64,000 bases of DNA from Candidatus Palauibacter scopulicola (GTDB lineage Bacteria; Gemmatimonadota; Gemmatimonadetes; Palauibacterales; Palauibacteraceae): assembly GCF_947581915.1 (NCBI RefSeq), contig NZ_CANPWG010000060.1:1-64000 (forward strand), in the 5' to 3' direction. The translations under genes were made by a program, and so were the position numbers. The notes beneath the pieces were generated by a model. The model was not told the DNA's origin. It saw nothing but the letters and a program-made list of their open reading frames with translations, and ran no database searches. Each line of letters starts with the position of its first letter. Positions within the stretch are counted from its first letter, which is position 1. Below are positions 1 to 64,000 of the stretch, one piece after another.

Positions 1-144
1 CGCCCGTTACGCCGAGCCTGAGTCGGTGCATGTCCGCCCCCGGGGAGGTGTGTGCAGGGAACGTCGATCTCGGACTGGGGACACAGGTTCGACGCAAGAG
101 AGTTGCGTCGCGTTTACGTCACGACCCCGCGCGATCCGGCCGGG

Positions 145-372
145 TCACTTCGCGAGGTCTCTCAGCGCCTTCCGGAATCGCTGCTGAGCCTCGACCGCGA
201 TGGCGAGTCCGTCGTCCACATCCGGGTCGTGGGGGGTCAGCAGGATCCCGCTCGCCGTCTCGACCGCGAGCACTTCGTCGCCCGCCTCGAGGTGGAGGCG
301 TTGCACCATGTCCTCTGGCAGCGTGACGCCGATGGACCCGCCCATTCGCCGCAGCCTCACACGTCGAACCAT
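145..372 (-). CDS. AbrB/MazE-type antitoxin
   Basis: Small protein of about 75 residues with the SpoVT/AbrB swapped-hairpin pattern: a basic N-terminal strand, then MGGSIGVTLPEDMVQRL and LEAGDEVLAVE. This fold binds DNA and usually acts as the antitoxin and autorepressor of a toxin-antitoxin pair. I chose the internal ATG (MVRRVRLRR) because homologues begin there; a start six codons earlier is possible. The partner toxin is normally the next gene downstream on the same strand, which here runs toward the window edge, so it is not visible. Family assignment is firm; the toxin-antitoxin role is inferred. Confidence 0.8.
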   Translation of the reverse strand: MVRRVRLRRMGGSIGVTLPEDMVQRLHLEAGDEVLAVETASGILLTPHDPDVDDGLAIAVEAQQRFRKALRDLAK

Positions 373-487
373 GAAGTCTCCAGGTGACACCCGAATGTTC
401 CGCCTGGTCCGGGCCTATCGTTCCCACAAGTTGAACATCGTATGATGAGACGCACGCCCCCATTATACCCCTGGTATCGAGGTTCAG

Positions 488-2725
488 ATGCGTTCCCTGT
501 CCGTTGCCCTCGTTCTTCCCGTCGCCGCTCTCGCGCTGCCCGTCGAGACGCCGCTCGCGGCGCAGGAGCGGCCGTTCACGTTCATGGATGTGCAGGAGAT
601 GAAACGCGCCGGTTCGATGACGCCGAGTCCGGACGGGGCGTGGATGCTGTACACGGTGACGACGCCGGACTGGGAGGCGGCGGAGTCCCAGACGGACATT
701 CACCTCGTGTCGCTGAGCGAGGGCGTCCCGTCGGACCGTCGGCTCACCTACACGGAAGACAAGAACGAGACGAACCCGACCTGGGCTCCGGACGGGTCGT
801 TCTTCCTCTTCGCCTCCAACCGGGACGGGGACGACACGCAGCTCTACATGATGCGCCACGACGGGGGCGAGGCCCGGAAGATCACCGACGCAGCGGAGGG
901 CGTGTCCGGCTTCGCGTTCAGCCCCGACGGGCGCTGGCTCGTGTACCGCTCCGGCGAGAACGGCCGGGAACAGCTCTACCGGCTGCCGGCCGGCGACCTC
1001 GCGGACGCGGAACCCGAGCAGCTCACCGACGGCGAGGCCGGCGTCGACCAGTGGGACTTCTCCCCCGACGGGACCCGCGTCTACTTCGCTCGTCCGGATT
1101 CATTCGACGAGGACGAGGTGAAGCGGCGCGAGGAGGGCTTCACGGTCGACGTCCGGAACGCGGTCACGCCGCTCTCGAGCCTGTGGAGCGTGGAGATCGA
1201 GACCGCCACGGAGAGCCGCGAGACGGACAATCCATCCTACAGCGTGAACGGCTTCACGATCTCCGATGACGGCCGCTGGATCGGGATCACCGGCGGCTCG
1301 ACGAAGCGCTACGAACGCAACATCACGGCGCAGCGGCTCTACGCGGACCTCTATCTCATGGAAGTCGCGACGGGCGAGATCGAGCGCCTCACGAACAACT
1401 ACGAGGTCGGCGAGGGCGGGCTCAGCTTCTCCCCCGACGGCCGCTGGCTCGCCTTCTCCGCGCCGGCTGAGATGGAGCGCTACTCGATGACGGAGAACCG
1501 CGTCTACATCCGCGAGGTGGACGACCGCGGGGGCGCGTTCCGGAAGCTCGGCGCCGACTTCGACCAGAGTTCGAGCGTCGGGTTCTGGTCCGAGGATTCG
1601 AACACGATCTACTTCAACGCCGGCGTGAAGGTGACGACGCAGTTGCACGCCCTCGACGTGGAGACGGGGGCGGTGCGGCAGCTCACCGACGAGCGGGCGG
1701 CGCTTTCGGTCTCCCGCGACGACGACACGGGCACGCTTCTCATCGGCTACAGCGACCCGAAGACGCCCCCCACGGTGTTCGCGGTCGCGAGCGTGGACGA
1801 TGTCCCGGACCGCTCCAAGTGGACGCAGCTGATCGACGTGAACCCGCAGTTGCGCGAGGTGGCCTTCGGCGAGGAGACCGAAGTCAACTGGCGTTCGTCG
1901 GACGGCAAGATGGTCGGCGGCGTCCTCGTCTATCCCGTCGGGTACGAGGAGGGGACGCGCTATCCGCTCATCGTCTCCATCCACGGGGGCCCGGCGTCGG
2001 CCGACATCCTGCGCTTCAACGGCGGCTACAACGCGCAGGTCTACGCGGGCGCGGGCTACGCCGTGCTCAAGCCCAACTACCGCGGCTCGCGCAACTACGG
2101 GAACGCGCACCGCACGGACATCGTCGGCGACTACTTCACGATGGGCTACGAGGACATCATCACGGGCGTCGACTACCTGATCGCCGAGGGGATCGTGGAC
2201 GGCGATCGCATGGGCGCGCTCGGCTGGAGCGCGGGCGGCCACTGGTCCAACTGGATCCTCACCCAGACGGATCGCTTCAAGGCAATCAGTTCGGGAGCCG
2301 GGACGATGAACTGGATCAGCATGTACGCGCAGAGCGACGTGCAGCGGAACCGCCAGTTCTACGTGGGCGACGGCTTCCTGTACGAGGACTTCGACACGTA
2401 CTTCGACCAGTCCCCGCTCAAGTACATCATCAACGCGAAGACGCCGACGATGATCCACGTCGTCGAGGGCGACCCGCGCGTGCCGAGCCCGCAGTCGGTC
2501 GAACTCCACATGGCGCTCAAGAAGCTGGACGTGCCCACGGAACTGTTCATGTATCCGGGCCGCAGCCACGGCATCCCCGACCCGCGCAACCGGCTCGTGA
2601 AGGCGGTGAGCGAGATGGCGTGGATGGACTACTACGTCCGCGGCATGGGCGAGAAGTTCCAATGGCGCCAGGTCCTCGAAACCCTCGAGCCCGAGGAGGC
2701 CCCAACCGTAGTCTCGGAACGGTAG
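488..2725 (+). CDS. Exported S9-family prolyl oligopeptidase-like peptidase
   Basis: 745 residues. It begins with a Sec signal peptide (cleavage near AAQ, residue 26), followed by a beta-propeller with repeated FSPDGRW blades, then an alpha/beta-hydrolase domain in the C-terminal third. The oxyanion motif HGGP is present. The likely catalytic triad is Ser581 (GWSAGG), Asp662 (EGDPRVPSP) and His694 (GRSHG). The family (dipeptidyl aminopeptidase/acylaminoacyl peptidase) cleaves short peptides; the exact specificity cannot be read. The signal peptide places it in the periplasm or outside the cell. A GAGG lies just upstream of the ATG. The downstream membrane-protein gene starts 25 bases after the stop and could be co-transcribed. 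Confidence 0.93.
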   Translation: MRSLSVALVLPVAALALPVETPLAAQERPFTFMDVQEMKRAGSMTPSPDGAWMLYTVTTPDWEAAESQTDIHLVSLSEGVPSDRRLTYTEDKNETNPTWAPDGSFFLFASNRDGDDTQLYMMRHDGGEARKITDAAEGVSGFAFSPDGRWLVYRSGENGREQLYRLPAGDLADAEPEQLTDGEAGVDQWDFSPDGTRVYFARPDSFDEDEVKRREEGFTVDVRNAVTPLSSLWSVEIETATESRETDNPSYSVNGFTISDDGRWIGITGGSTKRYERNITAQRLYADLYLMEVATGEIERLTNNYEVGEGGLSFSPDGRWLAFSAPAEMERYSMTENRVYIREVDDRGGAFRKLGADFDQSSSVGFWSEDSNTIYFNAGVKVTTQLHALDVETGAVRQLTDERAALSVSRDDDTGTLLIGYSDPKTPPTVFAVASVDDVPDRSKWTQLIDVNPQLREVAFGEETEVNWRSSDGKMVGGVLVYPVGYEEGTRYPLIVSIHGGPASADILRFNGGYNAQVYAGAGYAVLKPNYRGSRNYGNAHRTDIVGDYFTMGYEDIITGVDYLIAEGIVDGDRMGALGWSAGGHWSNWILTQTDRFKAISSGAGTMNWISMYAQSDVQRNRQFYVGDGFLYEDFDTYFDQSPLKYIINAKTPTMIHVVEGDPRVPSPQSVELHMALKKLDVPTELFMYPGRSHGIPDPRNRLVKAVSEMAWMDYYVRGMGEKFQWRQVLETLEPEEAPTVVSER

Positions 2726-2750
2726 CCCAAGCCCGGGAGCGGGTGAAACC

Positions 2751-3851
2751 GTGAGTCGCCTGGTCTGGCGGGCGGGCTGGATTGCGGCCGCGGTGGCGCT
2801 CGTCGTGGTGCCTTTTGGTTATGCCATCACCGAGGTCCACCGGGACGTCCTGATGGGGGCGGGCTGCGGGCTCGCCATCGGCGTGGGTATCGGCCTCCGG
2901 GGAGGCGCGCAGGCCGGTCCCTGGATGGGGATTCTGATCGGTTCGATTGTCGGGATCGCCACCGCGTTGATTGCCGGCGTGGCCCCCCGGGACGGGTTCC
3001 TGGTTCTTGTCCCACCCATCCTGGCCCTGGCGGTCGGCATGCACGATGGGCTCCGTGAGACCTCCTTCTCCCGTTATCGGGACATGAGCCGCGAGACGTT
3101 CATCGTGTCTGCCCTGCTCGCGCTGGGGTTCTTCCTCGCTTGGATCGTGTCCGGAGAGTTGGCGTCCGCGGTGAGGTTGGCGGTGGCTCCGTTCGCATGC
3201 ATGCCCTGGATCGCACTGATTTCCGGCCTCCTCAGCCACCGCCGCGAGGGCTGGCTCGACACCCGTCCTCCCCGACTCCTCGTCCTGAGTGCGGTGCTCC
3301 TGTTTGCCACGCTGCTTGTCCTGCTTGTAGACGAGCAGTTGGGATACGCCAGAAACGCTAATGTGATCCCAGGCATCGTTCCGGTCCTCCAATACGTCGG
3401 CGTGTGGGGGCTCGGGCTGGCGGCAGTTCCCGCCGCCGCGTTTCTGCTTGGGCGCGTCGCAGTCATGTGGTTGCAGCCGCGGCTCCGGGTGTACGGCCGG
3501 CTTGCCGACTACCTGCGCATCATGTGGGTGCCCATCGGCGGGTTCGCGGTCGGCTACCTCATGATCATCGTGCTGTTCGCCGGTTTCTACGGCATGTTGG
3601 AGCGGTTCAGCCCCGGGGCGTTCGCCGACGCCGCCGTCGGGATCAAGGGATGGCTCTTCTTCGCCTTCTTCACCGGCCTCGCCCAGGACTACGCGACGGT
3701 CGTCCCCGTCTCGGACGGCGCCCGGTTGCTCGTCGGCGCCCACCTGATCCTCTCGGCCGGTTGGATCGTCGTACTGTTCGCGGCGGTGATGTCGTTCATC
3801 GGCCCGCAACTGGAGAGGATCGCCAGACGCCACGCGGAGGAGGAATCGTGA
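2751..3851 (+). CDS. Multi-pass membrane protein with channel-like C-terminal hairpin (paralogue 1)
   Basis: 366 residues, almost entirely hydrophobic, with about ten predicted membrane segments. I do not recognise a named family for the whole protein. The last about 90 residues (FAGFYGMLERF, then FAFFTGLAQDYATVVPVSD, then GARLLVGAHLILSAGW) have the layout of a two-helix potassium-channel pore: outer helix, pore loop ending D-Y-A-x-V-P-V, inner helix. The TVGYGD-type filter is replaced by GLAQDYA. It starts at GTG. Its stop overlaps the GTG start of a closely similar neighbour (GTGA), so the two are a translationally coupled tandem duplication. Function is unknown; the channel resemblance is by eye. 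Confidence 0.8.
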   Translation: MSRLVWRAGWIAAAVALVVVPFGYAITEVHRDVLMGAGCGLAIGVGIGLRGGAQAGPWMGILIGSIVGIATALIAGVAPRDGFLVLVPPILALAVGMHDGLRETSFSRYRDMSRETFIVSALLALGFFLAWIVSGELASAVRLAVAPFACMPWIALISGLLSHRREGWLDTRPPRLLVLSAVLLFATLLVLLVDEQLGYARNANVIPGIVPVLQYVGVWGLGLAAVPAAAFLLGRVAVMWLQPRLRVYGRLADYLRIMWVPIGGFAVGYLMIIVLFAGFYGMLERFSPGAFADAAVGIKGWLFFAFFTGLAQDYATVVPVSDGARLLVGAHLILSAGWIVVLFAAVMSFIGPQLERIARRHAEEES

Positions 3852-4957
3852 GCCGGTTGATCTCGCTGGGGGTTCGGATTGCGGCCGCCGTCGCCCTCAT
3901 CGTCGCGACCTGCGGTTATGCGATCACGGGGAACCACACGGATGTCTTGCTGGGAGCGGGGAGTGCGGTGGCCATCGGCGTGGGCGTGGGTCTGCGAGGG
4001 GGATCGAGCGGCGGCCCGTGGGTCGGCATCCTCATCGGCTCGATCGTGGGGGTCGTCACGGCGTTCCTGGCCGGCGCCCTGAGCGTCGGCTGGGGCGTCA
4101 TCATTCCGCCCCTTGGCCCATTGGCAGTCGGCTTGATCGGCGGGCTGGACCGGTCGTCCCTCTCTGGGTACGGGGATGTGACCCGGGAAATGTTCTTCGT
4201 GGCTGTCCTGCTGACCCTGGGGTTCATCCCCGCGCTCGTCGCGGGTGACGTTGCCATTGCGCCGGTCGTGGCGGCGTTCCCGCTCGCGAGCGTGCCCTTG
4301 GGAGCGCTCCTGATTGGCCTCATCAGCCGGCGCCGCGAAGGGTGGGAAGACGCCCGGCCTCCCCGGCTGCTGGTCCTCGGCGCCGTTGCGTTGCCCGTCT
4401 TGACGGGCCTCCTGTTCGCGTTCGGGGTGGTATATGAGGACGTCGGATTATCGGGCATCGCCGAGATTCTCGTGATTGCCCTCATCGTGATCATCCCGCT
4501 TGCGGTGCTGCCGCTGACCGCGTTTCTGATCGGGCGCGCCGCCGCCACCTGGCTCCGGCCGCGGCTCCAGGTATACGGCCAGCTCGCGGCGTACCTGCGA
4601 GTCATGTGGGTCCCGATCGGCGGATTCGCCCTCGGATACCTGACGATCATCTTCCTCTTCGCGGGCTTCTACGGAACGCTCGAGCGTTTCCGCCCGGGGT
4701 CGTTCGCCGACGCCGGCGCGGGGCTCGCCGACTGGGTGTCCTTTGCCTTCTTCACCGCCCTCGCCCAGGATTACGCGGCCATCGTCCCCGTCTCGGCCGG
4801 CGCCCGGATGCTGGTCGGCTTCCACCTGATCCTCTCGGTGGGCTGGGCGCTCGTGCTGTTTGCGGCGGTGATGACGTCCATCGAGCCCAAGCTCGCCCGG
4901 ATCGCGCGGCGACACGCCGAGGAAGACACCGACTCAGAATTGGAGGATTCACAATGA
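3848..4957 (+). CDS. Multi-pass membrane protein with channel-like C-terminal hairpin (paralogue 2)
   Basis: 369 residues, similar along its length to the preceding gene: the same opening (GYAIT, GVGVGLRGG, GILIGSIVG), the same central RRREGW-DARPPRLLVL, and the same C-terminal block FAFFTALAQDYAAIVPVS. The open frame extends far upstream, but homology to the paralogue and the GTGA overlap fix the start at GTG 3848. About ten membrane helices are expected. It ends with an acidic tail (EEDTDSELEDSQ) absent from paralogue 1. Its stop overlaps the ATG of the dienelactone hydrolase gene (ATGA), so all three genes are probably one operon. Molecular function is unknown. Confidence 0.8.
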   Translation: MSRLISLGVRIAAAVALIVATCGYAITGNHTDVLLGAGSAVAIGVGVGLRGGSSGGPWVGILIGSIVGVVTAFLAGALSVGWGVIIPPLGPLAVGLIGGLDRSSLSGYGDVTREMFFVAVLLTLGFIPALVAGDVAIAPVVAAFPLASVPLGALLIGLISRRREGWEDARPPRLLVLGAVALPVLTGLLFAFGVVYEDVGLSGIAEILVIALIVIIPLAVLPLTAFLIGRAAATWLRPRLQVYGQLAAYLRVMWVPIGGFALGYLTIIFLFAGFYGTLERFRPGSFADAGAGLADWVSFAFFTALAQDYAAIVPVSAGARMLVGFHLILSVGWALVLFAAVMTSIEPKLARIARRHAEEDTDSELEDSQ

Positions 4958-5847
4958 CCAGGAGAAAGCAGGCGAGCGACTTCCCGCAGGAGGTGCTGGC
5001 CCTCTTTGACGGCTACGTGCATGGGTTCATTCCACGGCGGGACTTCCTTAAGGGAGCCGGGAAGGTGCTGGGCAGCACCGCGGCTGCGGTGGCGGTCCTC
5101 GAGGCACTTCGTCCCAACTACGCGTGGGCGCGGCACGTGGCGACCGACGATGCCCGAATCCGGCAGGAGTACGTCACCTACCCTTCGCCGGACGGTTCGG
5201 GGACCATGCGCGGCTACATGGCCGTGCCCGCCGACGCGACGGAGCCCAGGCCCGCGGTCCTCGTCATCCACGAGAATCGCGGCTTGAACCCTTACATCGA
5301 AGACGTGGTCCGCAGGTTCGCCGCCGCGGACTTCGTGGCGCTGGGGCCGGACGCGCTTACCCCCCTGGGTGGCTATCCCGGCAACGACGACGAGGGCCGG
5401 GTGATGCAGCGGCAGCTCGACCGGGACACGATGATGGAGGACTGGGTGGCCGCGTTCCGGTTCCTCCGCGACCATGACACGACCACCGGGCGAGTCGGGG
5501 CCGTCGGGTTCTGCTACGGCGGCGGAGTGGTGAATCAGCTCGCGGTCCGCCTTCCGGATCTGGGCGCTGGCGTGCCGTTCTACGGGTCGGCCCCAGCCGC
5601 GGAAGACGTGCCCTCGATACAGGCGCCCCTGATGATCCAGCTCGCGGGCCTGGATGAGCGGATCAACGCCGCCTACCCGGCCTACGAGGAGGCGCTGGAG
5701 GCGCACGGAAAGTCCTTCGTGGTCCACGTCTACGAGGGAGCCAACCACGGCTTCCACAACGACACCACCCCACGCTACGACGAGGAAGCCGCCAGCCTCG
5801 CGCAGGATCGGACCATCGCGTTCTTCAACGAGCACCTGCGGGGCTGA
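4954..5847 (+). CDS. Tat-exported dienelactone hydrolase family protein
   Basis: 297 residues. The N-terminus has a twin-arginine motif (PRRDFLKGAG) followed by a hydrophobic stretch, pointing to export in folded form. The body is an alpha/beta-hydrolase of the dienelactone hydrolase family, with the expected Cys-Asp-His triad: Cys187 (GFCYGGG), Asp234 (GLDERI) and His265 (GANHGFH). Relatives hydrolyse dienelactone or other small esters; the substrate here is unknown. The ATG overlaps the previous stop (ATGA), coupling it to the two membrane-protein genes. The upstream extension of the frame is discarded because the Tat signal marks the N-terminus. Confidence 0.9.
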   Translation: MTRRKQASDFPQEVLALFDGYVHGFIPRRDFLKGAGKVLGSTAAAVAVLEALRPNYAWARHVATDDARIRQEYVTYPSPDGSGTMRGYMAVPADATEPRPAVLVIHENRGLNPYIEDVVRRFAAADFVALGPDALTPLGGYPGNDDEGRVMQRQLDRDTMMEDWVAAFRFLRDHDTTTGRVGAVGFCYGGGVVNQLAVRLPDLGAGVPFYGSAPAAEDVPSIQAPLMIQLAGLDERINAAYPAYEEALEAHGKSFVVHVYEGANHGFHNDTTPRYDEEAASLAQDRTIAFFNEHLRG

Positions 5848-5863
5848 AGCGGCTCCACCGTGT

Positions 5864-7996
5864 TCACGGTGCCGGGCGTGGGCGCGCGCTGCGCCTCCAC
5901 CAGCGCGGCACCGTCGTCGCATGCACGTCGTAGAGGTGCCGCAGGTCGATGATGTTGCGCGGCGAGCCCAGGATCGTCAGGCGGTCGCCCGTCTCCATGA
6001 GGGTGTCGTCGTGCGGGACGATGAGCTGTCCGCGCCGCCTGATCATCGCCGCGAGCGTGTCTTCCGGGAGCGCCATCTCCCGAATCGTCATCCCCGCCAG
6101 CGTGCTGCTGGCGCCCTCCGGCAGCACCTCCACGACGAGCATGCGCTCATCGCGCAACATGACCTCGCGCAACTCCAGGTCATCCTCCGCCTCGAGCCAC
6201 TCGGTCAGGAAGCTCTCGTCGTCCACGCGACCCGCGATCTGAGCCAGGATGCGCAGGTGGCGGCCGTGGTCGGCCGCCGGGCTCGCGAGGAAGAAGGCGG
6301 CCTGGATGAGTTCGTCTTCGGCCGGCGGTACGTCCGGCTCCCCCGTGTCGATCTCGATCCCGCCGCGAACGCGGGCGAGGACCATGCGCGGCCCGGAGAT
6401 CTCGTCCAGGTGCAGGTGCGGCAGGACGACGCCCTCCGACATCGGCGTGAGGCCCGTGCCCGTGCCCTCGAGAAGTCCCTGCGCGATGCGGTCGGCGCTC
6501 ACGCCCAACTGTTTCGAAAGCGCCACTGAAGCGCGGTCCACGAGCCTCGAGAAGGGCACCGCGCTCTCGTAGTCCAGCACATCCGAAGAGGCGATGAGTT
6601 CCTCGAAGGGATCCGCGTCGCGCAGCCCCTTCTCCTTGAGGATCCCGCGCAGCTCGCGCTCCAGCCCCTCGTTCCGCTGCTGGCCCAGCCGCTCGAAGAC
6701 ATGGTAGATCGCGCCCTCGCGGCGCACGTGGTCCCGGGCGTAGACGCGGTACCAGAGGAGGCCGAACACGACGAACGCGACGCTGAACAGCGTCGCCAGC
6801 CATCCCATCTGGACGATCAGCGGAAACGGCATGACGAGGCCGACGATCTGGACCCAGGGGTAGAAGGGAGCGCGGAAGCCAGGGTCGTACGGCGCGAGGC
6901 CGCTTTCGCGCATGACGATCACCGCCAGGCACGCGAGCGCGAACATGATGAGCTGGAAGGCGCTGGCGAGCTTCGCGATGCCCGAAGGGTCGAAAAGCAC
7001 CAGCCAAAGGACGATCAGCCCCGCGGTCGCGAGAATCGCGACCCACGGCGTGCCCCAGCGGCTGATCCGGCGCATGGCCGCCGGCAGCACGTGGTCGCGG
7101 CTCATCGCCAGCGGGTAGCGGCTCGCGGACAGGACCCCGGCGTTGCCGACCGACGTGAAGGCCAGGATGGCCGCCACGGTCATGACGGCCTCTCCCGTGG
7201 GACCCGCGACGGCCCTCGCCATCGCCGCCGCCGGGGCCAGGTTGCCGCCATCGGCGGAGAGCGCCTCCACGCCGACGGCCCCCACCATGGCCCAGGTGCC
7301 GAGCACGTAGACGAGCAGCACCGTGACGAAGGCCAGCAGCATGCCCAGCGCCAGATTGCGGTCCGGGTTCTTCACCTCTTCCGAGACCGAGGCCACGTGG
7401 GTAAGCCCCATGTAGGAGACGATCACGAGTCCCACGGTGGAGAAGAACGGCGAAGCCCCCAGGTCGAACGCTCCGGCGAAGGCATCGGGATCCACGGCCG
7501 TCACGCCGGCCCCGATGAGCCAGCCCAGCATGGCCAGGAGGATCACGGTCAGGACCATCTGGATGGAGCTGGTCTTCTTGGCGCCGAAGAGGTTGACCGC
7601 GGCGAAGCCCAGCGCGAAGGCGAAGGCGATGGGGCCGGTGGGAGCCTGGGGGAAGTAGACCTGCAGGTAGGCGCCGAGGCCCACGAGCGCGAAGGCGGAC
7701 TTGAGCGTCAGCGTCGTCCAGGTGCCGAAACCGCCGATCGCCCCCACCCGCTGGCCCATGCTGCGGTCCAGGAAGTAGTAGATGCCGCCGGCGCGCGGCA
7801 TGGCGGTCGCCAGCTCGGCCATGCTGAGGATGCCGGGCAGGAGCAGGAGGCCCGCCAGCAGGTACGCGACGGGGATCGCGCCGCCGGCCTGCGCGGCGGC
7901 GAGACCGGGCAGCAGGAAGAAGCCCGAACTGAGCGTCGCGCCGGTCGCGATGGCGTACACGTCGAACAGCCCCAGTTCGCGCTTCAGTGTGCCCAT
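5864..7996 (-). CDS. APC-superfamily permease fused to PTS EIIA and TrkA_C domains
   Basis: 710 residues. Residues 1 to about 420 are an amino acid/polyamine/organocation permease with about 12 helices (GATLSSGFFLLPG near the start). Residues about 465-610 look like a fructose-type PTS EIIA (PtsN-like) domain, with a conserved histidine at position 527 in VVLPHLHLD, where EIIA proteins are phosphorylated. Residues about 618-690 resemble a TrkA_C/RCK_C ligand-binding domain. This suggests uptake of an organic solute or amino acid, gated by PTS phosphorylation and a small ligand. I chose ATG 7996 (MGTLKRELGLFDVY) because relatives begin there. It is divergent from another TrkA_C transporter with 113 bases between them. 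Confidence 0.88.
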   Translation of the reverse strand: MGTLKRELGLFDVYAIATGATLSSGFFLLPGLAAAQAGGAIPVAYLLAGLLLLPGILSMAELATAMPRAGGIYYFLDRSMGQRVGAIGGFGTWTTLTLKSAFALVGLGAYLQVYFPQAPTGPIAFAFALGFAAVNLFGAKKTSSIQMVLTVILLAMLGWLIGAGVTAVDPDAFAGAFDLGASPFFSTVGLVIVSYMGLTHVASVSEEVKNPDRNLALGMLLAFVTVLLVYVLGTWAMVGAVGVEALSADGGNLAPAAAMARAVAGPTGEAVMTVAAILAFTSVGNAGVLSASRYPLAMSRDHVLPAAMRRISRWGTPWVAILATAGLIVLWLVLFDPSGIAKLASAFQLIMFALACLAVIVMRESGLAPYDPGFRAPFYPWVQIVGLVMPFPLIVQMGWLATLFSVAFVVFGLLWYRVYARDHVRREGAIYHVFERLGQQRNEGLERELRGILKEKGLRDADPFEELIASSDVLDYESAVPFSRLVDRASVALSKQLGVSADRIAQGLLEGTGTGLTPMSEGVVLPHLHLDEISGPRMVLARVRGGIEIDTGEPDVPPAEDELIQAAFFLASPAADHGRHLRILAQIAGRVDDESFLTEWLEAEDDLELREVMLRDERMLVVEVLPEGASSTLAGMTIREMALPEDTLAAMIRRRGQLIVPHDDTLMETGDRLTILGSPRNIIDLRHLYDVHATTVPRWWRRSARPRPAP

Positions 7997-8109
7997 GGCT
8001 GCAGTGTGGCTCCCTGCCGTGGTCGTGATCGTCGTACCGGCCGACCCGCGTCCCGGGCATCCGGCCGGCCGGACTGGTGCCGGGACCTGCGGGCGACGAA
8101 CATCCTCAC

Positions 8110-9888
8110 ATGACGTTCGACATCGCATTCGTGCTCGCCCTGACGCTGGCGGCCCTCGTCCTGTTCGCCATGGACCGGCTGCGGCTGGACCAGGTCGCCA
8201 TGTCGGTCCCGGTGGTCCTCCTCCTGAGCGGCATCATCACGCCGGCCGAAGCCGTATCGGGCCTGTCGAGCCGCGCCACCGTGACGGTCGGCTCGATGCT
8301 CGTGCTCGGCCTGGGGCTCCGCAAGACCGGGCTCGTGTCCGCCATCGGGGCCTGGGCGCGCACCGCCCCCCTCGGCGGCAAGTACTCTCGCATGTTCGTG
8401 CTCTGCCTCGTCTGCGCGCTTCTCTCGCCCTTCCTCATGACCACCGCCGTCGTCATGGTGTTCCTGCCCGTCTTCGTCGCGCTCGCCGACCAGGCCGAGG
8501 AGCCGGCCTCGCGGTATCTCATGCCCCTCTCCTTCGTCTCGATTCTCGGGGGCACCGTCACCTTGATGGGAACCTCCACCAACCTGGTCGTGCACGGCGA
8601 AGCGATGAGGCGCGGGTTCGACGAACTTCACATGTTCTCGATCACCCCGCTCGGCCTGATCTGTCTCGCCGTGGGCCTGCTGTATCTCTTCACCGCCGGC
8701 CGTGTGCTCCTGCCGCGCCGCGTCCGGGAGCCGGACCTGTCCAGCAAGTACGACATCCGCCGCTTCGTCACCGAACTGCACGTCCCGGAGGACTCGCCGG
8801 CGAACGGCCGCTCGCTGGCCGAACTCAAGTGGGGCGAACGGTACGGCGTCACCGTGCTGGACATCGAACGGGGGGAGCAGGAGATCACCGCGCCCCACGG
8901 AGACCGCCACATACGGCCGGGCGACGTGCTCTACGTGCAGGGATCCGCGGAACGCCTTCTCGAACTCGCGCGCCGGCAGCGACTCGAGACGCCGCGGGAG
9001 CGGAAGGAACAGGGACTCGACCTGGCGGGCGGCAGCGGGCGGCTGGTCGAAGTCCTCGTCGCGCCCGGCTCGAGTCTCGTGAGCCGGACGCTTCGCGATC
9101 TGAACTTCGCGCAGCGCTACGACGCGGCCGTGCTCGCGATCCAGCATCACGGCGTCACCGTGACGGAGCGGCTGGCGGAGGTCTCGTTCCGCGTCGGCGA
9201 CCTCCTCCTGGTCCACGGGACCGCGAACGCGCTCGGACGCCTCGTCGAAGACCCCGGGTTCGTCCCCGTGGGCGAAGTGAAGACGCAGACCGGGCGCAGG
9301 CCGCGGGCCGGCGTCGCCGCCGCGATCATGGTCGCCGTCGTGCTCAGCGCCAGCCTCGGCCTCCTCGACATCATGACGGCCGCGCTCTCGGGCGTCGGCC
9401 TCATGGTGTTCACGCGCTGCGTGCGCGTCGAGGAAATCTACGCGGAGATGGAGTGGCTGGTCCTCTTCGTGCTGGCCGGCCTGATCCCGCTCGGGGTGGC
9501 GCTCGAGACCACGGGGGCGGCGGAGCTGCTCGCGCGCGGGGTGGTGGCGGCGACGGCGCCGCTGGGAGCGTCCGGACTCGTCGCGGCCTTCTACCTGGTG
9601 ACCGTCCTTATGACGGCCATCGTGTCCAACGCGGCGACGGCCGTGATGCTCACCCCCGTCGCGATCCTCGCCGCCAATCAGGCCGGCGTGAACCCCTACG
9701 CGCTCCTCATCGCCGTGATGTTCGGCGCATCGGCCTCCTTCGTCACGCCCTTCGGCTATCAGACCAACGTCATGATCTACGGGCCGGGCGGATATCGCTT
9801 TTCGGACTTCGTGAAGGTGGGCGGCCTGCTCAACCTCGTCCTCCTCATCACCGCCAGCTTCCTCATCCCCATCTTCTGGCCCAGCTAG
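8110..9888 (+). CDS. SLC13/DASS-type permease with central TrkA_C domains
   Basis: 592 residues. Membrane helices flank a soluble centre carrying two TrkA_C/RCK_C-like domains (about residues 210-310 and 315-395, each with IRPGDVLYVQG- or FRVGDLLLVHG-like ends). The membrane half carries the SLC13/citrate-sodium symporter pattern, including GGTVTLMGTSTNLVV and, near the C-terminus, MTAIVSNAATAVMLTP and FVTPFGYQTN. Such proteins carry dicarboxylates, sulfate or other anions; the substrate is not readable. I chose the ATG at 8110 because the membrane helix follows at once. It is divergent from the APC fusion, and both carry TrkA_C domains. Confidence 0.9.
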   Translation: MTFDIAFVLALTLAALVLFAMDRLRLDQVAMSVPVVLLLSGIITPAEAVSGLSSRATVTVGSMLVLGLGLRKTGLVSAIGAWARTAPLGGKYSRMFVLCLVCALLSPFLMTTAVVMVFLPVFVALADQAEEPASRYLMPLSFVSILGGTVTLMGTSTNLVVHGEAMRRGFDELHMFSITPLGLICLAVGLLYLFTAGRVLLPRRVREPDLSSKYDIRRFVTELHVPEDSPANGRSLAELKWGERYGVTVLDIERGEQEITAPHGDRHIRPGDVLYVQGSAERLLELARRQRLETPRERKEQGLDLAGGSGRLVEVLVAPGSSLVSRTLRDLNFAQRYDAAVLAIQHHGVTVTERLAEVSFRVGDLLLVHGTANALGRLVEDPGFVPVGEVKTQTGRRPRAGVAAAIMVAVVLSASLGLLDIMTAALSGVGLMVFTRCVRVEEIYAEMEWLVLFVLAGLIPLGVALETTGAAELLARGVVAATAPLGASGLVAAFYLVTVLMTAIVSNAATAVMLTPVAILAANQAGVNPYALLIAVMFGASASFVTPFGYQTNVMIYGPGGYRFSDFVKVGGLLNLVLLITASFLIPIFWPS

Positions 9889-9910
9889 CCGTTTCCACCA
9901 CAGCCGGGCG

Positions 9911-11266
9911 TCAGGCTTTTCGGAAGCGCCAGCCGTACAGGACGCGGCCGTAGTAGTTGAACATCTTCCGTGCCTCGGCGTCCTCGAAGGGGTAGTCGGC
10001 GCCGATCTGTCGCGCGGCCGCGAGTCCGGTGACGAAGGCCGTTTCCTGGCTGTTGATCAGCGTATGGGCGCCGCAGTGCCAGCTCCCTCTCTTTCCCTGA
10101 ATGAAGCGGAAGAGGGGGACGAGCCACGCGACATGGCGCACGTCGTGTACGATGTGCTGGAACCACCGCCGCTCGATCACCTTCTCGTCGTCGATCTCGC
10201 TGATCGGGTTGTACGTCACGAGGCAGGGCTTGTCCGAGCGCTTCGCCCACGGCTGCTGGTTGTGCATGATGTAGGTGATCTCGTAGTTGTCGGGCCGGGC
10301 GCCGTACTGCTCGATATGGTTGCTCCGGGTTTCCAGCGCCTTCACCTCGTCGTCCGGCAGAACCGAGGCGTCCGAATGCACGACCGTATGGTTGTGGAGT
10401 TCGCTCTCGTAGCGGACCGACGAGAGGATGTAGCGTTCCAGAAACGTCGGCTCGTCCAGCATCATCAGCGTCTGGTTCGCGTTGCAGGCGAAGATCACCG
10501 CGTCGAACGTCTCCTCCACGCCGTTCTCGTCTTCGACCACGACGTGGGATGGCCCCCGCACGACCCTGCGGACTGGCCGGTTGAGATAGACCTTCTCCCG
10601 GAAGCCGGCCGACAGGTGCTCATAGATCCGGCGCGTTCCCTGATCCCACGTCTGCATGGTCGTCGCGGCTTCGATGTCGAAGAACTCCAGGTATCTGGAG
10701 AAGAGGGAGGCGGGCATGTCGAAGACGTTCGTCGCCATCAGGAAGTTGACGAACATCGGCTTCAGCACCTTGTACCTGAAGTCCCCGGAGAAGCCGGCCA
10801 CGTTCAGGACCGTTCCCATGCTGATGTAGTTGAAGGGGTTGAGGCCGTTCACGAGCTTCGACCGGGAATGGGTCAGCCGCCCGAACCGGTGCAGGGTCCG
10901 CAGGATGCGCTGGAACTTCCGGATCTCGACCTGCAACTGTCGTCGGATGTCGGAGTCGAAATCGTGGGCGTAGGTCCCCCCGCGGTACTTCACGCTGTAG
11001 CTGAACCTCGTGTCGATCAGCTCGATGCCGAACTGTTCCAGCAACACGACGAAGTGCTGATAGACGGAGGGGATGCAGGCGGTGACGGAGATGTCGAACG
11101 GGATCGAGCCGCCGTCCTCCTGGGGCATGTCGACGGTCACCGCGTTCCCGCCGAGTTGCTCGCGGGCCTCGAACAGCCGGAAATCGAACCGGTCCGAATC
11201 GTGATGCAGCGCCCATGCCGCCCCGAGGCCCGAGACGCCGCCGCCGATGATGGCGATGTTCTTCAT
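9911..11266 (-). CDS. NAD/FAD-dependent oxidoreductase (COG2907-like)
   Basis: 451 residues. It opens with a dinucleotide-binding Rossmann motif (IAIIGGGVSGLG, residues 4-16) and continues as an amine-oxidase-like flavoprotein of the predicted NAD/FAD-binding type, with SLFSRYLEFF, VIFACNANQTL and CGAHTLINSQETA. In other bacteria this family often sits beside cyclopropane fatty-acid synthase and DUF1365 genes; neither is present here. The substrate is unknown. The start at 11266 is supported by a GGGGAG ribosome site; the longer frame upstream is discarded. No signal peptide is seen, so it is probably cytoplasmic. It is divergent from the sugar dehydrogenase gene. Confidence 0.87.
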   Translation of the reverse strand: MKNIAIIGGGVSGLGAAWALHHDSDRFDFRLFEAREQLGGNAVTVDMPQEDGGSIPFDISVTACIPSVYQHFVVLLEQFGIELIDTRFSYSVKYRGGTYAHDFDSDIRRQLQVEIRKFQRILRTLHRFGRLTHSRSKLVNGLNPFNYISMGTVLNVAGFSGDFRYKVLKPMFVNFLMATNVFDMPASLFSRYLEFFDIEAATTMQTWDQGTRRIYEHLSAGFREKVYLNRPVRRVVRGPSHVVVEDENGVEETFDAVIFACNANQTLMMLDEPTFLERYILSSVRYESELHNHTVVHSDASVLPDDEVKALETRSNHIEQYGARPDNYEITYIMHNQQPWAKRSDKPCLVTYNPISEIDDEKVIERRWFQHIVHDVRHVAWLVPLFRFIQGKRGSWHCGAHTLINSQETAFVTGLAAARQIGADYPFEDAEARKMFNYYGRVLYGWRFRKA

Positions 11267-11478
11267 CGGTCTCCCCTCTCCGCGGGAGGTCGTGTCCTCC
11301 CGTCCCGGAAACGTCACCGTGCCGGTGCGTGTTCAAACATGCGGACGCCGCCGACGCGCGCGGCGGTCGGCGCCGCCGGCGAGCCTTGCTGTCCGGGGGC
11401 CGCCGGCACCAGTTTTTGCGGGCTTCGCCAACCCATGACCAACGAGATCGAACGACTATGATTTTCCCTGGAGATGAG

Positions 11479-12639
11479 ATGATCAAGCGGACCCCACTGG
11501 CGATCTTCGCCGCCGGGCTTCTTCTGTCGACCGCGACTCCGGCGCTGAGCCAGGAGGTCATCCAGTCGGCGTACCACGACTACAGGCTCGTCCCGGTCGT
11601 CGAGGGGCTGGTGCAGCCCTGGTCGATCGCGTTTCTGCCGGACGGCGAGATGCTCGTGACCGAGAAGGCGGGCACGCTGCGCGTCGTGCGCGACGGGATG
11701 CTGCTGCCCGAACCGGTCAGCGGCGTGCCGGCCGTGATCGCGGAGGGACAGGGCGGACTCCTCGACGTCGTGCCGCACCCCGACTTCGAGAGCAACCAGC
11801 TCCTCTACCTGAGTTTCTCTCAGCCGAACGAGACGGAGCGCGGGACGACCGCGGTCATCCGCGGACGGTACGAGAGCGGCGCGCTCACCGACATCGAGGA
11901 GATCTTCGTCGCGGTGTCCGAGGGCCGAGGTCACTACGGATCGCGCCTGGTGTTCGACGGGCAGGGACACCTTTTCATCACCGTCGGCGAGCGGCAGGCT
12001 CCGACGCGTGGAGATCTCTCCGCGCACCCCGCGCAGGATCTCTCGAACCATCACGGCACCGTGAGCCGGGTCTACGAGGACGGCACGATCCCGGAGGACA
12101 ACCCGTTCATCGGCGACCCGAACGTGCGCCCCGAGATCTGGAGCTACGGACACCGCAACCAGCAGGGGATGGCCATGAACCCCGAGACGGGCGACCTCTG
12201 GGCCACGGAGCACGGCCCGCAGGGCGGTGATGAACTCAACCTCATCGAGCCGGGGCTCAACTACGGCTGGCCCGTCGTCGGCTACGGGGTGAACTACCGC
12301 TCGGGCTCGGCGATCCACGAGGGAACGCACAAGGAGGGGATGGAGCCGCCGGAGCACTACTGGGTGCCGTCGATCGCGGTTTCCGGGCTTGTCTTCTACA
12401 CGGGCGACCGCTTCCCGCACTGGAAGGGGAACCTGCTCGCGGGCGGGTTGGCCGGACAGCAGTTGGCACGCCTCACGCTCGACGGACAGCAGGTCGTTCG
12501 CGAAGAGACGCTCGTGCAGGGCTTCGGGCGCATCCGCGATGTCCGGCAGGGGCCGGACGGGCTGATCTACATCGCGATCGACAGCCGAGGCGGCGGAGCG
12601 ACCGCGATCCTCAGAATGGAGCCGGTGGCCACGCGATAG
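11479..12639 (+). CDS. Exported PQQ-type soluble glucose/aldose sugar dehydrogenase
   Basis: 386 residues with a Sec signal peptide (MIKRTPLAIFAAG, cleavage near ALSQ). The body is the six-bladed glucose/sorbosone dehydrogenase propeller: LVQPWSIAFLPDG, GQGGLLDVVPHPDF, WSYGHRNQQGMAMNPETG, LWATEHGPQGGDELN, and YWVPSIAVSG. Relatives use PQQ and calcium to oxidise aldose sugars in the periplasm. I chose ATG 11479 because GGAG precedes it at proper distance and the signal peptide starts there; an ATG 21 bases upstream is possible. It converges tightly on the transaminase gene, with only nine bases between the stops. Confidence 0.92.
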   Translation: MIKRTPLAIFAAGLLLSTATPALSQEVIQSAYHDYRLVPVVEGLVQPWSIAFLPDGEMLVTEKAGTLRVVRDGMLLPEPVSGVPAVIAEGQGGLLDVVPHPDFESNQLLYLSFSQPNETERGTTAVIRGRYESGALTDIEEIFVAVSEGRGHYGSRLVFDGQGHLFITVGERQAPTRGDLSAHPAQDLSNHHGTVSRVYEDGTIPEDNPFIGDPNVRPEIWSYGHRNQQGMAMNPETGDLWATEHGPQGGDELNLIEPGLNYGWPVVGYGVNYRSGSAIHEGTHKEGMEPPEHYWVPSIAVSGLVFYTGDRFPHWKGNLLAGGLAGQQLARLTLDGQQVVREETLVQGFGRIRDVRQGPDGLIYIAIDSRGGGATAILRMEPVATR

Positions 12640-12648
12640 CGCGGTGCC

Positions 12649-13590
12649 TCAGCGGGCCTCCGATCCTTCGGGGGCCACGGCCCGCCGGTAGGCTTCCGAC
12701 AGCGCCCGGGTGATCTCGCCCGGGCGTCCGCTTCCCACGGGCCGGCCGTCCAGTTCGACGGTCGGCCGAACCTCCGTCGTCGTCCCCGTGAAGAAGATCT
12801 CGTCCGCGCCCCGGAGTTCCTCCGCTGTGAATGCGCGCTCCCGGGCGGGGATTCCCAGTCCCGCGCACAGTTCGAGTGTGAAGGCGCGGGTGACTCCGTG
12901 CAGGATGTGGTTCGTGGCCGGGGCCGTCGTCACCTCCCCGCCGAGCACCGCAAACACGTTGTTGTGCGTCCCCTCCTGCGCCATCCCTTCGCGGATGAAG
13001 ATCGCGTCCTCGACCTCCGCCTCCACCGCGGCCTGCTGCGCGAGGACGTTGGGCAGGAGGCCGGTCGTCTTGATGTCGGCGCGGGCCCAGCGCTGGTCCG
13101 GCAGCGTGATGGCGCCGAAACCCCGCTCCCACCGCTCCGGCGTCGTGCGGACGAGTTCCTTCGCGAAGGCGTAGACGGTGGGCGGGACCGCCTCCTTCGG
13201 GAACGCGTGCGTGCGGGGGGCGGCGCCGCGCGTCACCTGCATGTAGAAGACGGAGAACTCGGCCGCGCCGAGGCCGTTCCGCGCGATGAGTTCGTCACCG
13301 ACGTCGGCGAGGGGAGCCACGTCCGCCTCGATGCGGAGCGTTCGGAGGCCCCATGCGAGCCGGGCCAGGTGGCGCTCGCGCAGGAAACAGCGGCCCGCGT
13401 AGGCCGGGATCGCCTCGTACACCGCGTCCGCGAACAGGAAGCCCCGGTCGTTCACCGAGACCCGCGCCTCACCGACGGGGAAGTAGTCTCCGTTCAGATA
13501 GACGATGATGGTCTGCAACTCTCCGTTTTCGGGAATCGCCCGCGGTCCCGCCGCGCCTCGTCGCTCCTTGTCAGGCGAGCGCTTCACCAC
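12649..13590 (-). CDS. D-amino-acid transaminase-like class IV aminotransferase
   Basis: Up to 313 residues of a fold-type IV PLP aminotransferase. The catalytic lysine sits in ADIKTTGLLPNVLAQQ (Lys174 in this frame), a pattern closer to D-alanine transaminase than to branched-chain aminotransferase. FLFADAVYEAI and EGTHNNVFAV are also family-typical. The core begins at IIVYLNGDYFP, so the first about 25 residues from the GTG at 13590 are an unusual extension; a TTG at about 13518 could be the real start. A D-amino-acid-oxidase-like gene lies elsewhere in the window, near 53 kb. It is divergent from the beta-lactamase-like gene with about 170 bases between. Class IV is certain; D-specificity is likely. 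Confidence 0.85.
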   Translation of the reverse strand: MVKRSPDKERRGAAGPRAIPENGELQTIIVYLNGDYFPVGEARVSVNDRGFLFADAVYEAIPAYAGRCFLRERHLARLAWGLRTLRIEADVAPLADVGDELIARNGLGAAEFSVFYMQVTRGAAPRTHAFPKEAVPPTVYAFAKELVRTTPERWERGFGAITLPDQRWARADIKTTGLLPNVLAQQAAVEAEVEDAIFIREGMAQEGTHNNVFAVLGGEVTTAPATNHILHGVTRAFTLELCAGLGIPARERAFTAEELRGADEIFFTGTTTEVRPTVELDGRPVGSGRPGEITRALSEAYRRAVAPEGSEAR

Positions 13591-13763
13591 TCTCGGCGCT
13601 GACGCGGGGTTTTACCACGGCCTGCTAGATGCCCGTATGCAGGTCGGAGGGGCAAGTTCTGTCCCGATCTGGTTCACGTTCGTGCGCCGCGTTAGCGTTC
13701 AGCAAGCGGGTTCAGCGGGTGGGTTCCGCGTTCGGCCCGTTTTCTTCTGCTTCCGGAGGACCG

Positions 13764-14981
13764 ATGAAGGTTTCGCGGCGAGTTCGCGGCATCCCTGCCG
13801 CTCGGTGGCTCTTCCTGGCGATCATCCTGCCCTCGACGATCCTCGCGGGCGCGACGCCGTTCACCCCGGCGCTGGCGGCGCAGGAGGCGCGCACGCTCTC
13901 CTACGGCGAACCGGAGGAGGTCGGCATGTCCCGCGCCGTCCTCGAGGGCGCCCTCGGACTGTACCACGAGGCGGTCGAGCGGGGCGACATCGTGGGCGCC
14001 GTCCTGCTCGTCGCCCGCAAGGGGAAGATCGTCCTCCACGAGGCGGTCGGCATGCGCGACAAGGAGCGCGGGCTGCCGATGGAGCGGAATTCGATGTTCC
14101 GCATGGCCTCCAACACCAAGCCCGTCGTGGCCACCGCGGTCGCGCGGCTCGTCGAAGAGGGCAAGCTCTCCTACGACGACCTCGTGCGGGAATACCTCCC
14201 CGAGTGGGACAACTACCGCGCGGGCTTCATCACGGTCGGACACCTGCTGTCCCACAGCAGCGGGCTCCGGATCCCCACGCTCTTCCTGCAGCCGCTGGGC
14301 GACAACCCGACGCTGCAGAGCGAGTCGGCACGCTTCGGCACGATCGGGGCGGAGGTGACGCCGGGCGAGACGTACTCCTACAACAATCCGGGCTACAACA
14401 CGCTCGGCGCGCTGGTCGAGCTCGCCTCCGGCCAGTTGCTGGAGGACCGGCTCATGGAGACGGTGTACAGACCGCTCGGGATGGCGGACAGCTACAATCA
14501 CCACGCCGAGCACCCCGTCGGCGGGAAGGTCGACCGCATGGGCTCCGTCTACTACCAGCGCGGCCCCGACGGCGATTGGATGCCCGGCGGCACCCCGGGA
14601 GGCCCGGTGGCCTTCCCGTTCGCGCGCGCCTCGGGCGGGATGATCTCGTCGGCGTGGGACTACGCCGTCTTCGCCCAGACATTCCTGAACGGCGGCACCT
14701 ATGACGGGGCCGAGATCCTGACGCCGGAGTCGGTCGAACTCATGACCTCGCCGAAGATCCACATCGCGGGCGAGGGAGACGAGGCCAGCTACTACGGATA
14801 CGGCTGGCGGCTCGCCGACGGCACGTACGGCCACGGCGGCTCGGACGGCACGAACGCGTGGCTCGACCCCGACCGCGAGATCATCGGCCTCGTGTTCACG
14901 CAGACGCCGCGCGGCGACAACCGCGGCACCCGCCTGGAGCGCTTCCGCGAACTCGTGAACCTCTCGCTCGAGGGCAACTGA
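13764..14981 (+). CDS. Exported serine hydrolase, class C beta-lactamase family
   Basis: 405 residues with a Sec signal peptide ending near ALAAQ. The penicillin-binding-protein/class C fold is shown by Ser116-x-x-Lys119 (ASNTKP), Tyr206-Asn-Asn208 (YSYNNPGYN), and a C-terminal HGG (YGHGGSDG) in the KTG position. LLSHSSGL is also typical. Such proteins are esterases, D-aminopeptidases or peptidoglycan-active enzymes more often than true beta-lactamases. The start is fixed by a GGAGG site six bases before ATG 13764. The reading frame extends upstream without other support. Confidence 0.92.
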   Translation: MKVSRRVRGIPAARWLFLAIILPSTILAGATPFTPALAAQEARTLSYGEPEEVGMSRAVLEGALGLYHEAVERGDIVGAVLLVARKGKIVLHEAVGMRDKERGLPMERNSMFRMASNTKPVVATAVARLVEEGKLSYDDLVREYLPEWDNYRAGFITVGHLLSHSSGLRIPTLFLQPLGDNPTLQSESARFGTIGAEVTPGETYSYNNPGYNTLGALVELASGQLLEDRLMETVYRPLGMADSYNHHAEHPVGGKVDRMGSVYYQRGPDGDWMPGGTPGGPVAFPFARASGGMISSAWDYAVFAQTFLNGGTYDGAEILTPESVELMTSPKIHIAGEGDEASYYGYGWRLADGTYGHGGSDGTNAWLDPDREIIGLVFTQTPRGDNRGTRLERFRELVNLSLEGN

Positions 14982-14993
14982 CGGCGCGGAGAT

Positions 14994-15803
14994 TCAGGCG
15001 GACGAGCGGCGGCGGAGCCATTCGACGGTCAGCAGGAGCGCGAGGGCGAACCCGACGAGGAAGGTGGCCACGGCGAGGATCGCCGGGCTGATCTGTTCGC
15101 GGATACCCGCCCACATCTGCCGCGGGATCGTCCTCTGTTCCAGTCCGCCCATGAAGAGGACGACGACGACCTCGTCGAACGACGTCGCGAAGGCGAACAG
15201 GGCTCCGGAGATCACGCCGGGCGCGATGAGCGGCAACTGCACGGTCCGGAAGATGCGCACCGGCCCGGCGCCGAGACTGGCCGCGGCCCGGGTGAGGTTG
15301 CGGTCGAAGCCCGCCAGCGTGGCGACCACCGTGATGACGACGAAAGGCATGCCGAGCGTGGCGTGGGCCAGGATGAGCCCGAGGTGCGTCTGGGCCAGCC
15401 CGACGTTGGTATAGAAGAAGAACATCCCGGCCGCGGAGATGATCACGGGCGTGACCATCGGCGAGATGAGGAGTCCCGTGATGAAGCGGCGGGCCGGCAT
15501 GGCGGGGCTCGAGAGCCCGAGGGCGGCGAGCGTGCCCAGCGCGGTCGCGAGGACCGTGGCGGAGATGCCGATCACGAGGCTGTTCGCGAGGCCCCGGGTC
15601 CAGGCCTCGTTCTCCAGGACCTCCCGGTACCAGCGCAGCGACCACGCCTCGGGGTCGAGCCGGAGCATCCCCTCGGTGAAGGTGAAGTAGGGTTCCGCGT
15701 TGAAGCTCAGCGGCACGATCACGATGATCGGCGCCACGAGAAAGACGAAGACGAGGACGCAGAAGGCGAGGTGCGCGAAGCGGCCGATGCGGGCTCCGGT
15801 CAT
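14994..15803 (-). CDS. potC: ABC transporter permease, spermidine/putrescine type (PotC-like)
   Basis: 269 residues with about six membrane helices and the binding-protein-dependent permease loop (RAAASLGAGPVRIFRTVQLPLI, shown here only as the EAA-type loop), which contacts the ATPase. FSFNAEPYF-like spacing after the first helix is typical of PotC. It is the last gene of a five-gene minus-strand operon (ATPase, two binding proteins, PotB-like and PotC-like permeases), 37 bases after the PotB-like stop. Family is clear; the true substrate could be polyamines or another small cation. Confidence 0.88.
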   Translation of the reverse strand: MTGARIGRFAHLAFCVLVFVFLVAPIIVIVPLSFNAEPYFTFTEGMLRLDPEAWSLRWYREVLENEAWTRGLANSLVIGISATVLATALGTLAALGLSSPAMPARRFITGLLISPMVTPVIISAAGMFFFYTNVGLAQTHLGLILAHATLGMPFVVITVVATLAGFDRNLTRAAASLGAGPVRIFRTVQLPLIAPGVISGALFAFATSFDEVVVVLFMGGLEQRTIPRQMWAGIREQISPAILAVATFLVGFALALLLTVEWLRRRSSA

Positions 15804-15840
15804 GGTCTCTCGGCCCCTCTGGCGTAGCGCCGCATCAGTC

Positions 15841-17055
15841 CTAACTCAGGCTCATGCGCTCGACGCCCACCAGCCGGTCGTAGAGCAGGTAGAGAACGAG
15901 CACGCCGGCGAGGAGGAGCGCACCCAGCGCCGCCGCCAGCCCCCAGTTCAGCGACGTCTGCATGTGGTAGGCGACCATGTTCGAGATCAGCTGGCCGCTG
16001 CTTCCGCCCACCAGCGCCGGGGTGATGTAGTAGCCGATCGCGAGGATGAAGACGAGGAGCGATCCGGCTCCCACGCCGGGCAGCGTCTGCGGCCAGTAGA
16101 CCCGCCGGAACGCCTGCGCGGGCGTGGCTCCCATCGAGGCGGCCGCCCGCATGTGCAGCGGCGGGATCGAACGCATCACCGAGTACAGGGGCAGCACCAT
16201 GAAGGGGAGCAGGACGTGCGTCATGGCCACGAGCGTGCCGGTCATGTTGTAGACCATGGAGAGTCGGCCATCGTCGCCGACAAGCCCGACCGCCACCAGC
16301 ACGTCGTTGATCACCCCATGTGTCTGGAGGAGGACGATCCACGATGTGGTGCGGACGAGGAGCGACGTCCAGAAGGGCACAAGAACGAGGGCAAGCAGCA
16401 GGTTGCCCCGGCGCGGCGGCGCGTGCGCGATGAGGTGCGCGATCGGGTAGCCGAGGATGAGGCAGAACACGGTGATCGCCAGACTCACGAGCAGGGTGCG
16501 CCACAGGAGGGGCAGGTAGATGCGCCGTTCCTCGGGCTGGGGGGCGACGGATCCGTCCGGCAGCCGCTGCATGTCGACGGCGTTGAGGTAGTGGCGGGCC
16601 GTGAAGCGCTCGCCCGCCGCGCGGACGGCGTGCCAGGTCCCCGGGTCGACCCAGGCGGAGTCGATGCCCGCCATCGCCTCGCGCCACGGCCCGCCCGTCA
16701 CATCTTCAAGGTTCCGGGCGGTGCGCGTGAACACGCTGCGCAGCCCGCTTCGCAGCCGGTTCACGCGGCCGGCGACCTGCCCCAGCGTCCTCGCCTCCCG
16801 CGCCAATCCGAGTTCGCGCGCCGCCGCCTCGTACACTGCCTCGGGAGGCAGCCCTTCCCCCTCCCACTCGCGCAGCGCGCCGAGGGTCGCGGGCAGCGCA
16901 TCGGCGACCACCGGGTCATGGACGCTCCGCAGCAGCATCGTCGCCAGCGGGGCCAGGAAAGTGACGCCGAGGAAGACGAGCAGCGGCAGCACAAGCCCCA
17001 TCGCCCGCAGCCGCTCGCGGGGGGGCGGACCGACGCGGCTCAGCGCGCCAACCAC
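15841..17055 (-). CDS. potB: ABC transporter permease, spermidine/putrescine type (PotB-like)
   Basis: 404 residues, longer than the usual about 285 because of an insertion of about 120 residues after the first helix (positions about 45-175, EWEGEGLPPEAVYEAA to MQRLPDGSVAP), predicted to lie in the periplasm. The C-terminal part has the normal permease helices and the coupling loop (AAASMGATPAQAFRRV). The GTG start at 17055 overlaps the stop of the upstream binding-protein gene by 16 bases. It would form the membrane channel with the PotC-like partner. The periplasmic insertion is unusual, though similar ones occur in some PotB homologues. Confidence 0.87.
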   Translation of the reverse strand: MVGALSRVGPPPRERLRAMGLVLPLLVFLGVTFLAPLATMLLRSVHDPVVADALPATLGALREWEGEGLPPEAVYEAAARELGLAREARTLGQVAGRVNRLRSGLRSVFTRTARNLEDVTGGPWREAMAGIDSAWVDPGTWHAVRAAGERFTARHYLNAVDMQRLPDGSVAPQPEERRIYLPLLWRTLLVSLAITVFCLILGYPIAHLIAHAPPRRGNLLLALVLVPFWTSLLVRTTSWIVLLQTHGVINDVLVAVGLVGDDGRLSMVYNMTGTLVAMTHVLLPFMVLPLYSVMRSIPPLHMRAAASMGATPAQAFRRVYWPQTLPGVGAGSLLVFILAIGYYITPALVGGSSGQLISNMVAYHMQTSLNWGLAAALGALLLAGVLVLYLLYDRLVGVERMSLS

Positions 17056-18143
17056 GCGCTGAAGCGCTCGTTCAGCACGTCCTGGTTATCCACCCACCAG
17101 ACCCAGTCCCTGCGGAGCGCGCGCGCCATGTTGGCGGGATGCGTGGGCAGGTGCGGCCCCATCTCCACGCCGGTCTCCAGGTGGGTCGTGATCAGCGGCG
17201 CGGCCGAGGTCCGGGCGGGGCCGTACGAGATTCGGCGGCCTAGCGCCGCGAGCGCCTCGGCGGTACTCGCGAAGCTCACGAGTCGCATCGCCTCCTCGAC
17301 GCGCGGCGTGCCGGCGACGATGGCCAGCTGGTTGATGTCCAGGAGTTGCCCGTCCCAGACGATCTCGAACGGCTTGTTCTCCAGCACCTGTGCGTTGAAG
17401 ATGCGTCCGTTGTAGGCCGTGCTCATGACGACCTCCCCGTCGGCCAGCATCTGTGGCGGCTGGGCGCCGGCCTCCCACCACACGACGTGATCCTTGATCG
17501 TATCGAGCTTGCGGAACGCCCGGTCCAGACCCTCCGGTGTGTCGAGCAGGGCGTACACCTCCTCCGCCGGCACGCCGTCCGCCATGAGGGCGGATTCGAG
17601 GTTGAACATGGGAACACGGCGCATGCCGCGGCGCCCGGGAAACTTCTCGAGATCGAAGAAATCGGCGATCGTCTCCGGTCTGTCGCCCGGGAAACGGCTC
17701 GCATCGAACGCGTAGATCGTGGACCAGACGACAACCCCGGCCCCGCAGTCGGAAAGGGTCCCGGACAAGAAGTCCTCCGCCGCCGGCGTCCCGTCCGCTC
17801 CGGGGGGCAGAACCTCCGTATCGATGTACTCCAGCAGCCCCTCGTCGCAGGCGAGCATGACGTCCGACACGTTCAGGTCCACGACGTCCCAGTAGACGTT
17901 GCCGACCTCCACCTGGGCGCGGACCTGGGCCAGGGCGCCGGTGAAGTCCTCGACATCCACCCGGATCCCGGTGGCGGCGGTGAAGGGCTCGAACCACGCC
18001 TCCGTGCTCGCCTTCTGATACGAGCCACCGTACGAGACGGCGGTGATCGACTGGGCGGCCGCGTGTCCGGCGACACACGCGACGAGGGCGGCGGCGCAAG
18101 CGGACGTGCGCGCCACGGCGTGCGCGAGCGGGTCAGTTCGCAC
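17040..18143 (-). CDS. potD: Polyamine-type ABC substrate-binding protein (paralogue 2 of tandem pair)
   Basis: 367 residues with a Sec signal peptide ending near HAAAQ and no lipobox. The body is a type-2 periplasmic binding protein of the PotD/PotF group (VSYGGSYQKAS, WDVVDLNVSD, FPGRRGMRRVP, WWEAGAQPPQMLADGEV). It would capture the ligand and deliver it to the PotBC-like permease. It begins at GTG 18143, overlapping the upstream paralogue's stop by 11 bases. It is similar to that neighbour throughout, so the pair arose by tandem duplication, but it lacks the lipid anchor. Confidence 0.88.
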   Translation of the reverse strand: MRTDPLAHAVARTSACAAALVACVAGHAAAQSITAVSYGGSYQKASTEAWFEPFTAATGIRVDVEDFTGALAQVRAQVEVGNVYWDVVDLNVSDVMLACDEGLLEYIDTEVLPPGADGTPAAEDFLSGTLSDCGAGVVVWSTIYAFDASRFPGDRPETIADFFDLEKFPGRRGMRRVPMFNLESALMADGVPAEEVYALLDTPEGLDRAFRKLDTIKDHVVWWEAGAQPPQMLADGEVVMSTAYNGRIFNAQVLENKPFEIVWDGQLLDINQLAIVAGTPRVEEAMRLVSFASTAEALAALGRRISYGPARTSAAPLITTHLETGVEMGPHLPTHPANMARALRRDWVWWVDNQDVLNERFSAWLAR

Positions 18144-19272
18144 GGGTCAGCCAAGCGCTGAAGCGCTCGTTCAGCGCGTCCTGGTTGTCGACCCAGAACT
18201 CCCAGTCGTTCCGCAGGGCGCGCGCGATGTTCTCCGGGCTCGTGGGCAGGTGGGGCGCCATCTCGACGCCGGTCGCGAGGTGCGTCGTGACGAGCGGCTC
18301 TCCAGACCGGCGGGCCGGACCGTAGGAGATCCGGCGCGCGACCGCCGCCAGCGATTCCCCGGTTGTCGCGAAGGCGACGAAGCGGAGCGCGTTCTCGAGC
18401 CGCGGCGTCCCGGCCACGATGCTCAACTGGCCGTAATCGAGCACCTGGCCGTCCCACACGATGACGAACGGCTGCTCCTCCAGGATCTGTGCGTTGAAGA
18501 TGCGGCCGTTGTAGGCCGTGCTCATCACGACTTCCCCGTCCGCCAGCATCTGCGGCGGCTGGGCGCCCGCCTCCCACCAGACGACCTGGTCCTTGATCGT
18601 ATCGAGCTTGTCGAAGGCGCGGTCGAGCCCTTCCGGCGTCGAGAGCGTGGCGTACACATCGTCGAGCGGGACCCCGTCCGCGATGAGGGCGAACTCCAGG
18701 TTCACCTGCGGGACGCGGCGCATTCCGCGGCGCCCCGGGAACTTCTCGAGGTCGAAGAAATCCGCCATCGTCGCGGGCCGCTCATCCGGGAAGTGGTCGG
18801 CGTTATACGCATACACCGTGGAGTAGAAGAGCATCCCGGCTCCGCACTCCCCCTGCATCTCCGGGTAGAAGTCCTCCCTCGCGGGCGTCCCGTCGGGGGC
18901 CGGGGGCAGCATGTCGATGTCGATCGGCTCCAGCAGGCCCTCGTCGCAGCCGCGCATCGCGTCCGCCATCTCCAGGTCCACGACGTCCCAGTAGACCGCG
19001 TCGACATCGACCTGCGCCCGGATCTGGGCGAGGCCGCCGTTGTAGTCCTCCATGTCCACCCGAATCCCCGTCTCATCCATGAACGGGACCTGGATGGCCC
19101 CGCGATACGCCCGGCCGTAGGAGCCTCCCCAGGAAACGGCCGTGATCGCCGGATCCTCCGGCGCCTGCGGCCCGCACCCGAGCGTGAACGCCGCGGCGGC
19201 GACCAGGGCGGCGAGCGTTACGCCGCGTGAGGTGTGAACCGCAGACCCCTTCTTCGTATTCATGATTTTCAT
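18133..19272 (-). CDS. potD: Polyamine-type ABC substrate-binding lipoprotein (paralogue 1 of tandem pair)
   Basis: 379 residues. The signal peptide ends in a lipobox (FTLGC), so the mature protein should be membrane-anchored. The PotD-type body shares VSWGGSYGRAY, FPGRRGMRRVP and WWEAGAQPPQMLADGEV with the next gene. The start has a GGGAG site and overlaps the ATPase stop (ATGA). Having two adjacent, similar binding proteins, one lipidated and one soluble, in the same operon suggests either two ligands or two affinities served by one permease. Confidence 0.88.
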   Translation of the reverse strand: MKIMNTKKGSAVHTSRGVTLAALVAAAAFTLGCGPQAPEDPAITAVSWGGSYGRAYRGAIQVPFMDETGIRVDMEDYNGGLAQIRAQVDVDAVYWDVVDLEMADAMRGCDEGLLEPIDIDMLPPAPDGTPAREDFYPEMQGECGAGMLFYSTVYAYNADHFPDERPATMADFFDLEKFPGRRGMRRVPQVNLEFALIADGVPLDDVYATLSTPEGLDRAFDKLDTIKDQVVWWEAGAQPPQMLADGEVVMSTAYNGRIFNAQILEEQPFVIVWDGQVLDYGQLSIVAGTPRLENALRFVAFATTGESLAAVARRISYGPARRSGEPLVTTHLATGVEMAPHLPTSPENIARALRNDWEFWVDNQDALNERFSAWLTRAN

Positions 19273-20417
19273 GCGTTTCTCCCAGCCTCCTCGTCGCCTT
19301 CAAAGTCCAGCGCGCGGCAGTCGTTGACGGTCCAGCCGATGCGGACGGTGTCACCCACCATCATGGCGCCGTGCCCCACGATGTTCGGAATCTTGGCCAC
19401 GACATCCCGGCCCCCGCAGGCGGCCAGCCGGACGCGCAGGTGGTCGCCCAGAAAGGTCATGTCCTCGATGGCGGCCTCGACCACGTTGTGGTACAGACCC
19501 TCCTCGGGCTTGATCGCGATCCGTTCGGGGCGAATCGAGAGCGTGACCGTGTCGCCGACCCCGCACGGGGCGATGCGAAAGGCGCGGATCCGCTCGCCTC
19601 CCACGTCCACTTCGCACAGGTCATCCTCCACGAGCGTCACCCGGCCGTGGAGCCGGTTGTTCTCGCCGATGAAGCGGGCCACGAAGGCGCGTTCGGGCTC
19701 CTCGTAGAGCCCCTCCGCCCCGGCGATCTGCTCGATCCGGCCGCCGTTGAGGACGGCGATCCGATCCGACATCACCATCGCCTCCTGCTGGTCGTGGGTG
19801 ACGTAGACGACGGTCACGCCCAGCCTCTGGTGGATGGAGCGGATCTCGTACTGCATCTCCTCGCGCAGACTGCGGTCCAGGGCGCCCAGCGGCTCGTCCA
19901 TGAGCACGAGTTCGGGCTCGAACACGAGGGCCCGCGCGATGGCCACGCGCTGCTGCTGGCCGCCGGACAGCTGGCCGGGCCGCCGGTCCTCCAGCCCGCC
20001 GAGGCGGACGAGGTCCAGCGCACGCTCGACGCGCTCGCGGCGCCGCGCCTCGGCGATGCCTCGCACTTCCAGCGGAAACGCGAGGTTCGCGCCCACGGTC
20101 ATGTGCGGAAAGAGCGCGTAGTTCTGGAACACCATCCCGATCCCGCGCTTGCGGGGCGGCAGATCCTGGACGGAGCGCCCGCCGATGCGGATCGTGCCGG
20201 ATGTCGCGGTCTGAAAGCCGGCAAGCATCATCAGGATGGTCGTCTTCCCCGAACCGGAAGGACCGAGCAGGGTCACGAATTCGCCCTTGCCGATGCCGAG
20301 GTTCAGGTCGTCCACGACCAGCGTGCTGCCGTCGTAGCTCTTGCTCACGCCCTCGAACTCCACGTGCGCGGCCGGGCTGTGACGGCCGCTCTCCGCGCCG
20401 TTGGGACCCGCGATCAT
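19269..20417 (-). CDS. potA: ABC transporter ATPase, spermidine/putrescine type (PotA-like)
   Basis: 382 residues. Walker A GPSGSGKT is at 52-59, the Q-loop at Gln98, the signature LSGGQ at 150-154, and Walker B LVLMDEP at 170-176. An H-loop (VTHDQ) follows, then a C-terminal TOBE domain ([18 protein letters not shown]). This is the standard PotA/CysA/MalK-type importer ATPase. It is first in the operon, and its stop overlaps the start of the first binding-protein gene by four bases. About 150 bases separate it from the divergent DUF3500 gene, where the operon promoter must lie; I see no clear operator there. Confidence 0.92.
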
Positions 20418-20568
20418 CTGGCGATTCTGCCTTGTTGTTCGGAATATGGAATGGTGATCGACTCATATGGGACGGTGATCGACCCCGGTTGAGGTCGACC
20501 AACTTGAAGGCGGCGGCGCCAATCCGCGAGTGCGCGCGGCCGAGGCTGTCTCGAGCGGAGGAGGAACG

Positions 20569-21612
20569 ATGAAGATCAGGAATCGGACGGCGGGACGGGT
20601 CACCTGGGCGACCTGCCTGCTCGTTCCCGCGGCCGCGTTCGCGCTGGCGACCGGAGGAGCGCCGGGCGCGAAGGTGGATTCGGCCTCCGCCGCACAGGCC
20701 TTCATTTCCCTGCTCGACGAGGCGGGACGGGCGAAGGCGCTCTTCTCGCTGGAGGACGAGGAGCGTTTCAACTGGCACTTCGTCCCCCGGGCCCGGAACG
20801 GACTGCCGCTCGCCGACATGACGACCGCGCAGCGCGGCGCCGCGCACGATCTCCTTCAAGCCGCCATGAGCAGCCAGGGGTTCCTGAAGGCGAGCGCGAT
20901 CATCGAACTGGAGCGCATCCTCGGACTCCTGGAGGGACGGCCCGAGCGCCGGGATCCGGAGAACTACTATGTCGCGATCTTCGGCGACCCCTCGTCGGAA
21001 GGGCCATGGGCGTGGCGGTTCGAGGGACACCACCTCTCCCTCAACTTCTCATCGCCTTCGGGTCTGCTCACGGTGACGGGCCCCGCGTTCATGGGCGCGA
21101 ACCCGGCCCGCGTGCCATCGGGTCCGAAGGCGGGCTGGCGACCGCTGGGGCGGGAGGAAGATCTGGCCCGGGCGCTGATGCGGAGCTTCACGCCGGAACA
21201 GCGCGAGCGCGCGACCCTCGCGGCCGAGGCCCCCAGCGACATCCTCACGGGAAACGACCGGGAGGCCCGGCTCGACGCGTTCGAGGGTCTTCCCGCCGAC
21301 GCCATGACGGCGGAGCAGCGCGCGATCCTGTTCGAGATCGTGCACGAGTACGCGGGGAACGCGACGGCGGGCCCCGATTGGATGGCGCGGGTCGAGAACG
21401 AGATTCCGGCGAGCGACATCCACTTCGCCTGGGCGGGACCGCTCGAACCCGGCGAGGGACACTACTACCGGGTGCATGCGCCGGTCTTCCTGATCGAGTA
21501 TGACAACACGCAGAACGACGCGAACCACGTCCACTCCGTGTGGCGGGATCTGGAGAACGACTTCGGAGGCGACGCGCTCGCGCGCCACTACGAGGAGTCC
21601 GACCACCACTGA
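20569..21612 (+). CDS. Exported DUF3500 family protein
   Basis: 347 residues with a Sec signal peptide (cleavage near the GGAPGA region). It matches the DUF3500 pattern: NYYVAIFGDPSS-type segment, WAWRFEGHHLSLNF, GPAFMGANPA, and the C-terminal HFAWAGPLEPGEGHYYRVH and FLIEYDNTQNDANHVHSVWRD. The histidine-rich conserved blocks suggest metal binding, but no activity is established for the family. The start at 20569 has an AGGAGGA site. The gene converges on the NodT-DUF1028 fusion. Confidence 0.9.
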   Translation: MKIRNRTAGRVTWATCLLVPAAAFALATGGAPGAKVDSASAAQAFISLLDEAGRAKALFSLEDEERFNWHFVPRARNGLPLADMTTAQRGAAHDLLQAAMSSQGFLKASAIIELERILGLLEGRPERRDPENYYVAIFGDPSSEGPWAWRFEGHHLSLNFSSPSGLLTVTGPAFMGANPARVPSGPKAGWRPLGREEDLARALMRSFTPEQRERATLAAEAPSDILTGNDREARLDAFEGLPADAMTAEQRAILFEIVHEYAGNATAGPDWMARVENEIPASDIHFAWAGPLEPGEGHYYRVHAPVFLIEYDNTQNDANHVHSVWRDLENDFGGDALARHYEESDHH

Positions 21613-21622
21613 CCGGGCGCGA

Positions 21623-21647
21623 CGGCCCCGGTCCCGCGCGGGGGCCG
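21623..21647. terminator. Possible bidirectional hairpin between convergent genes
   Basis: A seven-base GC-only stem (CGGCCCC at 21623-21629, GGGGCCG at 21641-21647) with an 11-base loop lies between the convergent stops of the DUF3500 gene and the NodT-DUF1028 gene. There is no T-tract, so intrinsic termination is uncertain. Confidence 0.3.
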
Positions 21648-21653
21648 GCGTGA

Positions 21654-24089
21654 CTAGCGGCCGATGAGCCTCAGGAAGCGGGGGTCCTCGCGCACGCGCT
21701 CGAAGTCGTCCGCGTCGGGCAGGGTCCGGCGTCGACCCGGATTGAGTTCGACCGCCCGCGCCAGGGCGTCGAAGGCGTCCTCCTCGCGCCCGTCGTCGAG
21801 CAGGAGCGCGGCCAGCGTCACCCACGCGTTGTCGTTCTCCGGCGACCTCTCCGAGGCGTCGCGCGCCAGCGCCAGGGCGCCCGGCAGATCGCCGTCCCGC
21901 CTCAGCCGCGAGGCGTCGCGCAACATCCGGCCCGAACGGTACATGTCCAGGACCCGGCGCAGTTCGGCGAGCGGTTCGTCGTGGTCGTCCACCCGGATGT
22001 CGACGACGCGGTCGCTGTAGCCGCCGTTCACCCGCGGCGCCACGACGAGGATGGCGCCGGACTGCATGCCGCGCGCATCGCCGCCGGCCGCCTGCGCGGC
22101 GTCGAGCGCGTCCATCAGCCGCTCCGCGAGCGGTCCCGCGGACGACTCGAACGAGGCCGCCATCGCGTCGACCACCTCGGGCCCCGTGAGGATGTTCCCC
22201 TGCGCGCAGTAGTCCACGCCGCACCTGTGGCCCTTCCAGTCGCTCGCGCCCGCGCCGGTCCAGGCGGCCGTCCGCCCCTGCTGGTCGAGGATCGCGACCT
22301 GGCGGCGATCCCGGCCCTCGTCACTCCCCACCATCATCTCGAGGGCTTCCTCCGGCGAGTATCCGGCCTGGAGGAGTTCGATGCCGATCGCCCCGTACAT
22401 GGGGTTCGCGGCGGCCTGGTGGGCGATGATTACGAGCCCGCCCTTGGCGTGCATGGCGCGGTTCCCCGCCCCGAACGCCTTCGACTGCACGCCCATCCCC
22501 AGTTCGCCGGTCGCGGGATCGCGCCCGATGATCGAGTACGTCCCGAGGTAGTTCGGGTCGGCGAGGTTTTCACCGCTGCCGGACGTCGGAACCATCTGCG
22601 GCTCGGGAACCGCCTCGGGCGAAGCCCAGGCGCCGCCCAGCGCCCGGTGGACGGCCAGCCGCGCGAGGGCCAGGTCTCGCGTCGCGCCCGCCAGCGCCGC
22701 CTCGACGTTCAGGAGCGTGCGCAGGGCGTCGAGGTAGTCGGTGTAGCCCACGACCCCCGATTCGTAGCGCTGCGACTGCAACTCCATCGTCGCCAGCGCC
22801 TCCTCGCGCTGGGAGGCGAGGAACGCGTGCCGTCGAGTCTCGTTCTCCAAACCGGCGAGCGCGGTTTCGACTTCGTTCACCGCCGTCACCACGGTCCGTC
22901 CGTACGCGTGTGCGGCTTCATCGAAACGGGCCTCGGCCAGCGCGAGATTGTTCCGGAGGCGACCGGCCTGGAAGATGGGCGCGGTCAGGTTCGTGATCAG
23001 ATTCGTGAACCACTGCTGTGCGTTGAAGAGCTCGCCGGCGTCCGCGCTGGCGAGCCCGATGGAACCGGACAGCGAGAGCGACGGCAGCAGTTGGGCCCGG
23101 CGTGCGCCGATACTGTAGCGGGCCGCGTCGAGCCGCTGGCCCGCCGCCCTCACGTCGGGCCGCTGGTGCAGGAGATCCGCCGGTATCCCGGCGGGGACGG
23201 GGTCCGCCGCGAGTTGCGGCGCGAGGGAGTCGGGCAGAATCACCTCGACATCCTCCCGATAGCCGCCCAGCAGGACGGCCAAGCGAGCCTCGGCACTCGT
23301 GAGCTGCGTCTCGAGCTGCGGCAGCCCCGCCTGCGTGTTCCTGAGGTCCTGGCGGACCTGGGACAGCGTCCACGAGTCGATCAGGCCGCGATCGTAGCTC
23401 GTCGAGGCCAGCGACTCGCGTTCGAGCAGCACCTCCACCGTCTCGCGGGCCAGTCCGGTCTGCCGCCGCAGGCTGACGATGTCGAAGTACGTGGTGATGG
23501 TCTCGGCCAGGATGCCGATCCGCGCCGCATGGAAGTCCGATTCCGACGCCAGGTACTCCGACCCCGCCGCCCGCGCGTCGTTGCGGGCGCGTCCCCAGAA
23601 GTCCAGCTCCCAGGAGAGATCCGCGCTGACCGAATACGTCGTCAGATCGATTCTGTCCGGAAACACGAACCCCGCGATCGAATCCCCCGGACCGCCCAGC
23701 CCGAGGGCCTGGATCTGCGCGCCGATGCCGGCGTCCGTCGGGGTGTCGGTATCGGTGACGTTTCCGCTGGCCCCGACGCTCGGGAAGAGGTCGGCCCGCG
23801 CCATGCGCGCCCTGGCGCGAGCCTGCCGAACCCGAGCAACGCCCGCGGCGAGGTCGAAGTTGGAGGCGAGCACGGAGTCGACCACGGCGTCGAGCACCGG
23901 ATCCCGGAACGTCGTCCACCACTGCAGCGGCTCGTACATCCCCGGCTGGAGGTCGGCCGAGAAATCCTCCGGCATTTCCGCCACCGGCTCCGGGAGCGAC
24001 GGCCCGGGAGCCAGCGAACAGGCGGAGAGCAGCAGCAGCGGGGCGGCCCGCAGCAGCTTCGTCACGCGCGGTACTCCCGGGCGCGCCAT
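21654..24089 (-). CDS. NodT/TolC-type outer-membrane lipoprotein fused to DUF1028 and TPR domains
   Basis: 811 residues in one unbroken frame. Residues 1-24 are a lipoprotein signal (LLLLSAC, Cys24). Residues about 25-487 are a NodT-family outer-membrane factor, as in RND-type efflux systems (PLQWWTTFRDPVLD, ELDFWGRARND, HQRPDVRAA, TAPIFQAGRLRN, VVTAVNEVETAL, VHRALGGAW). A linker of about 28 residues leads to a full DUF1028 domain at about 516-720 (GTYSIIGRDPATGELG, QSKAFGAGN, AQGNILTGPEVVDAM, VDIRVDDHDEPLAELRR). Residues about 722-790 form a TPR-like helical end. DUF1028 belongs to the Ntn-hydrolase superfamily in COG annotation (COG3342); its activity is unknown. It is the last gene of a six-gene minus-strand run. 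I know of no described protein with this layout. Confidence 0.88.
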   Translation of the reverse strand: MARPGVPRVTKLLRAAPLLLLSACSLAPGPSLPEPVAEMPEDFSADLQPGMYEPLQWWTTFRDPVLDAVVDSVLASNFDLAAGVARVRQARARARMARADLFPSVGASGNVTDTDTPTDAGIGAQIQALGLGGPGDSIAGFVFPDRIDLTTYSVSADLSWELDFWGRARNDARAAGSEYLASESDFHAARIGILAETITTYFDIVSLRRQTGLARETVEVLLERESLASTSYDRGLIDSWTLSQVRQDLRNTQAGLPQLETQLTSAEARLAVLLGGYREDVEVILPDSLAPQLAADPVPAGIPADLLHQRPDVRAAGQRLDAARYSIGARRAQLLPSLSLSGSIGLASADAGELFNAQQWFTNLITNLTAPIFQAGRLRNNLALAEARFDEAAHAYGRTVVTAVNEVETALAGLENETRRHAFLASQREEALATMELQSQRYESGVVGYTDYLDALRTLLNVEAALAGATRDLALARLAVHRALGGAWASPEAVPEPQMVPTSGSGENLADPNYLGTYSIIGRDPATGELGMGVQSKAFGAGNRAMHAKGGLVIIAHQAAANPMYGAIGIELLQAGYSPEEALEMMVGSDEGRDRRQVAILDQQGRTAAWTGAGASDWKGHRCGVDYCAQGNILTGPEVVDAMAASFESSAGPLAERLMDALDAAQAAGGDARGMQSGAILVVAPRVNGGYSDRVVDIRVDDHDEPLAELRRVLDMYRSGRMLRDASRLRRDGDLPGALALARDASERSPENDNAWVTLAALLLDDGREEDAFDALARAVELNPGRRRTLPDADDFERVREDPRFLRLIGR

Positions 24090-24096
24090 CGCGTGC

Positions 24097-24819
24097 TCAG
24101 GGCGCGATGCTGAAGCCGAACACGAGGTGCGCCCGGTCCTGGTCGGGATTCAGGATGTACGCGACGCTCACCGGCACGGCGAAGGTCTGGGTGATCGCAA
24201 GATCCTTGCTCGCCGTCACCCCCAGGTTGACCACGGCCGCTTCGTGGGTGCCGTAGAAGTCGCTCTCGCCACCCACGAAACCCATGTGCAGCTGCAACCC
24301 GACATCCACCCCGGAAATCGCGAAGGGCACGCCCACCTCCCCGTAAAACACTCTGCTCTCGGTGAGCACGCCTCCGAAAAGGGAGATCGGGAACGTCTCC
24401 GGCCCCGAGAAGGCGAGCGACATCTCCACCGTGTGCGCCGCACCGGCCCCGAAGCCGGCGCTGGCGTCGGGCGAAGGGAAGTAGTAGTCCGTGATTCCGA
24501 CCGCGACGGAGAGGCCCGATTCGGCCGTCACCGTGTAGGTCGCCCAGAGGTCGTTTTCGTTGGCCGAGGCGCCCGGGGCGGAGATGGAGTACGAACCCCA
24601 CGCACCGAACTCGAGCCCTCCGGCCCCGAAGGTGATCGCCGGCTGCACGGCCATGGATTCGCCGAAGTCGACGCCGCGCCACACGTAGCGGCTCACGACG
24701 TCGGCCCCGATCGAGACGGATTGCCCCCACACGGGAACGGCGAACGCGAAGAGGGCCGTGACGACGGCGGCGAGCCGGCGGCCCCGGAACCGGAACGAAT
24801 CAACGCGGATCACGGGCAC
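24097..24819 (-). CDS. TorF-family putative outer-membrane porin
   Basis: 240 residues with a Sec signal peptide ending near VWGQ. The mature part alternates short amphipathic strands and opens with VSIGADVVSRYVWRGVDFGES, the hallmark of the TorF/TIGR02001 putative porin family. It should form a small beta-barrel in the outer membrane; the cargo is unknown. Its start overlaps the transglutaminase stop by ten bases and its stop is seven bases from the NodT-DUF1028 start, so it is embedded in the operon. The C-terminus (GFSIAP) lacks the usual terminal aromatic residue. Confidence 0.85.
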   Translation of the reverse strand: MPVIRVDSFRFRGRRLAAVVTALFAFAVPVWGQSVSIGADVVSRYVWRGVDFGESMAVQPAITFGAGGLEFGAWGSYSISAPGASANENDLWATYTVTAESGLSVAVGITDYYFPSPDASAGFGAGAAHTVEMSLAFSGPETFPISLFGGVLTESRVFYGEVGVPFAISGVDVGLQLHMGFVGGESDFYGTHEAAVVNLGVTASKDLAITQTFAVPVSVAYILNPDQDRAHLVFGFSIAP

Positions 24820-25682
24820 GATGCTTCTCCTCTCTCAATGGTGACCCGGGTGCGAAGCATCGACTCCGCAGAACCCCGGAAGACGCCGCGAGTGGGCGGA
24901 ACATCGGCATAATCGCGGCCCACCGCGACCCGCACATGGCGCACATCGCATTGTGTGTCGTTGGTCGGATCGAAGCCGACCCATCCTGCGCCGGGAAACC
25001 AGCTCTCGACCCAGGCGTGGCTTTCGCCTCTCGTTACGCCGCCGCCGTCCCCGCTATCCGGACCCAGATAGCCCGACACGTAGCGGGTCGGGATCCCCCA
25101 ACCCCGCAGGATCGAAGCCATGACGTGAGCGTAGTCCTGGCACACGCCCTCGCGGCTCTCGAGGATGCGCTCGATCGGCGAATCCACGGCGGTCGTACCT
25201 GGAATATAATCAAACGACTCGTGGAGCCGGCTCCGCAGCGCCGTGGCGGTCGCCAGCGGATCATCCCCGCGTTCGAGGCCGCGGCTCTCGATGAAGTCGG
25301 CGAGGAGCGGCGAGGAGCGGACGAAACGGCTGGGCTGCAGCATCAGTCCGAGTTCGGGAGCCCTCGCCGCGGCGTCGAGCCGGGCCCACGCCTCTTCCCC
25401 GACCTCCAGGGGCGCCTCCGGTATCGGACCCACCTCCACGGTCGAACGTCCGACGATCGAGAGACGGCGATGCGTGCCGGGGCGATCGAAGAAGTGGCCC
25501 CGGTTGTGGAACGGTCCTTCGAATTCGAACACGGGGCCGGACGGGTCGGTCTCGATCGCGAACCCGCGCACGACCTGCCTTCGGTCCTGCACGGGGTGCA
25601 GATGGAGCGTCATGACGGACCCCCGAACCGGCGCGCTGTACACGAACTCGACCGCGTGTTCGATCGTGTAGCGCGCGATCAT
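24810..25682 (-). CDS. Transglutaminase-like cysteine peptidase/transferase
   Basis: 290 residues. An N-terminal beta domain (IARYTIEHAVEFVYSAPVR, typical of the Bact_transglu_N domain) is followed by a transglutaminase-like core with the full Cys-His-Asp triad: Cys181 (REGVCQDYAH), His222 (GESHAWVES) and Asp238 (GFDPTND). The family either cleaves or forms amide bonds. The ATG at 25682 overlaps the alpha-E stop (ATGA); the much longer upstream frame is an artefact of GC-rich sequence. It is the third member of the conserved ATP-grasp/alpha-E/transglutaminase module. No signal peptide is seen, so it is likely cytoplasmic. Confidence 0.92.
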   Translation of the reverse strand: MIARYTIEHAVEFVYSAPVRGSVMTLHLHPVQDRRQVVRGFAIETDPSGPVFEFEGPFHNRGHFFDRPGTHRRLSIVGRSTVEVGPIPEAPLEVGEEAWARLDAAARAPELGLMLQPSRFVRSSPLLADFIESRGLERGDDPLATATALRSRLHESFDYIPGTTAVDSPIERILESREGVCQDYAHVMASILRGWGIPTRYVSGYLGPDSGDGGGVTRGESHAWVESWFPGAGWVGFDPTNDTQCDVRHVRVAVGRDYADVPPTRGVFRGSAESMLRTRVTIERGEASCP

Positions 25683-26677
25683 GACGGGAGCCCCGCGGTC
25701 ACCGGATAGTCGACGTACGTGGCCTGCACGAGGTCGTGCAGCGTCCGGCTGTCGCGCGTCAGAGGTCCGAAGGGCTCCCCCGCTTCGGCATCGGGTGCGG
25801 CATCGGATGCGGCATCCGCCTCGCCCGGATCCAGTTCGAGGGCGGCCGAGATGCGAAGCGCCAGGCGGTGCGGCGCGGCGAGTGGCGGGCGCCCGCCGGC
25901 CGGGTCGATGCCCCGCAGCGTGGACTCGATGCGGTCGGTCGCGTAGTGCAGCGAACGGGAGACCTCCGGGTTCCGCATCAGAAAGCCGAGGACGGAACCG
26001 CGGTGCAACGTGAGCGACCGGTCCCGGCGGTAGGGTTCGAAGGCGCCGCACACGCGCAACAGGTCGGCCCAGGAGAGGGCCAGGCCGCCACCCTGCGGCC
26101 GCGCGATCCGATCCCACACGTCGAGCAGCACGATCTGCTGCTGCAGCCGCTCCACGTAACGGCCGAGTTCGAGGAAGCGCCACGCATCGTCCCGCGCCAT
26201 GTTGGCGTCCACCACCCCGGCGAGGAGGCGGAGCCGGTCGATCGCCTGGCTCACCAGAGCCGCCGGTCCCTCGCCCCAGGCGTCGGCGAACTCCGTCTCC
26301 TGGAGCCAGAGGTACCCCTGGTTCAGGCACACCCACACGCGCAGGGGCAGCCGCGGCCGGATTTCCCTGGCGTTCTCCCGCGCCATCCCCCAGCACGAGA
26401 TCATCGACGCCGGGTTCGTCGTGTCCTCGACGAGGCCGCCGGTCAACGTGTAGGCGTCCGCGATGAGGAAAGCTTCGGCCTCGTCCACATCGGCCGGCGC
26501 CTGGGGAGGCGGCTGACTCAGGGCCCGGTACACGACGCGCCATCCGAGGGCGAGTTCGTCGGCATCCGCATCCACGAGCCGGGTCAACTGGTACTCGAGC
26601 AGGCGGGCCGTGTTTTCGGTCCGTTCCGCATAGCGGCCAAGCCAGTAGAAGTTCGCCGCCATCCGGGCCAGCATCAT
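25679..26677 (-). CDS. Alpha-E domain protein (DUF403)
   Basis: 332 residues, mostly helical, opening with MLARMAANFYWLGRYAERTEN, the diagnostic alpha-E start, and containing SMISCWGMARENAREIR and ARDDAWRFLELGRYVERLQQ. The domain's conserved glutamates and arginines were predicted to give an enzymatic or ligand-binding role in peptide-ligase operons, but no reaction is established. It lies six bases after the ATP-grasp stop and overlaps the transglutaminase start, so the three are tightly coupled. Confidence 0.93.
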   Translation of the reverse strand: MMLARMAANFYWLGRYAERTENTARLLEYQLTRLVDADADELALGWRVVYRALSQPPPQAPADVDEAEAFLIADAYTLTGGLVEDTTNPASMISCWGMARENAREIRPRLPLRVWVCLNQGYLWLQETEFADAWGEGPAALVSQAIDRLRLLAGVVDANMARDDAWRFLELGRYVERLQQQIVLLDVWDRIARPQGGGLALSWADLLRVCGAFEPYRRDRSLTLHRGSVLGFLMRNPEVSRSLHYATDRIESTLRGIDPAGGRPPLAAPHRLALRISAALELDPGEADAASDAAPDAEAGEPFGPLTRDSRTLHDLVQATYVDYPVTAGLPS

Positions 26678-26683
26678 CCGCCG

Positions 26684-28183
26684 CTACTCACGGAGAATCC
26701 ATAGATCCTTGCAGCCTCCGCCCTGGCTGGAGTTCACGACGAGGCTCCCCTTGCGCAGCGCGACGCGGCACAGCCCCCCGGGAACGACATGCTGCTCTTC
26801 GCTCCCCTGGAGGACGAAGGGGCGCAGGTCCACGTGGCGAGGCTCCAGTCGTCCGTCCACGAAACAGCCCGCCCGGGAAAGGGGCAGCACCGGCTGCGAG
26901 ATGTAGTTCGCCGGGTCGTTCCGCAGGTGCTCCGCGAACGCCTTGCGCTCAGCCTTCGTCGCGTGCGGGCCCACGAGCATCCCGTAGCCGCCGCTCCCGC
27001 CGACCTCCTTGACGACGAGCTCCTTCAGGTTGTCCAGCGTGTAGGCGAGGCCGTCCGGCTCCCGGCAGAGATGGGTTTCCACGTTGGCCAGGATCGGCTC
27101 TTCATCCAGGAAGTAGCGGATGATGCGGGGGACGTACGCGTACAACGCCTTGTCGTCCGCCACGCCCGTGCCCGGCGCGTTGGCGAGCACCAGGTTGCCG
27201 GCCCGGTAGGCGTGGAAGAGGCCGGCGGCCCCGAGCACGGAGTCGTCGCGGAAAGCGACCGGATCCAGAAAATCGTCGTCGATCCGACGGTAGAGCACGT
27301 CGATCCGCCGCAGACCCGCGGCCGTGCGCGCGTACAGCGTCGCGTCGTGCACGACGAGATCCCGCCCCTCCACCAGGTCGACGCCCATCTCGCCGGCCAG
27401 AAACGCGTGCTCGTAGTACGCGGAGTTGTATCGGCCCGGCGTCAGCACCGCCATGCGGGGCGTCTCCGCCGTCCGCGAGAGCGACGCGAGCGTCGAGTAG
27501 AGGCGCTCCGGGTAGTCCGCCACCTCGCGGACCCCGTACGCCCGATACAGGTAGGGGAAAGCCCATTTCATCGCCGTGCGGCAGGCGAGCATGTAGGAAA
27601 CGCCCGACGGGACGCGGAGATTGTCCTCCAGCACCGCGAACGTGTCGCCCGCGCGCACGATGTCCGTCCCGCACACGGCGACGTATACGTCGTGCGGCAC
27701 CCTCATCCCCCGCATCTCGAGACGGTACTGGGGACAGCCGAGCACGAGGTCGACCGGGACGATGCCATCCCGCAGCGACTTCCCGTCGTGGTAGACGTCG
27801 TGCAGGAACAGGTTGAGGGCCGCGAGGCGCTGCTTCAGTCCCCGCTCGATGTGATCCCACTCCTCGGCGGTGATGAGGCGCGGCACGCAGTCGATGGGGA
27901 TGATCTGCTCCGAGACATCTTCGACGCCGAGGACCGTGAACGTGATCCCCTCATGGACGAAACGGCGGTACACGCCGTCCTGGAGCCGCTCCAGGTCTTC
28001 CGGAGGGATCCTGGAGAGGGCGGTCCGCAACCGGCGCGCCCGCGCCCTGGGGGTACCGTCCTCGTGAAACAGCTCGTCGTGAAAGGCGGCATCCAGTTCG
28101 TAGTGGCGGAAAGGCCCGGACCCCGCCGAGATCGCGGGGTCCGGGTCGGCATAGCCGTGATCGACGAACTTCACCGCCGACAT
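26684..28183 (-). CDS. Circularly permuted type 2 ATP-grasp protein (peptide ligase family)
   Basis: 499 residues, matching the DUF404/DUF407 circularly permuted ATP-grasp family: YRRFVHEGITFTVLG, FLHDVYHDG, EDNLRVPSGVSYML, GRYNSAYYEHAFLA, LYRRIDDDFLDP, KEVGGSGGYGML and the C-terminal NSSQGGGCKDLWIL. ATP-grasp enzymes join a carboxylate to an amine through an acyl-phosphate; this family is predicted to make short peptides or amino-acid conjugates, with product unknown. It starts 25 bases after the ammonium transporter stop and leads directly into alpha-E and transglutaminase genes, so all may share a transcript with the transporter. Confidence 0.94.
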   Translation of the reverse strand: MSAVKFVDHGYADPDPAISAGSGPFRHYELDAAFHDELFHEDGTPRARARRLRTALSRIPPEDLERLQDGVYRRFVHEGITFTVLGVEDVSEQIIPIDCVPRLITAEEWDHIERGLKQRLAALNLFLHDVYHDGKSLRDGIVPVDLVLGCPQYRLEMRGMRVPHDVYVAVCGTDIVRAGDTFAVLEDNLRVPSGVSYMLACRTAMKWAFPYLYRAYGVREVADYPERLYSTLASLSRTAETPRMAVLTPGRYNSAYYEHAFLAGEMGVDLVEGRDLVVHDATLYARTAAGLRRIDVLYRRIDDDFLDPVAFRDDSVLGAAGLFHAYRAGNLVLANAPGTGVADDKALYAYVPRIIRYFLDEEPILANVETHLCREPDGLAYTLDNLKELVVKEVGGSGGYGMLVGPHATKAERKAFAEHLRNDPANYISQPVLPLSRAGCFVDGRLEPRHVDLRPFVLQGSEEQHVVPGGLCRVALRKGSLVVNSSQGGGCKDLWILRE

Positions 28184-28207
28184 TGAACGCTACCCGTGGG
28201 CGGACGC

Positions 28208-29617
28208 TCAGTCCGCGTCGCGGAAGTCGTTGTCGTCGTCCGGATCCACCATGAGCACGAATTCGGGATAAGCATCGATCCCGAGCTCCGCGGCATCCTG
28301 GCCGATGCTCTCGACGCTCCGCGACACGCGAACGCCCAGCGTCCTGTCCAGCACCGTCCAGAAGACCCAGGAAATGAAGAAGACGAACGCGCCGACGGCC
28401 GCCACGCCGGTCAGCTGCACGACGAAATCGCCGCCGGCCGCGATGCAGGTGGCGAGCGTGCCCCAGGCTCCGGCGAACAGGTGCGCGGGCACGGCCCCGA
28501 CCACGTCGTCGATCCGCCGCATCTCCAGCAGCTTCAGCCCGAACATGCACAGGAGGGAGCCGACGGCGCCGATCAGGATCGCCCACAGCGAGTTGGTGAT
28601 GTTCGGTCCGGCCGTGATCGCCACCATGCCGGAGATCGCCCCGTTGAGCGTGGCGAAGAGGTCGACCCGGCCGAGTATGGACCGGGACAGGCAGAGCGCC
28701 GTGATGACGCCGGCCCCGGCGGCGAGGTTCGTGTTCACGAGGATGTTGCTCATCGAAACCGCGTTGACGACGCCCGAGAGGGCGAGTTCGGAGCCGCCGT
28801 TGAAGCCGAACCAGCCCATCCAGAGGATGAACACGCCCAGCGTAACCGCGGGGATGTTCGATGGAGGCGTCGCCTTGACGGAGCCGTCCTTGCGGTACTT
28901 GCCCCAGCGCGGGCCCACGACGAGCGCGCCGGCGAGCGCCGCCCAGCCGCCGGTCGAGTGCACGATCGTCGAGCCGGCGAAGTCCGTGAAGCCCATCTGT
29001 CCGAGCCAGCCGCCGCCCCACGTCCACGCGCCGACGATGGGGTAGATGACCCCGGTGAGCCCGCCCACGAAGACGAAGAAGGTCCAGAGCTTGACCCGCT
29101 CGGCCAGCGCGCCGGAGACGATCGAGGCGGTCGTGGCGACGAAGACCATCTGGAAGAACCAGTCCGACATCACGGAGTAGCCGTTCTCCGCGACGGCGGC
29201 GGCCGCGCCTTCGTCCCCGCCGATAAGCGCGATCTCGTCTGCGGAGGGGCCGTAGAGGAAGCTGATCGATCCGATCACGCTCCCGACATCGACGTACATG
29301 AGGTTGTAGCCGATGACGTAGTACATGAGACCCGCGATGGCGTACAGTCCGATGTTCTTCATGCAGATCATGGACGCGCTCTTGGACCGCACGGACCCGG
29401 CTTCCAGCATCGTGAACCCGGCGCACATCCACATCACGAGCACGCCCCAGACGAGGAACGAGTACGTGTTGAGGACGAACCCGAGGTCTCCGGCAACGTC
29501 CTGCGCGGCGAGGAACGCCGGCGCCAGTAGGAGGCCCGCGCCGGAGAGCAGCGCGGCGGTTGCAAGGTTCCTTCCCGCCGTGAACCGGCGGGACCAGCGT
29601 ACCTGATGGGTGCTCAC
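28208..29617 (-). CDS. amt: Ammonium transporter (Amt family)
   Basis: 469 residues with a signal-like N-terminus (cleavage near FLAAQ) and eleven membrane helices. Family motifs include MLEAGSVRSKSA, HSTGGWAALAGA (pore histidine), ILWMGWFGFNGGSE, NTNLAAGAGV and HLFAGAWGTL (second pore histidine). It conducts ammonia across the inner membrane. I chose GTG 29617 because AAGGAG stands six bases upstream; an ATG at 29656 is also in frame. No GlnK-type PII gene is adjacent, which is unusual for amt. The next gene downstream begins 24 bases after its stop. Confidence 0.93.
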   Translation of the reverse strand: MSTHQVRWSRRFTAGRNLATAALLSGAGLLLAPAFLAAQDVAGDLGFVLNTYSFLVWGVLVMWMCAGFTMLEAGSVRSKSASMICMKNIGLYAIAGLMYYVIGYNLMYVDVGSVIGSISFLYGPSADEIALIGGDEGAAAAVAENGYSVMSDWFFQMVFVATTASIVSGALAERVKLWTFFVFVGGLTGVIYPIVGAWTWGGGWLGQMGFTDFAGSTIVHSTGGWAALAGALVVGPRWGKYRKDGSVKATPPSNIPAVTLGVFILWMGWFGFNGGSELALSGVVNAVSMSNILVNTNLAAGAGVITALCLSRSILGRVDLFATLNGAISGMVAITAGPNITNSLWAILIGAVGSLLCMFGLKLLEMRRIDDVVGAVPAHLFAGAWGTLATCIAAGGDFVVQLTGVAAVGAFVFFISWVFWTVLDRTLGVRVSRSVESIGQDAAELGIDAYPEFVLMVDPDDDNDFRDAD

Positions 29618-29803
29618 GGCGGCTCCTTCTTCAAACGGGTGTTGTCGCTCGATCATGGCCCTCCGCGACTCTCGATCTAGGTTGCGTCCCTGCTCGGCAT
29701 CGCGCAACGGGTTCTCGGCGGCCCGGTAGCCGAACGGCGGCAGTCGCTTATCTTCGGGTGTGACCGGGCTACACCGGAATCTTCGACGAGAGGGCATATC
29801 ATC

Positions 29804-30862
29804 ATGTGGAAACGCTCCATCGGAGTGGTCGCCGCATTTGGGTTGGGGCTCGCGCTCGCCGCCGTCCACCCCCTCCTTGCCCAGGAAATCCGGGCGCGTG
29901 GCGGCTCCACCGTGACCGTGGGCGCCCGCGTCCAGGCACAATACGAGGCTTCGAGCGTTGACGAGACGCCGTCATCCTTCTTCATCCGCCGCGCGTGGGT
30001 GACGATCGACGGGAGGCTCAACGAGCTCGTCACAGCCAGGGCTCAGTTCAACATCGACGGCGCAGCGGTGCTCGAAGCCTACCTGGAACTCACGCCGAGC
30101 GAGGCGCTGCAGATCCAGCTGGGGCAGTTCAAGAAGGGGATGTCGTACTTCTGGCTGGTGCCCAACTCCTGGCTTCCGATCATCGAACGAGACGCCAGGG
30201 TCACGGGGGTGGATCACTGCCCCGGCGTCGGGAGCGTATGCACCTTCGGCCGCCTCACCGACGCGCTGGGGCTGGATAACTACGAGCCGGGCATCCTCGC
30301 GCAGGGGCGCTTGAGCGACCTCTTCGGCTACCGGTTCACGCTCACCAACGGCGAGGGGATCGGGAACAAGGACGTGAACACGGGGAAGTCGGCCTCGGGC
30401 CAGCTCTCGCTCTTCCCCACCGGAGGGGACACGCGCGTGTCCGCCTACTTCGCCCTGGACGAGACGCTCAACAGCCGGGACGAGACGATGGGCGTCCCGG
30501 CGATCGGCGCCGAGGTGGAACTCGGGACGTGGCTCGGCGGTCCCCACCTGATCGCCAACGTCCTGCAGGGCCGCAACTGGAAGCTGAACGATGACGCGAA
30601 GTTCTCGGCCTTCCAGTTCATGGCCTTCTGGTATCTTCCCACGGCGCCCGAGTCCGGGGTCTCGGGGATCGAGCCGATGCTCCGTGTGAGCTGGGTCGAT
30701 TCCGGCGCGGAACATCCGGAGAAGGTCACCGGGACGGTGGTCACGCCCGGCGTCATGGTGTACTTCGCGGGCCGAAACGGGATCTCCACCAACGTGGACT
30801 TCTACAGCTCTGGCGGCCGGTCGGACTGGTCCTGGAAGGTGCAGGCGTTCGCTTTCTTCTGA
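29804..30862 (+). CDS. Phosphate-selective porin (OprP/OprO-like)
   Basis: 352 residues with a Sec signal peptide ending near LLAQ. The mature part looks like an outer-membrane barrel with short amphipathic strands (RRAWVTIDGRLNELV, LEAYLELTPSEALQIQLGQFK) and a C-terminal phenylalanine (FAFF), as required by the barrel assembly machinery. It resembles the porin O/P family for anionic substrates; the exact solute is not readable. It is divergent from the ammonium transporter gene across about 185 bases and followed by a strong terminator. Confidence 0.88.
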   Translation: MWKRSIGVVAAFGLGLALAAVHPLLAQEIRARGGSTVTVGARVQAQYEASSVDETPSSFFIRRAWVTIDGRLNELVTARAQFNIDGAAVLEAYLELTPSEALQIQLGQFKKGMSYFWLVPNSWLPIIERDARVTGVDHCPGVGSVCTFGRLTDALGLDNYEPGILAQGRLSDLFGYRFTLTNGEGIGNKDVNTGKSASGQLSLFPTGGDTRVSAYFALDETLNSRDETMGVPAIGAEVELGTWLGGPHLIANVLQGRNWKLNDDAKFSAFQFMAFWYLPTAPESGVSGIEPMLRVSWVDSGAEHPEKVTGTVVTPGVMVYFAGRNGISTNVDFYSSGGRSDWSWKVQAFAFF

Positions 30863-30890
30863 TCGGGCCCGGACGGGCCGCGACGAATCA

Positions 30891-30939
30891 ACGGATCGGG
30901 GGGCGCGCTGGCGATCCGGCGCGCCCCCCGATCCGTTTC
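30891..30939. terminator. Strong bidirectional hairpin terminator
   Basis: An 18-base perfect inverted repeat (30891-30908 and 30919-30936) encloses a ten-base loop and is followed by a short T-run on the plus strand. It lies between the convergent porin and STAS genes, so it should end both transcripts. Confidence 0.85.
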
Positions 30940-30950
30940 CCGGTCTCTTT

Positions 30951-31286
30951 CTACGTGAAACTCGCCTGAGCTTCCTCGACCGTATCGAAGACCTTGGTCA
31001 GCCGCACGAAGCCGCTGACCTCCAGCACTTCGAGGATATTCTCCGGGACTTGGCACAGGGCGAGCCCGCCGCCGGCCTGGTTGGTCTTGCGGATGGCGAT
31101 CAACAGCGCCCGTAGCCCGGCACTGCTGATGTAGCGCAGGCTTCCGCAATCCAGGACCAGGTTGGTCGCTCCCCCATCGATGATGCCGGAGAGCTCCCCG
31201 TCGAAGTCCTTGGCGTTGCTGGAGTCTACGCGCCCGCTGACCACCCCCACGGCGGTATCTCCCGAATAGCTGGTCTCAATGTTCAT
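30951..31286 (-). CDS. STAS-domain anti-sigma factor antagonist (RsbV/SpoIIAA-like)
   Basis: 111 residues forming a single STAS domain. The phosphorylation site is the serine pair in RYISSAGLRALL (Ser54/Ser55). In partner switching the unphosphorylated form binds the anti-sigma kinase and frees the sigma factor. The start overlaps the end of the kinase gene by 11 bases, so the two are coupled. The cognate phosphatase is probably the REC-PP2C protein encoded divergently just upstream. Confidence 0.93.
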   Translation of the reverse strand: MNIETSYSGDTAVGVVSGRVDSSNAKDFDGELSGIIDGGATNLVLDCGSLRYISSAGLRALLIAIRKTNQAGGGLALCQVPENILEVLEVSGFVRLTKVFDTVEEAQASFT

Positions 31287-31719
31287 CTGGCGATTCCTCG
31301 CTTCCGGCAGCCCCCAGCGGCTGCCTTAGGGTAAGGCAGTTGAAACCCTCGACCCGCTCGTACGCAAGCGTGTCAATAAAAGACTTCGTCAGGTGGATGC
31401 CAAGCCCCCCGATGGGACGATCCTCCGCCGCAAGGCTTATGTCGGGAGTCTCCGCGTCCTCAAGCGGGTTGAAGGACCGGCCGTTATCTCGAATCGTGAT
31501 CTCAATGTCGGCGTCTCCGAGGCGAATGTCCACCGTGATGACCGGATCATCCGCAACTCCCTCGAATCCATAGGAAATGACGTTCGTCAGAAGCTCGTCC
31601 AGCGAGAGCTGAAAACGGAAGACGATGTCGTTGGAAATCCCGCGCTCCAGGCAGAAGCGCTCGACCTCGTCCACCACGCGGCGTGGCTCGCTCGGGTCCG
31701 GCTTGACGGCGATCCGCAC
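31276..31719 (-). CDS. Anti-sigma regulatory kinase (RsbW-like HATPase)
   Basis: About 147 residues of a GHKL ATPase domain (HATPase_c_2). The N-box is LSLDELLTNVISYGF, the G1 box IRDNGRSFNP, and the G2 box IGGLGIHL. The family phosphorylates the STAS antagonist and sequesters a sigma factor. The frame extends to 31911, but GTG 31719 is preferred: an AGGAG lies about ten bases upstream and the resulting length fits the family. The sigma factor it would control is not in this window. Confidence 0.88.
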   Translation of the reverse strand: MRIAVKPDPSEPRRVVDEVERFCLERGISNDIVFRFQLSLDELLTNVISYGFEGVADDPVITVDIRLGDADIEITIRDNGRSFNPLEDAETPDISLAAEDRPIGGLGIHLTKSFIDTLAYERVEGFNCLTLRQPLGAAGSEESPDEH

Positions 31720-31955
31720 TCCCGTTCCGCTCCTGTCGGTTGGTTGTCCACTCGCTGTTCCGGGCGCCCCCGGCGCCAAAACCATGCATGCTGCCGAGGT
31801 TCGACATATTGCGCGGCCGGTCCCCGGTTGTGGAGATTCCCGCACCGCAGCGCGGGGACCCCCGCGCCAAGATCGACAGGGACGATGACGACTGGACGCG
31901 GTTTCGGACAAGGGCGGGAACTCATGACCGACGATTCACCTCAACCGAGGCTTCG

Positions 31956-33113
31956 ATGCCGAAGATCCTGGTAGTAGACGACGAACCCGATCTGGAGCTG
32001 CTCCTCCGGCAGAAGTTCCGGCGCCGGATCCGCTCGGGCGAATTCACGCTGGTCTTCGCCCAGAACGGGGTCGAAGCCCTCGCGAAGCTCGACAAGCACG
32101 ACGATGTCGACCTCGTGCTCTCCGACATCAACATGCCCGAGATGGACGGCCTCACACTCCTGGGGCAGCTGGCCGAACTCGACCGCGACCTCCGCGCCGT
32201 CATGGTGACGGCCTACGGGGACATGAAGAACATCCGCACCGCCATGAACCGCGGCGCCTTCGACTTCGTCACGAAGCCGATCGACTTCGGGGACCTGGAA
32301 ACCACGATCGCCAAGACCCTGGAGCACCTCGCGGTGATGCGAGCCGCGCTGCGCGACCGGGACGCGCTGGTGGCGTTGCGCCAGGAACTCGGCGTGGCGG
32401 CGCGGATGCAGGAGTCGATCCTGCCGACGAACTACCCCAGCGACCCGCGCTACGAGCTCCATGCCTGGATGACGCCGGCCCGCGAAGTGGGAGGGGATTT
32501 CTACGACTTCTTCCGCCTCGAGGAAGACCACATGGCGATCGTCATGGCCGACGTCTCGGGCAAGGGCGTGCCGGCGGCCTTCTTCATGATGGTGAGCCGC
32601 ACGCTCCTCAAGGGGACGGCGATCGGCGAGCCGGACCCCTCGGTCTGTCTCGACGAGGTGAACCGGCTTCTCATCAACGAGAACGAGGAGTCGATGTTCG
32701 TGACCCTCTTCTACACCAAGTTCAATCCCGTGAACGGTAAGGCCACGTTCGCGAACGCCGGGCACAATCTTCCGTTCCTCATCAAGGCGTCGGGAGAGGT
32801 CGAGCAGATCGCCGCCGATCCGGGACTCGTCCTCGGGGTCATGTCGGGGATCGACTTCCCCAGGGGGTCGATCACGCTCGAGCCGGGCGATGCCGTGTTC
32901 TTCTACACGGACGGCGTGACGGAGGCGATGAACGAGGATGGCGTCGAACTCGGCGAGAAGGAGCTGGCCGAGGTGCTGGGCGAATGCCACGGCTCGTCGG
33001 CGGAAGACATCAACCGCCACGTGATACGGGCGGTGCAGGAACATGCGGGAGAGGCGGACCAGTCCGACGACATCACCTGCCTGACGCTTCGGTACCTGGG
33101 GGCAGCCTCCTGA
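31956..33113 (+). CDS. Response regulator with PP2C-type phosphatase output (RsbU/RssB-like)
   Basis: 385 residues. Residues about 1-125 are a receiver domain (ILVVDDEPD; phospho-acceptor Asp57 in SDINMPEMDG). A short helical linker (AARMQESILPTNYP) leads to a SpoIIE/PP2C serine phosphatase at about 165-385 (REVGGDFYDFF, ADVSGKGVPAAFFM, FANAGHNLPFL, FFYTDGVTEAMN, SDDITCLTLRY). It should dephosphorylate the STAS antagonist encoded on the opposite strand when its receiver is phosphorylated. ATG 31956 follows a GAGG site. Its stop overlaps the start of the binding-protein gene (TGATG). Confidence 0.93.
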   Translation: MPKILVVDDEPDLELLLRQKFRRRIRSGEFTLVFAQNGVEALAKLDKHDDVDLVLSDINMPEMDGLTLLGQLAELDRDLRAVMVTAYGDMKNIRTAMNRGAFDFVTKPIDFGDLETTIAKTLEHLAVMRAALRDRDALVALRQELGVAARMQESILPTNYPSDPRYELHAWMTPAREVGGDFYDFFRLEEDHMAIVMADVSGKGVPAAFFMMVSRTLLKGTAIGEPDPSVCLDEVNRLLINENEESMFVTLFYTKFNPVNGKATFANAGHNLPFLIKASGEVEQIAADPGLVLGVMSGIDFPRGSITLEPGDAVFFYTDGVTEAMNEDGVELGEKELAEVLGECHGSSAEDINRHVIRAVQEHAGEADQSDDITCLTLRYLGAAS

Positions 33114-34291
33114 TGCAGCGCCGGTTTCTCGCGCTCGCGGCCGTGGTGGCGGCCGGCACGCTGCCGGGCGCCGCCATGTCGCAGCAGAGCGAAGCCGCGG
33201 CCGAGGGCGTGCACGCCGATTCCATCGTTTTCGGCCAGTCGGCTGCCCTCGAAGGGCCGGCGGGGGAACTCGGCCGCAACATGAACCTCGGCATCCGGGC
33301 CGCGTTCGAGGAGGCCAATCGGGAGGGCGGCGTCCACGGGCGCGCCCTCCGCCTCATCGTCCGCGACGACGGCTACGAACCCGAACCCGCCGTCGCCAAC
33401 ACTCAGGAACTCATCGAGCACGGCGTGTTCGGCCTCATCGGCGCCGTCGGCACGCCGACCTCCGCTGCCGCGGAACCGGGCGCGAGCGACGCCGGCGTCC
33501 CCTACATCGGGGCGTTCACGGGCGCCGGCCTGCTGAGGGGCCCGGACCAGCGTTACGTCGTCAACCTGCGCGCGTCCTACGACCAGGAGACGCAGGAGAT
33601 GGTGGACCGCCTGGTGGAGGACCTCGGATTTGAGCGCATCGCGGTCTTCTACCAGGATGACAACTACGGGCTGGCCGGTCTGACGGGCGTCCGCAGCGCG
33701 ATGGACGCGCGCGGCATGGCACTCGTCAGCGAGGCCCCCTACATGCGGAACACGCGGGCCGTGAAGCGAGGGCTCCTCGACATCCAGGCCGGCAACCCGC
33801 AGGCCGTCATCATCATCGGCGCGTACATCCCCGTGGCGCACTTCATCCGGTGGGCGAGGAAGATCGGCCTCGACGCCCTGTTCGTGAACATCTCCTTCGT
33901 CGGCAGCTACGCCCTCCTCGACGAGCTGGGCCGCGCCGGCGACGGCGTCGTCGTGACGCAGGTCGTGCCCTTCCCCCGCGACCCGAGCATCCCCGTGGTG
34001 GCGCGCTATCAGGCCGCGTTGCGGGCGGTCGATCCCGCCGCCCGGCCGGGCTTCGTGTCGCTGGAGGGCTACCTGGCCGGGCGGCTGGTCGTGGAGGCGC
34101 TGGCGGCCGGCGATCAGGACGTTCTGCCCACGCGGGAGTCCTTCCTCCGCACGCTGGCGGAATCCGGCCCCATCGACCTCGGCGGTTTCACGGTCGAATA
34201 CGGGGCGGAAGACAACCAGGGCTCTGACCTCGTGTTCCTGACCGTGATTCGGGAGGGAGAGTTCGTGCCCGTAACCCGGCTCTCCCGGTGA
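33113..34291 (+). CDS. Periplasmic ligand-binding protein, branched-chain amino acid (LivJ) type
   Basis: 392 residues with a Sec signal peptide (cleavage near AMSQ). The fold is a type-1 periplasmic binding protein (FGQSAALEGPAGELGRNM, LRLIVRDDGYEPEPAV, IGAVGTPTSAAA, AVFYQDDNYG). No transporter permease or ATPase is adjacent. Instead it overlaps the phosphatase gene (TGATG) and the histidine kinase gene (GTGA). I infer a sensing role, as TorT has for TorS, rather than transport. Confidence 0.9.
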   Translation: MQRRFLALAAVVAAGTLPGAAMSQQSEAAAEGVHADSIVFGQSAALEGPAGELGRNMNLGIRAAFEEANREGGVHGRALRLIVRDDGYEPEPAVANTQELIEHGVFGLIGAVGTPTSAAAEPGASDAGVPYIGAFTGAGLLRGPDQRYVVNLRASYDQETQEMVDRLVEDLGFERIAVFYQDDNYGLAGLTGVRSAMDARGMALVSEAPYMRNTRAVKRGLLDIQAGNPQAVIIIGAYIPVAHFIRWARKIGLDALFVNISFVGSYALLDELGRAGDGVVVTQVVPFPRDPSIPVVARYQAALRAVDPAARPGFVSLEGYLAGRLVVEALAAGDQDVLPTRESFLRTLAESGPIDLGGFTVEYGAEDNQGSDLVFLTVIREGEFVPVTRLSR

Positions 34292-36519
34292 GTACCGAGG
34301 GCCCTCCGGTGAAACAGAGCGACGAGCGCATCCACCGCGCCTTCGAGTGGGCGCTGGCGCGGCTCCCCGGCCGGCTGGGGGCGCGGGCGCGGGAGGCGAC
34401 CGGCGGCCGGTTCGGCATCGGCAGCCAGATCGTCGTCGGACTGGGCGGCGGCGTGCTCCTTACGATCAGCGCCATCCTCCTCGCGCTCCTCCTCATGACC
34501 ATCGTGGAGCGGGGACAGAGCGAGGTCACGCAGGAACAGATCCCCTCGCTCCTCGCGGGCCACCGCGTGACGCAGCACAGCGAGGGGCTCCTGCGCGCAT
34601 CCCCGCAGCTCCTGTCGGCCGCCGACCCCGCGACGCTGGCGGACGTCCGGGCCGCCGTCCTGCTGGAGCAGGACAGCCTCCAGTACTGGGTCGGCGAGGT
34701 CGGCGGCGGAGCGGGCATGGATGCGGATGTCGCGGGCCTGGCCGAAGACCTGGTGGCGAACATCAACGAGATCTACGAGTCGGTCAACAACCGGATGACG
34801 TACGCGGCCCGGCTCGCCGAGATGGCGACGACCGTCGAGGAGACCGGACTCCGTCTCCAGTCGGTGCTCGAGGAGGCGATCGACGACCAGTATTTCTTCA
34901 TGAGCACGGGGCTCCGCCAGCTGACGGACGTTCCGGCGCCGAATTCCCAGCGCCAGGCGTTCGACGAAATCGAGCAACTCGACGGCCTCCTGAACTTCAA
35001 GGCGTCGCAGAACCAGGCGATCACGCTCATCCAGCAGGCCTTCACCGAGACCGATGCGGAGCAGTTGCTCGCCAACCAGGGACGCGTGGAGACCGCCCTC
35101 CGCGACGTGAGGGCGACGCTGCCCAGGATCCGCCCGCTCCTGAGGGAGACGCTGGCCGACGCGGTGAGCGTCCCCAGCGAGCTGTACGGAGGTTCCGCCG
35201 GCATCTTCCAGACCCGGCGGCGGGAACTGGAGGAGGTCGGCCGGGCCGAGGACCTGCTCGAGCGCAACCGGCAGACGACGGCGGAACTCGACATGGGGGT
35301 CCGGGCGCTCATGGAACGCGTCGAGGAGACCGCCCGCGATGCGGCCAGCCGCTCCGAGTTCCTCGTGCAACTGGGGTTCTGGTTCCTCCTCGCCGTGATC
35401 CTGTTCACGATCGGCGCGGCCCGCGTCGCCTGGAAGACGTTCGGCCGCTCCCTCATCGTCCGATTGAACAGCCTGTTCGCGACCACGCGGCGCATGTCCG
35501 AGGGCGACCTCGAAGTGAAGGTGGAGGTCGAGGGGAACGACGAGGTCACCGACATGGCGCACGCGCTGGAGGTGTTCCGCAAGCACGCCCTCGAGGTGCA
35601 GCGGCTGAACCTGGTCGAGAAGCTGGCGCAGGAGGTGCAGACGAAGAACGAGGCGCTGGAGCAGACGCTCGACGACCTCCGGCGTACGCAGGAACAGGTC
35701 ATTACGCAGGAGAAGCTGGCCTCGCTCGGCGCCCTCACGGCGGGGGTCGCCCACGAGATCCGCAATCCGCTCAACTTCGTGAACAACTTCGCGGTTCTGT
35801 CGAAGGAATTGATCGACGAACTGAAGGAGGAGCTGAACGAGGTCGCGGAGGGGAACGCGGAGATGGACCGCGAGTTCATCGATGAGGTCCTCGGCGACCT
35901 CGAGATGAACGTGACCAAGGTTCGGGAGCACGGAGGCCGGGCCGACCGCATCGTGGAGGGGATGCTGGCTCATTCGCGCGACGAGGCCGGCGCCGCGGAG
36001 ACCATCGACGTCAACCAGCTGGTCGACGAGTACGCGAAGCTCGCCTACCACGGTTTGCGCGGCACGGACTCCTCCTTCAACGTGACGCTGGACCGCGATT
36101 TCGATGACGAAGCCGGCGAGGTCACCGGCATCGCCCGCGACCTCAGCCGGGTCTTCCTGAACATCGTGACCAACGCCTGTCACGCGACGGCCGCCCGCAA
36201 GGAGGAGGAGGAGGAGGACGCCGACTATTCTCCCACCGTCGCGCTCAGGACGAGGGGCTACGACGACCACGTCATCGTGTCGATCCGGGATAACGGCACC
36301 GGCATTCCGGACTCCATCGTCCGGAAGATCTTCGAGCCGTTCTTCACGACGAAGTCGGGGACGCAGGGAACCGGGCTCGGGCTGTCGATCTCCCGCGACA
36401 TCGTCGTGGGCCACGGCGGCGAGCTCGAGGTGGAGAGCGAGCCGGGCGAGTTCACCGAGTTCCGGGTCAAGCTGCTCCGCGAGAGCAACATTTCCGAAGT
36501 GGCGGCGGCCGTGACATGA
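34288..36519 (+). CDS. Membrane sensor histidine kinase with long helical periplasmic domain
   Basis: 743 residues. A first membrane helix (about 45-70) is followed by an about 290-residue helical periplasmic region, a second helix (about 365-390), a HAMP domain (FATTRRMSEGDLEVKV), a coiled coil, a dimerisation/phosphoacceptor domain with His489 (GVAHEIRNPLNF), and a HATPase (NIVTNACHAT, IRDNGTGIP, GTGLGLSIS). The layout resembles TorS. It starts at GTG overlapping the binding-protein stop. It may receive a signal from that binding protein and phosphorylate the REC-PP2C protein encoded two genes upstream. Confidence 0.92.
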   Translation: MSTEGPPVKQSDERIHRAFEWALARLPGRLGARAREATGGRFGIGSQIVVGLGGGVLLTISAILLALLLMTIVERGQSEVTQEQIPSLLAGHRVTQHSEGLLRASPQLLSAADPATLADVRAAVLLEQDSLQYWVGEVGGGAGMDADVAGLAEDLVANINEIYESVNNRMTYAARLAEMATTVEETGLRLQSVLEEAIDDQYFFMSTGLRQLTDVPAPNSQRQAFDEIEQLDGLLNFKASQNQAITLIQQAFTETDAEQLLANQGRVETALRDVRATLPRIRPLLRETLADAVSVPSELYGGSAGIFQTRRRELEEVGRAEDLLERNRQTTAELDMGVRALMERVEETARDAASRSEFLVQLGFWFLLAVILFTIGAARVAWKTFGRSLIVRLNSLFATTRRMSEGDLEVKVEVEGNDEVTDMAHALEVFRKHALEVQRLNLVEKLAQEVQTKNEALEQTLDDLRRTQEQVITQEKLASLGALTAGVAHEIRNPLNFVNNFAVLSKELIDELKEELNEVAEGNAEMDREFIDEVLGDLEMNVTKVREHGGRADRIVEGMLAHSRDEAGAAETIDVNQLVDEYAKLAYHGLRGTDSSFNVTLDRDFDDEAGEVTGIARDLSRVFLNIVTNACHATAARKEEEEEDADYSPTVALRTRGYDDHVIVSIRDNGTGIPDSIVRKIFEPFFTTKSGTQGTGLGLSISRDIVVGHGGELEVESEPGEFTEFRVKLLRESNISEVAAAVT

Positions 36520-36548
36520 GGGTTCGCCGCATGGATCATGGAGGGATC

Positions 36549-38198
36549 ATGAGAACGAAACGGTATTGCCGGGTCATCCTGACGGCGGCCGGGGTCTTCC
36601 TCCTCGGCGCGGGATCGCTGCTCGCGCAAGTCGGCCGCCCGGAAACGACGCCACGCGGCGCCGACGAGGGCGACGGCCCCTACGACCGCCTGATTCTTCG
36701 CGGCGTCACGATCATCGATGGAACGGGCGCGCCGCCGCAGGGCCCCGTGGACATCGTCATCGAGGGCGACCGCATCGTCTCCGTCAACACTGTCGGCTTC
36801 CCGGGTCTCGACATCAGCGAGGATCGCCGGCCCGACGTGGAAATCGAGGACGATCCCGGCGCGAACGTGCACGAGGTCGACCTCTCCGGGCACTTCGTCA
36901 TGCCCGGCTTCGTCGACATGCACGCCCACACCGGCGGCCTCCCCAAGGCGCCGCAGCCCGAGTACGTCTACAAGCTCTGGATGGCGCACGGGATCACGAC
37001 CTCCCGCGGCGTGGGCCACGGGCCGATGATGTGGTCGCTCGAGGAGAAGGCGAAGGCGGCGCGCAACGAGATCGTCGCCCCGCGCATGTACACCTACGTG
37101 CGGCCCGGCGAGGCCTGGGGCCAGGGGCTGGTGCACTCGCCCGAGACGGCGCGCGAATGGGTGCGCTGGGCGGCGGCGCAGGAAGTCGACGGACAGAAGA
37201 TCGACGGGCTCAAGCTGGGCTCGTACGACCCGCCGATCATGGAGGCGCTGATCGACGAGGCGCGGCAGCACGGGCTCGGCACCGTGGCCCACCTCGGCCA
37301 GATGGGCGTGGGGCGGATGACCGCGCTCGACGCGGCCGAGATCGGGCTCGACATGATGACCCACTACTACGGCCTGTTCGAGTCCATGCTGTCCGACTAC
37401 AGCGTCCAGGACTGGCCGCTCGACTACAACTACCAGAACGAGCAGCACCGCTTCGGCAACGTGGCCCGGCTCTGGGACCAGGTCGACGGCCCCGGCTCCG
37501 AGAGCTGGAACGCGCTCCAGGAGCGCTTCCTCGAACTCGGGTTCGGGATCGATCCGACGATGACGATCTACGAGGCGAGCCGCGACGTGATGGCCGCCCG
37601 CAACGCGGACTGGCACGAGGAGTACACGCTCCCCAGCCAGTGGGACTTCTATCAGGCAAGCCGTGCCGCGCACGGCTCGTACTGGTTCTACTGGGGCACG
37701 GAGGAAGAGGTCGCGTGGCGGAACTTCTACAAGGTGTGGATGCAGTTCCTCAACGAGTTCAAGAACCGCGGCGGCCGGGTGACGACGGGCTCGGACTCGG
37801 GCTTCATCTACAAGCTGTACGGCTTCGACTACATCCGGGAGTTCGAACTGCTGCGCGAGGCCGGCTTCCACCCGGTGGAAGTCATCCGCTCGGCGACCCT
37901 GCACGGGGCGCAGGAGCTGAACGATCCCAAGGGACTGCCGCCCGACTTCGGGATGATCCGCCCCGGGCTCAAGGCCGATTTCGTCGTCGTCGAGGAGAAC
38001 CCGCTTCAGAACCTGAAGGTCCTGTACGGAAACGGCGCGCTGAAGCTCAACGACGAGACCGGCGAGACGGAGCGCGTCGGCGGCATCAAGTACACGATCA
38101 AGGACGGCATCATCTACGACGCGCAGCGGATGCTGGCCGACGTGCGCGAGATGGTGCGGGCGGCGAAAGCCCAACTTGCGACGGAGGACGACGATTAG
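36549..38198 (+). CDS. Exported metal-dependent amidohydrolase
   Basis: 549 residues with a Sec signal peptide (MRTKRYCRVILTAAGV, cleavage near LLAQ). The amidohydrolase signature is HxH in MPGFVDMHAHTGG, with further metal-ligand candidates at TVAHLG and TTGSDSGF. Such enzymes hydrolyse amide or similar bonds in small molecules or dipeptides. I chose ATG 36549 for its GGAGGG site; an ATG at 36516 overlaps the kinase stop and is also possible. Transcription may continue from the signalling genes. Confidence 0.9.
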   Translation: MRTKRYCRVILTAAGVFLLGAGSLLAQVGRPETTPRGADEGDGPYDRLILRGVTIIDGTGAPPQGPVDIVIEGDRIVSVNTVGFPGLDISEDRRPDVEIEDDPGANVHEVDLSGHFVMPGFVDMHAHTGGLPKAPQPEYVYKLWMAHGITTSRGVGHGPMMWSLEEKAKAARNEIVAPRMYTYVRPGEAWGQGLVHSPETAREWVRWAAAQEVDGQKIDGLKLGSYDPPIMEALIDEARQHGLGTVAHLGQMGVGRMTALDAAEIGLDMMTHYYGLFESMLSDYSVQDWPLDYNYQNEQHRFGNVARLWDQVDGPGSESWNALQERFLELGFGIDPTMTIYEASRDVMAARNADWHEEYTLPSQWDFYQASRAAHGSYWFYWGTEEEVAWRNFYKVWMQFLNEFKNRGGRVTTGSDSGFIYKLYGFDYIREFELLREAGFHPVEVIRSATLHGAQELNDPKGLPPDFGMIRPGLKADFVVVEENPLQNLKVLYGNGALKLNDETGETERVGGIKYTIKDGIIYDAQRMLADVREMVRAAKAQLATEDDD

Positions 38199-38223
38199 CG
38201 GCCGACGGGCGGAGGGCTCTGGA

Positions 38224-38874
38224 ATGAAGTTCGCGCGCGGGGCCGGGCTCCTGCTCGTGGCGCTGGCCGCGTGCCGCGGCGACGCGGGCGAGGGGGAGGG
38301 GGAGGCACGGACGGTCCAGCCCGGCGCCCCCGGCGAGGCCACGCGCGTCCTGACGGTGGAGGAAGCCGCATCCCTCGAGAGCATCACGCACACGGAGGCG
38401 GACGTACGGTTCATGCAGGGGATGATCCCGCATCACGCCCAGGCGCTGGAGATGGCCGCCCTCATTGCGGAGCGGACGGACCACGAGGGACTGCACCTGC
38501 TCGGGCGCCGGATCGAGATCTCCCAGCGGGACGAGATCGCGTGGATGACGCGCTGGCTCGAGCGCCGCGGCGAGACGGCTCCGATGATGGGGACCGGACA
38601 TGCGCACGGACTCGGCGAGGGCGAACTCATGCCGGGGATGCTGTCCCGCGAGGAGATGGACGCCCTCGCCGCTGCACACGGCGCCGAGTTCGACCGGCTC
38701 TTCCTGGAGGGCATGATCAAGCATCATCAGGGCGCCCTGATGATGGTGGCGGAACTGTTCGACAGTCCTGGCGGAGGCCAGGAGACGGAGATCTTCCGGT
38801 TCGCGGCGGATGTGGACGCGGACCAGGACATGGAGATCCTGCGCATGAGCGACATGCTGAACGCGATTCCATGA
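38224..38874 (+). CDS. DUF305 lipoprotein
   Basis: 216 residues. The signal peptide ends in a lipobox (VALAAC). The body carries the two DUF305 repeats with paired His-Met motifs: VRFMQGMIPHHAQALEMA and FLEGMIKHHQGALMMV. The family is related to ferritin-like helical bundles, and some members bind copper (CopM-like), so metal binding in the periplasm is likely. It starts 25 bases after the amidohydrolase stop and is followed closely by the LVIVD protein gene. Confidence 0.9.
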   Translation: MKFARGAGLLLVALAACRGDAGEGEGEARTVQPGAPGEATRVLTVEEAASLESITHTEADVRFMQGMIPHHAQALEMAALIAERTDHEGLHLLGRRIEISQRDEIAWMTRWLERRGETAPMMGTGHAHGLGEGELMPGMLSREEMDALAAAHGAEFDRLFLEGMIKHHQGALMMVAELFDSPGGGQETEIFRFAADVDADQDMEILRMSDMLNAIP

Positions 38875-38912
38875 GCGCTCATCGACGATTCACGGAGGCA
38901 GGAGGTAGGAAG

Positions 38913-40766
38913 ATGTCACGCAGAGAGACCTTGACCGTGGGACGGCGGATCGGCCGCCCGGCGGTGGCGTTGTTCGCGTTGGCGTTCGGCTGGCTGGCCG
39001 GCGCGGATGCCCTGGCGGCCCAGGACCCGCCGCCACCCCCTCCGGAGGCCGTCTGGGAGTGGGATCCGGACGATCCGCGCATCGGGCTCGCGCCGGGCCT
39101 CCACGATGCCGGCATGGCGATCGGCAACCTCGAGCGGCTGATCAGCCTCCCGAAGCCCGATCCCTTCCTCACCGACGAGGCGGGCGGACGCGGCCCGACG
39201 AACTCGGACCTGGCCTTCCAGGGGGACCTCGTCTTCCAGGGCAGCTACTGGGGCTTCCAGGTGTTCGACGCCTCGGATCCGGCCCAGCCCGAACTCGTCG
39301 TCGCGGTCGTGTGCCCGGGCGGACAGGGTGACGTCAGCGTGCACGAGAACCTCCTCTTCATGTCGGTCCAGCAGACGTCGGCCCGGCTCGACTGCGGCAC
39401 CGAGGGGGTCCAGGACAGCGTCAGCACCATGCGCCTGCAGGGGATCCGGATCTTCGACATCTCCGACATCGGGAATCCGCGCCAGGTGAAGACCGTGCAG
39501 ACGTGCCGCGGCTCGCACACGCACACGCTCGTCACCGACCCCAACGACAACTCGCGCGTCTACATCTACGTTTCGGGCACGGGACGCGTCCGTTCGGGCA
39601 GCGAACTCGAGGGCTGCTCCGGCCAGCCGGCCGAGGAGGACGAGAACACGGCGCTGTTCCGGATCGAGATCATCGAAGTGCCGGTGGATGCGCCGGAGGA
39701 TGCCGAAGTCGTCAACATGCCGCGCATCTTCGCCGACCCCGAGACCGGGGATATCGCGGGGCTGTGGGCGGGAGGCGACCACGGCGAAGGCACGCAGGCG
39801 TCCCGTCTCACGAACCAGTGCCACGACATCACCGTGCGCTCGGATCTGGGGCTCGCCGCCGGAGCCTGCGCGGGGAACGGCATCCTGCTGGACATCTCCG
39901 ACCCCGAGAATCCGACCCGCATCGACCAGGTCGTCGACCCGAACTTCGCCTACTGGCATTCGGCGACCTTCAACAACGACGGAACGGCGATCGTGTTCAC
40001 GGACGAGTGGGGCGGCGGCGGAGCGCCGCGCTGCCGCGGCTCCGATCCGGAGACGTGGGGCGCCAACGCGATCTTCACGATCCGCGACCGCAAGATGGAG
40101 CTGGCGGGCTACTACAAGCTGCCGGTGCCGCAGACGGAGCAGGAGAACTGCGTGGCCCACAACGGGTCCATGATCCCGGTGCCCGGCCGCGACATCATGG
40201 TGCAGGGCTGGTACCAGGGCGGCCTGTCGATCTTCGACTTCACGGATCCGGAGAATCCGTTCGAGATCGCCTATTTCGACCGTGGCCCTCTCGACGCGGT
40301 GGAGATGCTGAGCGGCGGCTACTGGTCGGCGTACTGGCACAACGGTGCGATCTACGGCGCGGAGATCGCGCGCGGCGTGGACGTGTTCCAGCTCGCCGCC
40401 AGCGAGCACCTGTCGCAGGCGGAGATCGACGCCGCGATGTCGGTGATGGTCGGCGACTCGAACGTGCAGAACCAGGAGCGGTTCGACTGGCCCGCGAGCT
40501 TCGCGGTCGCGCGGTCGTACCTGATCCAGATGCAGCGCAACAGCGGCATCCGGGCCGAGCGCGGGGAGCGGGTGGCGGCGCTGCTCGACATGGCGGAGAG
40601 CCAGTCCGGCGCCGAGCGGAACGCCACGCTCGATGAACTGAACGCGGTGGCCGCCGAACTCGACGAGGACGCGCGTCTCGCCGCCAACGCGGCGGCGCCG
40701 GGAGATGCGCGGCGCCTGGCGCTGCTGGCCGACGCGATCCGCGACCTGACGGCCTCGCTGCGCTGA
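38913..40766 (+). CDS. Exported LVIVD-repeat beta-propeller protein
   Basis: 617 residues with a signal peptide (cleavage near ALAAQ) and a proline run just after it. The body contains LVIVD-type blades (GFQVFDASDPAQPELV, IRIFDISDIGNPRQV, GILLDISDPENPTRI, LSIFDFTDPENPFEI), giving a beta-propeller, and ends in a helical segment. Many conserved Cys and His residues (TCRGSHTHTL) are seen. Function of the family is unknown; it is probably a surface or periplasmic binding protein. ATG 38913 has a strong AGGAGG site; an ATG at 38871 overlapping the previous stop is less likely. Confidence 0.88.
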   Translation: MSRRETLTVGRRIGRPAVALFALAFGWLAGADALAAQDPPPPPPEAVWEWDPDDPRIGLAPGLHDAGMAIGNLERLISLPKPDPFLTDEAGGRGPTNSDLAFQGDLVFQGSYWGFQVFDASDPAQPELVVAVVCPGGQGDVSVHENLLFMSVQQTSARLDCGTEGVQDSVSTMRLQGIRIFDISDIGNPRQVKTVQTCRGSHTHTLVTDPNDNSRVYIYVSGTGRVRSGSELEGCSGQPAEEDENTALFRIEIIEVPVDAPEDAEVVNMPRIFADPETGDIAGLWAGGDHGEGTQASRLTNQCHDITVRSDLGLAAGACAGNGILLDISDPENPTRIDQVVDPNFAYWHSATFNNDGTAIVFTDEWGGGGAPRCRGSDPETWGANAIFTIRDRKMELAGYYKLPVPQTEQENCVAHNGSMIPVPGRDIMVQGWYQGGLSIFDFTDPENPFEIAYFDRGPLDAVEMLSGGYWSAYWHNGAIYGAEIARGVDVFQLAASEHLSQAEIDAAMSVMVGDSNVQNQERFDWPASFAVARSYLIQMQRNSGIRAERGERVAALLDMAESQSGAERNATLDELNAVAAELDEDARLAANAAAPGDARRLALLADAIRDLTASLR

Positions 40767-40785
40767 GCCTGGCCTGGCACGGGTA

Positions 40786-40817
40786 GCTCCGGGGGTCTTT
40801 CGGGCGGCCCCCGGAGC
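40786..40817 (+). terminator. Hairpin terminator after LVIVD gene
   Basis: A ten-base perfect stem (GCTCCGGGGG at 40786-40795, CCCCCGGAGC at 40808-40817) has a 12-base loop. There is no T-tract, so it may be a processed 3' end or a factor-dependent terminator for the long plus-strand run. Confidence 0.55.
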
Positions 40818-40847
40818 GAATTCCTGCCGGCGCGAATTTCTGCCGGC
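40816..40847. repeat. Two tandem copies of a 16-base repeat
   Basis: GCGAATTCCTGCCGGC (40816-40831) is followed directly by GCGAATTTCTGCCGGC (40832-40847), differing at one base. It overlaps the foot of the preceding hairpin. Further on, CGCGGGACC (40863-40871) and GGTCCCGCG (40903-40911) form a second inverted repeat just before the next gene. Confidence 0.7.
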
Positions 40848-40921
40848 GCGGAACCCGGAGCGCGCGGGACCGTATGACGGTGTGACCACGTCGAGTTGAG
40901 CAGGTCCCGCGAAGCGAGCCC

Positions 40922-41401
40922 GTGACGAACCACGACACCCTGACCGATCCACCCCCCGCCGGCGAATTGACCCGAGGCATCGTCCCCGGAGGCACCTTCC
41001 TCGCCGATTTCCTCTACCCCGAACCGGCGGAGCGCCGCGTCGGGGCAATCATCGGCTGGTGGGAGAAACGCCGCCTCCCCTACAACCTCATCGTCGGAGG
41101 GACCGGACTCGTGACGATGGCGTTCGGCGCGGCGCTCACGGCGGTGGTCGCGACGCTTCAACCGGTCGACCTGGTCCGCGGGGCGATCTGGTGGGCCGTG
41201 TGGGCGAACGTGTGCTATTCGCTGGGTCCCGTCGTCGAGATCGCGCTCCAGAAGCTGTTCGGCGAACGGCTCCTTCCGACCGGTCCCCTTCTCTTCCGGG
41301 CGGGCGTGACCATCGCCGTCGGCGTCACGCTGCTGCCCATCATCCCCCTCACGATCGGATTCGTCCTGAACTTCCTCGGGCTGCTCGGACCAGCGGGATG
41401 A
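40922..41401 (+). CDS. Small membrane protein of unknown function (paralogue 1)
   Basis: 159 residues. After a polar N-terminus comes VPGGTFLADFLYPEPAERR, then IIGWWEKRRLPYNLIVGG and three to four hydrophobic segments. I do not recognise the family. It starts at GTG; no strong ribosome site is visible. Its end overlaps the start of a near-identical-style paralogue (ATGA). The conserved GGTFLADFLYP and WWEKRRLPYNL blocks in both copies argue that both are real. Confidence 0.72.
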   Translation: MTNHDTLTDPPPAGELTRGIVPGGTFLADFLYPEPAERRVGAIIGWWEKRRLPYNLIVGGTGLVTMAFGAALTAVVATLQPVDLVRGAIWWAVWANVCYSLGPVVEIALQKLFGERLLPTGPLLFRAGVTIAVGVTLLPIIPLTIGFVLNFLGLLGPAG

Positions 41402-41868
41402 AGCCCGACGCCATGACGGATTCGACGTCCCCTGCCGGCGGAATCCCGCGGGGCAGCGTCCCCGGAGGCACCTTCCTCGCGGACTTCCTGTACCCGGCTC
41501 CGGCGGAGCGCCGGGTCGGGGCGATCATCGGCTGGTGGGAGAAGCGCCGGCTCCCCTACAACCTCATCGTCGTCGGAACCGGACTTGTGACGATGACCGT
41601 CGGCTCGCTGATCATGGCCTTGAACGGAGAATTCGAACCGCTCGTGTGGTTCCGGGTCGGTGTTTTCTGGCTGGTTGCGGCTAACGTGAGCTATACGCTG
41701 GGTGCCGCGATCGAGATCGCACTCGATAAGTTATTCGGCCGCGGAGTCCTTCCCGCCGGCCCTCTACTCTTCCGGGCCGGAGTGACCGCTTCCGTCGGCG
41801 CAACGCTGTTCCCCATCATCTTCATCGTGCTGGGGTACATTGCGATGAGTCTGGGCATCGGTTTCTGA
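41398..41868 (+). CDS. Small membrane protein of unknown function (paralogue 2)
   Basis: 156 residues, similar to the preceding gene throughout: VPGGTFLADFLYPAPAERR, IIGWWEKRRLPYNLIVVG, GPLLFRAGVT. The two share an ATGA overlap, and the start here is set by that overlap, since the frame runs further upstream. Base composition drops slightly toward the 3' end. About four membrane segments are expected. Function is unknown. Confidence 0.75.
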   Translation: MKPDAMTDSTSPAGGIPRGSVPGGTFLADFLYPAPAERRVGAIIGWWEKRRLPYNLIVVGTGLVTMTVGSLIMALNGEFEPLVWFRVGVFWLVAANVSYTLGAAIEIALDKLFGRGVLPAGPLLFRAGVTASVGATLFPIIFIVLGYIAMSLGIGF

Positions 41869-41885
41869 CCGCGGCACGTCCTTCG

Positions 41886-41901
41886 CGTTCCCGCGGGAAC
41901 G
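41886..41901. repeat. 16-base perfect palindrome, copy 1
   Basis: CGTTCCCGCGGGAACG reads the same on both strands. An identical copy sits at 52574-52589. This copy lies between the convergent small-membrane-protein and BatE-like genes. It could be a regulator site or a dispersed repeat. Confidence 0.6.
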
Positions 41902-41967
41902 TTCCGAAGCCGGTGACACTCGTCTTGCTCACGCCGCTCGAACGCAGCGAGGCTCTTGCCGAGCCGG

Positions 41968-42786
41968 CTAGATCGTTTCGAGGTCTCCGGCTCGTACCCA
42001 GCCCACCTTGCCGTCTTCCAGCACGATCTCGAGCCAGTCGCTCGATCTCCGGTCGATCCGGACGACGGCCCCCTCGTGGATCGTGAACAACTGCAGCGAA
42101 GGATCGTCGGAGGGCGCGCTCTGAACGGCGGCCTCCGTCTGCAGGATCACCCCGCGTTCCGCGCGCCCGATGCCGAAGTCGCGGATCAGGAGGTTCGTGC
42201 CGACAACGACGGTGAGCGCGGCGGCGGCGATGGCGGCGTGGCGGGTCCAGCGCGGCGGCCCGGTGGAGAGCAGCCGGTAGAGCAGGATGGACGCCAGCCC
42301 CAGGTAGCCCAGCGCCAGGATCGCGATGAGCCACCCGCGCGGCACGAGTTGCACCGCCCACGTGACGAGGCGGGGCACCCAGAATCCGGGAAGCGGCGTG
42401 ATCTGGTCGGCGGTCATGGAGCGCGCGAGTTCCAGGTTCGTGCGCACGCTCTCATCCCGGGGCAGTGCGACGCTGGCGCGCTCGTAGAAGAGGATCGCCC
42501 GGCCCAGTTCGCCGAGCCTGAAGTAGGCGTTGCCGATGTTGTAGTGGAGTTCGCCGCTCTCGAACCCGTCCTCGTACAGCCCGAGCCAGGCCTCGATCGC
42601 TCCCTCATGGTCTCCGGCCTGGTAGAGGCTGTTCCCCGCCTGGAACCGGTCGGCGGGAGCCGAGGCGGGCACGGCATCCTGGGGGGCGGGGAACCCGGTC
42701 GCTGAAGCCGGAGCGGTGACCGAGGCGAAAGCGAGCACGGCGGTTGCCAGCCCGTACCGGCGCCCGAGGGCTCGAAGGGCCATCAT
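41968..42786 (-). CDS. batE: BatE-like TPR and SH3-domain membrane protein
   Basis: 272 residues: signal peptide (to about ASATG), two to three TPR helices (NSLYQAGDHEGAIEAW, HYNIGNAYFRLGELGRAI), two membrane helices (WLIAILALGYLGLASILLY and AAIAAAALTVVVGTN), then a bacterial SH3 domain (LFTIHEGAVVRIDRRSSDW). It is the last gene of the MoxR/Bat operon. The ATG overlaps the BatD stop (ATGA); the long frame upstream is discarded. Confidence 0.87.
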   Translation of the reverse strand: MMALRALGRRYGLATAVLAFASVTAPASATGFPAPQDAVPASAPADRFQAGNSLYQAGDHEGAIEAWLGLYEDGFESGELHYNIGNAYFRLGELGRAILFYERASVALPRDESVRTNLELARSMTADQITPLPGFWVPRLVTWAVQLVPRGWLIAILALGYLGLASILLYRLLSTGPPRWTRHAAIAAAALTVVVGTNLLIRDFGIGRAERGVILQTEAAVQSAPSDDPSLQLFTIHEGAVVRIDRRSSDWLEIVLEDGKVGWVRAGDLETI

Positions 42787-44657
42787 CGGAGTTCTCCCGC
42801 GAGGGCGGACAGCACGGACTCGGCGCGGGCCAGAAAGGCCTTGCGTTCCTCGATCTCGGCGCCGACCGGGGCGAACCGCTGCCGGTCGCAGGCTTCGAGT
42901 ACGGCGAAATACTCTTCGACGGCGGGCTCGCGGGCGCCGCGGCGGAGCAGAGCGGCGCGCAGGTCGTCGCGGATCATCCCGGCGGCGGAGGTGTCGAGCT
43001 TGTCGGCCACGAACCCCTCCAGCGCCTGGGCGGTCTCGGCGTAGAAGGCGCGCGCATCGTCGCCCCCCGCGAGCCCCGCCGCCCGGGCGAGGCGCTTCTT
43101 CGCCACGCGGGCGGCCCGGCGGTCGCGGGCGTAGGCCTGGTCGCCGGCGAGCCGGTCGCGGCGGCGGCGCAGCCCGGCCGCGCCCGCGACCATGCCGACG
43201 GGCGCAAGCGCGACGACCCAGAACCATGCCCGGTCGAACAGCGTCTCACCCCGGCGGCGGAAGCGCGGCGTGTCCATCCGGATGAAGCGGATGTCCGAGC
43301 GCAGCGCCTCGACGGAGCCGCGCGCGCGTGCTCCCGGCAGCGCGTCCTCGACGGCCCGGCCCGTGACCCGCAACTCGACCGGCGCCGCCGAAGCGATCTC
43401 GTACCGGTCCTCCGCTGCGTCGTAGTACCCCATGTCGACGCCCGGTATCGTCAGCACGCCGGGCGCCCGCGGGATGAGGACGTACTCCCAGGTCCGCGTC
43501 CCGGAGACGCCCGAGTCGGCGGTCCGCAGACGATCCGACACCTCGGGCGGAAAGGCCTCCACGGTCGGCGGGAAGGCGAGTTCCGGCGGCGCCAGCGCCT
43601 TCAGGTTGCCGGAGCCCGACACCTCCACCCGCAGCGTGGCCGCCTCGTTCGCGGCCAGGCTGTCCCGGTCGACGGAACTCGCGACCGCCAGATCCCCCAC
43701 GAGACCCGTGAAGTCCGCGGGCCGGCCCTCGGCGGGGAGGGGGAGCACTTCGATCTCGACCGGACGGGAAGCGGCGCCCGCCGCCAAGACGTCTCCGAAC
43801 AGGGAACTCCGGTTGAAGAACCCCCCGAACACATCGTCGAACGGATCGCGTGACCGCCGCTGCACGCGGACCTGCGCCTCGATCGCGAGCGGTTCGAGCG
43901 TCTTTGTGCCCGGCCCCGTCGGGTACAGGGCCACCTTCCGAATCACCGCGGTGGCGTACGCGACCTCGTCGCGCACGATCTGCTCGACCTCCGGCTGCTG
44001 CGGGAGTTCGAACTCCTCGACCCAGAAGCCCGCCGTGCCGGGGAGCCGCGTGACCCCGTAGGAACTCACGTTGACGCGCGTGAAGAGCCGGTATTCGACG
44101 ATGACCGGCTCGTTCTCCCGCACGCGGCGCTTGTCCGGCTCGGCCACGATGAAGAGGTCGTCCGGGCCGATGGTTCCCGGATCGGAGGGCTGCCCCGCGG
44201 GCGCGCCCCCCGCGCCAGGTGTCGGCGGAGGAGCCGACGACACGCGCAGGCTCAATGGCTCCGTCGCAAGCGTCTCGCCCCCCGCCTCGACCGTCACCGG
44301 CCCGATCTCGAACGTCCCCTCCATCGTCGCCTGGAAACGGTACTGCACCGTGAGCGAGACGGTCGTCTGGCCGTTCACGATCCGGACCGAACTCTGGGTC
44401 CCGCTGCTGAGGAAGGCGGCGAAGCCGCCCATGTCCGGAAGGGCCGGGTCCTGGTCGAAGCGCTGGACGCCCTCCAGGACGACGTTGAGGGTGAAGGTCT
44501 GCCCCACCCCGACCTCCCCGCGGTCGAGGTGCGCGGAGGCCGTGACACCCTGCCCGGAGAGTGACCCCGGACCCAGAAGGCAGGCCATGAGCGAGCCGAG
44601 CGCGACGCCCGTGGCCGGACGCCCGTGGCGGGCCGGGAGTCCACCGCGTCGCATCAC
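42783..44657 (-). CDS. batD: BatD family protein
   Basis: 624 residues with a signal peptide (cleavage near LSGQ), several immunoglobulin-like beta domains typical of BatD (SAHLDRGEVGVGQTFTLNVV, GTFEIGPVTVEAGGE, VEVSGSGNLKAL), one membrane helix (AWFWVVALAPVGMVAGA) and a cytoplasmic helical tail. BatD proteins were first linked to aerotolerance and are thought to scaffold periplasmic parts of the Bat complex. Start and stop overlap both neighbours by four bases (ATGA). Confidence 0.9.
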   Translation of the reverse strand: MMRRGGLPARHGRPATGVALGSLMACLLGPGSLSGQGVTASAHLDRGEVGVGQTFTLNVVLEGVQRFDQDPALPDMGGFAAFLSSGTQSSVRIVNGQTTVSLTVQYRFQATMEGTFEIGPVTVEAGGETLATEPLSLRVSSAPPPTPGAGGAPAGQPSDPGTIGPDDLFIVAEPDKRRVRENEPVIVEYRLFTRVNVSSYGVTRLPGTAGFWVEEFELPQQPEVEQIVRDEVAYATAVIRKVALYPTGPGTKTLEPLAIEAQVRVQRRSRDPFDDVFGGFFNRSSLFGDVLAAGAASRPVEIEVLPLPAEGRPADFTGLVGDLAVASSVDRDSLAANEAATLRVEVSGSGNLKALAPPELAFPPTVEAFPPEVSDRLRTADSGVSGTRTWEYVLIPRAPGVLTIPGVDMGYYDAAEDRYEIASAAPVELRVTGRAVEDALPGARARGSVEALRSDIRFIRMDTPRFRRRGETLFDRAWFWVVALAPVGMVAGAAGLRRRRDRLAGDQAYARDRRAARVAKKRLARAAGLAGGDDARAFYAETAQALEGFVADKLDTSAAGMIRDDLRAALLRRGAREPAVEEYFAVLEACDRQRFAPVGAEIEERKAFLARAESVLSALAGELR

Positions 44658-45460
44658 CAGTCCCTGCGCGGCCTCGTGCCGCGCGTCGGCGTGCGCGGCT
44701 GGCGGTTCACTTCATCCTGGTCCTCCTGGATCGCGCTCAGGAGCCGCTCGGCCTCCTCTCTTGTCATCTCGCCCGGAGGCGGCGTTCCCTCCTGCGGCTG
44801 CGGCTCCGATTCGTCCGGCTCCTGCCCGGGATTCGGCTGGTTCTGCGGATCCTGGTTCTGCTCCGGGTCCTGTTCGGGATCCGGGTTCTGCTCGCCGCCC
44901 TCCGGTGGCGGCTCGCCCTCGTCTTCGTTTTCTTCGTCGTCCCCCTCGTCGTTCTCTCCGTCGCCCTGCTGCTGCTCTTGCTGCTGCTGTTGCTCCTGCT
45001 CCTGCATCTGTTCGAGGACGCGCTCGAGGTTGTGCTTGGCGTCGGCGTCGGCCGGGTCGGCCCGCAGCGCCTGCTTGAAGGCCTCCAGGCTCTCGGGCAG
45101 CGCTCCCTGCCGGTAGAGCGTGTTCCCGAGGTTGTACCATGCGGCGGCCGCCAGCTCCGGGTCCCCGCTCTCCACCGCGGCGCGGAAGGACTCCAGCGCG
45201 GGCTCGTAGTTCTCGCCCTGGTAGAGCGCGTTCCCATCGTTGAAACGGATGACGGGGGAGTCGGGGGCCTCGAGGAGCGCCTCCAGGTACTTCTCGTGCG
45301 CCTCGGCGAAACGTCCCTCCTCGTAGAGGCGGTTCCCCTCGCGCGTCTCCGCGCGTCCCGCCTGCGCGCGGATGTCAGCCGGAGCCGCGGCCGCAGCCGC
45401 AAGCATCGCGGTGACCGCGGGCAGCCACAGCCGCCCCATGCCGCCGCACATCGTACTCAC
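44654..45460 (-). CDS. batC: BatC-like TPR protein with acidic, Gln/Pro-rich tail
   Basis: 268 residues: signal peptide (cleavage near IRAQ), TPR repeats (GNRLYEEGRFAEAHEKYLEA, NDGNALYQGENYEPAL, AWYNLGNTLYRQGALPES), then a low-complexity Glu/Gln/Asp/Pro stretch of about 90 residues. GTG 45460 is chosen because GGAGG stands five bases upstream and the codon overlaps the BatB stop (GTGA). It presumably mediates protein contacts in the periplasm. Confidence 0.87.
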   Translation of the reverse strand: MSTMCGGMGRLWLPAVTAMLAAAAAAPADIRAQAGRAETREGNRLYEEGRFAEAHEKYLEALLEAPDSPVIRFNDGNALYQGENYEPALESFRAAVESGDPELAAAAWYNLGNTLYRQGALPESLEAFKQALRADPADADAKHNLERVLEQMQEQEQQQQQEQQQGDGENDEGDDEENEDEGEPPPEGGEQNPDPEQDPEQNQDPQNQPNPGQEPDESEPQPQEGTPPPGEMTREEAERLLSAIQEDQDEVNRQPRTPTRGTRPRRDW

Positions 45461-46488
45461 GAAAACCTCCCTCTCCAGACCCTCACCGTCTTCTTCCGAT
45501 CCGTCCACAGGCCTTCCAGGAACAATAGGAGAATCGCAGCCCCGAGGAATATCTGGAACTGCTCCTCGTACTGGGTGACCTCGCGCGCGTCGATCTCCCG
45601 TCCGCCCAGCTCCGACACTTCTTCGATGAGTGCCGTCAACTCGCTCGCTTCGGGGGTGCTGCGGTAGAGCTGTCCCCCCGTTCGCGTCGCGATCTCCCGC
45701 AACGTCGTCTCGTCGAGCCGGGTCGTGACGACGGCCCCCGCCTCATCGCGCTTGAACCCGGCCGGCCGGCCCGCCGCGTCGTACTCGGGAATGGGGACGC
45801 CGTCCGTCGAACCCACGCCGACCGTGTGGATCGTCACCCCGGCCTCGAGCGCGCGATCCACGGCCGGCTCGATGCCCCCCTCGTGGTCTTCGCCATCGGT
45901 GACGACGATGATGATGCGTTCCTCCACCGGCGCGTCGGAGAAGGCGTCGAGCGCGAGTTCGAGCGCTACGCCGAGGTCCGTTCCCTGCACGGGCACGAGG
46001 TCCGTGTCCATGGCGTTGAGGAAGAGACGCGCGGCCCCGTAGTCCGAGGTCAGCGGGCTCTGGACAAAGGCCTGGCCGGCAAAGGCGATGAGGCCGATGC
46101 GGTCTCCGTCCAGCCGCTCGATGAGGCGCTGGATTTCGAGCTTCGAGCGCTGCAGGCGGTTGGGCGCGAGGTCCTCCGCCAGCATCGAGGTGGAGAGATC
46201 GAGGGCGACGACGATGTCCATCCCCTCGCGGCGGACGGTCTCCACGCGCGAGCCGAACTGCGGACGGGCCAGGGCTACGGCGGAAAGGCCGAGCACGGCG
46301 AGGAGTCCGACGGCCTTCCAGGCCCGGGCCCGCCGGTTCACGCTCCGGCTCAACTGGCGCACGAGCGCGAGATCGCCGAAGCGGGCCAGCGCCCGGCGCC
46401 GGTGCGCCGAGCCGCGCCACATCAGCCCGGCGGCCAGCGGGATGAGCGCGAGACCGAAGAGCGCCGTGATGAACCCGAAGCGGAACAC
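45457..46488 (-). CDS. batB: BatB-like VWA-domain membrane protein
   Basis: 343 residues: N-terminal membrane helix, second helix (AVGLLAVLGLSAVALA), a von Willebrand A domain with MIDAS motif DLSTSM and the TDGEDHEGG metal site, and a C-terminal membrane helix (FLGAAILLLFLEGLW). The VWA domain binds a metal ion and a protein partner; MoxR-type ATPases act on such VWA proteins. The gene is followed by batC with a GTGA overlap. Confidence 0.92.
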   Translation of the reverse strand: MFRFGFITALFGLALIPLAAGLMWRGSAHRRRALARFGDLALVRQLSRSVNRRARAWKAVGLLAVLGLSAVALARPQFGSRVETVRREGMDIVVALDLSTSMLAEDLAPNRLQRSKLEIQRLIERLDGDRIGLIAFAGQAFVQSPLTSDYGAARLFLNAMDTDLVPVQGTDLGVALELALDAFSDAPVEERIIIVVTDGEDHEGGIEPAVDRALEAGVTIHTVGVGSTDGVPIPEYDAAGRPAGFKRDEAGAVVTTRLDETTLREIATRTGGQLYRSTPEASELTALIEEVSELGGREIDAREVTQYEEQFQIFLGAAILLLFLEGLWTDRKKTVRVWRGRFS

Positions 46489-46504
46489 GATCCCCCTCCC
46501 CGCC

Positions 46505-47500
46505 CTACGGCAGCCTTCTCAGGACCGTCTGCGCGAGGCCGATCTCGAGCAGCAGCAGTCCGAGTCCCGCCGCGAGCGGGAAGTGGAAGAGTTCGCCGTA
46601 CCGCGTGAAGCTCTGCACGTCGATCTCGGTCGTCTCGAGGGCGTCGATTTCCTCGTAGATCCGTTCGAGACTCTCGCGGTCCGTGGCCCGGAAGTAGCGG
46701 CCTCCGGTGACTTCGGCGACCTCCGTGAGGGTCGGTTCGTCGACATCCACCGGAATCGAGACGAGGCGCCGCCCGAACACCGGATCGTCGACGGGAACCG
46801 GGGCCGTCCCCCGCGAACCGGCCCCGATCGTGTACACCCTGACCCCCAGCGCCCGCGCCATTTGAGCGGCGGTCGCCGGATCGATCTCGCCGCGGTTGTT
46901 CCGGCCGTCGGTGAGGAGCACGATGATCCGCGATTCGGCCTGGCTGGACTCCAGCCGCTTGAGCGCCGTCGCGAGCCCGAGACCGATCGCGGTCCCATCC
47001 TCGACCATCCCCACCTCCAGTTCGGCCATGACGGCGGAGACGGCCGGGTGATCGATCGTCAGCGGGGCCTGGGTGAATGCCTGGCCGGCGAACACGACGA
47101 GTCCGATGCGGTCGTTGCGGCGGCGCTCGACGAAGTCCGCCGCGACCTCCCTGGCCGCCTCCAGCCGGTTGGGCGCCAGGTCCTGCGCGAGCATGGAACT
47201 GGAGATGTCGAGGGCCATGACGATGTCGATGCCCTCGGTCGACACGTCCTCGCTCGTCGAGGCGGACTGAGGACGGGCGAAGGCGACGATGAGCGCGCTG
47301 AGCGCGAGAAGTCGCAGCGCCAGCGGCACATGGCGCAGGCGGCCGGTGCGGTCGGCCCCCGACCGGCGGAGGAGCGTGAGATCCGGATAGCGCAGGGCAC
47401 CCGCCCGGCGCCCTCCCTTCGCCAGGTGCCGGTACGCGAGCGCCGGGACGAGGAGTGGCAGGAGCAGGAGAAACGCGGGATCCGCAAACCGGTGGATCAT
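46505..47500 (-). CDS. batA: BatA-like VWA-domain membrane protein
   Basis: 331 residues starting MIHRFADPAFLLLLPLLVP, the usual BatA/BatB N-terminal helix. A second helix (LALRLLALSALIVAFARP) precedes a VWA domain with MIDAS motif DISSSM, TDGRNN, and a C-terminal helix. The ATG overlaps the upstream stop (ATGA); the frame beyond that is spurious. It is a paralogue of the next gene and would be assembled or remodelled by the MoxR ATPase encoded upstream. Confidence 0.92.
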   Translation of the reverse strand: MIHRFADPAFLLLLPLLVPALAYRHLAKGGRRAGALRYPDLTLLRRSGADRTGRLRHVPLALRLLALSALIVAFARPQSASTSEDVSTEGIDIVMALDISSSMLAQDLAPNRLEAAREVAADFVERRRNDRIGLVVFAGQAFTQAPLTIDHPAVSAVMAELEVGMVEDGTAIGLGLATALKRLESSQAESRIIVLLTDGRNNRGEIDPATAAQMARALGVRVYTIGAGSRGTAPVPVDDPVFGRRLVSIPVDVDEPTLTEVAEVTGGRYFRATDRESLERIYEEIDALETTEIDVQSFTRYGELFHFPLAAGLGLLLLEIGLAQTVLRRLP

Positions 47501-48522
47501 GGCACGGCCGCCTCGGACCGCTCGTCCGCCGCCGCTTCGGCTCCGGCAGCCATCGCTTCGGACTCCACGACGGCTGGCGGGGGCACGAACCTGGTCCGCT
47601 CCACCAGCGTGCGGGCGTCGGCGAGAATGCTCCGGCACGCCGCGTCATCCGGCCGCCATTTCGCGAACTTCACGAGGTCGCAGGCCTCCAGGAAGCGCTC
47701 GAAGGCTGTTCGAATCCCGGGGTCCACGCCGGCATGTCCCAGGCTCGAGATCACGTCCGGAGTGACCATCTCCAGCGCCCAGATCCGGTAGCGTCCCTCG
47801 AGGTACGCGCGGATGATCCGGGACACCTCGATGTGGTACGGCTTGATCTCGCCGCGCTCCAGCAGAGGGGACGCCTCGAGCCGGTCCAGTGCCTCGAGCG
47901 CGATCTCGTGCGCCGGCCGGGCCGGGACCGGCGGCCGTGAGTCGGTCCGGTCGGGGTGGCGCCGGCGGCGGCGTCCCCACCAGTACCCGAGGCCGGCGAG
48001 GGCCACGGCGAGCAGGAACCACGGCCACAGGAGCAGCCAGTCCCGCGCGATCGCGCGCGGGCCCTTCACGTCCCGGATGTCCCCGCCCTCGTCGAGCCCG
48101 ACCGTGGTCACGCCGATGACCACCGGGTCCGTGGAGACGGTGACCATCCCCTCCCCTCCGTCCGAGAGTTCGAGGGTAAAGGACGGGATCTCCAGTTCCC
48201 CGAGTTCGAACGCGGTCACGTGAAGCACCGCCGCGGTCCGGGCGCCGGCCGCCGAGGCTTCGGACGGGCCCACCTCGAGCGCCAGCGCCTCGAAGGAGCC
48301 CAGCGAAAGGGAATCGGGCCAGCGCACCGCGAAGTCCGCCGGGTGCTCGACGGCGAGCCGCAGCGCGAGCGGATCGCCCACATGGATCTCCGTCGTGTCG
48401 GGTTCGATCGTGACGCGCGGCGTCTGTCCCCGGAGGTCTCCCCCCGCGCCGACAGCCCCGCCCGCCAGCAGGAGGCCCACGATCGCGGCCCGCCGGTTCC
48501 CCCGCGCCGACCCGCGACTCAT
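47497..48522 (-). CDS. Membrane-anchored protein of the Bat operon, unknown function
   Basis: 341 residues: signal peptide (cleavage near LRGQ), a beta-rich domain like one BatD unit (RVTIEPDTTEIHVGDPLALR), one membrane helix (WLLLWPWFLLAVALAGLGYWWG), and a cytoplasmic helical domain (AHEIALEALDRLEASPLL, YRIWALEMVTPDVI). Similar proteins occur at this position in other Bat operons, between DUF58 and BatA (some are called DUF4381-like). It overlaps both neighbours by four bases. Confidence 0.82.
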   Translation of the reverse strand: MSRGSARGNRRAAIVGLLLAGGAVGAGGDLRGQTPRVTIEPDTTEIHVGDPLALRLAVEHPADFAVRWPDSLSLGSFEALALEVGPSEASAAGARTAAVLHVTAFELGELEIPSFTLELSDGGEGMVTVSTDPVVIGVTTVGLDEGGDIRDVKGPRAIARDWLLLWPWFLLAVALAGLGYWWGRRRRRHPDRTDSRPPVPARPAHEIALEALDRLEASPLLERGEIKPYHIEVSRIIRAYLEGRYRIWALEMVTPDVISSLGHAGVDPGIRTAFERFLEACDLVKFAKWRPDDAACRSILADARTLVERTRFVPPPAVVESEAMAAGAEAAADERSEAAVP

Positions 48523-49394
48523 ACGCGCCGTCCCCGTTCCTCGAAGAAGCGCATCAGCGGCCGCAGGTACGGGCGCCCCGGACTGAGGTCCACGACATCG
48601 ACCTTGCTGCGCCGGAAGGTCCGGTCCTGTCCCGCCCGCGCCTCCTCCCCGCGGTTCGCGAACGCCGCGCGGAAGGCCCGGTTCGAGGTGTCGACGACGA
48701 GCCGTTCTCCCGTCTCCGCGTCCTCGAGTTCGACGAGTCCGATCGGCGGCAGTTCCGATTCACGCCGGTCCCTCACGCGGAGGGCGACGACGTCGTGCCG
48801 CCGGCCCGCCACGCCGAGCGCCTTCTCGAAGGGTTTCGAGACGAAGTCCGAGACGACGAAGACCACGGCCCGCCGCCGGATGATGCGCGACAGGTATTCG
48901 AGCGCGGCGCCGAGATCGGTCGCGCGGCCCTGGGGCTCGTGATAGAGCATCTCGCGCAGCACGCGCAGGACGTGCCGCCGGCCCTTCCGGGGCGGGACGA
49001 ACTTCTCGACGCGGTCGCTGAAGATGATGAGTCCGACCTTGTCGTTGTTCTTGATCGCGCTGAAGGCGAGGAGGGAGCACACTTCGACGGCGAGGTCTCC
49101 CTTCATGCGCTCGCGGGTACCGAAATCTCCGGACGCACTCACGTCAACGAGCAGCATCACCGTGAGTTCGCGCTCCTCCTCGAAGATCTTGACGTGGGGC
49201 GTCCCGGTGCGGGCGGTGACGTTCCAGTCGATCGTGCGGATGTCATCGCCGTAGTCGTACTCGCGGACCTCGGCGAAGTTGATGCCGCGTCCCTTGAACA
49301 CGGAGTGGTACTCGCCCGAGAACACCTGGTCCACGAGCCCCCGCGTCGTGATCTCGATGCGGCGCACCTTCCGGAGGATCTCCCGCGGAATCAT
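48519..49394 (-). CDS. DUF58 family protein (VWA-like)
   Basis: 291 residues. It has the DUF58 core, YHSVFKGRGINFAEVREYDYG and IRTIDWNVTARTG, followed by a VWA-like fold (LLVDVSASGDFG). It acts with MoxR ATPases in many bacteria; the molecular role is unclear. It follows moxR after 30 bases, and its stop overlaps the next start (ATGA). Confidence 0.93.
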   Translation of the reverse strand: MIPREILRKVRRIEITTRGLVDQVFSGEYHSVFKGRGINFAEVREYDYGDDIRTIDWNVTARTGTPHVKIFEEERELTVMLLVDVSASGDFGTRERMKGDLAVEVCSLLAFSAIKNNDKVGLIIFSDRVEKFVPPRKGRRHVLRVLREMLYHEPQGRATDLGAALEYLSRIIRRRAVVFVVSDFVSKPFEKALGVAGRRHDVVALRVRDRRESELPPIGLVELEDAETGERLVVDTSNRAFRAAFANRGEEARAGQDRTFRRSKVDVVDLSPGRPYLRPLMRFFEERGRRV

Positions 49395-49424
49395 CCCTCG
49401 ATCCCCTCCAATCCCCCCGCAGCC

Positions 49425-50414
49425 CTAGGGGACCTCGACGCTGTCGAGGATCCGGTTCACCACGTCTTCGCTCGTGACTTCCTCTGCCTCGGCCTCGTAG
49501 GTGACGAGCACGCGGTGCCGCAGGACGTCGAGGGCCACGGAACGCACATCCTCCGGCGTCACGTAGCCCCGGTGCCGCAGGAAGGCGTGCGCCCGCGCCG
49601 TGCGCGCCAGGCAGATGCTGGCCCTGGGCGACGCGCCGTAGGCGATGAGGTCGGCGAGGTCGTCGAGTCCGTGGTCGGCCGGCGCGCGCGAGGCGAAGAC
49701 CAGTTCCACGATGTACCGTTCGACCTGCCGGTCCATGTAGATGAGGTCGACGGCGCCGCGGGCCCGAAGGATCTCGTCCGGCGTGACGACCGTCTGCGGC
49801 TCGGGTGCGGACCCGACGCCCATGCGCCGCATGATCTCCAGCTCTTCCTCCTTGTCGGGGTACCCGATGGAGAGCTTGAGCATGAAGCGGTCCACCTGCG
49901 CCTCGGGGAGCGGGTACGTCCCCTCCTGCTCGATCGGGTTCTGCGTCGCGAGGACGAGGAACGGGTCGTCGAGGGGGAAGGTCTCGTCTCCGATCGTGAC
50001 CGTCCGTTCCTGCATCGCCTCCAGCAGCGCGGACTGGACCTTGGCGGGGGACCGGTTGATCTCGTCGGCGAGGATGATGTTGGAGAAGATCGGACCCTTC
50101 CGGGTCTGGAACTCGCTCCGCTTGGGGTCGAAGATCAGCGTTCCGATGAGGTCGGCGGGGAGGAGGTCCGGCGTGAACTGGATCCTCTGGAAGCCGGTGT
50201 CGATCGCCTGCGCGAGCGTCCGCACGGTGAGGGTCTTCGCCAGTCCCGGCACACCTTCCATGAGCACGTGACCGTCGGCGAGCAGGCCGATGAGGAGCCG
50301 CTCGACCATGGTTCGCTGCCCCACGATCACGCGTCCCACCTCGTCGACCAGCCGCTCCACGAAGGCGCTCTGCTCCCGGATCTTCTCCTGTATCGCTTCG
50401 ATGTCGTGACTCAC
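49425..50414 (-). CDS. moxR: MoxR-type AAA+ ATPase
   Basis: 329 residues: Walker A GVPGLAKT (54-61), Walker B ILADEINRSP, sensor region LATQNPIEQEGTYPLPEAQ, and the C-terminal lid. MoxR ATPases are chaperones for VWA-containing complexes, here BatA, BatB and DUF58. It is the first gene of the eight-gene operon; the promoter should be in the 220-base gap to the divergent FMN enzyme gene, which includes an AT-rich stretch near 50520. Confidence 0.95.
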   Translation of the reverse strand: MSHDIEAIQEKIREQSAFVERLVDEVGRVIVGQRTMVERLLIGLLADGHVLMEGVPGLAKTLTVRTLAQAIDTGFQRIQFTPDLLPADLIGTLIFDPKRSEFQTRKGPIFSNIILADEINRSPAKVQSALLEAMQERTVTIGDETFPLDDPFLVLATQNPIEQEGTYPLPEAQVDRFMLKLSIGYPDKEEELEIMRRMGVGSAPEPQTVVTPDEILRARGAVDLIYMDRQVERYIVELVFASRAPADHGLDDLADLIAYGASPRASICLARTARAHAFLRHRGYVTPEDVRSVALDVLRHRVLVTYEAEAEEVTSEDVVNRILDSVEVP

Positions 50415-50638
50415 CGCGGTGCGTTCCTCTCCTCTCGAATCGTCTTTCGAATGATCTCGCGCGAAGGTCTCGAACGGCCCTGGACACCCAACGCCGATGG
50501 GGATCGGCGCTTGAAAGACATTTTATCGAATTTCGGCGTTGCCCGAAGGGTTTCCGGCGCCCCCGCGTTGACGGGGGCCGTGGCGGCGGGCACCGTGAAC
50601 CGGACACCCTGTCGCGGAGTGCCAACCGGGAGGGCCGA

Positions 50639-51889
50639 ATGTACGACACGCCGGAGCCGGGATCGGAATCGAAGGCCGTCCACCGTCGCGACCTCCTCCG
50701 CTGGCTTGCCGCCAGCCCTCTCCTTACCGCATTCGCCGGGTGTGACCTGGGCCTCGTCGGGCGCGCAATGGCGCAGGAGGCGCCCGCGCGGTCGCTCGAC
50801 GACCTCGTCGGGTCGGCACAGGAGGCCCTCGATGTCTTCGACCTGGAGCAGGTGGCCGCGCAGACGGTCCCGACGGCGCACTGGGGGTACATCAAAACGG
50901 GCGTTGATGGAGAGGGGACGCAGGCGAACAACCGGGCCTCGCTCGAGCGGATCTACATCCGCGCGCGCCGACTGGTCGACGTCTCGAACCTCGACATGCG
51001 CGTCTCGATCTTCGGGCGGGAGTGGCCGACGCCGCTCATGATCGCGCCGGCGGGGAGCCAGGTCGGCTTCCACCGCGATGGCGAACTCGCTACCGCGCGG
51101 GCGGCCGCCGCCCGCAACCACCTGCAGACGCTCTCGTCGGTGAGTTCAACGGGGGTCGAAGCGGTGAACGAGGCGCGGGGCGAGCCGGTCTGGTACCAGC
51201 TCTACGCGCCCCGCCACTGGAACGCGACCGTCGCGCTCGTGAGCCGCGTTCGCGAGGCCGGTTGTCCCGTCATCGTGCTCACGGTCGATCTCCTTGGCGG
51301 GAGCAACCGCCTCACGCTGGAGCGCTACCGGCGGATCGACGACCGCAACTGCGAGAGCTGTCACCGCAGCGGCGGCCGCGCGGACCCCGTCAAGCCGATG
51401 TACGAGGGGCTGCCCCAGGGCCCGCCGGACAGCGGCGGCCCCACCATGACGTGGGACTACGTGCACCGCCTGCGCGACATCACGGATCAGCGGATCGTCG
51501 TGAAGGGGCTCGTGACCCGCGAGGATGCGGAACTCGCGCTGGAACACGGCGTGGACGGGATCTGGGTCTCGAACCACGGCGGCCGCGCGGAGGGAAGCGG
51601 CCGCGCGACGATCGACGCGCTTCCGGAGGTCGTGGAGGTGGCGGGCGGCGAGGTGCCGATCATCGTCGACGGAGGTTTCCGCCGCGGCACGGACATCTTC
51701 AAGGGCATCGCGCGTGGCGCCACGGCGGTGGCGATCGGGCGCCCCTACCTGTGGGGACTCGGCGCCTTCGGTCAGGCAGGCGTCGAGCGGGTGCTCGAAA
51801 TCCTGATCGAGGAACTGCGGATCACGATGGGCGCCGTCGGGACCCCGTCACTCGCCGACATCGGCCCCCACTCCATAGGCGTCGACTGA
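50639..51889 (+). CDS. Tat-exported FMN-dependent alpha-hydroxyacid oxidase/dehydrogenase with a CxxCH motif
   Basis: 416 residues. The N-terminus has a Tat-like motif (VHRRDLLRWLAA) and a possible lipobox (FAGC). The rest is the FMN-binding barrel of the lactate/glycolate oxidase family: PLMIAPAGSQVGFH, the catalytic His/Arg block GIWVSNHGGR, and IIVDGGFRRGTD. It should oxidise a 2-hydroxyacid outside the cytoplasm. Unusually, the substrate-side loop holds Cys238-Glu-Ser-Cys241-His242, the form of a c-type haem site. The start at 50639 fits the Tat signal. Confidence 0.9.
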   Translation: MYDTPEPGSESKAVHRRDLLRWLAASPLLTAFAGCDLGLVGRAMAQEAPARSLDDLVGSAQEALDVFDLEQVAAQTVPTAHWGYIKTGVDGEGTQANNRASLERIYIRARRLVDVSNLDMRVSIFGREWPTPLMIAPAGSQVGFHRDGELATARAAAARNHLQTLSSVSSTGVEAVNEARGEPVWYQLYAPRHWNATVALVSRVREAGCPVIVLTVDLLGGSNRLTLERYRRIDDRNCESCHRSGGRADPVKPMYEGLPQGPPDSGGPTMTWDYVHRLRDITDQRIVVKGLVTREDAELALEHGVDGIWVSNHGGRAEGSGRATIDALPEVVEVAGGEVPIIVDGGFRRGTDIFKGIARGATAVAIGRPYLWGLGAFGQAGVERVLEILIEELRITMGAVGTPSLADIGPHSIGVD

Positions 51890-51914
51890 CGAAGCGGGGC
51901 TTTTCGGCGGGTTG

Positions 51915-52559
51915 TTAGCGCGTGCTTCGCCGCCGCATTTCCGTCGTGTAGTACTCCCAGAGCAGCCGCGCCGCCACGCTCCGCCAGGGTCGCCAGCGGC
52001 GGGCGATGTCGCGGAGCGCCTTCTCATCCGGTCGCTGTTCGAGGCCGAGCGCGTGTCCCGCCGCGTTTCGCAGCGCAAGGTCGCCCGCCGGGAAGATGTC
52101 GCTGTGGCCGGCGCAGAAGAGGAGGTAGACCTCGGCCGTCCACACGCCGATCCCCTTGAGCGCCGTCATGGTCGCGATCGACGCCTCGGCCGGCATGAGG
52201 CACAGCGCCCGCGGATCGAGACGACCGCTCTGAACCGCCTCCGCGGCGCCCTTGAGCGTCGCCTCCTTGGACCGGGACAGGCCGATCCGGCGGCACTGCG
52301 CATCGGAGAGCCCTGCCACCTGCGCAGGCTCGCAGCCCTCCGCTTCCTGGACGAGCCGCTCCCAGATCGCGGCGGCCGCCGCCTTCGAGACCATCTGCGC
52401 GACGATGGTCCGGGCGAGGCCCTCGAAGCCCGGAGCCCTTCGCCGCAGCGGCACCGGCCCCGCCTTTTCGACGACCTCGGCGAGCCGCCCGTCGATCCGC
52501 ACCAACGCCTCCAGGCCCGCGGCGATATCGTCCGGTGTTTCTATCGTTCTTCCCTGCAT
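51915..52559 (-). CDS. AlkA-type DNA-3-methyladenine glycosylase
   Basis: 214 residues of the helix-hairpin-helix GPD superfamily. The helix-hairpin-helix is LKGIGVWTAEVYLLF, and the catalytic aspartate is in FPAGDLALRNA. FEGLARTIVAQMVS is also typical. The enzyme removes alkylated bases. ATG 52559 is preferred for its GGAGGGGGAGA ribosome site and family length. It is divergent from the flavoprotein gene, with only 80 bases between them, and convergent with the FMN oxidase gene. Confidence 0.92.
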   Translation of the reverse strand: MQGRTIETPDDIAAGLEALVRIDGRLAEVVEKAGPVPLRRRAPGFEGLARTIVAQMVSKAAAAAIWERLVQEAEGCEPAQVAGLSDAQCRRIGLSRSKEATLKGAAEAVQSGRLDPRALCLMPAEASIATMTALKGIGVWTAEVYLLFCAGHSDIFPAGDLALRNAAGHALGLEQRPDEKALRDIARRWRPWRSVAARLLWEYYTTEMRRRSTR

Positions 52560-52573
52560 TCTCCCCCTCCGCG

Positions 52574-52589
52574 CGTTCCCGCGGGAACG
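52574..52589. repeat. 16-base perfect palindrome, copy 2
   Basis: CGTTCCCGCGGGAACG, identical to 41886-41901. The matching flanks extend at least one base each side (GCG before, T after). Here it lies just upstream of the glycosylase start on the minus strand, where a repressor could act. Confidence 0.6.
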
Positions 52590-52639
52590 TCCCGGCGCGC
52601 TCTCTGGCCGATCCGTGTGCCTCACGTCAGTCTTATTGC

Positions 52640-53914
52640 GTGAAACGTCGAACGCTGATCAAGACGGTGGGCGCCGCGGCGCTGGGCTCGAGCCTCGGCG
52701 CGTGCTCCCCCGCGTGGCGCCGTCTTCCGCCGGGCCCCGCCGCCTGGAGCCTCCCCCTCCTCCGCGTCGCGCCGGATCGCGTCATCCGGACGACCGTGGG
52801 TCTCAGACCCTTCCGGCCGGCCGGCTTCCGCGTGGCCGCGGAGCGGCTCGACGAGAAGACCGTCATCCACAACTACGGCCACGGCGGCGCGGGGATCTCA
52901 CTCTCGTGGGGGACGGGACTGCTCGTGTCCGAACTGGCCGAACCTCACCCTTCGAGGCAAGCCGCCGTCATCGGAGCGGGCGCCGTCGGGCTCGCCACCG
53001 CGCGGCAGCTTCAGCGCCGCGGGTTCGACGTTACGATTCACGCGCGCGCCCTCCCGCCCGACACGACCTCGAACATGGCCTACGCCGGGTTCTCGCCGCT
53101 CTCCAACCTCGTGTCGGCGCCGGAACGAACCCCGGCCTTTGACGCCCAGTTCGACCGGGCCGTCCGCGCATCCTACGAGCAGATGCAACGGTGGGCCGGA
53201 GCCGGGCGCGGCGTGTCGTGGGTGACGACCTACACCTGGACGAACCGCCTCTCGGAGCGGCGGGTGGAAGACTCCGGACTCGACGAGACCGAGAGCGGCC
53301 TCGACCCGGGCCTCGACGTGGGCCCCACCGTGCTGCAGCCGGGAGAACACCCCTTCCCCGGCACTTATGCCCTCCGCCGGCCGACCCTCCGCATCGAGCC
53401 GTCCATCTTCCTGGACCGGCTGATGGAGGAGTTCCTCCTGTTCGGCGGACGGGTGCGGGTCCGGGGGTTCGCGACCCCCCGCGACCTCATGTCGCTCGAC
53501 GAACCGCTCATCGCCAACTGCACGGGTCTCGGCTCGCGCGCCCTGTTCGGCGACGAGACGATGACCCCCATCAAGGGCCAGCTCACCTTCCTCGCACCGC
53601 AGCCCGGGATCGACTACAGCCTCGAAGGCAGCGCGCCGGGCGGCGGCCGCATCGGGATCCTCCCGCGTTCGGACGGGATCGCGCTCGGACACGTGATGGA
53701 GCGCGGCGACTGGAGCCTGGAACCGATCGAGGAGGCGATCGCGACCCGGCTCGACCGCGCGGGCCGGCTCATGGCGGCGATGGCGGACCACCCCTCGGGG
53801 CTGGGCGGGGTCGCCGCCGCCCCGCGGTCACCCGCGCTGCGCGACGCGCTCGAAGACGATCCCGTCCCGGCGACCCCGCCCCCGGTCGAGAGCTTTTTCG
53901 ACATCGAGTCCTGA
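52640..53914 (+). CDS. Tat-exported D-amino-acid-oxidase-like flavoprotein with apparent circular permutation
   Basis: 424 residues starting at GTG with a twin-arginine signal (KRRTLIKTVGAAALG) and a lipobox-like LGAC. The flavin motifs are out of the usual order. VGLRPFRPAGFRV and IHNYGHGGAGISLSWG (His77 onward), normally the C-terminal FAD-binding part of D-amino-acid oxidase, come first. The Rossmann motif (VIGAGAVGLATA, Gly112, Gly114, Gly117) follows. The chain then continues with PIKGQLTFLAP and GILPRSDGIALG and ends. The pieces fit D-amino-acid/D-aspartate oxidase, which makes a 2-oxoacid, ammonia and peroxide. The ribosome site is weak. Confidence 0.85.
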   Translation: MKRRTLIKTVGAAALGSSLGACSPAWRRLPPGPAAWSLPLLRVAPDRVIRTTVGLRPFRPAGFRVAAERLDEKTVIHNYGHGGAGISLSWGTGLLVSELAEPHPSRQAAVIGAGAVGLATARQLQRRGFDVTIHARALPPDTTSNMAYAGFSPLSNLVSAPERTPAFDAQFDRAVRASYEQMQRWAGAGRGVSWVTTYTWTNRLSERRVEDSGLDETESGLDPGLDVGPTVLQPGEHPFPGTYALRRPTLRIEPSIFLDRLMEEFLLFGGRVRVRGFATPRDLMSLDEPLIANCTGLGSRALFGDETMTPIKGQLTFLAPQPGIDYSLEGSAPGGGRIGILPRSDGIALGHVMERGDWSLEPIEEAIATRLDRAGRLMAAMADHPSGLGGVAAAPRSPALRDALEDDPVPATPPPVESFFDIES

Positions 53915-53981
53915 CCGTCCATTCCCAGGCGATCCGCCGCCACCGACATCTCATCATCTGGTTTATCGTCGTACCTCGACG

Positions 53982-54016
53982 TTGTCTGTTGACAAAAATG
54001 AATTGGTCCGTATTTT
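53982..54016 (+). promoter_or_regulatory. Sigma70-type promoter with overlapping TTGTC/GACAA inverted repeat
   Basis: A consensus -35 box TTGACA (53989-53994) and a -10-like TATTTT (54011-54016) are 16 bases apart. The inverted repeat TTGTC (53982-53986) / GACAA (53991-53995) covers the -35 box, suggesting a repressor site. It stands about 110 bases upstream of the winged-helix gene. Such a clear AT-rich promoter is exceptional in this window. Confidence 0.65.
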
Positions 54017-54122
54017 GTCGGTGTTCGGAGGATTGGCCGGTCGCCCACGCTGCGGACCGCAGTGGAACATCCGGACGAGTTCGACTCTGTTTTCAGACGC
54101 TGCTTGATGAGGAGATCGCCCC

Positions 54123-54941
54123 ATGAGTTCCGAAGCTACGGTGGTCAAGACTGAGGTGAAGAAGAACGTCAACCGGAGCCCCAGGCACCCGTCGATCAAC
54201 CTGGAGGACGCGATCGATCGGACCACGATGATCTATCGTTCAGCATGGGATGGTCCGGTCGGGATTGCGGCTGCCTGCGAAATCATAGGACTCTCGTACT
54301 CAGGCAGTACAGGAAAGCGCACCGTTTCCGCGCTGCTTCAGTTCGGCTTGCTTGAGAGCACGGGCAGAGGTGCCGAACGGACGGTGAAGCTGACGGAGCG
54401 GGCGCTCAACGTGGTCACCGACGAAGACGGAATCACCGATGAGCGGAACCGTGCCATCCGAGAGTGCGCTCTCATGCCTACGTCATACCGCACAGCTTGG
54501 GACCGCTGGGGCCCCCGCTTGCCGACGGACGACCGAGTGATGGCGCCGACGCTGATTCGGGACGGGTTTAACCCCAACTCGACCGCAGACTTCCTACGGG
54601 ATTTTCGAGCGACGGTCGAGTTCGCCGCATTGGACAAATCCGTAGCTGTTAGTCCGCTTAGTGAAGACAAGACAGGCGACAACGCCGACGATCGGGTGCC
54701 CGGGAGCATGGAAGGTCTAGCAGAGGATGTACGAGATCTGAGCCAGCAGTCCGAGGCTCACACTCCACCACGGTCTTCCAGGTCAAGTTTCCGAGAGCTC
54801 ACGATTCCGCTCCGCGGAGGGGAAATGGCGATACTCAGCGTGCCGATCCCGATGACGCGCCACAACTACAACAAGCTGTCCAGTTGGTTGGCGTGGGCCG
54901 AGGACACGTTGGTCGTGGAGGAGGAACTGGAGGAGGAGTAG
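54123..54941 (+). CDS. Winged-helix-like protein of unknown function, AT-richer than neighbours
   Basis: 272 residues. Residues about 28-100 look like a winged helix-turn-helix (IDRTTMIYRSAWD, ACEIIGLSYSGSTGKRTVSALLQFGLLE). A helical middle region (TSYRTAWDRWGPRLPTDD, FLRDFRATVEFAAL) and a C-terminal beta segment (FRELTIPLRGGEMAILSVP) follow. Similar uncharacterised proteins occur in many bacteria, often with mobile or accessory genes; I have no firm family name. The start has a GAGGAG site. Codon use is less GC-biased than in its neighbours, which suggests recent acquisition. Confidence 0.8.
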   Translation: MSSEATVVKTEVKKNVNRSPRHPSINLEDAIDRTTMIYRSAWDGPVGIAAACEIIGLSYSGSTGKRTVSALLQFGLLESTGRGAERTVKLTERALNVVTDEDGITDERNRAIRECALMPTSYRTAWDRWGPRLPTDDRVMAPTLIRDGFNPNSTADFLRDFRATVEFAALDKSVAVSPLSEDKTGDNADDRVPGSMEGLAEDVRDLSQQSEAHTPPRSSRSSFRELTIPLRGGEMAILSVPIPMTRHNYNKLSSWLAWAEDTLVVEEELEEE

Positions 54942-54950
54942 CGAAAGGAC

Positions 54951-54991
54951 AAAAAAAGGAGACGACATCATCGCAACATGATGCCGTCTCC
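54951..54991 (-). terminator. Intrinsic terminator on the minus strand
   Basis: A 14-base stem with one mismatch (54958-54971 and 54978-54991), six-base loop, is followed on the minus strand by seven T residues (A-tract at 54951-54957). It would end transcripts coming from the MerR-like gene, about 280 bases beyond its stop. Confidence 0.7.
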
Positions 54992-54994
54992 GAA

Positions 54995-55067
54995 GGGGCC
55001 GTGGACAAACGGAAAGTCGCTTGTTATCGCAAAGCACGAGACCCGGGTTCGAATCCCGGCGGCCCCT
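54995..55067 (+). tRNA. Degenerate tRNA-like element
   Basis: 73 bases with a perfect seven-base acceptor stem (GGGGCCG / CGGCCCC), a canonical T-arm (CCGGG-TTCGAAT-CCCGG at 55043-55059) and a short D-arm (GAC / GTC around AAACGGAAA). The anticodon stem does not pair properly: GCTTG against AAAGC leaves a mismatch or a bulge, and no convincing anticodon can be read. No CCA is encoded. It is likely a decayed tRNA or a tRNA-derived attachment site rather than a working tRNA. Confidence 0.4.
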
Positions 55068-55270
55068 CTCCGAGGGTTACGATACTTCGCTGGACGCAGC
55101 ACCGCCATGTCTTGAGCGCCAGCTTAGGGAAGTGAGCGGGATGCGCGTGTAAGCTGCTGTATGGTCGATCCCGGCAAGTATCCTCACCAAATCAGCCCGA
55201 GGCGGTGCCCTCGTGACGGTCACACCGTCAGGCGTAGAGACGTCCTGCGGACTTACACGCACACCGATCG

Positions 55271-55996
55271 TTATCCGTCCGACAGCAGGTGGCGGAGCTG
55301 GCGCGCCACCGCGTCTAGGAGGGCCGCGTGCTCGTCGGCGATGTCGCGCACAGAAAGCGCGACTCCGGGCGCGATTTCGATACGGGACCAGGTCTCCACA
55401 TTTCCAGGCGCAATCTCCCGACTCGTTACGTCCCGGAGAGCCGTGAGCAAACCGGCCAACTCCGAATCATCGACATCTCGACGTGCTCGCGGGGCCGCGT
55501 AGGGCGCCTCGGCCATGTCCGCCTTGAGAGACGCGGCGCGGCCTTCGTGAGCCCAGTACGCTTCCTCCTCCCGTACCATCAGCCTGTCCTCGAGGGCCGC
55601 GTGCCGCGCCCGCGGGGCGGCGAAAGCGACCGGCGCCTCGTGCCGTTCCGCCACGTCCTCCGTTCGTAGCCGCGAATCCGTTTCGGCGGACCCGGCGGAG
55701 AGGAGGTCGGCGGTCACGGCGATTCGTCCGTCCGCCACGCCCGCGATCAGTTCCGGCGACGATCCCTCGAACACCGCGCCGATCTCGCGGAGCGGGGTCG
55801 CCGGCACCCTCCCCGCCCCCTCCGCCTCGCGGACCCGCCGAATGAAGAGGAGGCGGTCCCGCACGAGCTTGGGATAGCGGGTCTTCGGCCCCCTGCGGCC
55901 GACGCGCGGAAGGAGTCCGACCTGCACGTAGTACGCGATCGTCCGCCGGCTGAACCCCGTCTCCTCCTCCAACTCCCGGGCCGTGTAACTGCGCAT
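55271..55996 (-). CDS. MerR-family transcriptional regulator
   Basis: About 241 residues. The N-terminal MerR helix-turn-helix is clear (YTARELEEETGFSRRTIAYYVQVG, cited in part as TGFSRRTIAYYVQVGLLP). The rest is a long region without a recognised sensor domain, ending in SRIEIAPGVALSVRD. No cysteine-rich metal site is seen. It is divergent from the ARPP-1-like gene, so it likely controls that gene and itself. ATG 55996 is chosen by homology; ATG 56029 is also in frame. Confidence 0.87.
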   Translation of the reverse strand: MRSYTARELEEETGFSRRTIAYYVQVGLLPRVGRRGPKTRYPKLVRDRLLFIRRVREAEGAGRVPATPLREIGAVFEGSSPELIAGVADGRIAVTADLLSAGSAETDSRLRTEDVAERHEAPVAFAAPRARHAALEDRLMVREEEAYWAHEGRAASLKADMAEAPYAAPRARRDVDDSELAGLLTALRDVTSREIAPGNVETWSRIEIAPGVALSVRDIADEHAALLDAVARQLRHLLSDG

Positions 55997-56047
55997 GCCG
56001 TTTCCGCCGTTTCGATGCGTAAGTGACATCTGCTGTCGTTTACCGAC

Positions 56048-56106
56048 GACAACCGTTGACTTGTCCCAACCTCCCCGCTACTGTCAACAGCGTATCAACA
56101 CTGACA
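56048..56106. promoter_or_regulatory. Operator/promoter region between MerR and ARPP-1-like genes
   Basis: Several related half-sites cluster here: GACAA (56048-56052) / TTGTC (56061-56065), GTTGAC (56055-56060) / GTCAAC (56083-56088), and TGTCA (56082-56086) / TGACA (56102-56106). A possible plus-strand promoter is TTGACT (56056-56061) with TACTGT (56079-56084), 17 bases apart. On the minus strand TTGACA (56087-56082) could serve the regulator. The same TTGTC/GACAA words occur at 53982-53995. Confidence 0.55.
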
Positions 56107-56124
56107 ATATCAAGGAGGGGAGAA

Positions 56125-57138
56125 ATGAACCAGATCACGACCGCCATCGCCGGCCTCGACATCGGCGAACCGATCTTCCGCGGCGGCCTCACGGTGTTCC
56201 CCCTCCTTTCGCCGGAGATCTCGGACCTCGATTACCTGCTGCTGGGAGACGGGCTTCGCGAGGGCCGGGTCACGGTGCGCGAGGTGTCGATGGGGGGCAG
56301 TGTCCCCGACCTCGAGGTGGAGAACCGCGCCGACCGTCCCCTGCTCATCGTGGACGGCGAGGAACTCGTCGGCGCCAAGCAGAATCGGGTCGCCAACCTC
56401 ACGCTGCTCCTCCCCGCCGGGAAGACGACGGTCATCCCGGTTTCGTGCGTGGAACAGGGCCGCTGGTCGTACGACAGCCCCGGATTCCAGGTGACGAACC
56501 GGATGCACTTCGCCAGCGGCCGGGCGGAGCGGTACGCGAGCGTGCAGCAGTCGATGCGCAGCGAGGGGACGCGGCGCTCCGATCAGAGCCGGGTGTGGAG
56601 TTCGATCGACGACAAGGCGGTGGCGATGGACGCACCTTCGGAGACCGGCGCCATGAGCGAGATCTTCGAGCGTCACGCGGCGACGCTGGACGACTACGTC
56701 CGGGAGGTGGAGGCCGCTCCGGATCAACTCGGCGCCATCTTCGCGGTGGCGGGCGGCAGCTACGGGCTGGACCTCTTCGACCGTCACGCCACCCTCGCCG
56801 CGTTCCTCCCCAGGCTGGTGCGAAGCTACGGCGTCGACGCGCTGGAACGGCGCACGGAGGGGGACACGGCGGCGCCGGCCTCCGCGGCGCGGAAGTTCCT
56901 CGACCGCCTGCGGGCGGGCTCGTTCGATGACCACCCCGCGGTCGGGCTCGGGCGCGATGTGGGCATCGCCGCCGAACGCGCCATCGGAGGCGCGCTCGTC
57001 GTGGACGACACCATCGTGCACCTCACGGGGTTCTCCAACCCCCGGGCCGGCCACGCCGAGCGTGACGGCGAACGGGTGTACGCGAACTACCGCCAGAGGC
57101 GCGACGCCCTCCACCGGCGTCAGAGCGATGTCGCTTGA
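56125..57138 (+). CDS. ARPP-1-like domain protein
   Basis: 337 residues, no signal peptide. The sequence runs GEPIFRGGLTVFPLL, LIVDGEELVGAKQNRVANLTLL, IPVSCVEQGRW and later GLDLFDRHATLAAFLPRL and GRDVGIAAERAIGGALVVDD. I believe it matches the ARPP-1 domain (Pfam family from a computational survey; no biochemical role known). ATG 56125 follows a strong AGGAGGGG site. It is divergent from the MerR-like gene and lies directly before a VapBC pair. Confidence 0.8.
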   Translation: MNQITTAIAGLDIGEPIFRGGLTVFPLLSPEISDLDYLLLGDGLREGRVTVREVSMGGSVPDLEVENRADRPLLIVDGEELVGAKQNRVANLTLLLPAGKTTVIPVSCVEQGRWSYDSPGFQVTNRMHFASGRAERYASVQQSMRSEGTRRSDQSRVWSSIDDKAVAMDAPSETGAMSEIFERHAATLDDYVREVEAAPDQLGAIFAVAGGSYGLDLFDRHATLAAFLPRLVRSYGVDALERRTEGDTAAPASAARKFLDRLRAGSFDDHPAVGLGRDVGIAAERAIGGALVVDDTIVHLTGFSNPRAGHAERDGERVYANYRQRRDALHRRQSDVA

Positions 57139-57169
57139 CTCGACGAAGGTAGGGCCATACTCCTGCAGT

Positions 57170-57448
57170 ATGGCCACCACCACGATCAAATCAACGTACT
57201 CGCTTGACGTAGAGTCCGTCAGGACACTCGAGACCTTGGCGAAACGATGGCGTGTCTCCAAGTCCGAGGTGCTGCGTCGCGCGATAAGGGCGGTAGCGGC
57301 GGAAGAAGCCGGCGCCGTCGGCGGACCCCTGGACGCATTGCACCGGCTGCAGGCCAGCGTGCGCGACGAGGGCGTGGATCTCGACCGCTGGGCGAGGGAC
57401 GTCCGGAGCGAACGCCGTGCGCCGCGTGCCGGTTATCCCCGCGCATGA
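57170..57448 (+). CDS. Ribbon-helix-helix antitoxin (VapB/CopG type)
   Basis: 92 residues with an N-terminal ribbon-helix-helix (KSTYSLDVESVRTLETLAK, WRVSKSEVLRRAIRA). It would bind DNA as a dimer and neutralise the PIN toxin encoded next, whose ATG overlaps its stop (ATGA). The ATG at 57170 is preferred, but the ribosome site is poor; 57128, inside the previous gene, is possible. Confidence 0.85.
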   Translation: MATTTIKSTYSLDVESVRTLETLAKRWRVSKSEVLRRAIRAVAAEEAGAVGGPLDALHRLQASVRDEGVDLDRWARDVRSERRAPRAGYPRA

Positions 57449-57816
57449 TTCACCTGGACACCAGCTTCCTGATTCTCGCGCTAGACGCCGGATCGCCGCA
57501 GTCACGGGAGTTGAACGCCTGGCTTCACGCGGGAGTGACGCTCGGGATGAGCGCCGTCGCGTGGACCGAGTTCCTGTGCGGACCTTTGTCGACCTCCCAG
57601 TTGGCGACGGCTGACAGCATCGTTGGCCCTCGCGCCGACTACACGGGCGCGGATGCCGCGGTCGCCGCGCAATTGTTCAACGAGACCGGGCGGCGGCGTG
57701 GGACGTTGCGCGACTGCATGATCGCGGCGGTGGCGTTGCGCGATGGGGCGCGACTCGCCACGGGCGATGAGGCCGACTTCCGCCGGTTCGAACCTCTCGG
57801 TCTGAAGTTGGCCTGA
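57445..57816 (+). CDS. vapC: PIN-domain toxin (VapC-type)
   Basis: 123 residues. PIN-domain acidic residues are Asp5 (HLDTSF), Glu42 (WTEFL), Asp90 (LRDCMIAA) and Asp108 (TGDEADF), which bind magnesium for RNA cleavage. It pairs with the ribbon-helix-helix antitoxin just upstream through an ATGA overlap. The targeted RNA cannot be predicted. Confidence 0.92.
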   Translation: MIHLDTSFLILALDAGSPQSRELNAWLHAGVTLGMSAVAWTEFLCGPLSTSQLATADSIVGPRADYTGADAAVAAQLFNETGRRRGTLRDCMIAAVALRDGARLATGDEADFRRFEPLGLKLA

Positions 57817-57947
57817 GGATCTCGCTCCCATGCTCCGGCCGCGCTTCGGCCGCGGCCGGCGGCTGGAATTGCCTCGCCGTCGCCACCACCTTACGCGACC
57901 CGCCAGCGCGTTGGCGGCGTTCCGGCTAACGATCGCGTGGAGGGCGG

Positions 57948-59181
57948 GTGAAAACACGGGGGCGGGGCCGCGAGGCGGCGATGGTCTTCATCTTCATCAC
58001 CGTCTTCATCGACGTGCTGGGGATCGGGATCATCGTCCCCATCCTCCCCGAACTCATCAAGGAGTTCACCGGAGGAAGCACGGCGCGCGCGGGGCGCTGG
58101 TTCGGGGTGCTCGCGGCGACCTACGCCGTCACCCAGTTCTTCTTCGCGCCCATCCTGGGCTCGCTCTCGGACCGGGTCGGGCGCCGGCCCGTCATCCTGA
58201 TCTCGCTGTTCGGCCTCGGAATCGACTACATCATCATGGGGCTCGCGCCCTCCATCGGCTGGCTCTTCGCGGGCCGCCTCATTGCGGGCGTGATGGGCGC
58301 GAGCATCACGACGGCCAACGCCTACGTCGCCGACGTGTCCGAACCCGAGAAGCGGGCCCGGAACTTCGGACTCATCGGGGTCGCGTTCGGCCTCGGCTTC
58401 ATCTTTCGGTCCCGCGATCGGGGGGCTCCTGGGCGGGATCGACCTTCGCCTCCCCTTCTTCGCCGCGGCGGGCCTCGCCCTCGTGAACGCGCTGTACGGC
58501 GTCTTCGTCCTCCCCGAATCGCTGCCGCCGGAGAAGCGCGACGCCTTCAGCTGGCTCAAGGCCAACCCGATCGGGAGCCTGTTCGTGCTGCGCTCGTACC
58601 CGCTGGTCGCCGGCCTCGCCGTGTCCTTCGTGTTCATGATCCTCGCCCAGCGCGGCCTGGAGACCGTGTGGGTGCTCTACACGGGCCACAAGTTCGGCTG
58701 GGATGAACTCGCCAACGGACTGTCGCTGGCGCTCGTGGGACTCATGGCGGCCCTCGTCCAGGGCGTCCTGGTTCAGCCCGTGATCAAACGCACCGGGGAG
58801 CGCCGCGCGATCCTCGGAGGGCTCGCGCTGGCCGTGGTCACCTACCTGGGCTACGGCCTCGCCACGCAGGGGTGGATGCTCATCGCCTTCATCATCTTCG
58901 GCTCCATCGGAGGCGTCGCGGGCCCCGCGCTCCAGAGCCTCGTGGCCGGAGCCGTGGAGCCGCAGGACCAGGGGAAGGTACAGGGCGGCCTACAGTCGCT
59001 CATGAGCCTGACGAGCATCCTGAGCCCCCTGATCTTCACCAGCCTCCTGTTCAGCTACTTCACGTCACCCGCCGCCCCGGTGGAGTTGCCGGGCGCGCCC
59101 TTCCTGCTCGGCGCCGTGATGTACGCCACGGCCTTCGTGCTCGTGCTCCGCCTCTTCCGCCGCATCCCGCCCACCGGATAG
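57948..59181 (+). pseudogene. MFS drug/tetracycline-type transporter with a frameshift
   Basis: The first frame (GTG 57948, with GGAGGG upstream) reads a normal MFS N-terminus: FIDVLGIGIIVPILPELI, FFFAPILGSLSDRVGRRP, GLIGVAFGLGFIF. Then one extra base in CTTTCGG (about 58404-58407) shifts it. The expected GPAIGGLLGGIDLRLPFF continues in the +1 frame from 58408 and runs to the stop at 59181 with all later helices intact (TetA/MFS type). It is either a recent inactivating mutation or a base-calling error. Because the second half has no other damage, error or very recent mutation is favoured. Confidence 0.85.
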
Positions 59182-59199
59182 ACGCCGGCGCCCCCGCGG

Positions 59200-59625
59200 T
59201 CACGTCGCACTCCTCTCGGCTCCCGGGCGACCCAGGTCCCGCAGCGATACGGCAACGTCCGGCGCTACTCGCAGGACCTGGCGGTCCAACGTTGCCAGGC
59301 GGACCCCCAGGGCGCGCGCCACGGCCACGAACTCGGCATCGTAGGCCGTGAGGCCGCACTCGAGAGCGATATCGATCACCAGCCCGCCGGGGACGCCGAC
59401 GATTCTGCTCCCGAGTACGTGCGCCGCGTCGTCACCCATCGCCTTGACCTGCGCGGACGTCGCGACGCCGCGACGCACGACTCCGAGCAGAGCGTTGCGC
59501 AACTCGCTCAGGAGAATGACAGGGGCGGCCCATTCCGGATCCTTCCTGAGGAGGTCGGCGGCAGCGGCCCCGTCCGTTCCGCCAAAGACGAAGCTCATCA
59601 TCACGTTGGTGTCGACGACGATCAT
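59200..59625 (-). CDS. PIN-domain toxin (FitB/VapC-type)
   Basis: 141 residues with the PIN acidic set Asp5 (VVDTNV), Glu41 (LLSELRNAL), Asp96 (TAYDAEFVA) and Asp114 (ATLDRQV). It is a likely magnesium-dependent ribonuclease toxin. The ATG overlaps the stop of the upstream antitoxin gene (ATGA); the longer frame is discarded. It is convergent with the MFS pseudogene. Confidence 0.92.
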   Translation of the reverse strand: MIVVDTNVMMSFVFGGTDGAAAADLLRKDPEWAAPVILLSELRNALLGVVRRGVATSAQVKAMGDDAAHVLGSRIVGVPGGLVIDIALECGLTAYDAEFVAVARALGVRLATLDRQVLRVAPDVAVSLRDLGRPGAERSAT

Positions 59626-59864
59626 CGCCGCCCCTCGTCTCGCAGCCGTCGCACGTTCTCGGGGCTCAAGTCGATCGCCCCCAGAGTCTCGTGTCGGCGC
59701 GCTATCCGATCGAGCAATGCCTCGACATCGAGCGGCCCGGAATCCACGGAGGCCGTCAGGCGAGCAATGATCTCCCCGTTCAAGCTTCGGTGGTTGCGGG
59801 CCGCCGCCTCCTTGAGCTCGCGATGCAGGCCCGCGGGTATCCCACGGAGAGCCAGATTCGGCAT
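59622..59864 (-). CDS. FitA-like ribbon-helix-helix antitoxin
   Basis: About 80 residues. The N-terminal ribbon-helix-helix (NLALRGIPAGLHRELKEAA, RSLNGEIIARL) is FitA/Arc-like; the C-terminal tail would wrap the toxin. ATG 59864 fits the family best; ATG 59891, nine codons earlier, lies inside the operator palindrome. Confidence 0.87.
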   Translation of the reverse strand: MPNLALRGIPAGLHRELKEAAARNHRSLNGEIIARLTASVDSGPLDVEALLDRIARRHETLGAIDLSPENVRRLRDEGRR

Positions 59865-59890
59865 GGTCGGATTCTCTCGCATGAAATCCA

Positions 59891-59909
59891 TGATATCGAT
59901 TTGATATCA
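59891..59909. promoter_or_regulatory. Operator palindrome upstream of FitAB-like pair
   Basis: TGATATC (59891-59897) and GATATCA (59903-59909) form a perfect inverted repeat around GATTT. A second, looser pair TTGATA (59901-59906) / TATCAA (59916-59921) overlaps it. The AT-rich position just before the antitoxin start suits autorepression by the antitoxin. Confidence 0.7.
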
Positions 59910-59997
59910 TCAAGGTATCAACATACGGAATCCCAAGCCACGACCCGGCTGGGATCCCAGGTCAAGGGATGGGGCGCGACCTTGCGGGCGAGTGGTG

Positions 59998-62127
59998 TCA
60001 GGACGCGCCGAGTTGCTGGAGCAGGAAGGCGAGTTCCATTGCGGCGTTGCGGACGTTGCGGGTGAAGGAGCGGCCGCCGGCGTGGCCCGTGCGCGGGTCG
60101 TAGTCGAGGATCACCGGCAGGCCCGAACTCGACGCGGCCTGCAGGCGGGCGGCCATCTTGCGGGCCTGCAGGGGGGGCACGCGGGTGTCGAGATCTCCCT
60201 GGGTGAGCATGACGGCCGGGTAGTCCACGCCGTCGCGCACGTTCTGATACGGCGAGAACGTCCGCAGCACCTCGAACTCCTCGGCCACGGCCGCGTTCCC
60301 GTACTCCAGGAGCGCCGGCATGTTGTTCGTGTCGGTGAACTGGTAGAAGCGCACCATGTCGAGGTCGGGCAGGCCGCAGTAGACGGCGCGGAAGAGGTCC
60401 GGCCGCTTCGTGAGGGAGGCGGCGACGAGCAGCCCGCCGTTGCTACCGCCGCGGATCGCGAGCCGGTCGGGGTTCGTGTAGCCATTCTCGACCAGCCACT
60501 CGGCCGCCGCGATGAAGTCGGCGAACACGTTCGGCTTGTTCTCGAGCATGCCCGCCCGGTGCCACTCCTCGCCGAACTCGCCGCCGCCCCTCAGCGTCGC
60601 CATCGCGTACACGCCGCCCTGCTCCAGCCACGCCGCGGCGCGCGCGTCGAAGCGGGGCAGCAGGTTCACGTTGAAGCCGCCGTACCCGTACAGGAGGGCG
60701 GGGCTTCGCCCGTCGAGAGCCAACCCCCGGCGGTGGGCGACGTACATCGGGGCCCGCGTCCCGTCCTCCGAGGTGTACCAGATCTGCTTCAACTCGTACT
60801 CCGACCCGTCGAAGGGGACGGATGACGGCCGCCATGCCTCCGTCTCCATCGTCTCGAGGTCAAGCTTGAGGATGGTGCTGGGGGTGAGGAGCGAGGTCAG
60901 CGTGAGCAGGGCCTCGGTTCCGTCATCTCCGTGCGAGCGCAGCGTCGCCACGTGGTGCGCGGGGATCGGGACCTCGCCCTTCACGGCGCCGTCCGGTCCG
61001 TAGCGCACGATCCGGCTGCTCACGTCGCGCAGGTAGTCGGCGTACAGGTCGTCGCCGATGAACCGGTATCCGGTGAGGAGGTCCTCGCCCTCGGGCAGCA
61101 CCTCCCGCCACCGCGCCGGATCCGGGTCAGGGTTCTCCAGGTCCACCGCGAGGATGCGGTTCCTGGGCGCGTCCAGGTTCGTGAGCAGGTAGAGTTCGTC
61201 GTCCACGAACCGGGTGCTGAAGCGGGCGGGGGCGCCGACGATGAGCGGCGCGGGCGCCGTGCCGGCGCGCAGGTCGTGCAGGTAGACGTCCGTCCGCGCC
61301 CAGCCGTGCTGCACGGTGTAGACGTGCCACCGGCCGTCGCCCCCCTGCGAGAAGCCCACGAAGCGCTCCGGGCCGTGTCCCTCCCCGAACAACTCCTCGT
61401 CCTCTTCGAGGTCCGTCCCCAGCCGGTGGTAACGGATCCGCGCGCCCGTCTCCCGCGACCGGCGGCTGTAGTAGAAGCCGTCCCCCTCCGGATCGAAGGA
61501 GACGTTGCCGTACAGGAACGTCGGCAGGCGGTCGGGCAGGTCGTCGCCGCTCTCCAGGTCGCGGACGCGGTACTCCCGTTCGTCCCGTCCCCCGTCCCGG
61601 ATGGCGTAGATCATGAGACGGCCGTCGGGCGAGAAGTCGATGATGCTCACGCCGGTCGTGGCGTCATCGCGGAGGTCGAGCGGATCGATGACGACCTCGA
61701 ACTCGCCTCCGGGGTCCACCGGGTCCACCGGGTCCACCGGGCCCTCCTCCGGTTCGTCGGGCGCCGGCCTGCGGTAGATCGCTCCCACTTCCCGGCCCGG
61801 CTTCCGGAACGAGAAGTACTCGTAGTCCCCCGCCCGGCGCGGGAAGATCGCCCCGGGCGCGTCCATCAGTTCGCGGAGCCTGCCTTCGAGCGCCGTCCGC
61901 AGCGGCGTGTCGCCGACGATGCGTTCCGCGTAGGCGTTCTGTTCGGCGATCCAGGCGCGGGTCTCCGGGCTCTCCTGGTCCTCGAGCCACCGGTAGTCGT
62001 CCGTGAACTCGACGCCGTGCAGGGTGTCGACAACGGGAATCCGGGCGGTCTCGGGCGGGGGCGGGTACGCGTCGCACGCCGCCACGCAGACGGCGAGCGC
62101 AGCCAGCCGAAGCGGCGGGAGAGCCAT
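59998..62127 (-). CDS. Prolyl oligopeptidase (S9A) lipoprotein
   Basis: 709 residues. The signal peptide ends in a lipobox (CVAACD), so it should be membrane-anchored. A seven-bladed propeller (opening with WLEDQESPETRAW) precedes the catalytic domain. The triad is Ser562 (GGSNGG), Asp647 (GDLDTRVPP) and His682 (RTGHAGG). It cleaves short peptides, typically after proline. Near residue 132 a VDPVDPVDP stretch comes from three direct 9-base repeats. Confidence 0.94.
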   Translation of the reverse strand: MALPPLRLAALAVCVAACDAYPPPPETARIPVVDTLHGVEFTDDYRWLEDQESPETRAWIAEQNAYAERIVGDTPLRTALEGRLRELMDAPGAIFPRRAGDYEYFSFRKPGREVGAIYRRPAPDEPEEGPVDPVDPVDPGGEFEVVIDPLDLRDDATTGVSIIDFSPDGRLMIYAIRDGGRDEREYRVRDLESGDDLPDRLPTFLYGNVSFDPEGDGFYYSRRSRETGARIRYHRLGTDLEEDEELFGEGHGPERFVGFSQGGDGRWHVYTVQHGWARTDVYLHDLRAGTAPAPLIVGAPARFSTRFVDDELYLLTNLDAPRNRILAVDLENPDPDPARWREVLPEGEDLLTGYRFIGDDLYADYLRDVSSRIVRYGPDGAVKGEVPIPAHHVATLRSHGDDGTEALLTLTSLLTPSTILKLDLETMETEAWRPSSVPFDGSEYELKQIWYTSEDGTRAPMYVAHRRGLALDGRSPALLYGYGGFNVNLLPRFDARAAAWLEQGGVYAMATLRGGGEFGEEWHRAGMLENKPNVFADFIAAAEWLVENGYTNPDRLAIRGGSNGGLLVAASLTKRPDLFRAVYCGLPDLDMVRFYQFTDTNNMPALLEYGNAAVAEEFEVLRTFSPYQNVRDGVDYPAVMLTQGDLDTRVPPLQARKMAARLQAASSSGLPVILDYDPRTGHAGGRSFTRNVRNAAMELAFLLQQLGAS
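61712..61738. repeat. Three direct copies of a 9-base repeat inside a coding region
   Basis: GGGTCCACC occurs at 61712-61720, 61721-61729 and 61730-61738, encoding VDP repeats in the prolyl oligopeptidase. Such tracts can change copy number by slippage without shifting the frame. Confidence 0.85.
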
Positions 62128-62146
62128 GGCGCCTCCTGTCAGGCGT

Positions 62147-63022
62147 TCAGGGCGTGACGGTCACCCGGACGTAGGCGTTGCTCCAGCAGCACTGGTCGCC
62201 GCCGGCGCTGTCGTTCGCGTCCCAGTTGTCGGCGCGCGCGCGCAGGACGTACTCGCCGGGCTCGCTGAACGTCGCCGCGGTCGTCGTCTCGCCGGTGCCG
62301 CCCTCGACCGTGATCTGCCACGGCTCGAACGCCACCGGCGCGGCGGGCCCCTGGTGCTTGAACCAGGTCACCTCCACATCGACGACCTGGTTCACGAGGT
62401 CCTCGGGGTCCCGGATCGAGACCTCCTCGGTCCACAGCCGCAGCGTCAGGGGCTCCCCCACCCGGGCCGTACGCGGCTCGCCCCACACGCCCTGGACGTG
62501 CTGGCCCGCCTCCCCCTCGGGGTCGAAGCGGACGAGGGGCGGTATCGACCCCATGGCCCGCGGCCCGTAGTCGAGTTGCAGCGCCGGGGCGAACACGCGG
62601 GCCGGCACGGGATACGTCACGCCGTTCGACGTGATCGTCCACACGACGCGCTGCTCGCCGTCGCCGTACGACGCGGGCACGGTGACGGAGAACACGCCGC
62701 GGTCCCGGCGCGGCCGCACGGGGAAGTGCGTGGGCTGCGCCCCGTCGAACTCGGCCGGCTCGATGAAGTTGTCCGGACCGTGCGGGATTTCGATGACTTC
62801 CTGCGTGTTCAGGTTGAAGTAGCCGAACGAGAACGTGAAGGTACCGTCGTCGTTCCGATACCAGCCCTCGAAGAACGGGGCCACCGGCTCGCCCTTCGGC
62901 GGGATGGGCGCGAGCGGCAGCCGCTGCACCTGCTGGGCGTGAACGGGCGCCGCCCCCCCGGCGAGGGCGACCGGCGCCACCTGGGCGGCGACCAGGGCGG
63001 CCGCGATCTGCAGGCTGCGCAT
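62147..63022 (-). CDS. Exported protein of unknown function
   Basis: 291 residues with a signal peptide (MRSLQIAAALVAAQ, cleavage near VHAQ). The mature part is beta-rich (FEGWYRNDDGTFTFSFGYFN, PVRPRRDRGVFSVTVPASYG, FSEPGEYVLRARADN), suggesting stacked immunoglobulin-like domains, and contains CCW near the C-terminus. I know no named family. It starts nine bases after the stop of the PHM-like gene, so the two probably form an operon. Confidence 0.82.
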   Translation of the reverse strand: MRSLQIAAALVAAQVAPVALAGGAAPVHAQQVQRLPLAPIPPKGEPVAPFFEGWYRNDDGTFTFSFGYFNLNTQEVIEIPHGPDNFIEPAEFDGAQPTHFPVRPRRDRGVFSVTVPASYGDGEQRVVWTITSNGVTYPVPARVFAPALQLDYGPRAMGSIPPLVRFDPEGEAGQHVQGVWGEPRTARVGEPLTLRLWTEEVSIRDPEDLVNQVVDVEVTWFKHQGPAAPVAFEPWQITVEGGTGETTTAATFSEPGEYVLRARADNWDANDSAGGDQCCWSNAYVRVTVTP

Positions 63023-63030
63023 GCCTCGGC

Positions 63031-64000
63031 TCAGTTGTTGTCGTCGTTGCCGCTGTCGCCGGCGTCGTCGTCCGTCGCGAGTTTCTTCTCCCGCTCTTCG
63101 ACGAGCCGCTGGTAGCCTTCCTCCGTGAGGTGGGTCACGGCGAGCCACGCGTGCGACATCTCGTCCCCCGTGCGCGCGCCGCGCGCGTACCAGATCTCCG
63201 GATCGGGGGTCAGTTCGTTCTCTGCCGTGTTGTCGTACCAGCCGGTCATGACGAGCACCGTCCCGGGCGGGAGCAGCGGCGCCACGTCATCCTCGTAGAT
63301 GTAGCTGTGGTGCCAGCGCGCGTCGAAGTCCGTGACCATGCTGATGAGTTCGAGCCTGCCGTCGGGGTAGAGCGCCTGGATCGACATCGCGTGCAGGTGC
63401 ACATGCCCGTGGGGCTGGAAGCTGTCGAGCCTCACCGGGTGGTCCCAGCGGTAGAACCCCTGCGTCATCGCGGTCCCTCCGGGCGCCAGCGCGATGTCCC
63501 CCCGGAGAGGATAAAGGCGCAGATCCTGCTGGAACTCGGGCTCGTAGCCCTCCTCGTGGAACCAGATTCCCAGTTCGACCTGGTCGCCGGGCACGTCGTA
63601 TCCCATGGGATAGTAGTGGGCGTCCCACTCGATCATGTCGTTCGTCTTCAGGAGCCGGCCCGCGTCCGCGGGCACGATCTCCCCGACCTTGCCCATCGCG
63701 TACTCGGACAGGCTCTGGATGCGCTGGTACTCCCCTTCCTCGTTCAGCCTGAGGAGGCGCGGGATCGCGTGGTGCACCACCTGCCGCCCGGCGGGGAAGG
63801 AGGGACGCGTCTCGAACGCCATCACCCAACGGTCCTCGTCGAGTCCCGTCGGCACCTGCGGCCGCCACCAGGTGTCGCCGCCCTCGGCCGGGACGTCGAA
63901 CGGCTTCGACTTGATCACGTGATCGGGCGGGCCGAGGATGTCCTCGAGCTGCCACTTCTGCTCGTTCGGCCACTCGATCGGGGGCGGCATGTCGGCCGGA
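63031..64000 (-). CDS. PHM-like copper monooxygenase-type protein, 5' end outside window
   Basis: About 323 residues visible; the frame stays open to the window edge (PADMPPPIEW reads through the first ATG), so the N-terminus is missing. Relatives often carry an N-terminal c-type cytochrome region there. Visible candidate copper ligands are the His-His pair in VVHHAIPR, the HxH in PHGHVHLHAMS, and methionines nearby, as in peptidylglycine-monooxygenase-type folds. The acidic C-terminus (DDDAGDSGNDDNN) is low complexity. The substrate is unknown. Confidence 0.8.
   Translation of the reverse strand, partial: PADMPPPIEWPNEQKWQLEDILGPPDHVIKSKPFDVPAEGGDTWWRPQVPTGLDEDRWVMAFETRPSFPAGRQVVHHAIPRLLRLNEEGEYQRIQSLSEYAMGKVGEIVPADAGRLLKTNDMIEWDAHYYPMGYDVPGDQVELGIWFHEEGYEPEFQQDLRLYPLRGDIALAPGGTAMTQGFYRWDHPVRLDSFQPHGHVHLHAMSIQALYPDGRLELISMVTDFDARWHHSYIYEDDVAPLLPPGTVLVMTGWYDNTAENELTPDPEIWYARGARTGDEMSHAWLAVTHLTEEGYQRLVEEREKKLATDDDAGDSGNDDNN

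What the first reader, a model, noticed from the sequence alone, without database searches (positions are those of the whole stretch)
21654..24089. NodT/TolC outer-membrane lipoprotein fused to a DUF1028 domain and TPRs
A complete NodT-like protein ending at ALGGAW is followed, after about 28 residues, by a complete DUF1028 domain with its own conserved start (GTYSIIGRD) and then TPR-like helices. NodT proteins normally end at the first point. I know of no described efflux factor with a hydrolase-like domain on its periplasmic end.
Basis: partly seen in the sequence, partly recalled or inferred. Interest (0 to 1): 0.75.

Follow-up and report, generated by a model that had tools for sequence, protein, structure and literature searches.

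The report
Efflux-channel lipoprotein fused to proteasome-fold enzyme
In sponge and coral bacteria of the genus Palauibacter, the gene for an outer-membrane efflux channel is permanently joined to an uncharacterised enzyme with a proteasome-like fold; the join is real and conserved in eleven species, and the enzyme may cut itself free at the join.

Summary
Window 21654-24089 (-) is one 811-residue ORF: a NodT/TolC outer-membrane lipoprotein (TIGR01845, 300 bits), the native NodT tail, a complete DUF1028 domain (220 bits) and a TPR tail. The same fusion occurs in 11 of 17 species of the genus (Candidatus Palauibacter), downstream of Amt > ATP-grasp > alpha-E > transglutaminase > TorF-like porin in every fused region examined. 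It is therefore not an assembly error. Both halves are under purifying selection (dN/dS 0.09 and 0.035). The full fusion was not found outside the genus.

Ca. P. poriticola keeps both NodT ends but has lost the NodT body in frame, leaving a 370-aa DUF1028 lipoprotein. The hydrolase is the part that is retained. DUF1028 models as a proteasome/Anbu-type Ntn hydrolase. Related DUF1028s are independently fused to an SDR and to M28 peptidases.

Best reading: a lipoprotein-tethered periplasmic Ntn hydrolase that probably autocleaves at Gly516|Thr517. Tethering is well supported; autocleavage is inferred. The NodT is an orphan, with no pump gene on its contig, so coupling to efflux is unproven. New variant of a known kind.

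The parts
21654..24089 (-). Whole fusion gene, 811 aa (NodT - tail - DUF1028 - TPR)
   Evidence: same frame in 11 species
24021..24089 (-). Lipoprotein signal peptide (MARPGVPRVTKLLRAAPLLLLSA) before lipobox Cys24; Ser at +2
   Evidence: sequence; C24 invariant in the NodT alignment A4; outer-membrane sorting inferred from general knowledge of the +2 rule
22632..24044 (-). NodT/TolC outer-membrane factor domain (residues 16-486)
   Evidence: TIGR01845 299.9 bits, PF02321; nearest solved relatives CmeC 4mt4, OprJ 5azs, SilC, CusC, OprM
22542..22631 (-). NodT C-terminal tail plus pre-Thr segment (residues 487-516): tail homologous to standalone NodT C-termini, then a variable stretch, then invariant DPNYLG
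   Evidence: pLDDT <50 at residues 501-509
22539..22541 (-). Thr517: invariant first residue of DUF1028 strand 1; proposed N-terminal nucleophile; proposed scissile bond Gly516|Thr517
   Evidence: Thr in 55/55 rows of A1; strand E28-35 of the model starts at this residue
21960..22541 (-). DUF1028 domain (residues 517-710), Ntn-hydrolase fold
   Evidence: PF06267 220 bits, 1-193/193; 2imh 31% identity, then Anbu 5nyw and proteasome beta subunits
21660..21902 (-). TPR-type helical tail (residues 730-810)
   Evidence: helices in the model
24097..24819 (-). Gcw_chp (TorF-like putative porin), 7 bp upstream of the fusion gene
   Evidence: PF09694 40 bits
24810..25682 (-). Transglutaminase-like protein of the operon
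   Evidence: name from sequence and gene order; synteny (no profile search run)
25679..26677 (-). Alpha-E protein of the operon
   Evidence: name from sequence and gene order; synteny (no profile search run)
26684..28183 (-). Circularly permuted ATP-grasp-type protein of the operon
   Evidence: name from sequence and gene order; (no profile search run)
28208..29941 (-). Ammonium transporter (Amt); ORF start not refined
   Evidence: name from sequence; synteny (no profile search run)

Best explanation
The gene encodes one precursor exported as an outer-membrane lipoprotein. Its NodT half forms the usual trimeric channel-tunnel. Both NodT termini lie in the periplasm, so three copies of a DUF1028-TPR module are delivered to the periplasmic side of the channel on a flexible tail. 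DUF1028 is an Ntn hydrolase of the proteasome/Anbu fold. Its invariant Thr517 is the likely nucleophile, and such a nucleophile must have a free amino group. The precursor is therefore most likely matured by autocatalytic cleavage at Gly516|Thr517, giving a lipidated NodT of about 53 kDa and a hydrolase-TPR of about 31 kDa that may stay bound. The substrate is probably an amide or peptide taken up for nitrogen: the operon starts with Amt and ends with a porin and this gene, and relatives sit beside amidohydrolases, on M28 peptidases or behind SusC/SusD. Shown: the fusion, its conservation, selection on both halves, a lipobox in both the fused and the NodT-deleted forms, the predicted fold, the complete conserved residue set. 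Inferred: periplasmic location, trimer, cleavage, activity, substrate.
For: The fused frame is present in 11 species in conserved operon order. dN/dS is 0.087 for the NodT core, 0.31 for the linker, 0.035 for DUF1028 and 0.26 for TPR. The linker varies in sequence and length, yet DPNYLG|TYS is invariant among the fused species. AF2 pLDDT is 89.9, with Thr517 opening strand 1 after a poorly predicted segment. Foldseek gives 2imh (E 2e-17), Anbu 5nyw (4.5e-4) and proteasome beta subunits. T1, S3, Q42, D74, R80, Q81, Q114, N116, D155, R157 and Q160 are 55/55 conserved and position 21 is always basic. The residue before Thr varies (A, G, H, S, T, Y), as expected if the domain itself defines the cut. 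DUF1028 is also C-terminal to an SDR and to M28 peptidases, on separate branches of the DUF1028 tree, so the N-terminal partner is interchangeable. Ca. P. poriticola deleted the NodT body between CCGGAGCCG/CCCGAGCCG microhomologies, in frame, and kept the hydrolase.
Against: No cleavage, activity or localisation data exist. Matches to proteasome and Anbu structures are weak (TM about 0.3-0.45, 7-12% identity), and the proteasome's Lys33 and Asp17 have no clear counterpart. Secreted standalone DUF1028s carry residues between the signal peptide and Thr, so Thr may not be N-terminal even there. The conserved DPNYLG just before Thr could be a structural part that is never removed. The full-length model is poor (pLDDT 58) and says nothing about domain arrangement. 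The nitrogen role rests on neighbours only.
Confidence: 0.45

Rival explanations
1. The protein stays in one piece: a bifunctional channel-enzyme in which three uncleaved DUF1028-TPR modules surround the periplasmic part of the NodT trimer and process substrates at the pore. Thr517 acts without a free N-terminus, or DUF1028 is a binding rather than catalytic domain.
For: Pre-Thr residues DPNYLG are invariant among fused species and similar in standalone ones. 2imh was crystallised with residues before the Thr (Thr is at chain position 4). Bucl8 is a precedent for an intact efflux protein with a C-terminal extension (PMC7682875).
Against: Ntn hydrolases as a class need a free N-terminal nucleophile (general knowledge). 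Fusion to unrelated partners at the same point is easier to tolerate if the parts separate.
Confidence: 0.27
2. The NodT part is now mainly an export and membrane anchor. The operon-terminal NodT lost its stop codon, DUF1028 lost its signal peptide, and the hydrolase took over the lipoprotein signal. The channel function is decaying or irrelevant, and no efflux coupling exists.
For: The NodT is an orphan: none of the RND matches in the genome lie on its contig, while its relatives have MFP and RND next door. Ca. P. poriticola deleted the NodT body and kept signal plus hydrolase.
Against: The NodT core is still under strong purifying selection (dN/dS 0.087) in 11 species and is full length with no indel.
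Confidence: 0.22
3. Assembly or frameshift artefact joining two neighbouring genes.
For: The relatives compared are metagenome assemblies and no reads were available.
Against: The same junction with species-specific linker indels occurs in 11 species, including named MAGs from different projects. No standalone DUF1028 exists elsewhere in the genome.
Confidence: 0.01

Closest known systems
NodT / OprM-type outer-membrane factor (TIGR01845; CmeC 4mt4, OprJ 5azs, CusC, OprM)
   Same: Full-length match, lipobox, closest standalone relatives in RND operons
   Different: C-terminal hydrolase and TPR; no MFP/RND beside it; sits in an ammonium-transporter operon
DUF1028 (PF06267; structure 2imh, SPO2555)
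   Same: Complete domain, invariant residues kept, same fold
   Different: In the other Gemmatimonadota seen here it mostly has its own leader; here it is carried by an outer-membrane lipoprotein
Anbu operon (ATP-grasp, alpha-E, transglutaminase, Anbu; PMC6376114)
   Same: Same three partner genes in the same order; DUF1028 shares the Ntn fold and Anbu is the best non-DUF1028 fold match
   Different: No Anbu recognised in the genus, the one proteasome-family sequence read being HslV; a porin gene and Amt are added; DUF1028 is predicted periplasmic, Anbu cytoplasmic; other Gemmatimonadota have the same unit with no NodT or DUF1028 beside it
Bucl8 of Burkholderia (OEP domains plus collagen-like C-terminal extension; PMC7682875)
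   Same: Outer-membrane efflux protein with an extra C-terminal domain
   Different: Extension is collagen-like and described as extracellular, not a hydrolase; Bucl8 sits in a real pump operon

Membership tests
NodT/RND outer-membrane factor | Full-length TIGR01845 match above cut-off | tested here: met
   299.9 bits vs 210.05, 2-459/460
NodT/RND outer-membrane factor | Lipoprotein signal with lipobox Cys | tested here: met
   LLLLSAC, Cys24 invariant in A4; no dedicated predictor run
NodT/RND outer-membrane factor | Partner MFP and RND genes alongside | tested here: not met
   No RND match on its contig; present beside relatives
NodT/RND outer-membrane factor | Trimeric channel that exports a substrate | not testable with these tools
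   Needs biochemistry; full-length model too poor
DUF1028 (PF06267) | Complete domain above gathering score | tested here: met
   220 bits vs 26.2, 1-193/193
DUF1028 (PF06267) | Fold of 2imh | tested here: met
   Foldseek E 2e-17, rmsd 1.6, TM 0.80 by target, on a predicted model
Ntn hydrolase superfamily | Ntn fold | tested here: met
   Anbu and proteasome beta subunits are the next matches; similarity is weak, TM 0.3-0.45
Ntn hydrolase superfamily | Invariant Thr/Ser/Cys at the start of strand 1 | tested here: met
   Thr517, 55/55 rows; strand starts there
Ntn hydrolase superfamily | Free N-terminal nucleophile by autocleavage or Met removal | not testable with these tools
   Needs N-terminal sequencing
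Ntn hydrolase superfamily | Hydrolase activity | not testable with these tools
   No paper naming DUF1028 or PF06267 in the library
Anbu operon | ATP-grasp, alpha-E and transglutaminase genes in order | tested here: met
   Gene order and synteny against PMC6376114; gene names assigned from sequence, not by a profile search
Anbu operon | Anbu gene | tested here: not met
   One PF00227 hit per genome in 16 of 17 genomes, also in species without the operon and on another contig in G000; the one sequence read (L262, G007) is HslV followed by HslU

The most novel reading that the evidence does not exclude
DUF1028 is a self-activating Ntn hydrolase whose autocleavage makes it a portable polyprotein module: it can be appended to almost any exported protein (outer-membrane channel, SDR, M28 peptidase, another DUF1028) and then frees itself. 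In Palauibacter it has been installed at the end of an Anbu-less ATP-grasp/alpha-E/transglutaminase operon, as the periplasmic counterpart of Anbu.
Probability: 0.25. Interest if true: 0.75.

Novelty: new variant of a known kind. Interest (0 to 1): 0.55.

Why it matters
DUF1028 is present in 234 of 395 genomes of this phylum sampled here and has a solved structure, but the paper library held no text naming it. The fusions put its proposed nucleophile exactly at a protein-protein junction, so the Ntn self-processing hypothesis can be tested by one gel and one point mutant. The architecture would also be an enzyme tethered to an outer-membrane channel, with a naturally NodT-deleted relative as an internal control.

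Tried and rejected
Assembly artefact: rejected, 11 species. No plasmid record covers 80% of the query. Other long DUF1028 frames: several (L127, L129, L130, L131, L140) were spurious high-GC extensions with low or negative coding score, while L124, L125 and L132 look like real M28 fusions (L124 confirmed by Pfam). A second NodT with long frames in the genus: 5' extension only. G006 as a pre-fusion ancestor: rejected although it branches first for operon genes, because its protein keeps both the NodT N-terminus and the NodT tail. An internal start giving free DUF1028 (conserved Met at MVP): no Shine-Dalgarno seen and no signal peptide would result; not pursued. Proteasome-like catalytic Lys33: K33 exists in the window but is Glu in other DUF1028s, so not claimed. 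Full-length AF2 model: uninterpretable. First mixed full-length alignment A3 misaligned NodT rows and was discarded. Iyer 2009 amidoligase paper not held.

Full report
WHAT IS THERE. The finding's coordinates are exactly one ORF on the minus strand, 811 residues. Residues 16-486 match the NodT subfamily model almost end to end (TIGR01845, 299.9 bits, cut-off 210). Residues 517-710 match DUF1028 end to end (PF06267, 220 bits, cut-off 26.2). Residues 730-809 match TPR models just above their cut-offs (TPR_19 26.1 vs 25.0; NF047558 37.6 vs 32). The N-terminus carries a lipobox (LLLLSAC, Cys24).

IT IS NOT AN ARTEFACT. This is the only DUF1028 in the genome. Of 17 genomes of the genus, 11 carry the same uninterrupted fusion. 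Palauibacterales are known from sponges, corals, marine sediments and saline soils (PMC10469786). The other six genomes: G010, G015 and G016 have a separate DUF1028-TPR with its own leader; G011 has DUF1028-TPR fused to an SDR; G006 has a shortened form (below); G005 has none. Across the fused species dN/dS is 0.087 for NodT, 0.31 for the linker, 0.035 for DUF1028 and 0.26 for TPR. The linker varies in sequence and length between species, which is inconsistent with a shared assembly error.

WHERE THE PARTS CAME FROM. The fused NodT is not the genome's other NodT (about 44% identity). Its sister group is the standalone NodTs of another Gemmatimonadota family, f6 (66-69% identity; clade support 0.988). 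In the f6 loci listed gene by gene the NodT is directly followed by an MFP, and where the contig continues by an RND pump (Pfam for L152 and L153). Those NodTs end ...GG[DE]WTAPPExLEGPRMVP[AT]E..., so the fusion's ..GGAWASPEAVPEPRMVPTSG.. is the native NodT tail, and the true seam lies in the few variable residues before DPNYLG. The DUF1028 part groups with the copies of other Palauibacter species (support 0.977). In those species it lies near a secreted amidohydrolase. The five upstream genes (Amt, ATP-grasp, alpha-E, transglutaminase, Gcw_chp) form a unit also seen in f6, where neither NodT nor DUF1028 follows. Within the family the ATP-grasp gene is found only in the fused species and G006. 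The present operon is thus a composite of three modules. The names ATP-grasp, alpha-E, transglutaminase and Amt rest on sequence and gene order, not on a profile search here.

A NATURAL DELETION. In Ca. P. poriticola (G006, L094:18472-19584; 370 aa) the upstream operon is present, but the protein reads MTRTGVPHVTKLAGAASVLLLSACSLAPAPSLPEP|RMVPASG...DPNYLGTYSIIG. It starts with the NodT signal peptide and the first residues of mature NodT, jumps to NodT's own C-terminal tail, and goes on into DUF1028. The joint lies at CCGGAGCCG/CCCGAGCCG, short similar sequences at the two ends of the lost stretch. Both NodT ends survive, so the ancestor was fused and the NodT body was lost in frame, although G006 branches outside the 11 fused species for the operon genes. 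The hydrolase remains constrained (dN 0.013, dS 0.245 against the window). This suggests that the DUF1028 module has value without the channel. It is one MAG, with no reads seen.

THE HYDROLASE. AF2 of residues 490-811 (55 sequences) gives pLDDT 89.9. Foldseek finds 2imh, the DUF1028 structure (E 2e-17), and then Anbu of Yersinia bercovieri (4.5e-4) and proteasome beta subunits. These distant matches are weak in TM-score but agree with each other. Residues before Thr517 are poorly predicted; Thr517 opens strand 1. In 55 sequences Thr1, Ser3, Gln42, Asp74, Arg80, Gln81, Gln114, Asn116, Asp155, Arg157 and Gln160 never vary, and position 21 is always Arg, Lys or His. All are present in the fusion. 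The preceding residue varies (A, G, H, S, T, Y).

RECURRENT FUSION. DUF1028 follows three unrelated proteins at the same point: NodT here, an SDR in G011 (612 aa), and an M28 peptidase in f6 (1158 aa; Pfam hits). It also follows itself: a 661-aa DUF1028-TPR-DUF1028-TPR protein directly downstream of a TonB-dependent receptor and a SusD gene. The NodT, SDR and M28 fusions fall on separate branches.

HOW IT PROBABLY WORKS. Shown: the fusion, its conservation, selection, lipobox, predicted fold and residues. From general knowledge: NodT/TolC proteins have both termini in the periplasm, and Ntn hydrolases need a free N-terminal nucleophile, usually made by self-cleavage. Inferred: the precursor is exported and lipidated, the DUF1028-TPR module folds in the periplasm, and it cuts Gly516|Thr517. 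The freed enzyme may act on peptides or amides; the ammonium transporter, porin, amidohydrolase, peptidase and SusCD associations point to nitrogen acquisition. Rivals are an uncleaved channel-enzyme and a fusion in which NodT is only an anchor.

THE ANBU COINCIDENCE. The canonical Anbu operon is ATP-grasp, alpha-E, transglutaminase, Anbu, and Anbu is reported as highly expressed under nitrogen starvation (PMC6376114). Here the same three genes, headed by Amt, end in another protein with an Ntn fold, and no Anbu was recognised in the genus. This is suggestive, but the compartments differ (predicted periplasm against cytoplasm) and f6 relatives have no DUF1028 there. I do not file this as an Anbu operon.

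NOVELTY. No paper naming DUF1028 was found, and a targeted search gave no NodT-hydrolase fusion; the library is open-access only. Bucl8 is the nearest published architecture. I rate this a new variant of a known kind: two known families in an undescribed, conserved arrangement.

Noticed in passing
window 24097-29941 (-); L284-L290, L299: Amt > ATP-grasp > alpha-E > transglutaminase > Gcw_chp porin is a conserved five-gene unit in Palauibacter and many f6 Gemmatimonadota, resembling an Anbu operon without Anbu and headed by an ammonium transporter.
   Followed up: partly
L097:7474-9312 (G011): 612-aa protein: leader, short-chain dehydrogenase, DUF1028 and TPR; an independent N-terminal fusion in the same genus.
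   Followed up: partly
L124:974-4447 (-); also L125, L132: M28 peptidase (membrane-type, about 1150 aa) fused to a C-terminal DUF1028 in family f6.
   Followed up: partly
L159:3234-5219; L160:2698-4689: Tandem DUF1028-TPR-DUF1028-TPR protein directly downstream of a TonB-dependent receptor and a SusD gene.
   Followed up: partly
L094:18472-19584 (Ca. P. poriticola): In-frame loss of the NodT body leaves a 370-aa DUF1028 lipoprotein using the NodT signal peptide.
   Followed up: yes
window 17040-18143 and 18133-19272 (-): Two adjacent, similar PotD-like (polyamine-type) binding-protein genes beside an ABC ATPase; looks like a tandem duplication.
   Followed up: no
G005: A near-complete genome of the genus that lacks both the ATP-grasp gene of the operon and any DUF1028, although the related G004 has them.
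   Followed up: no
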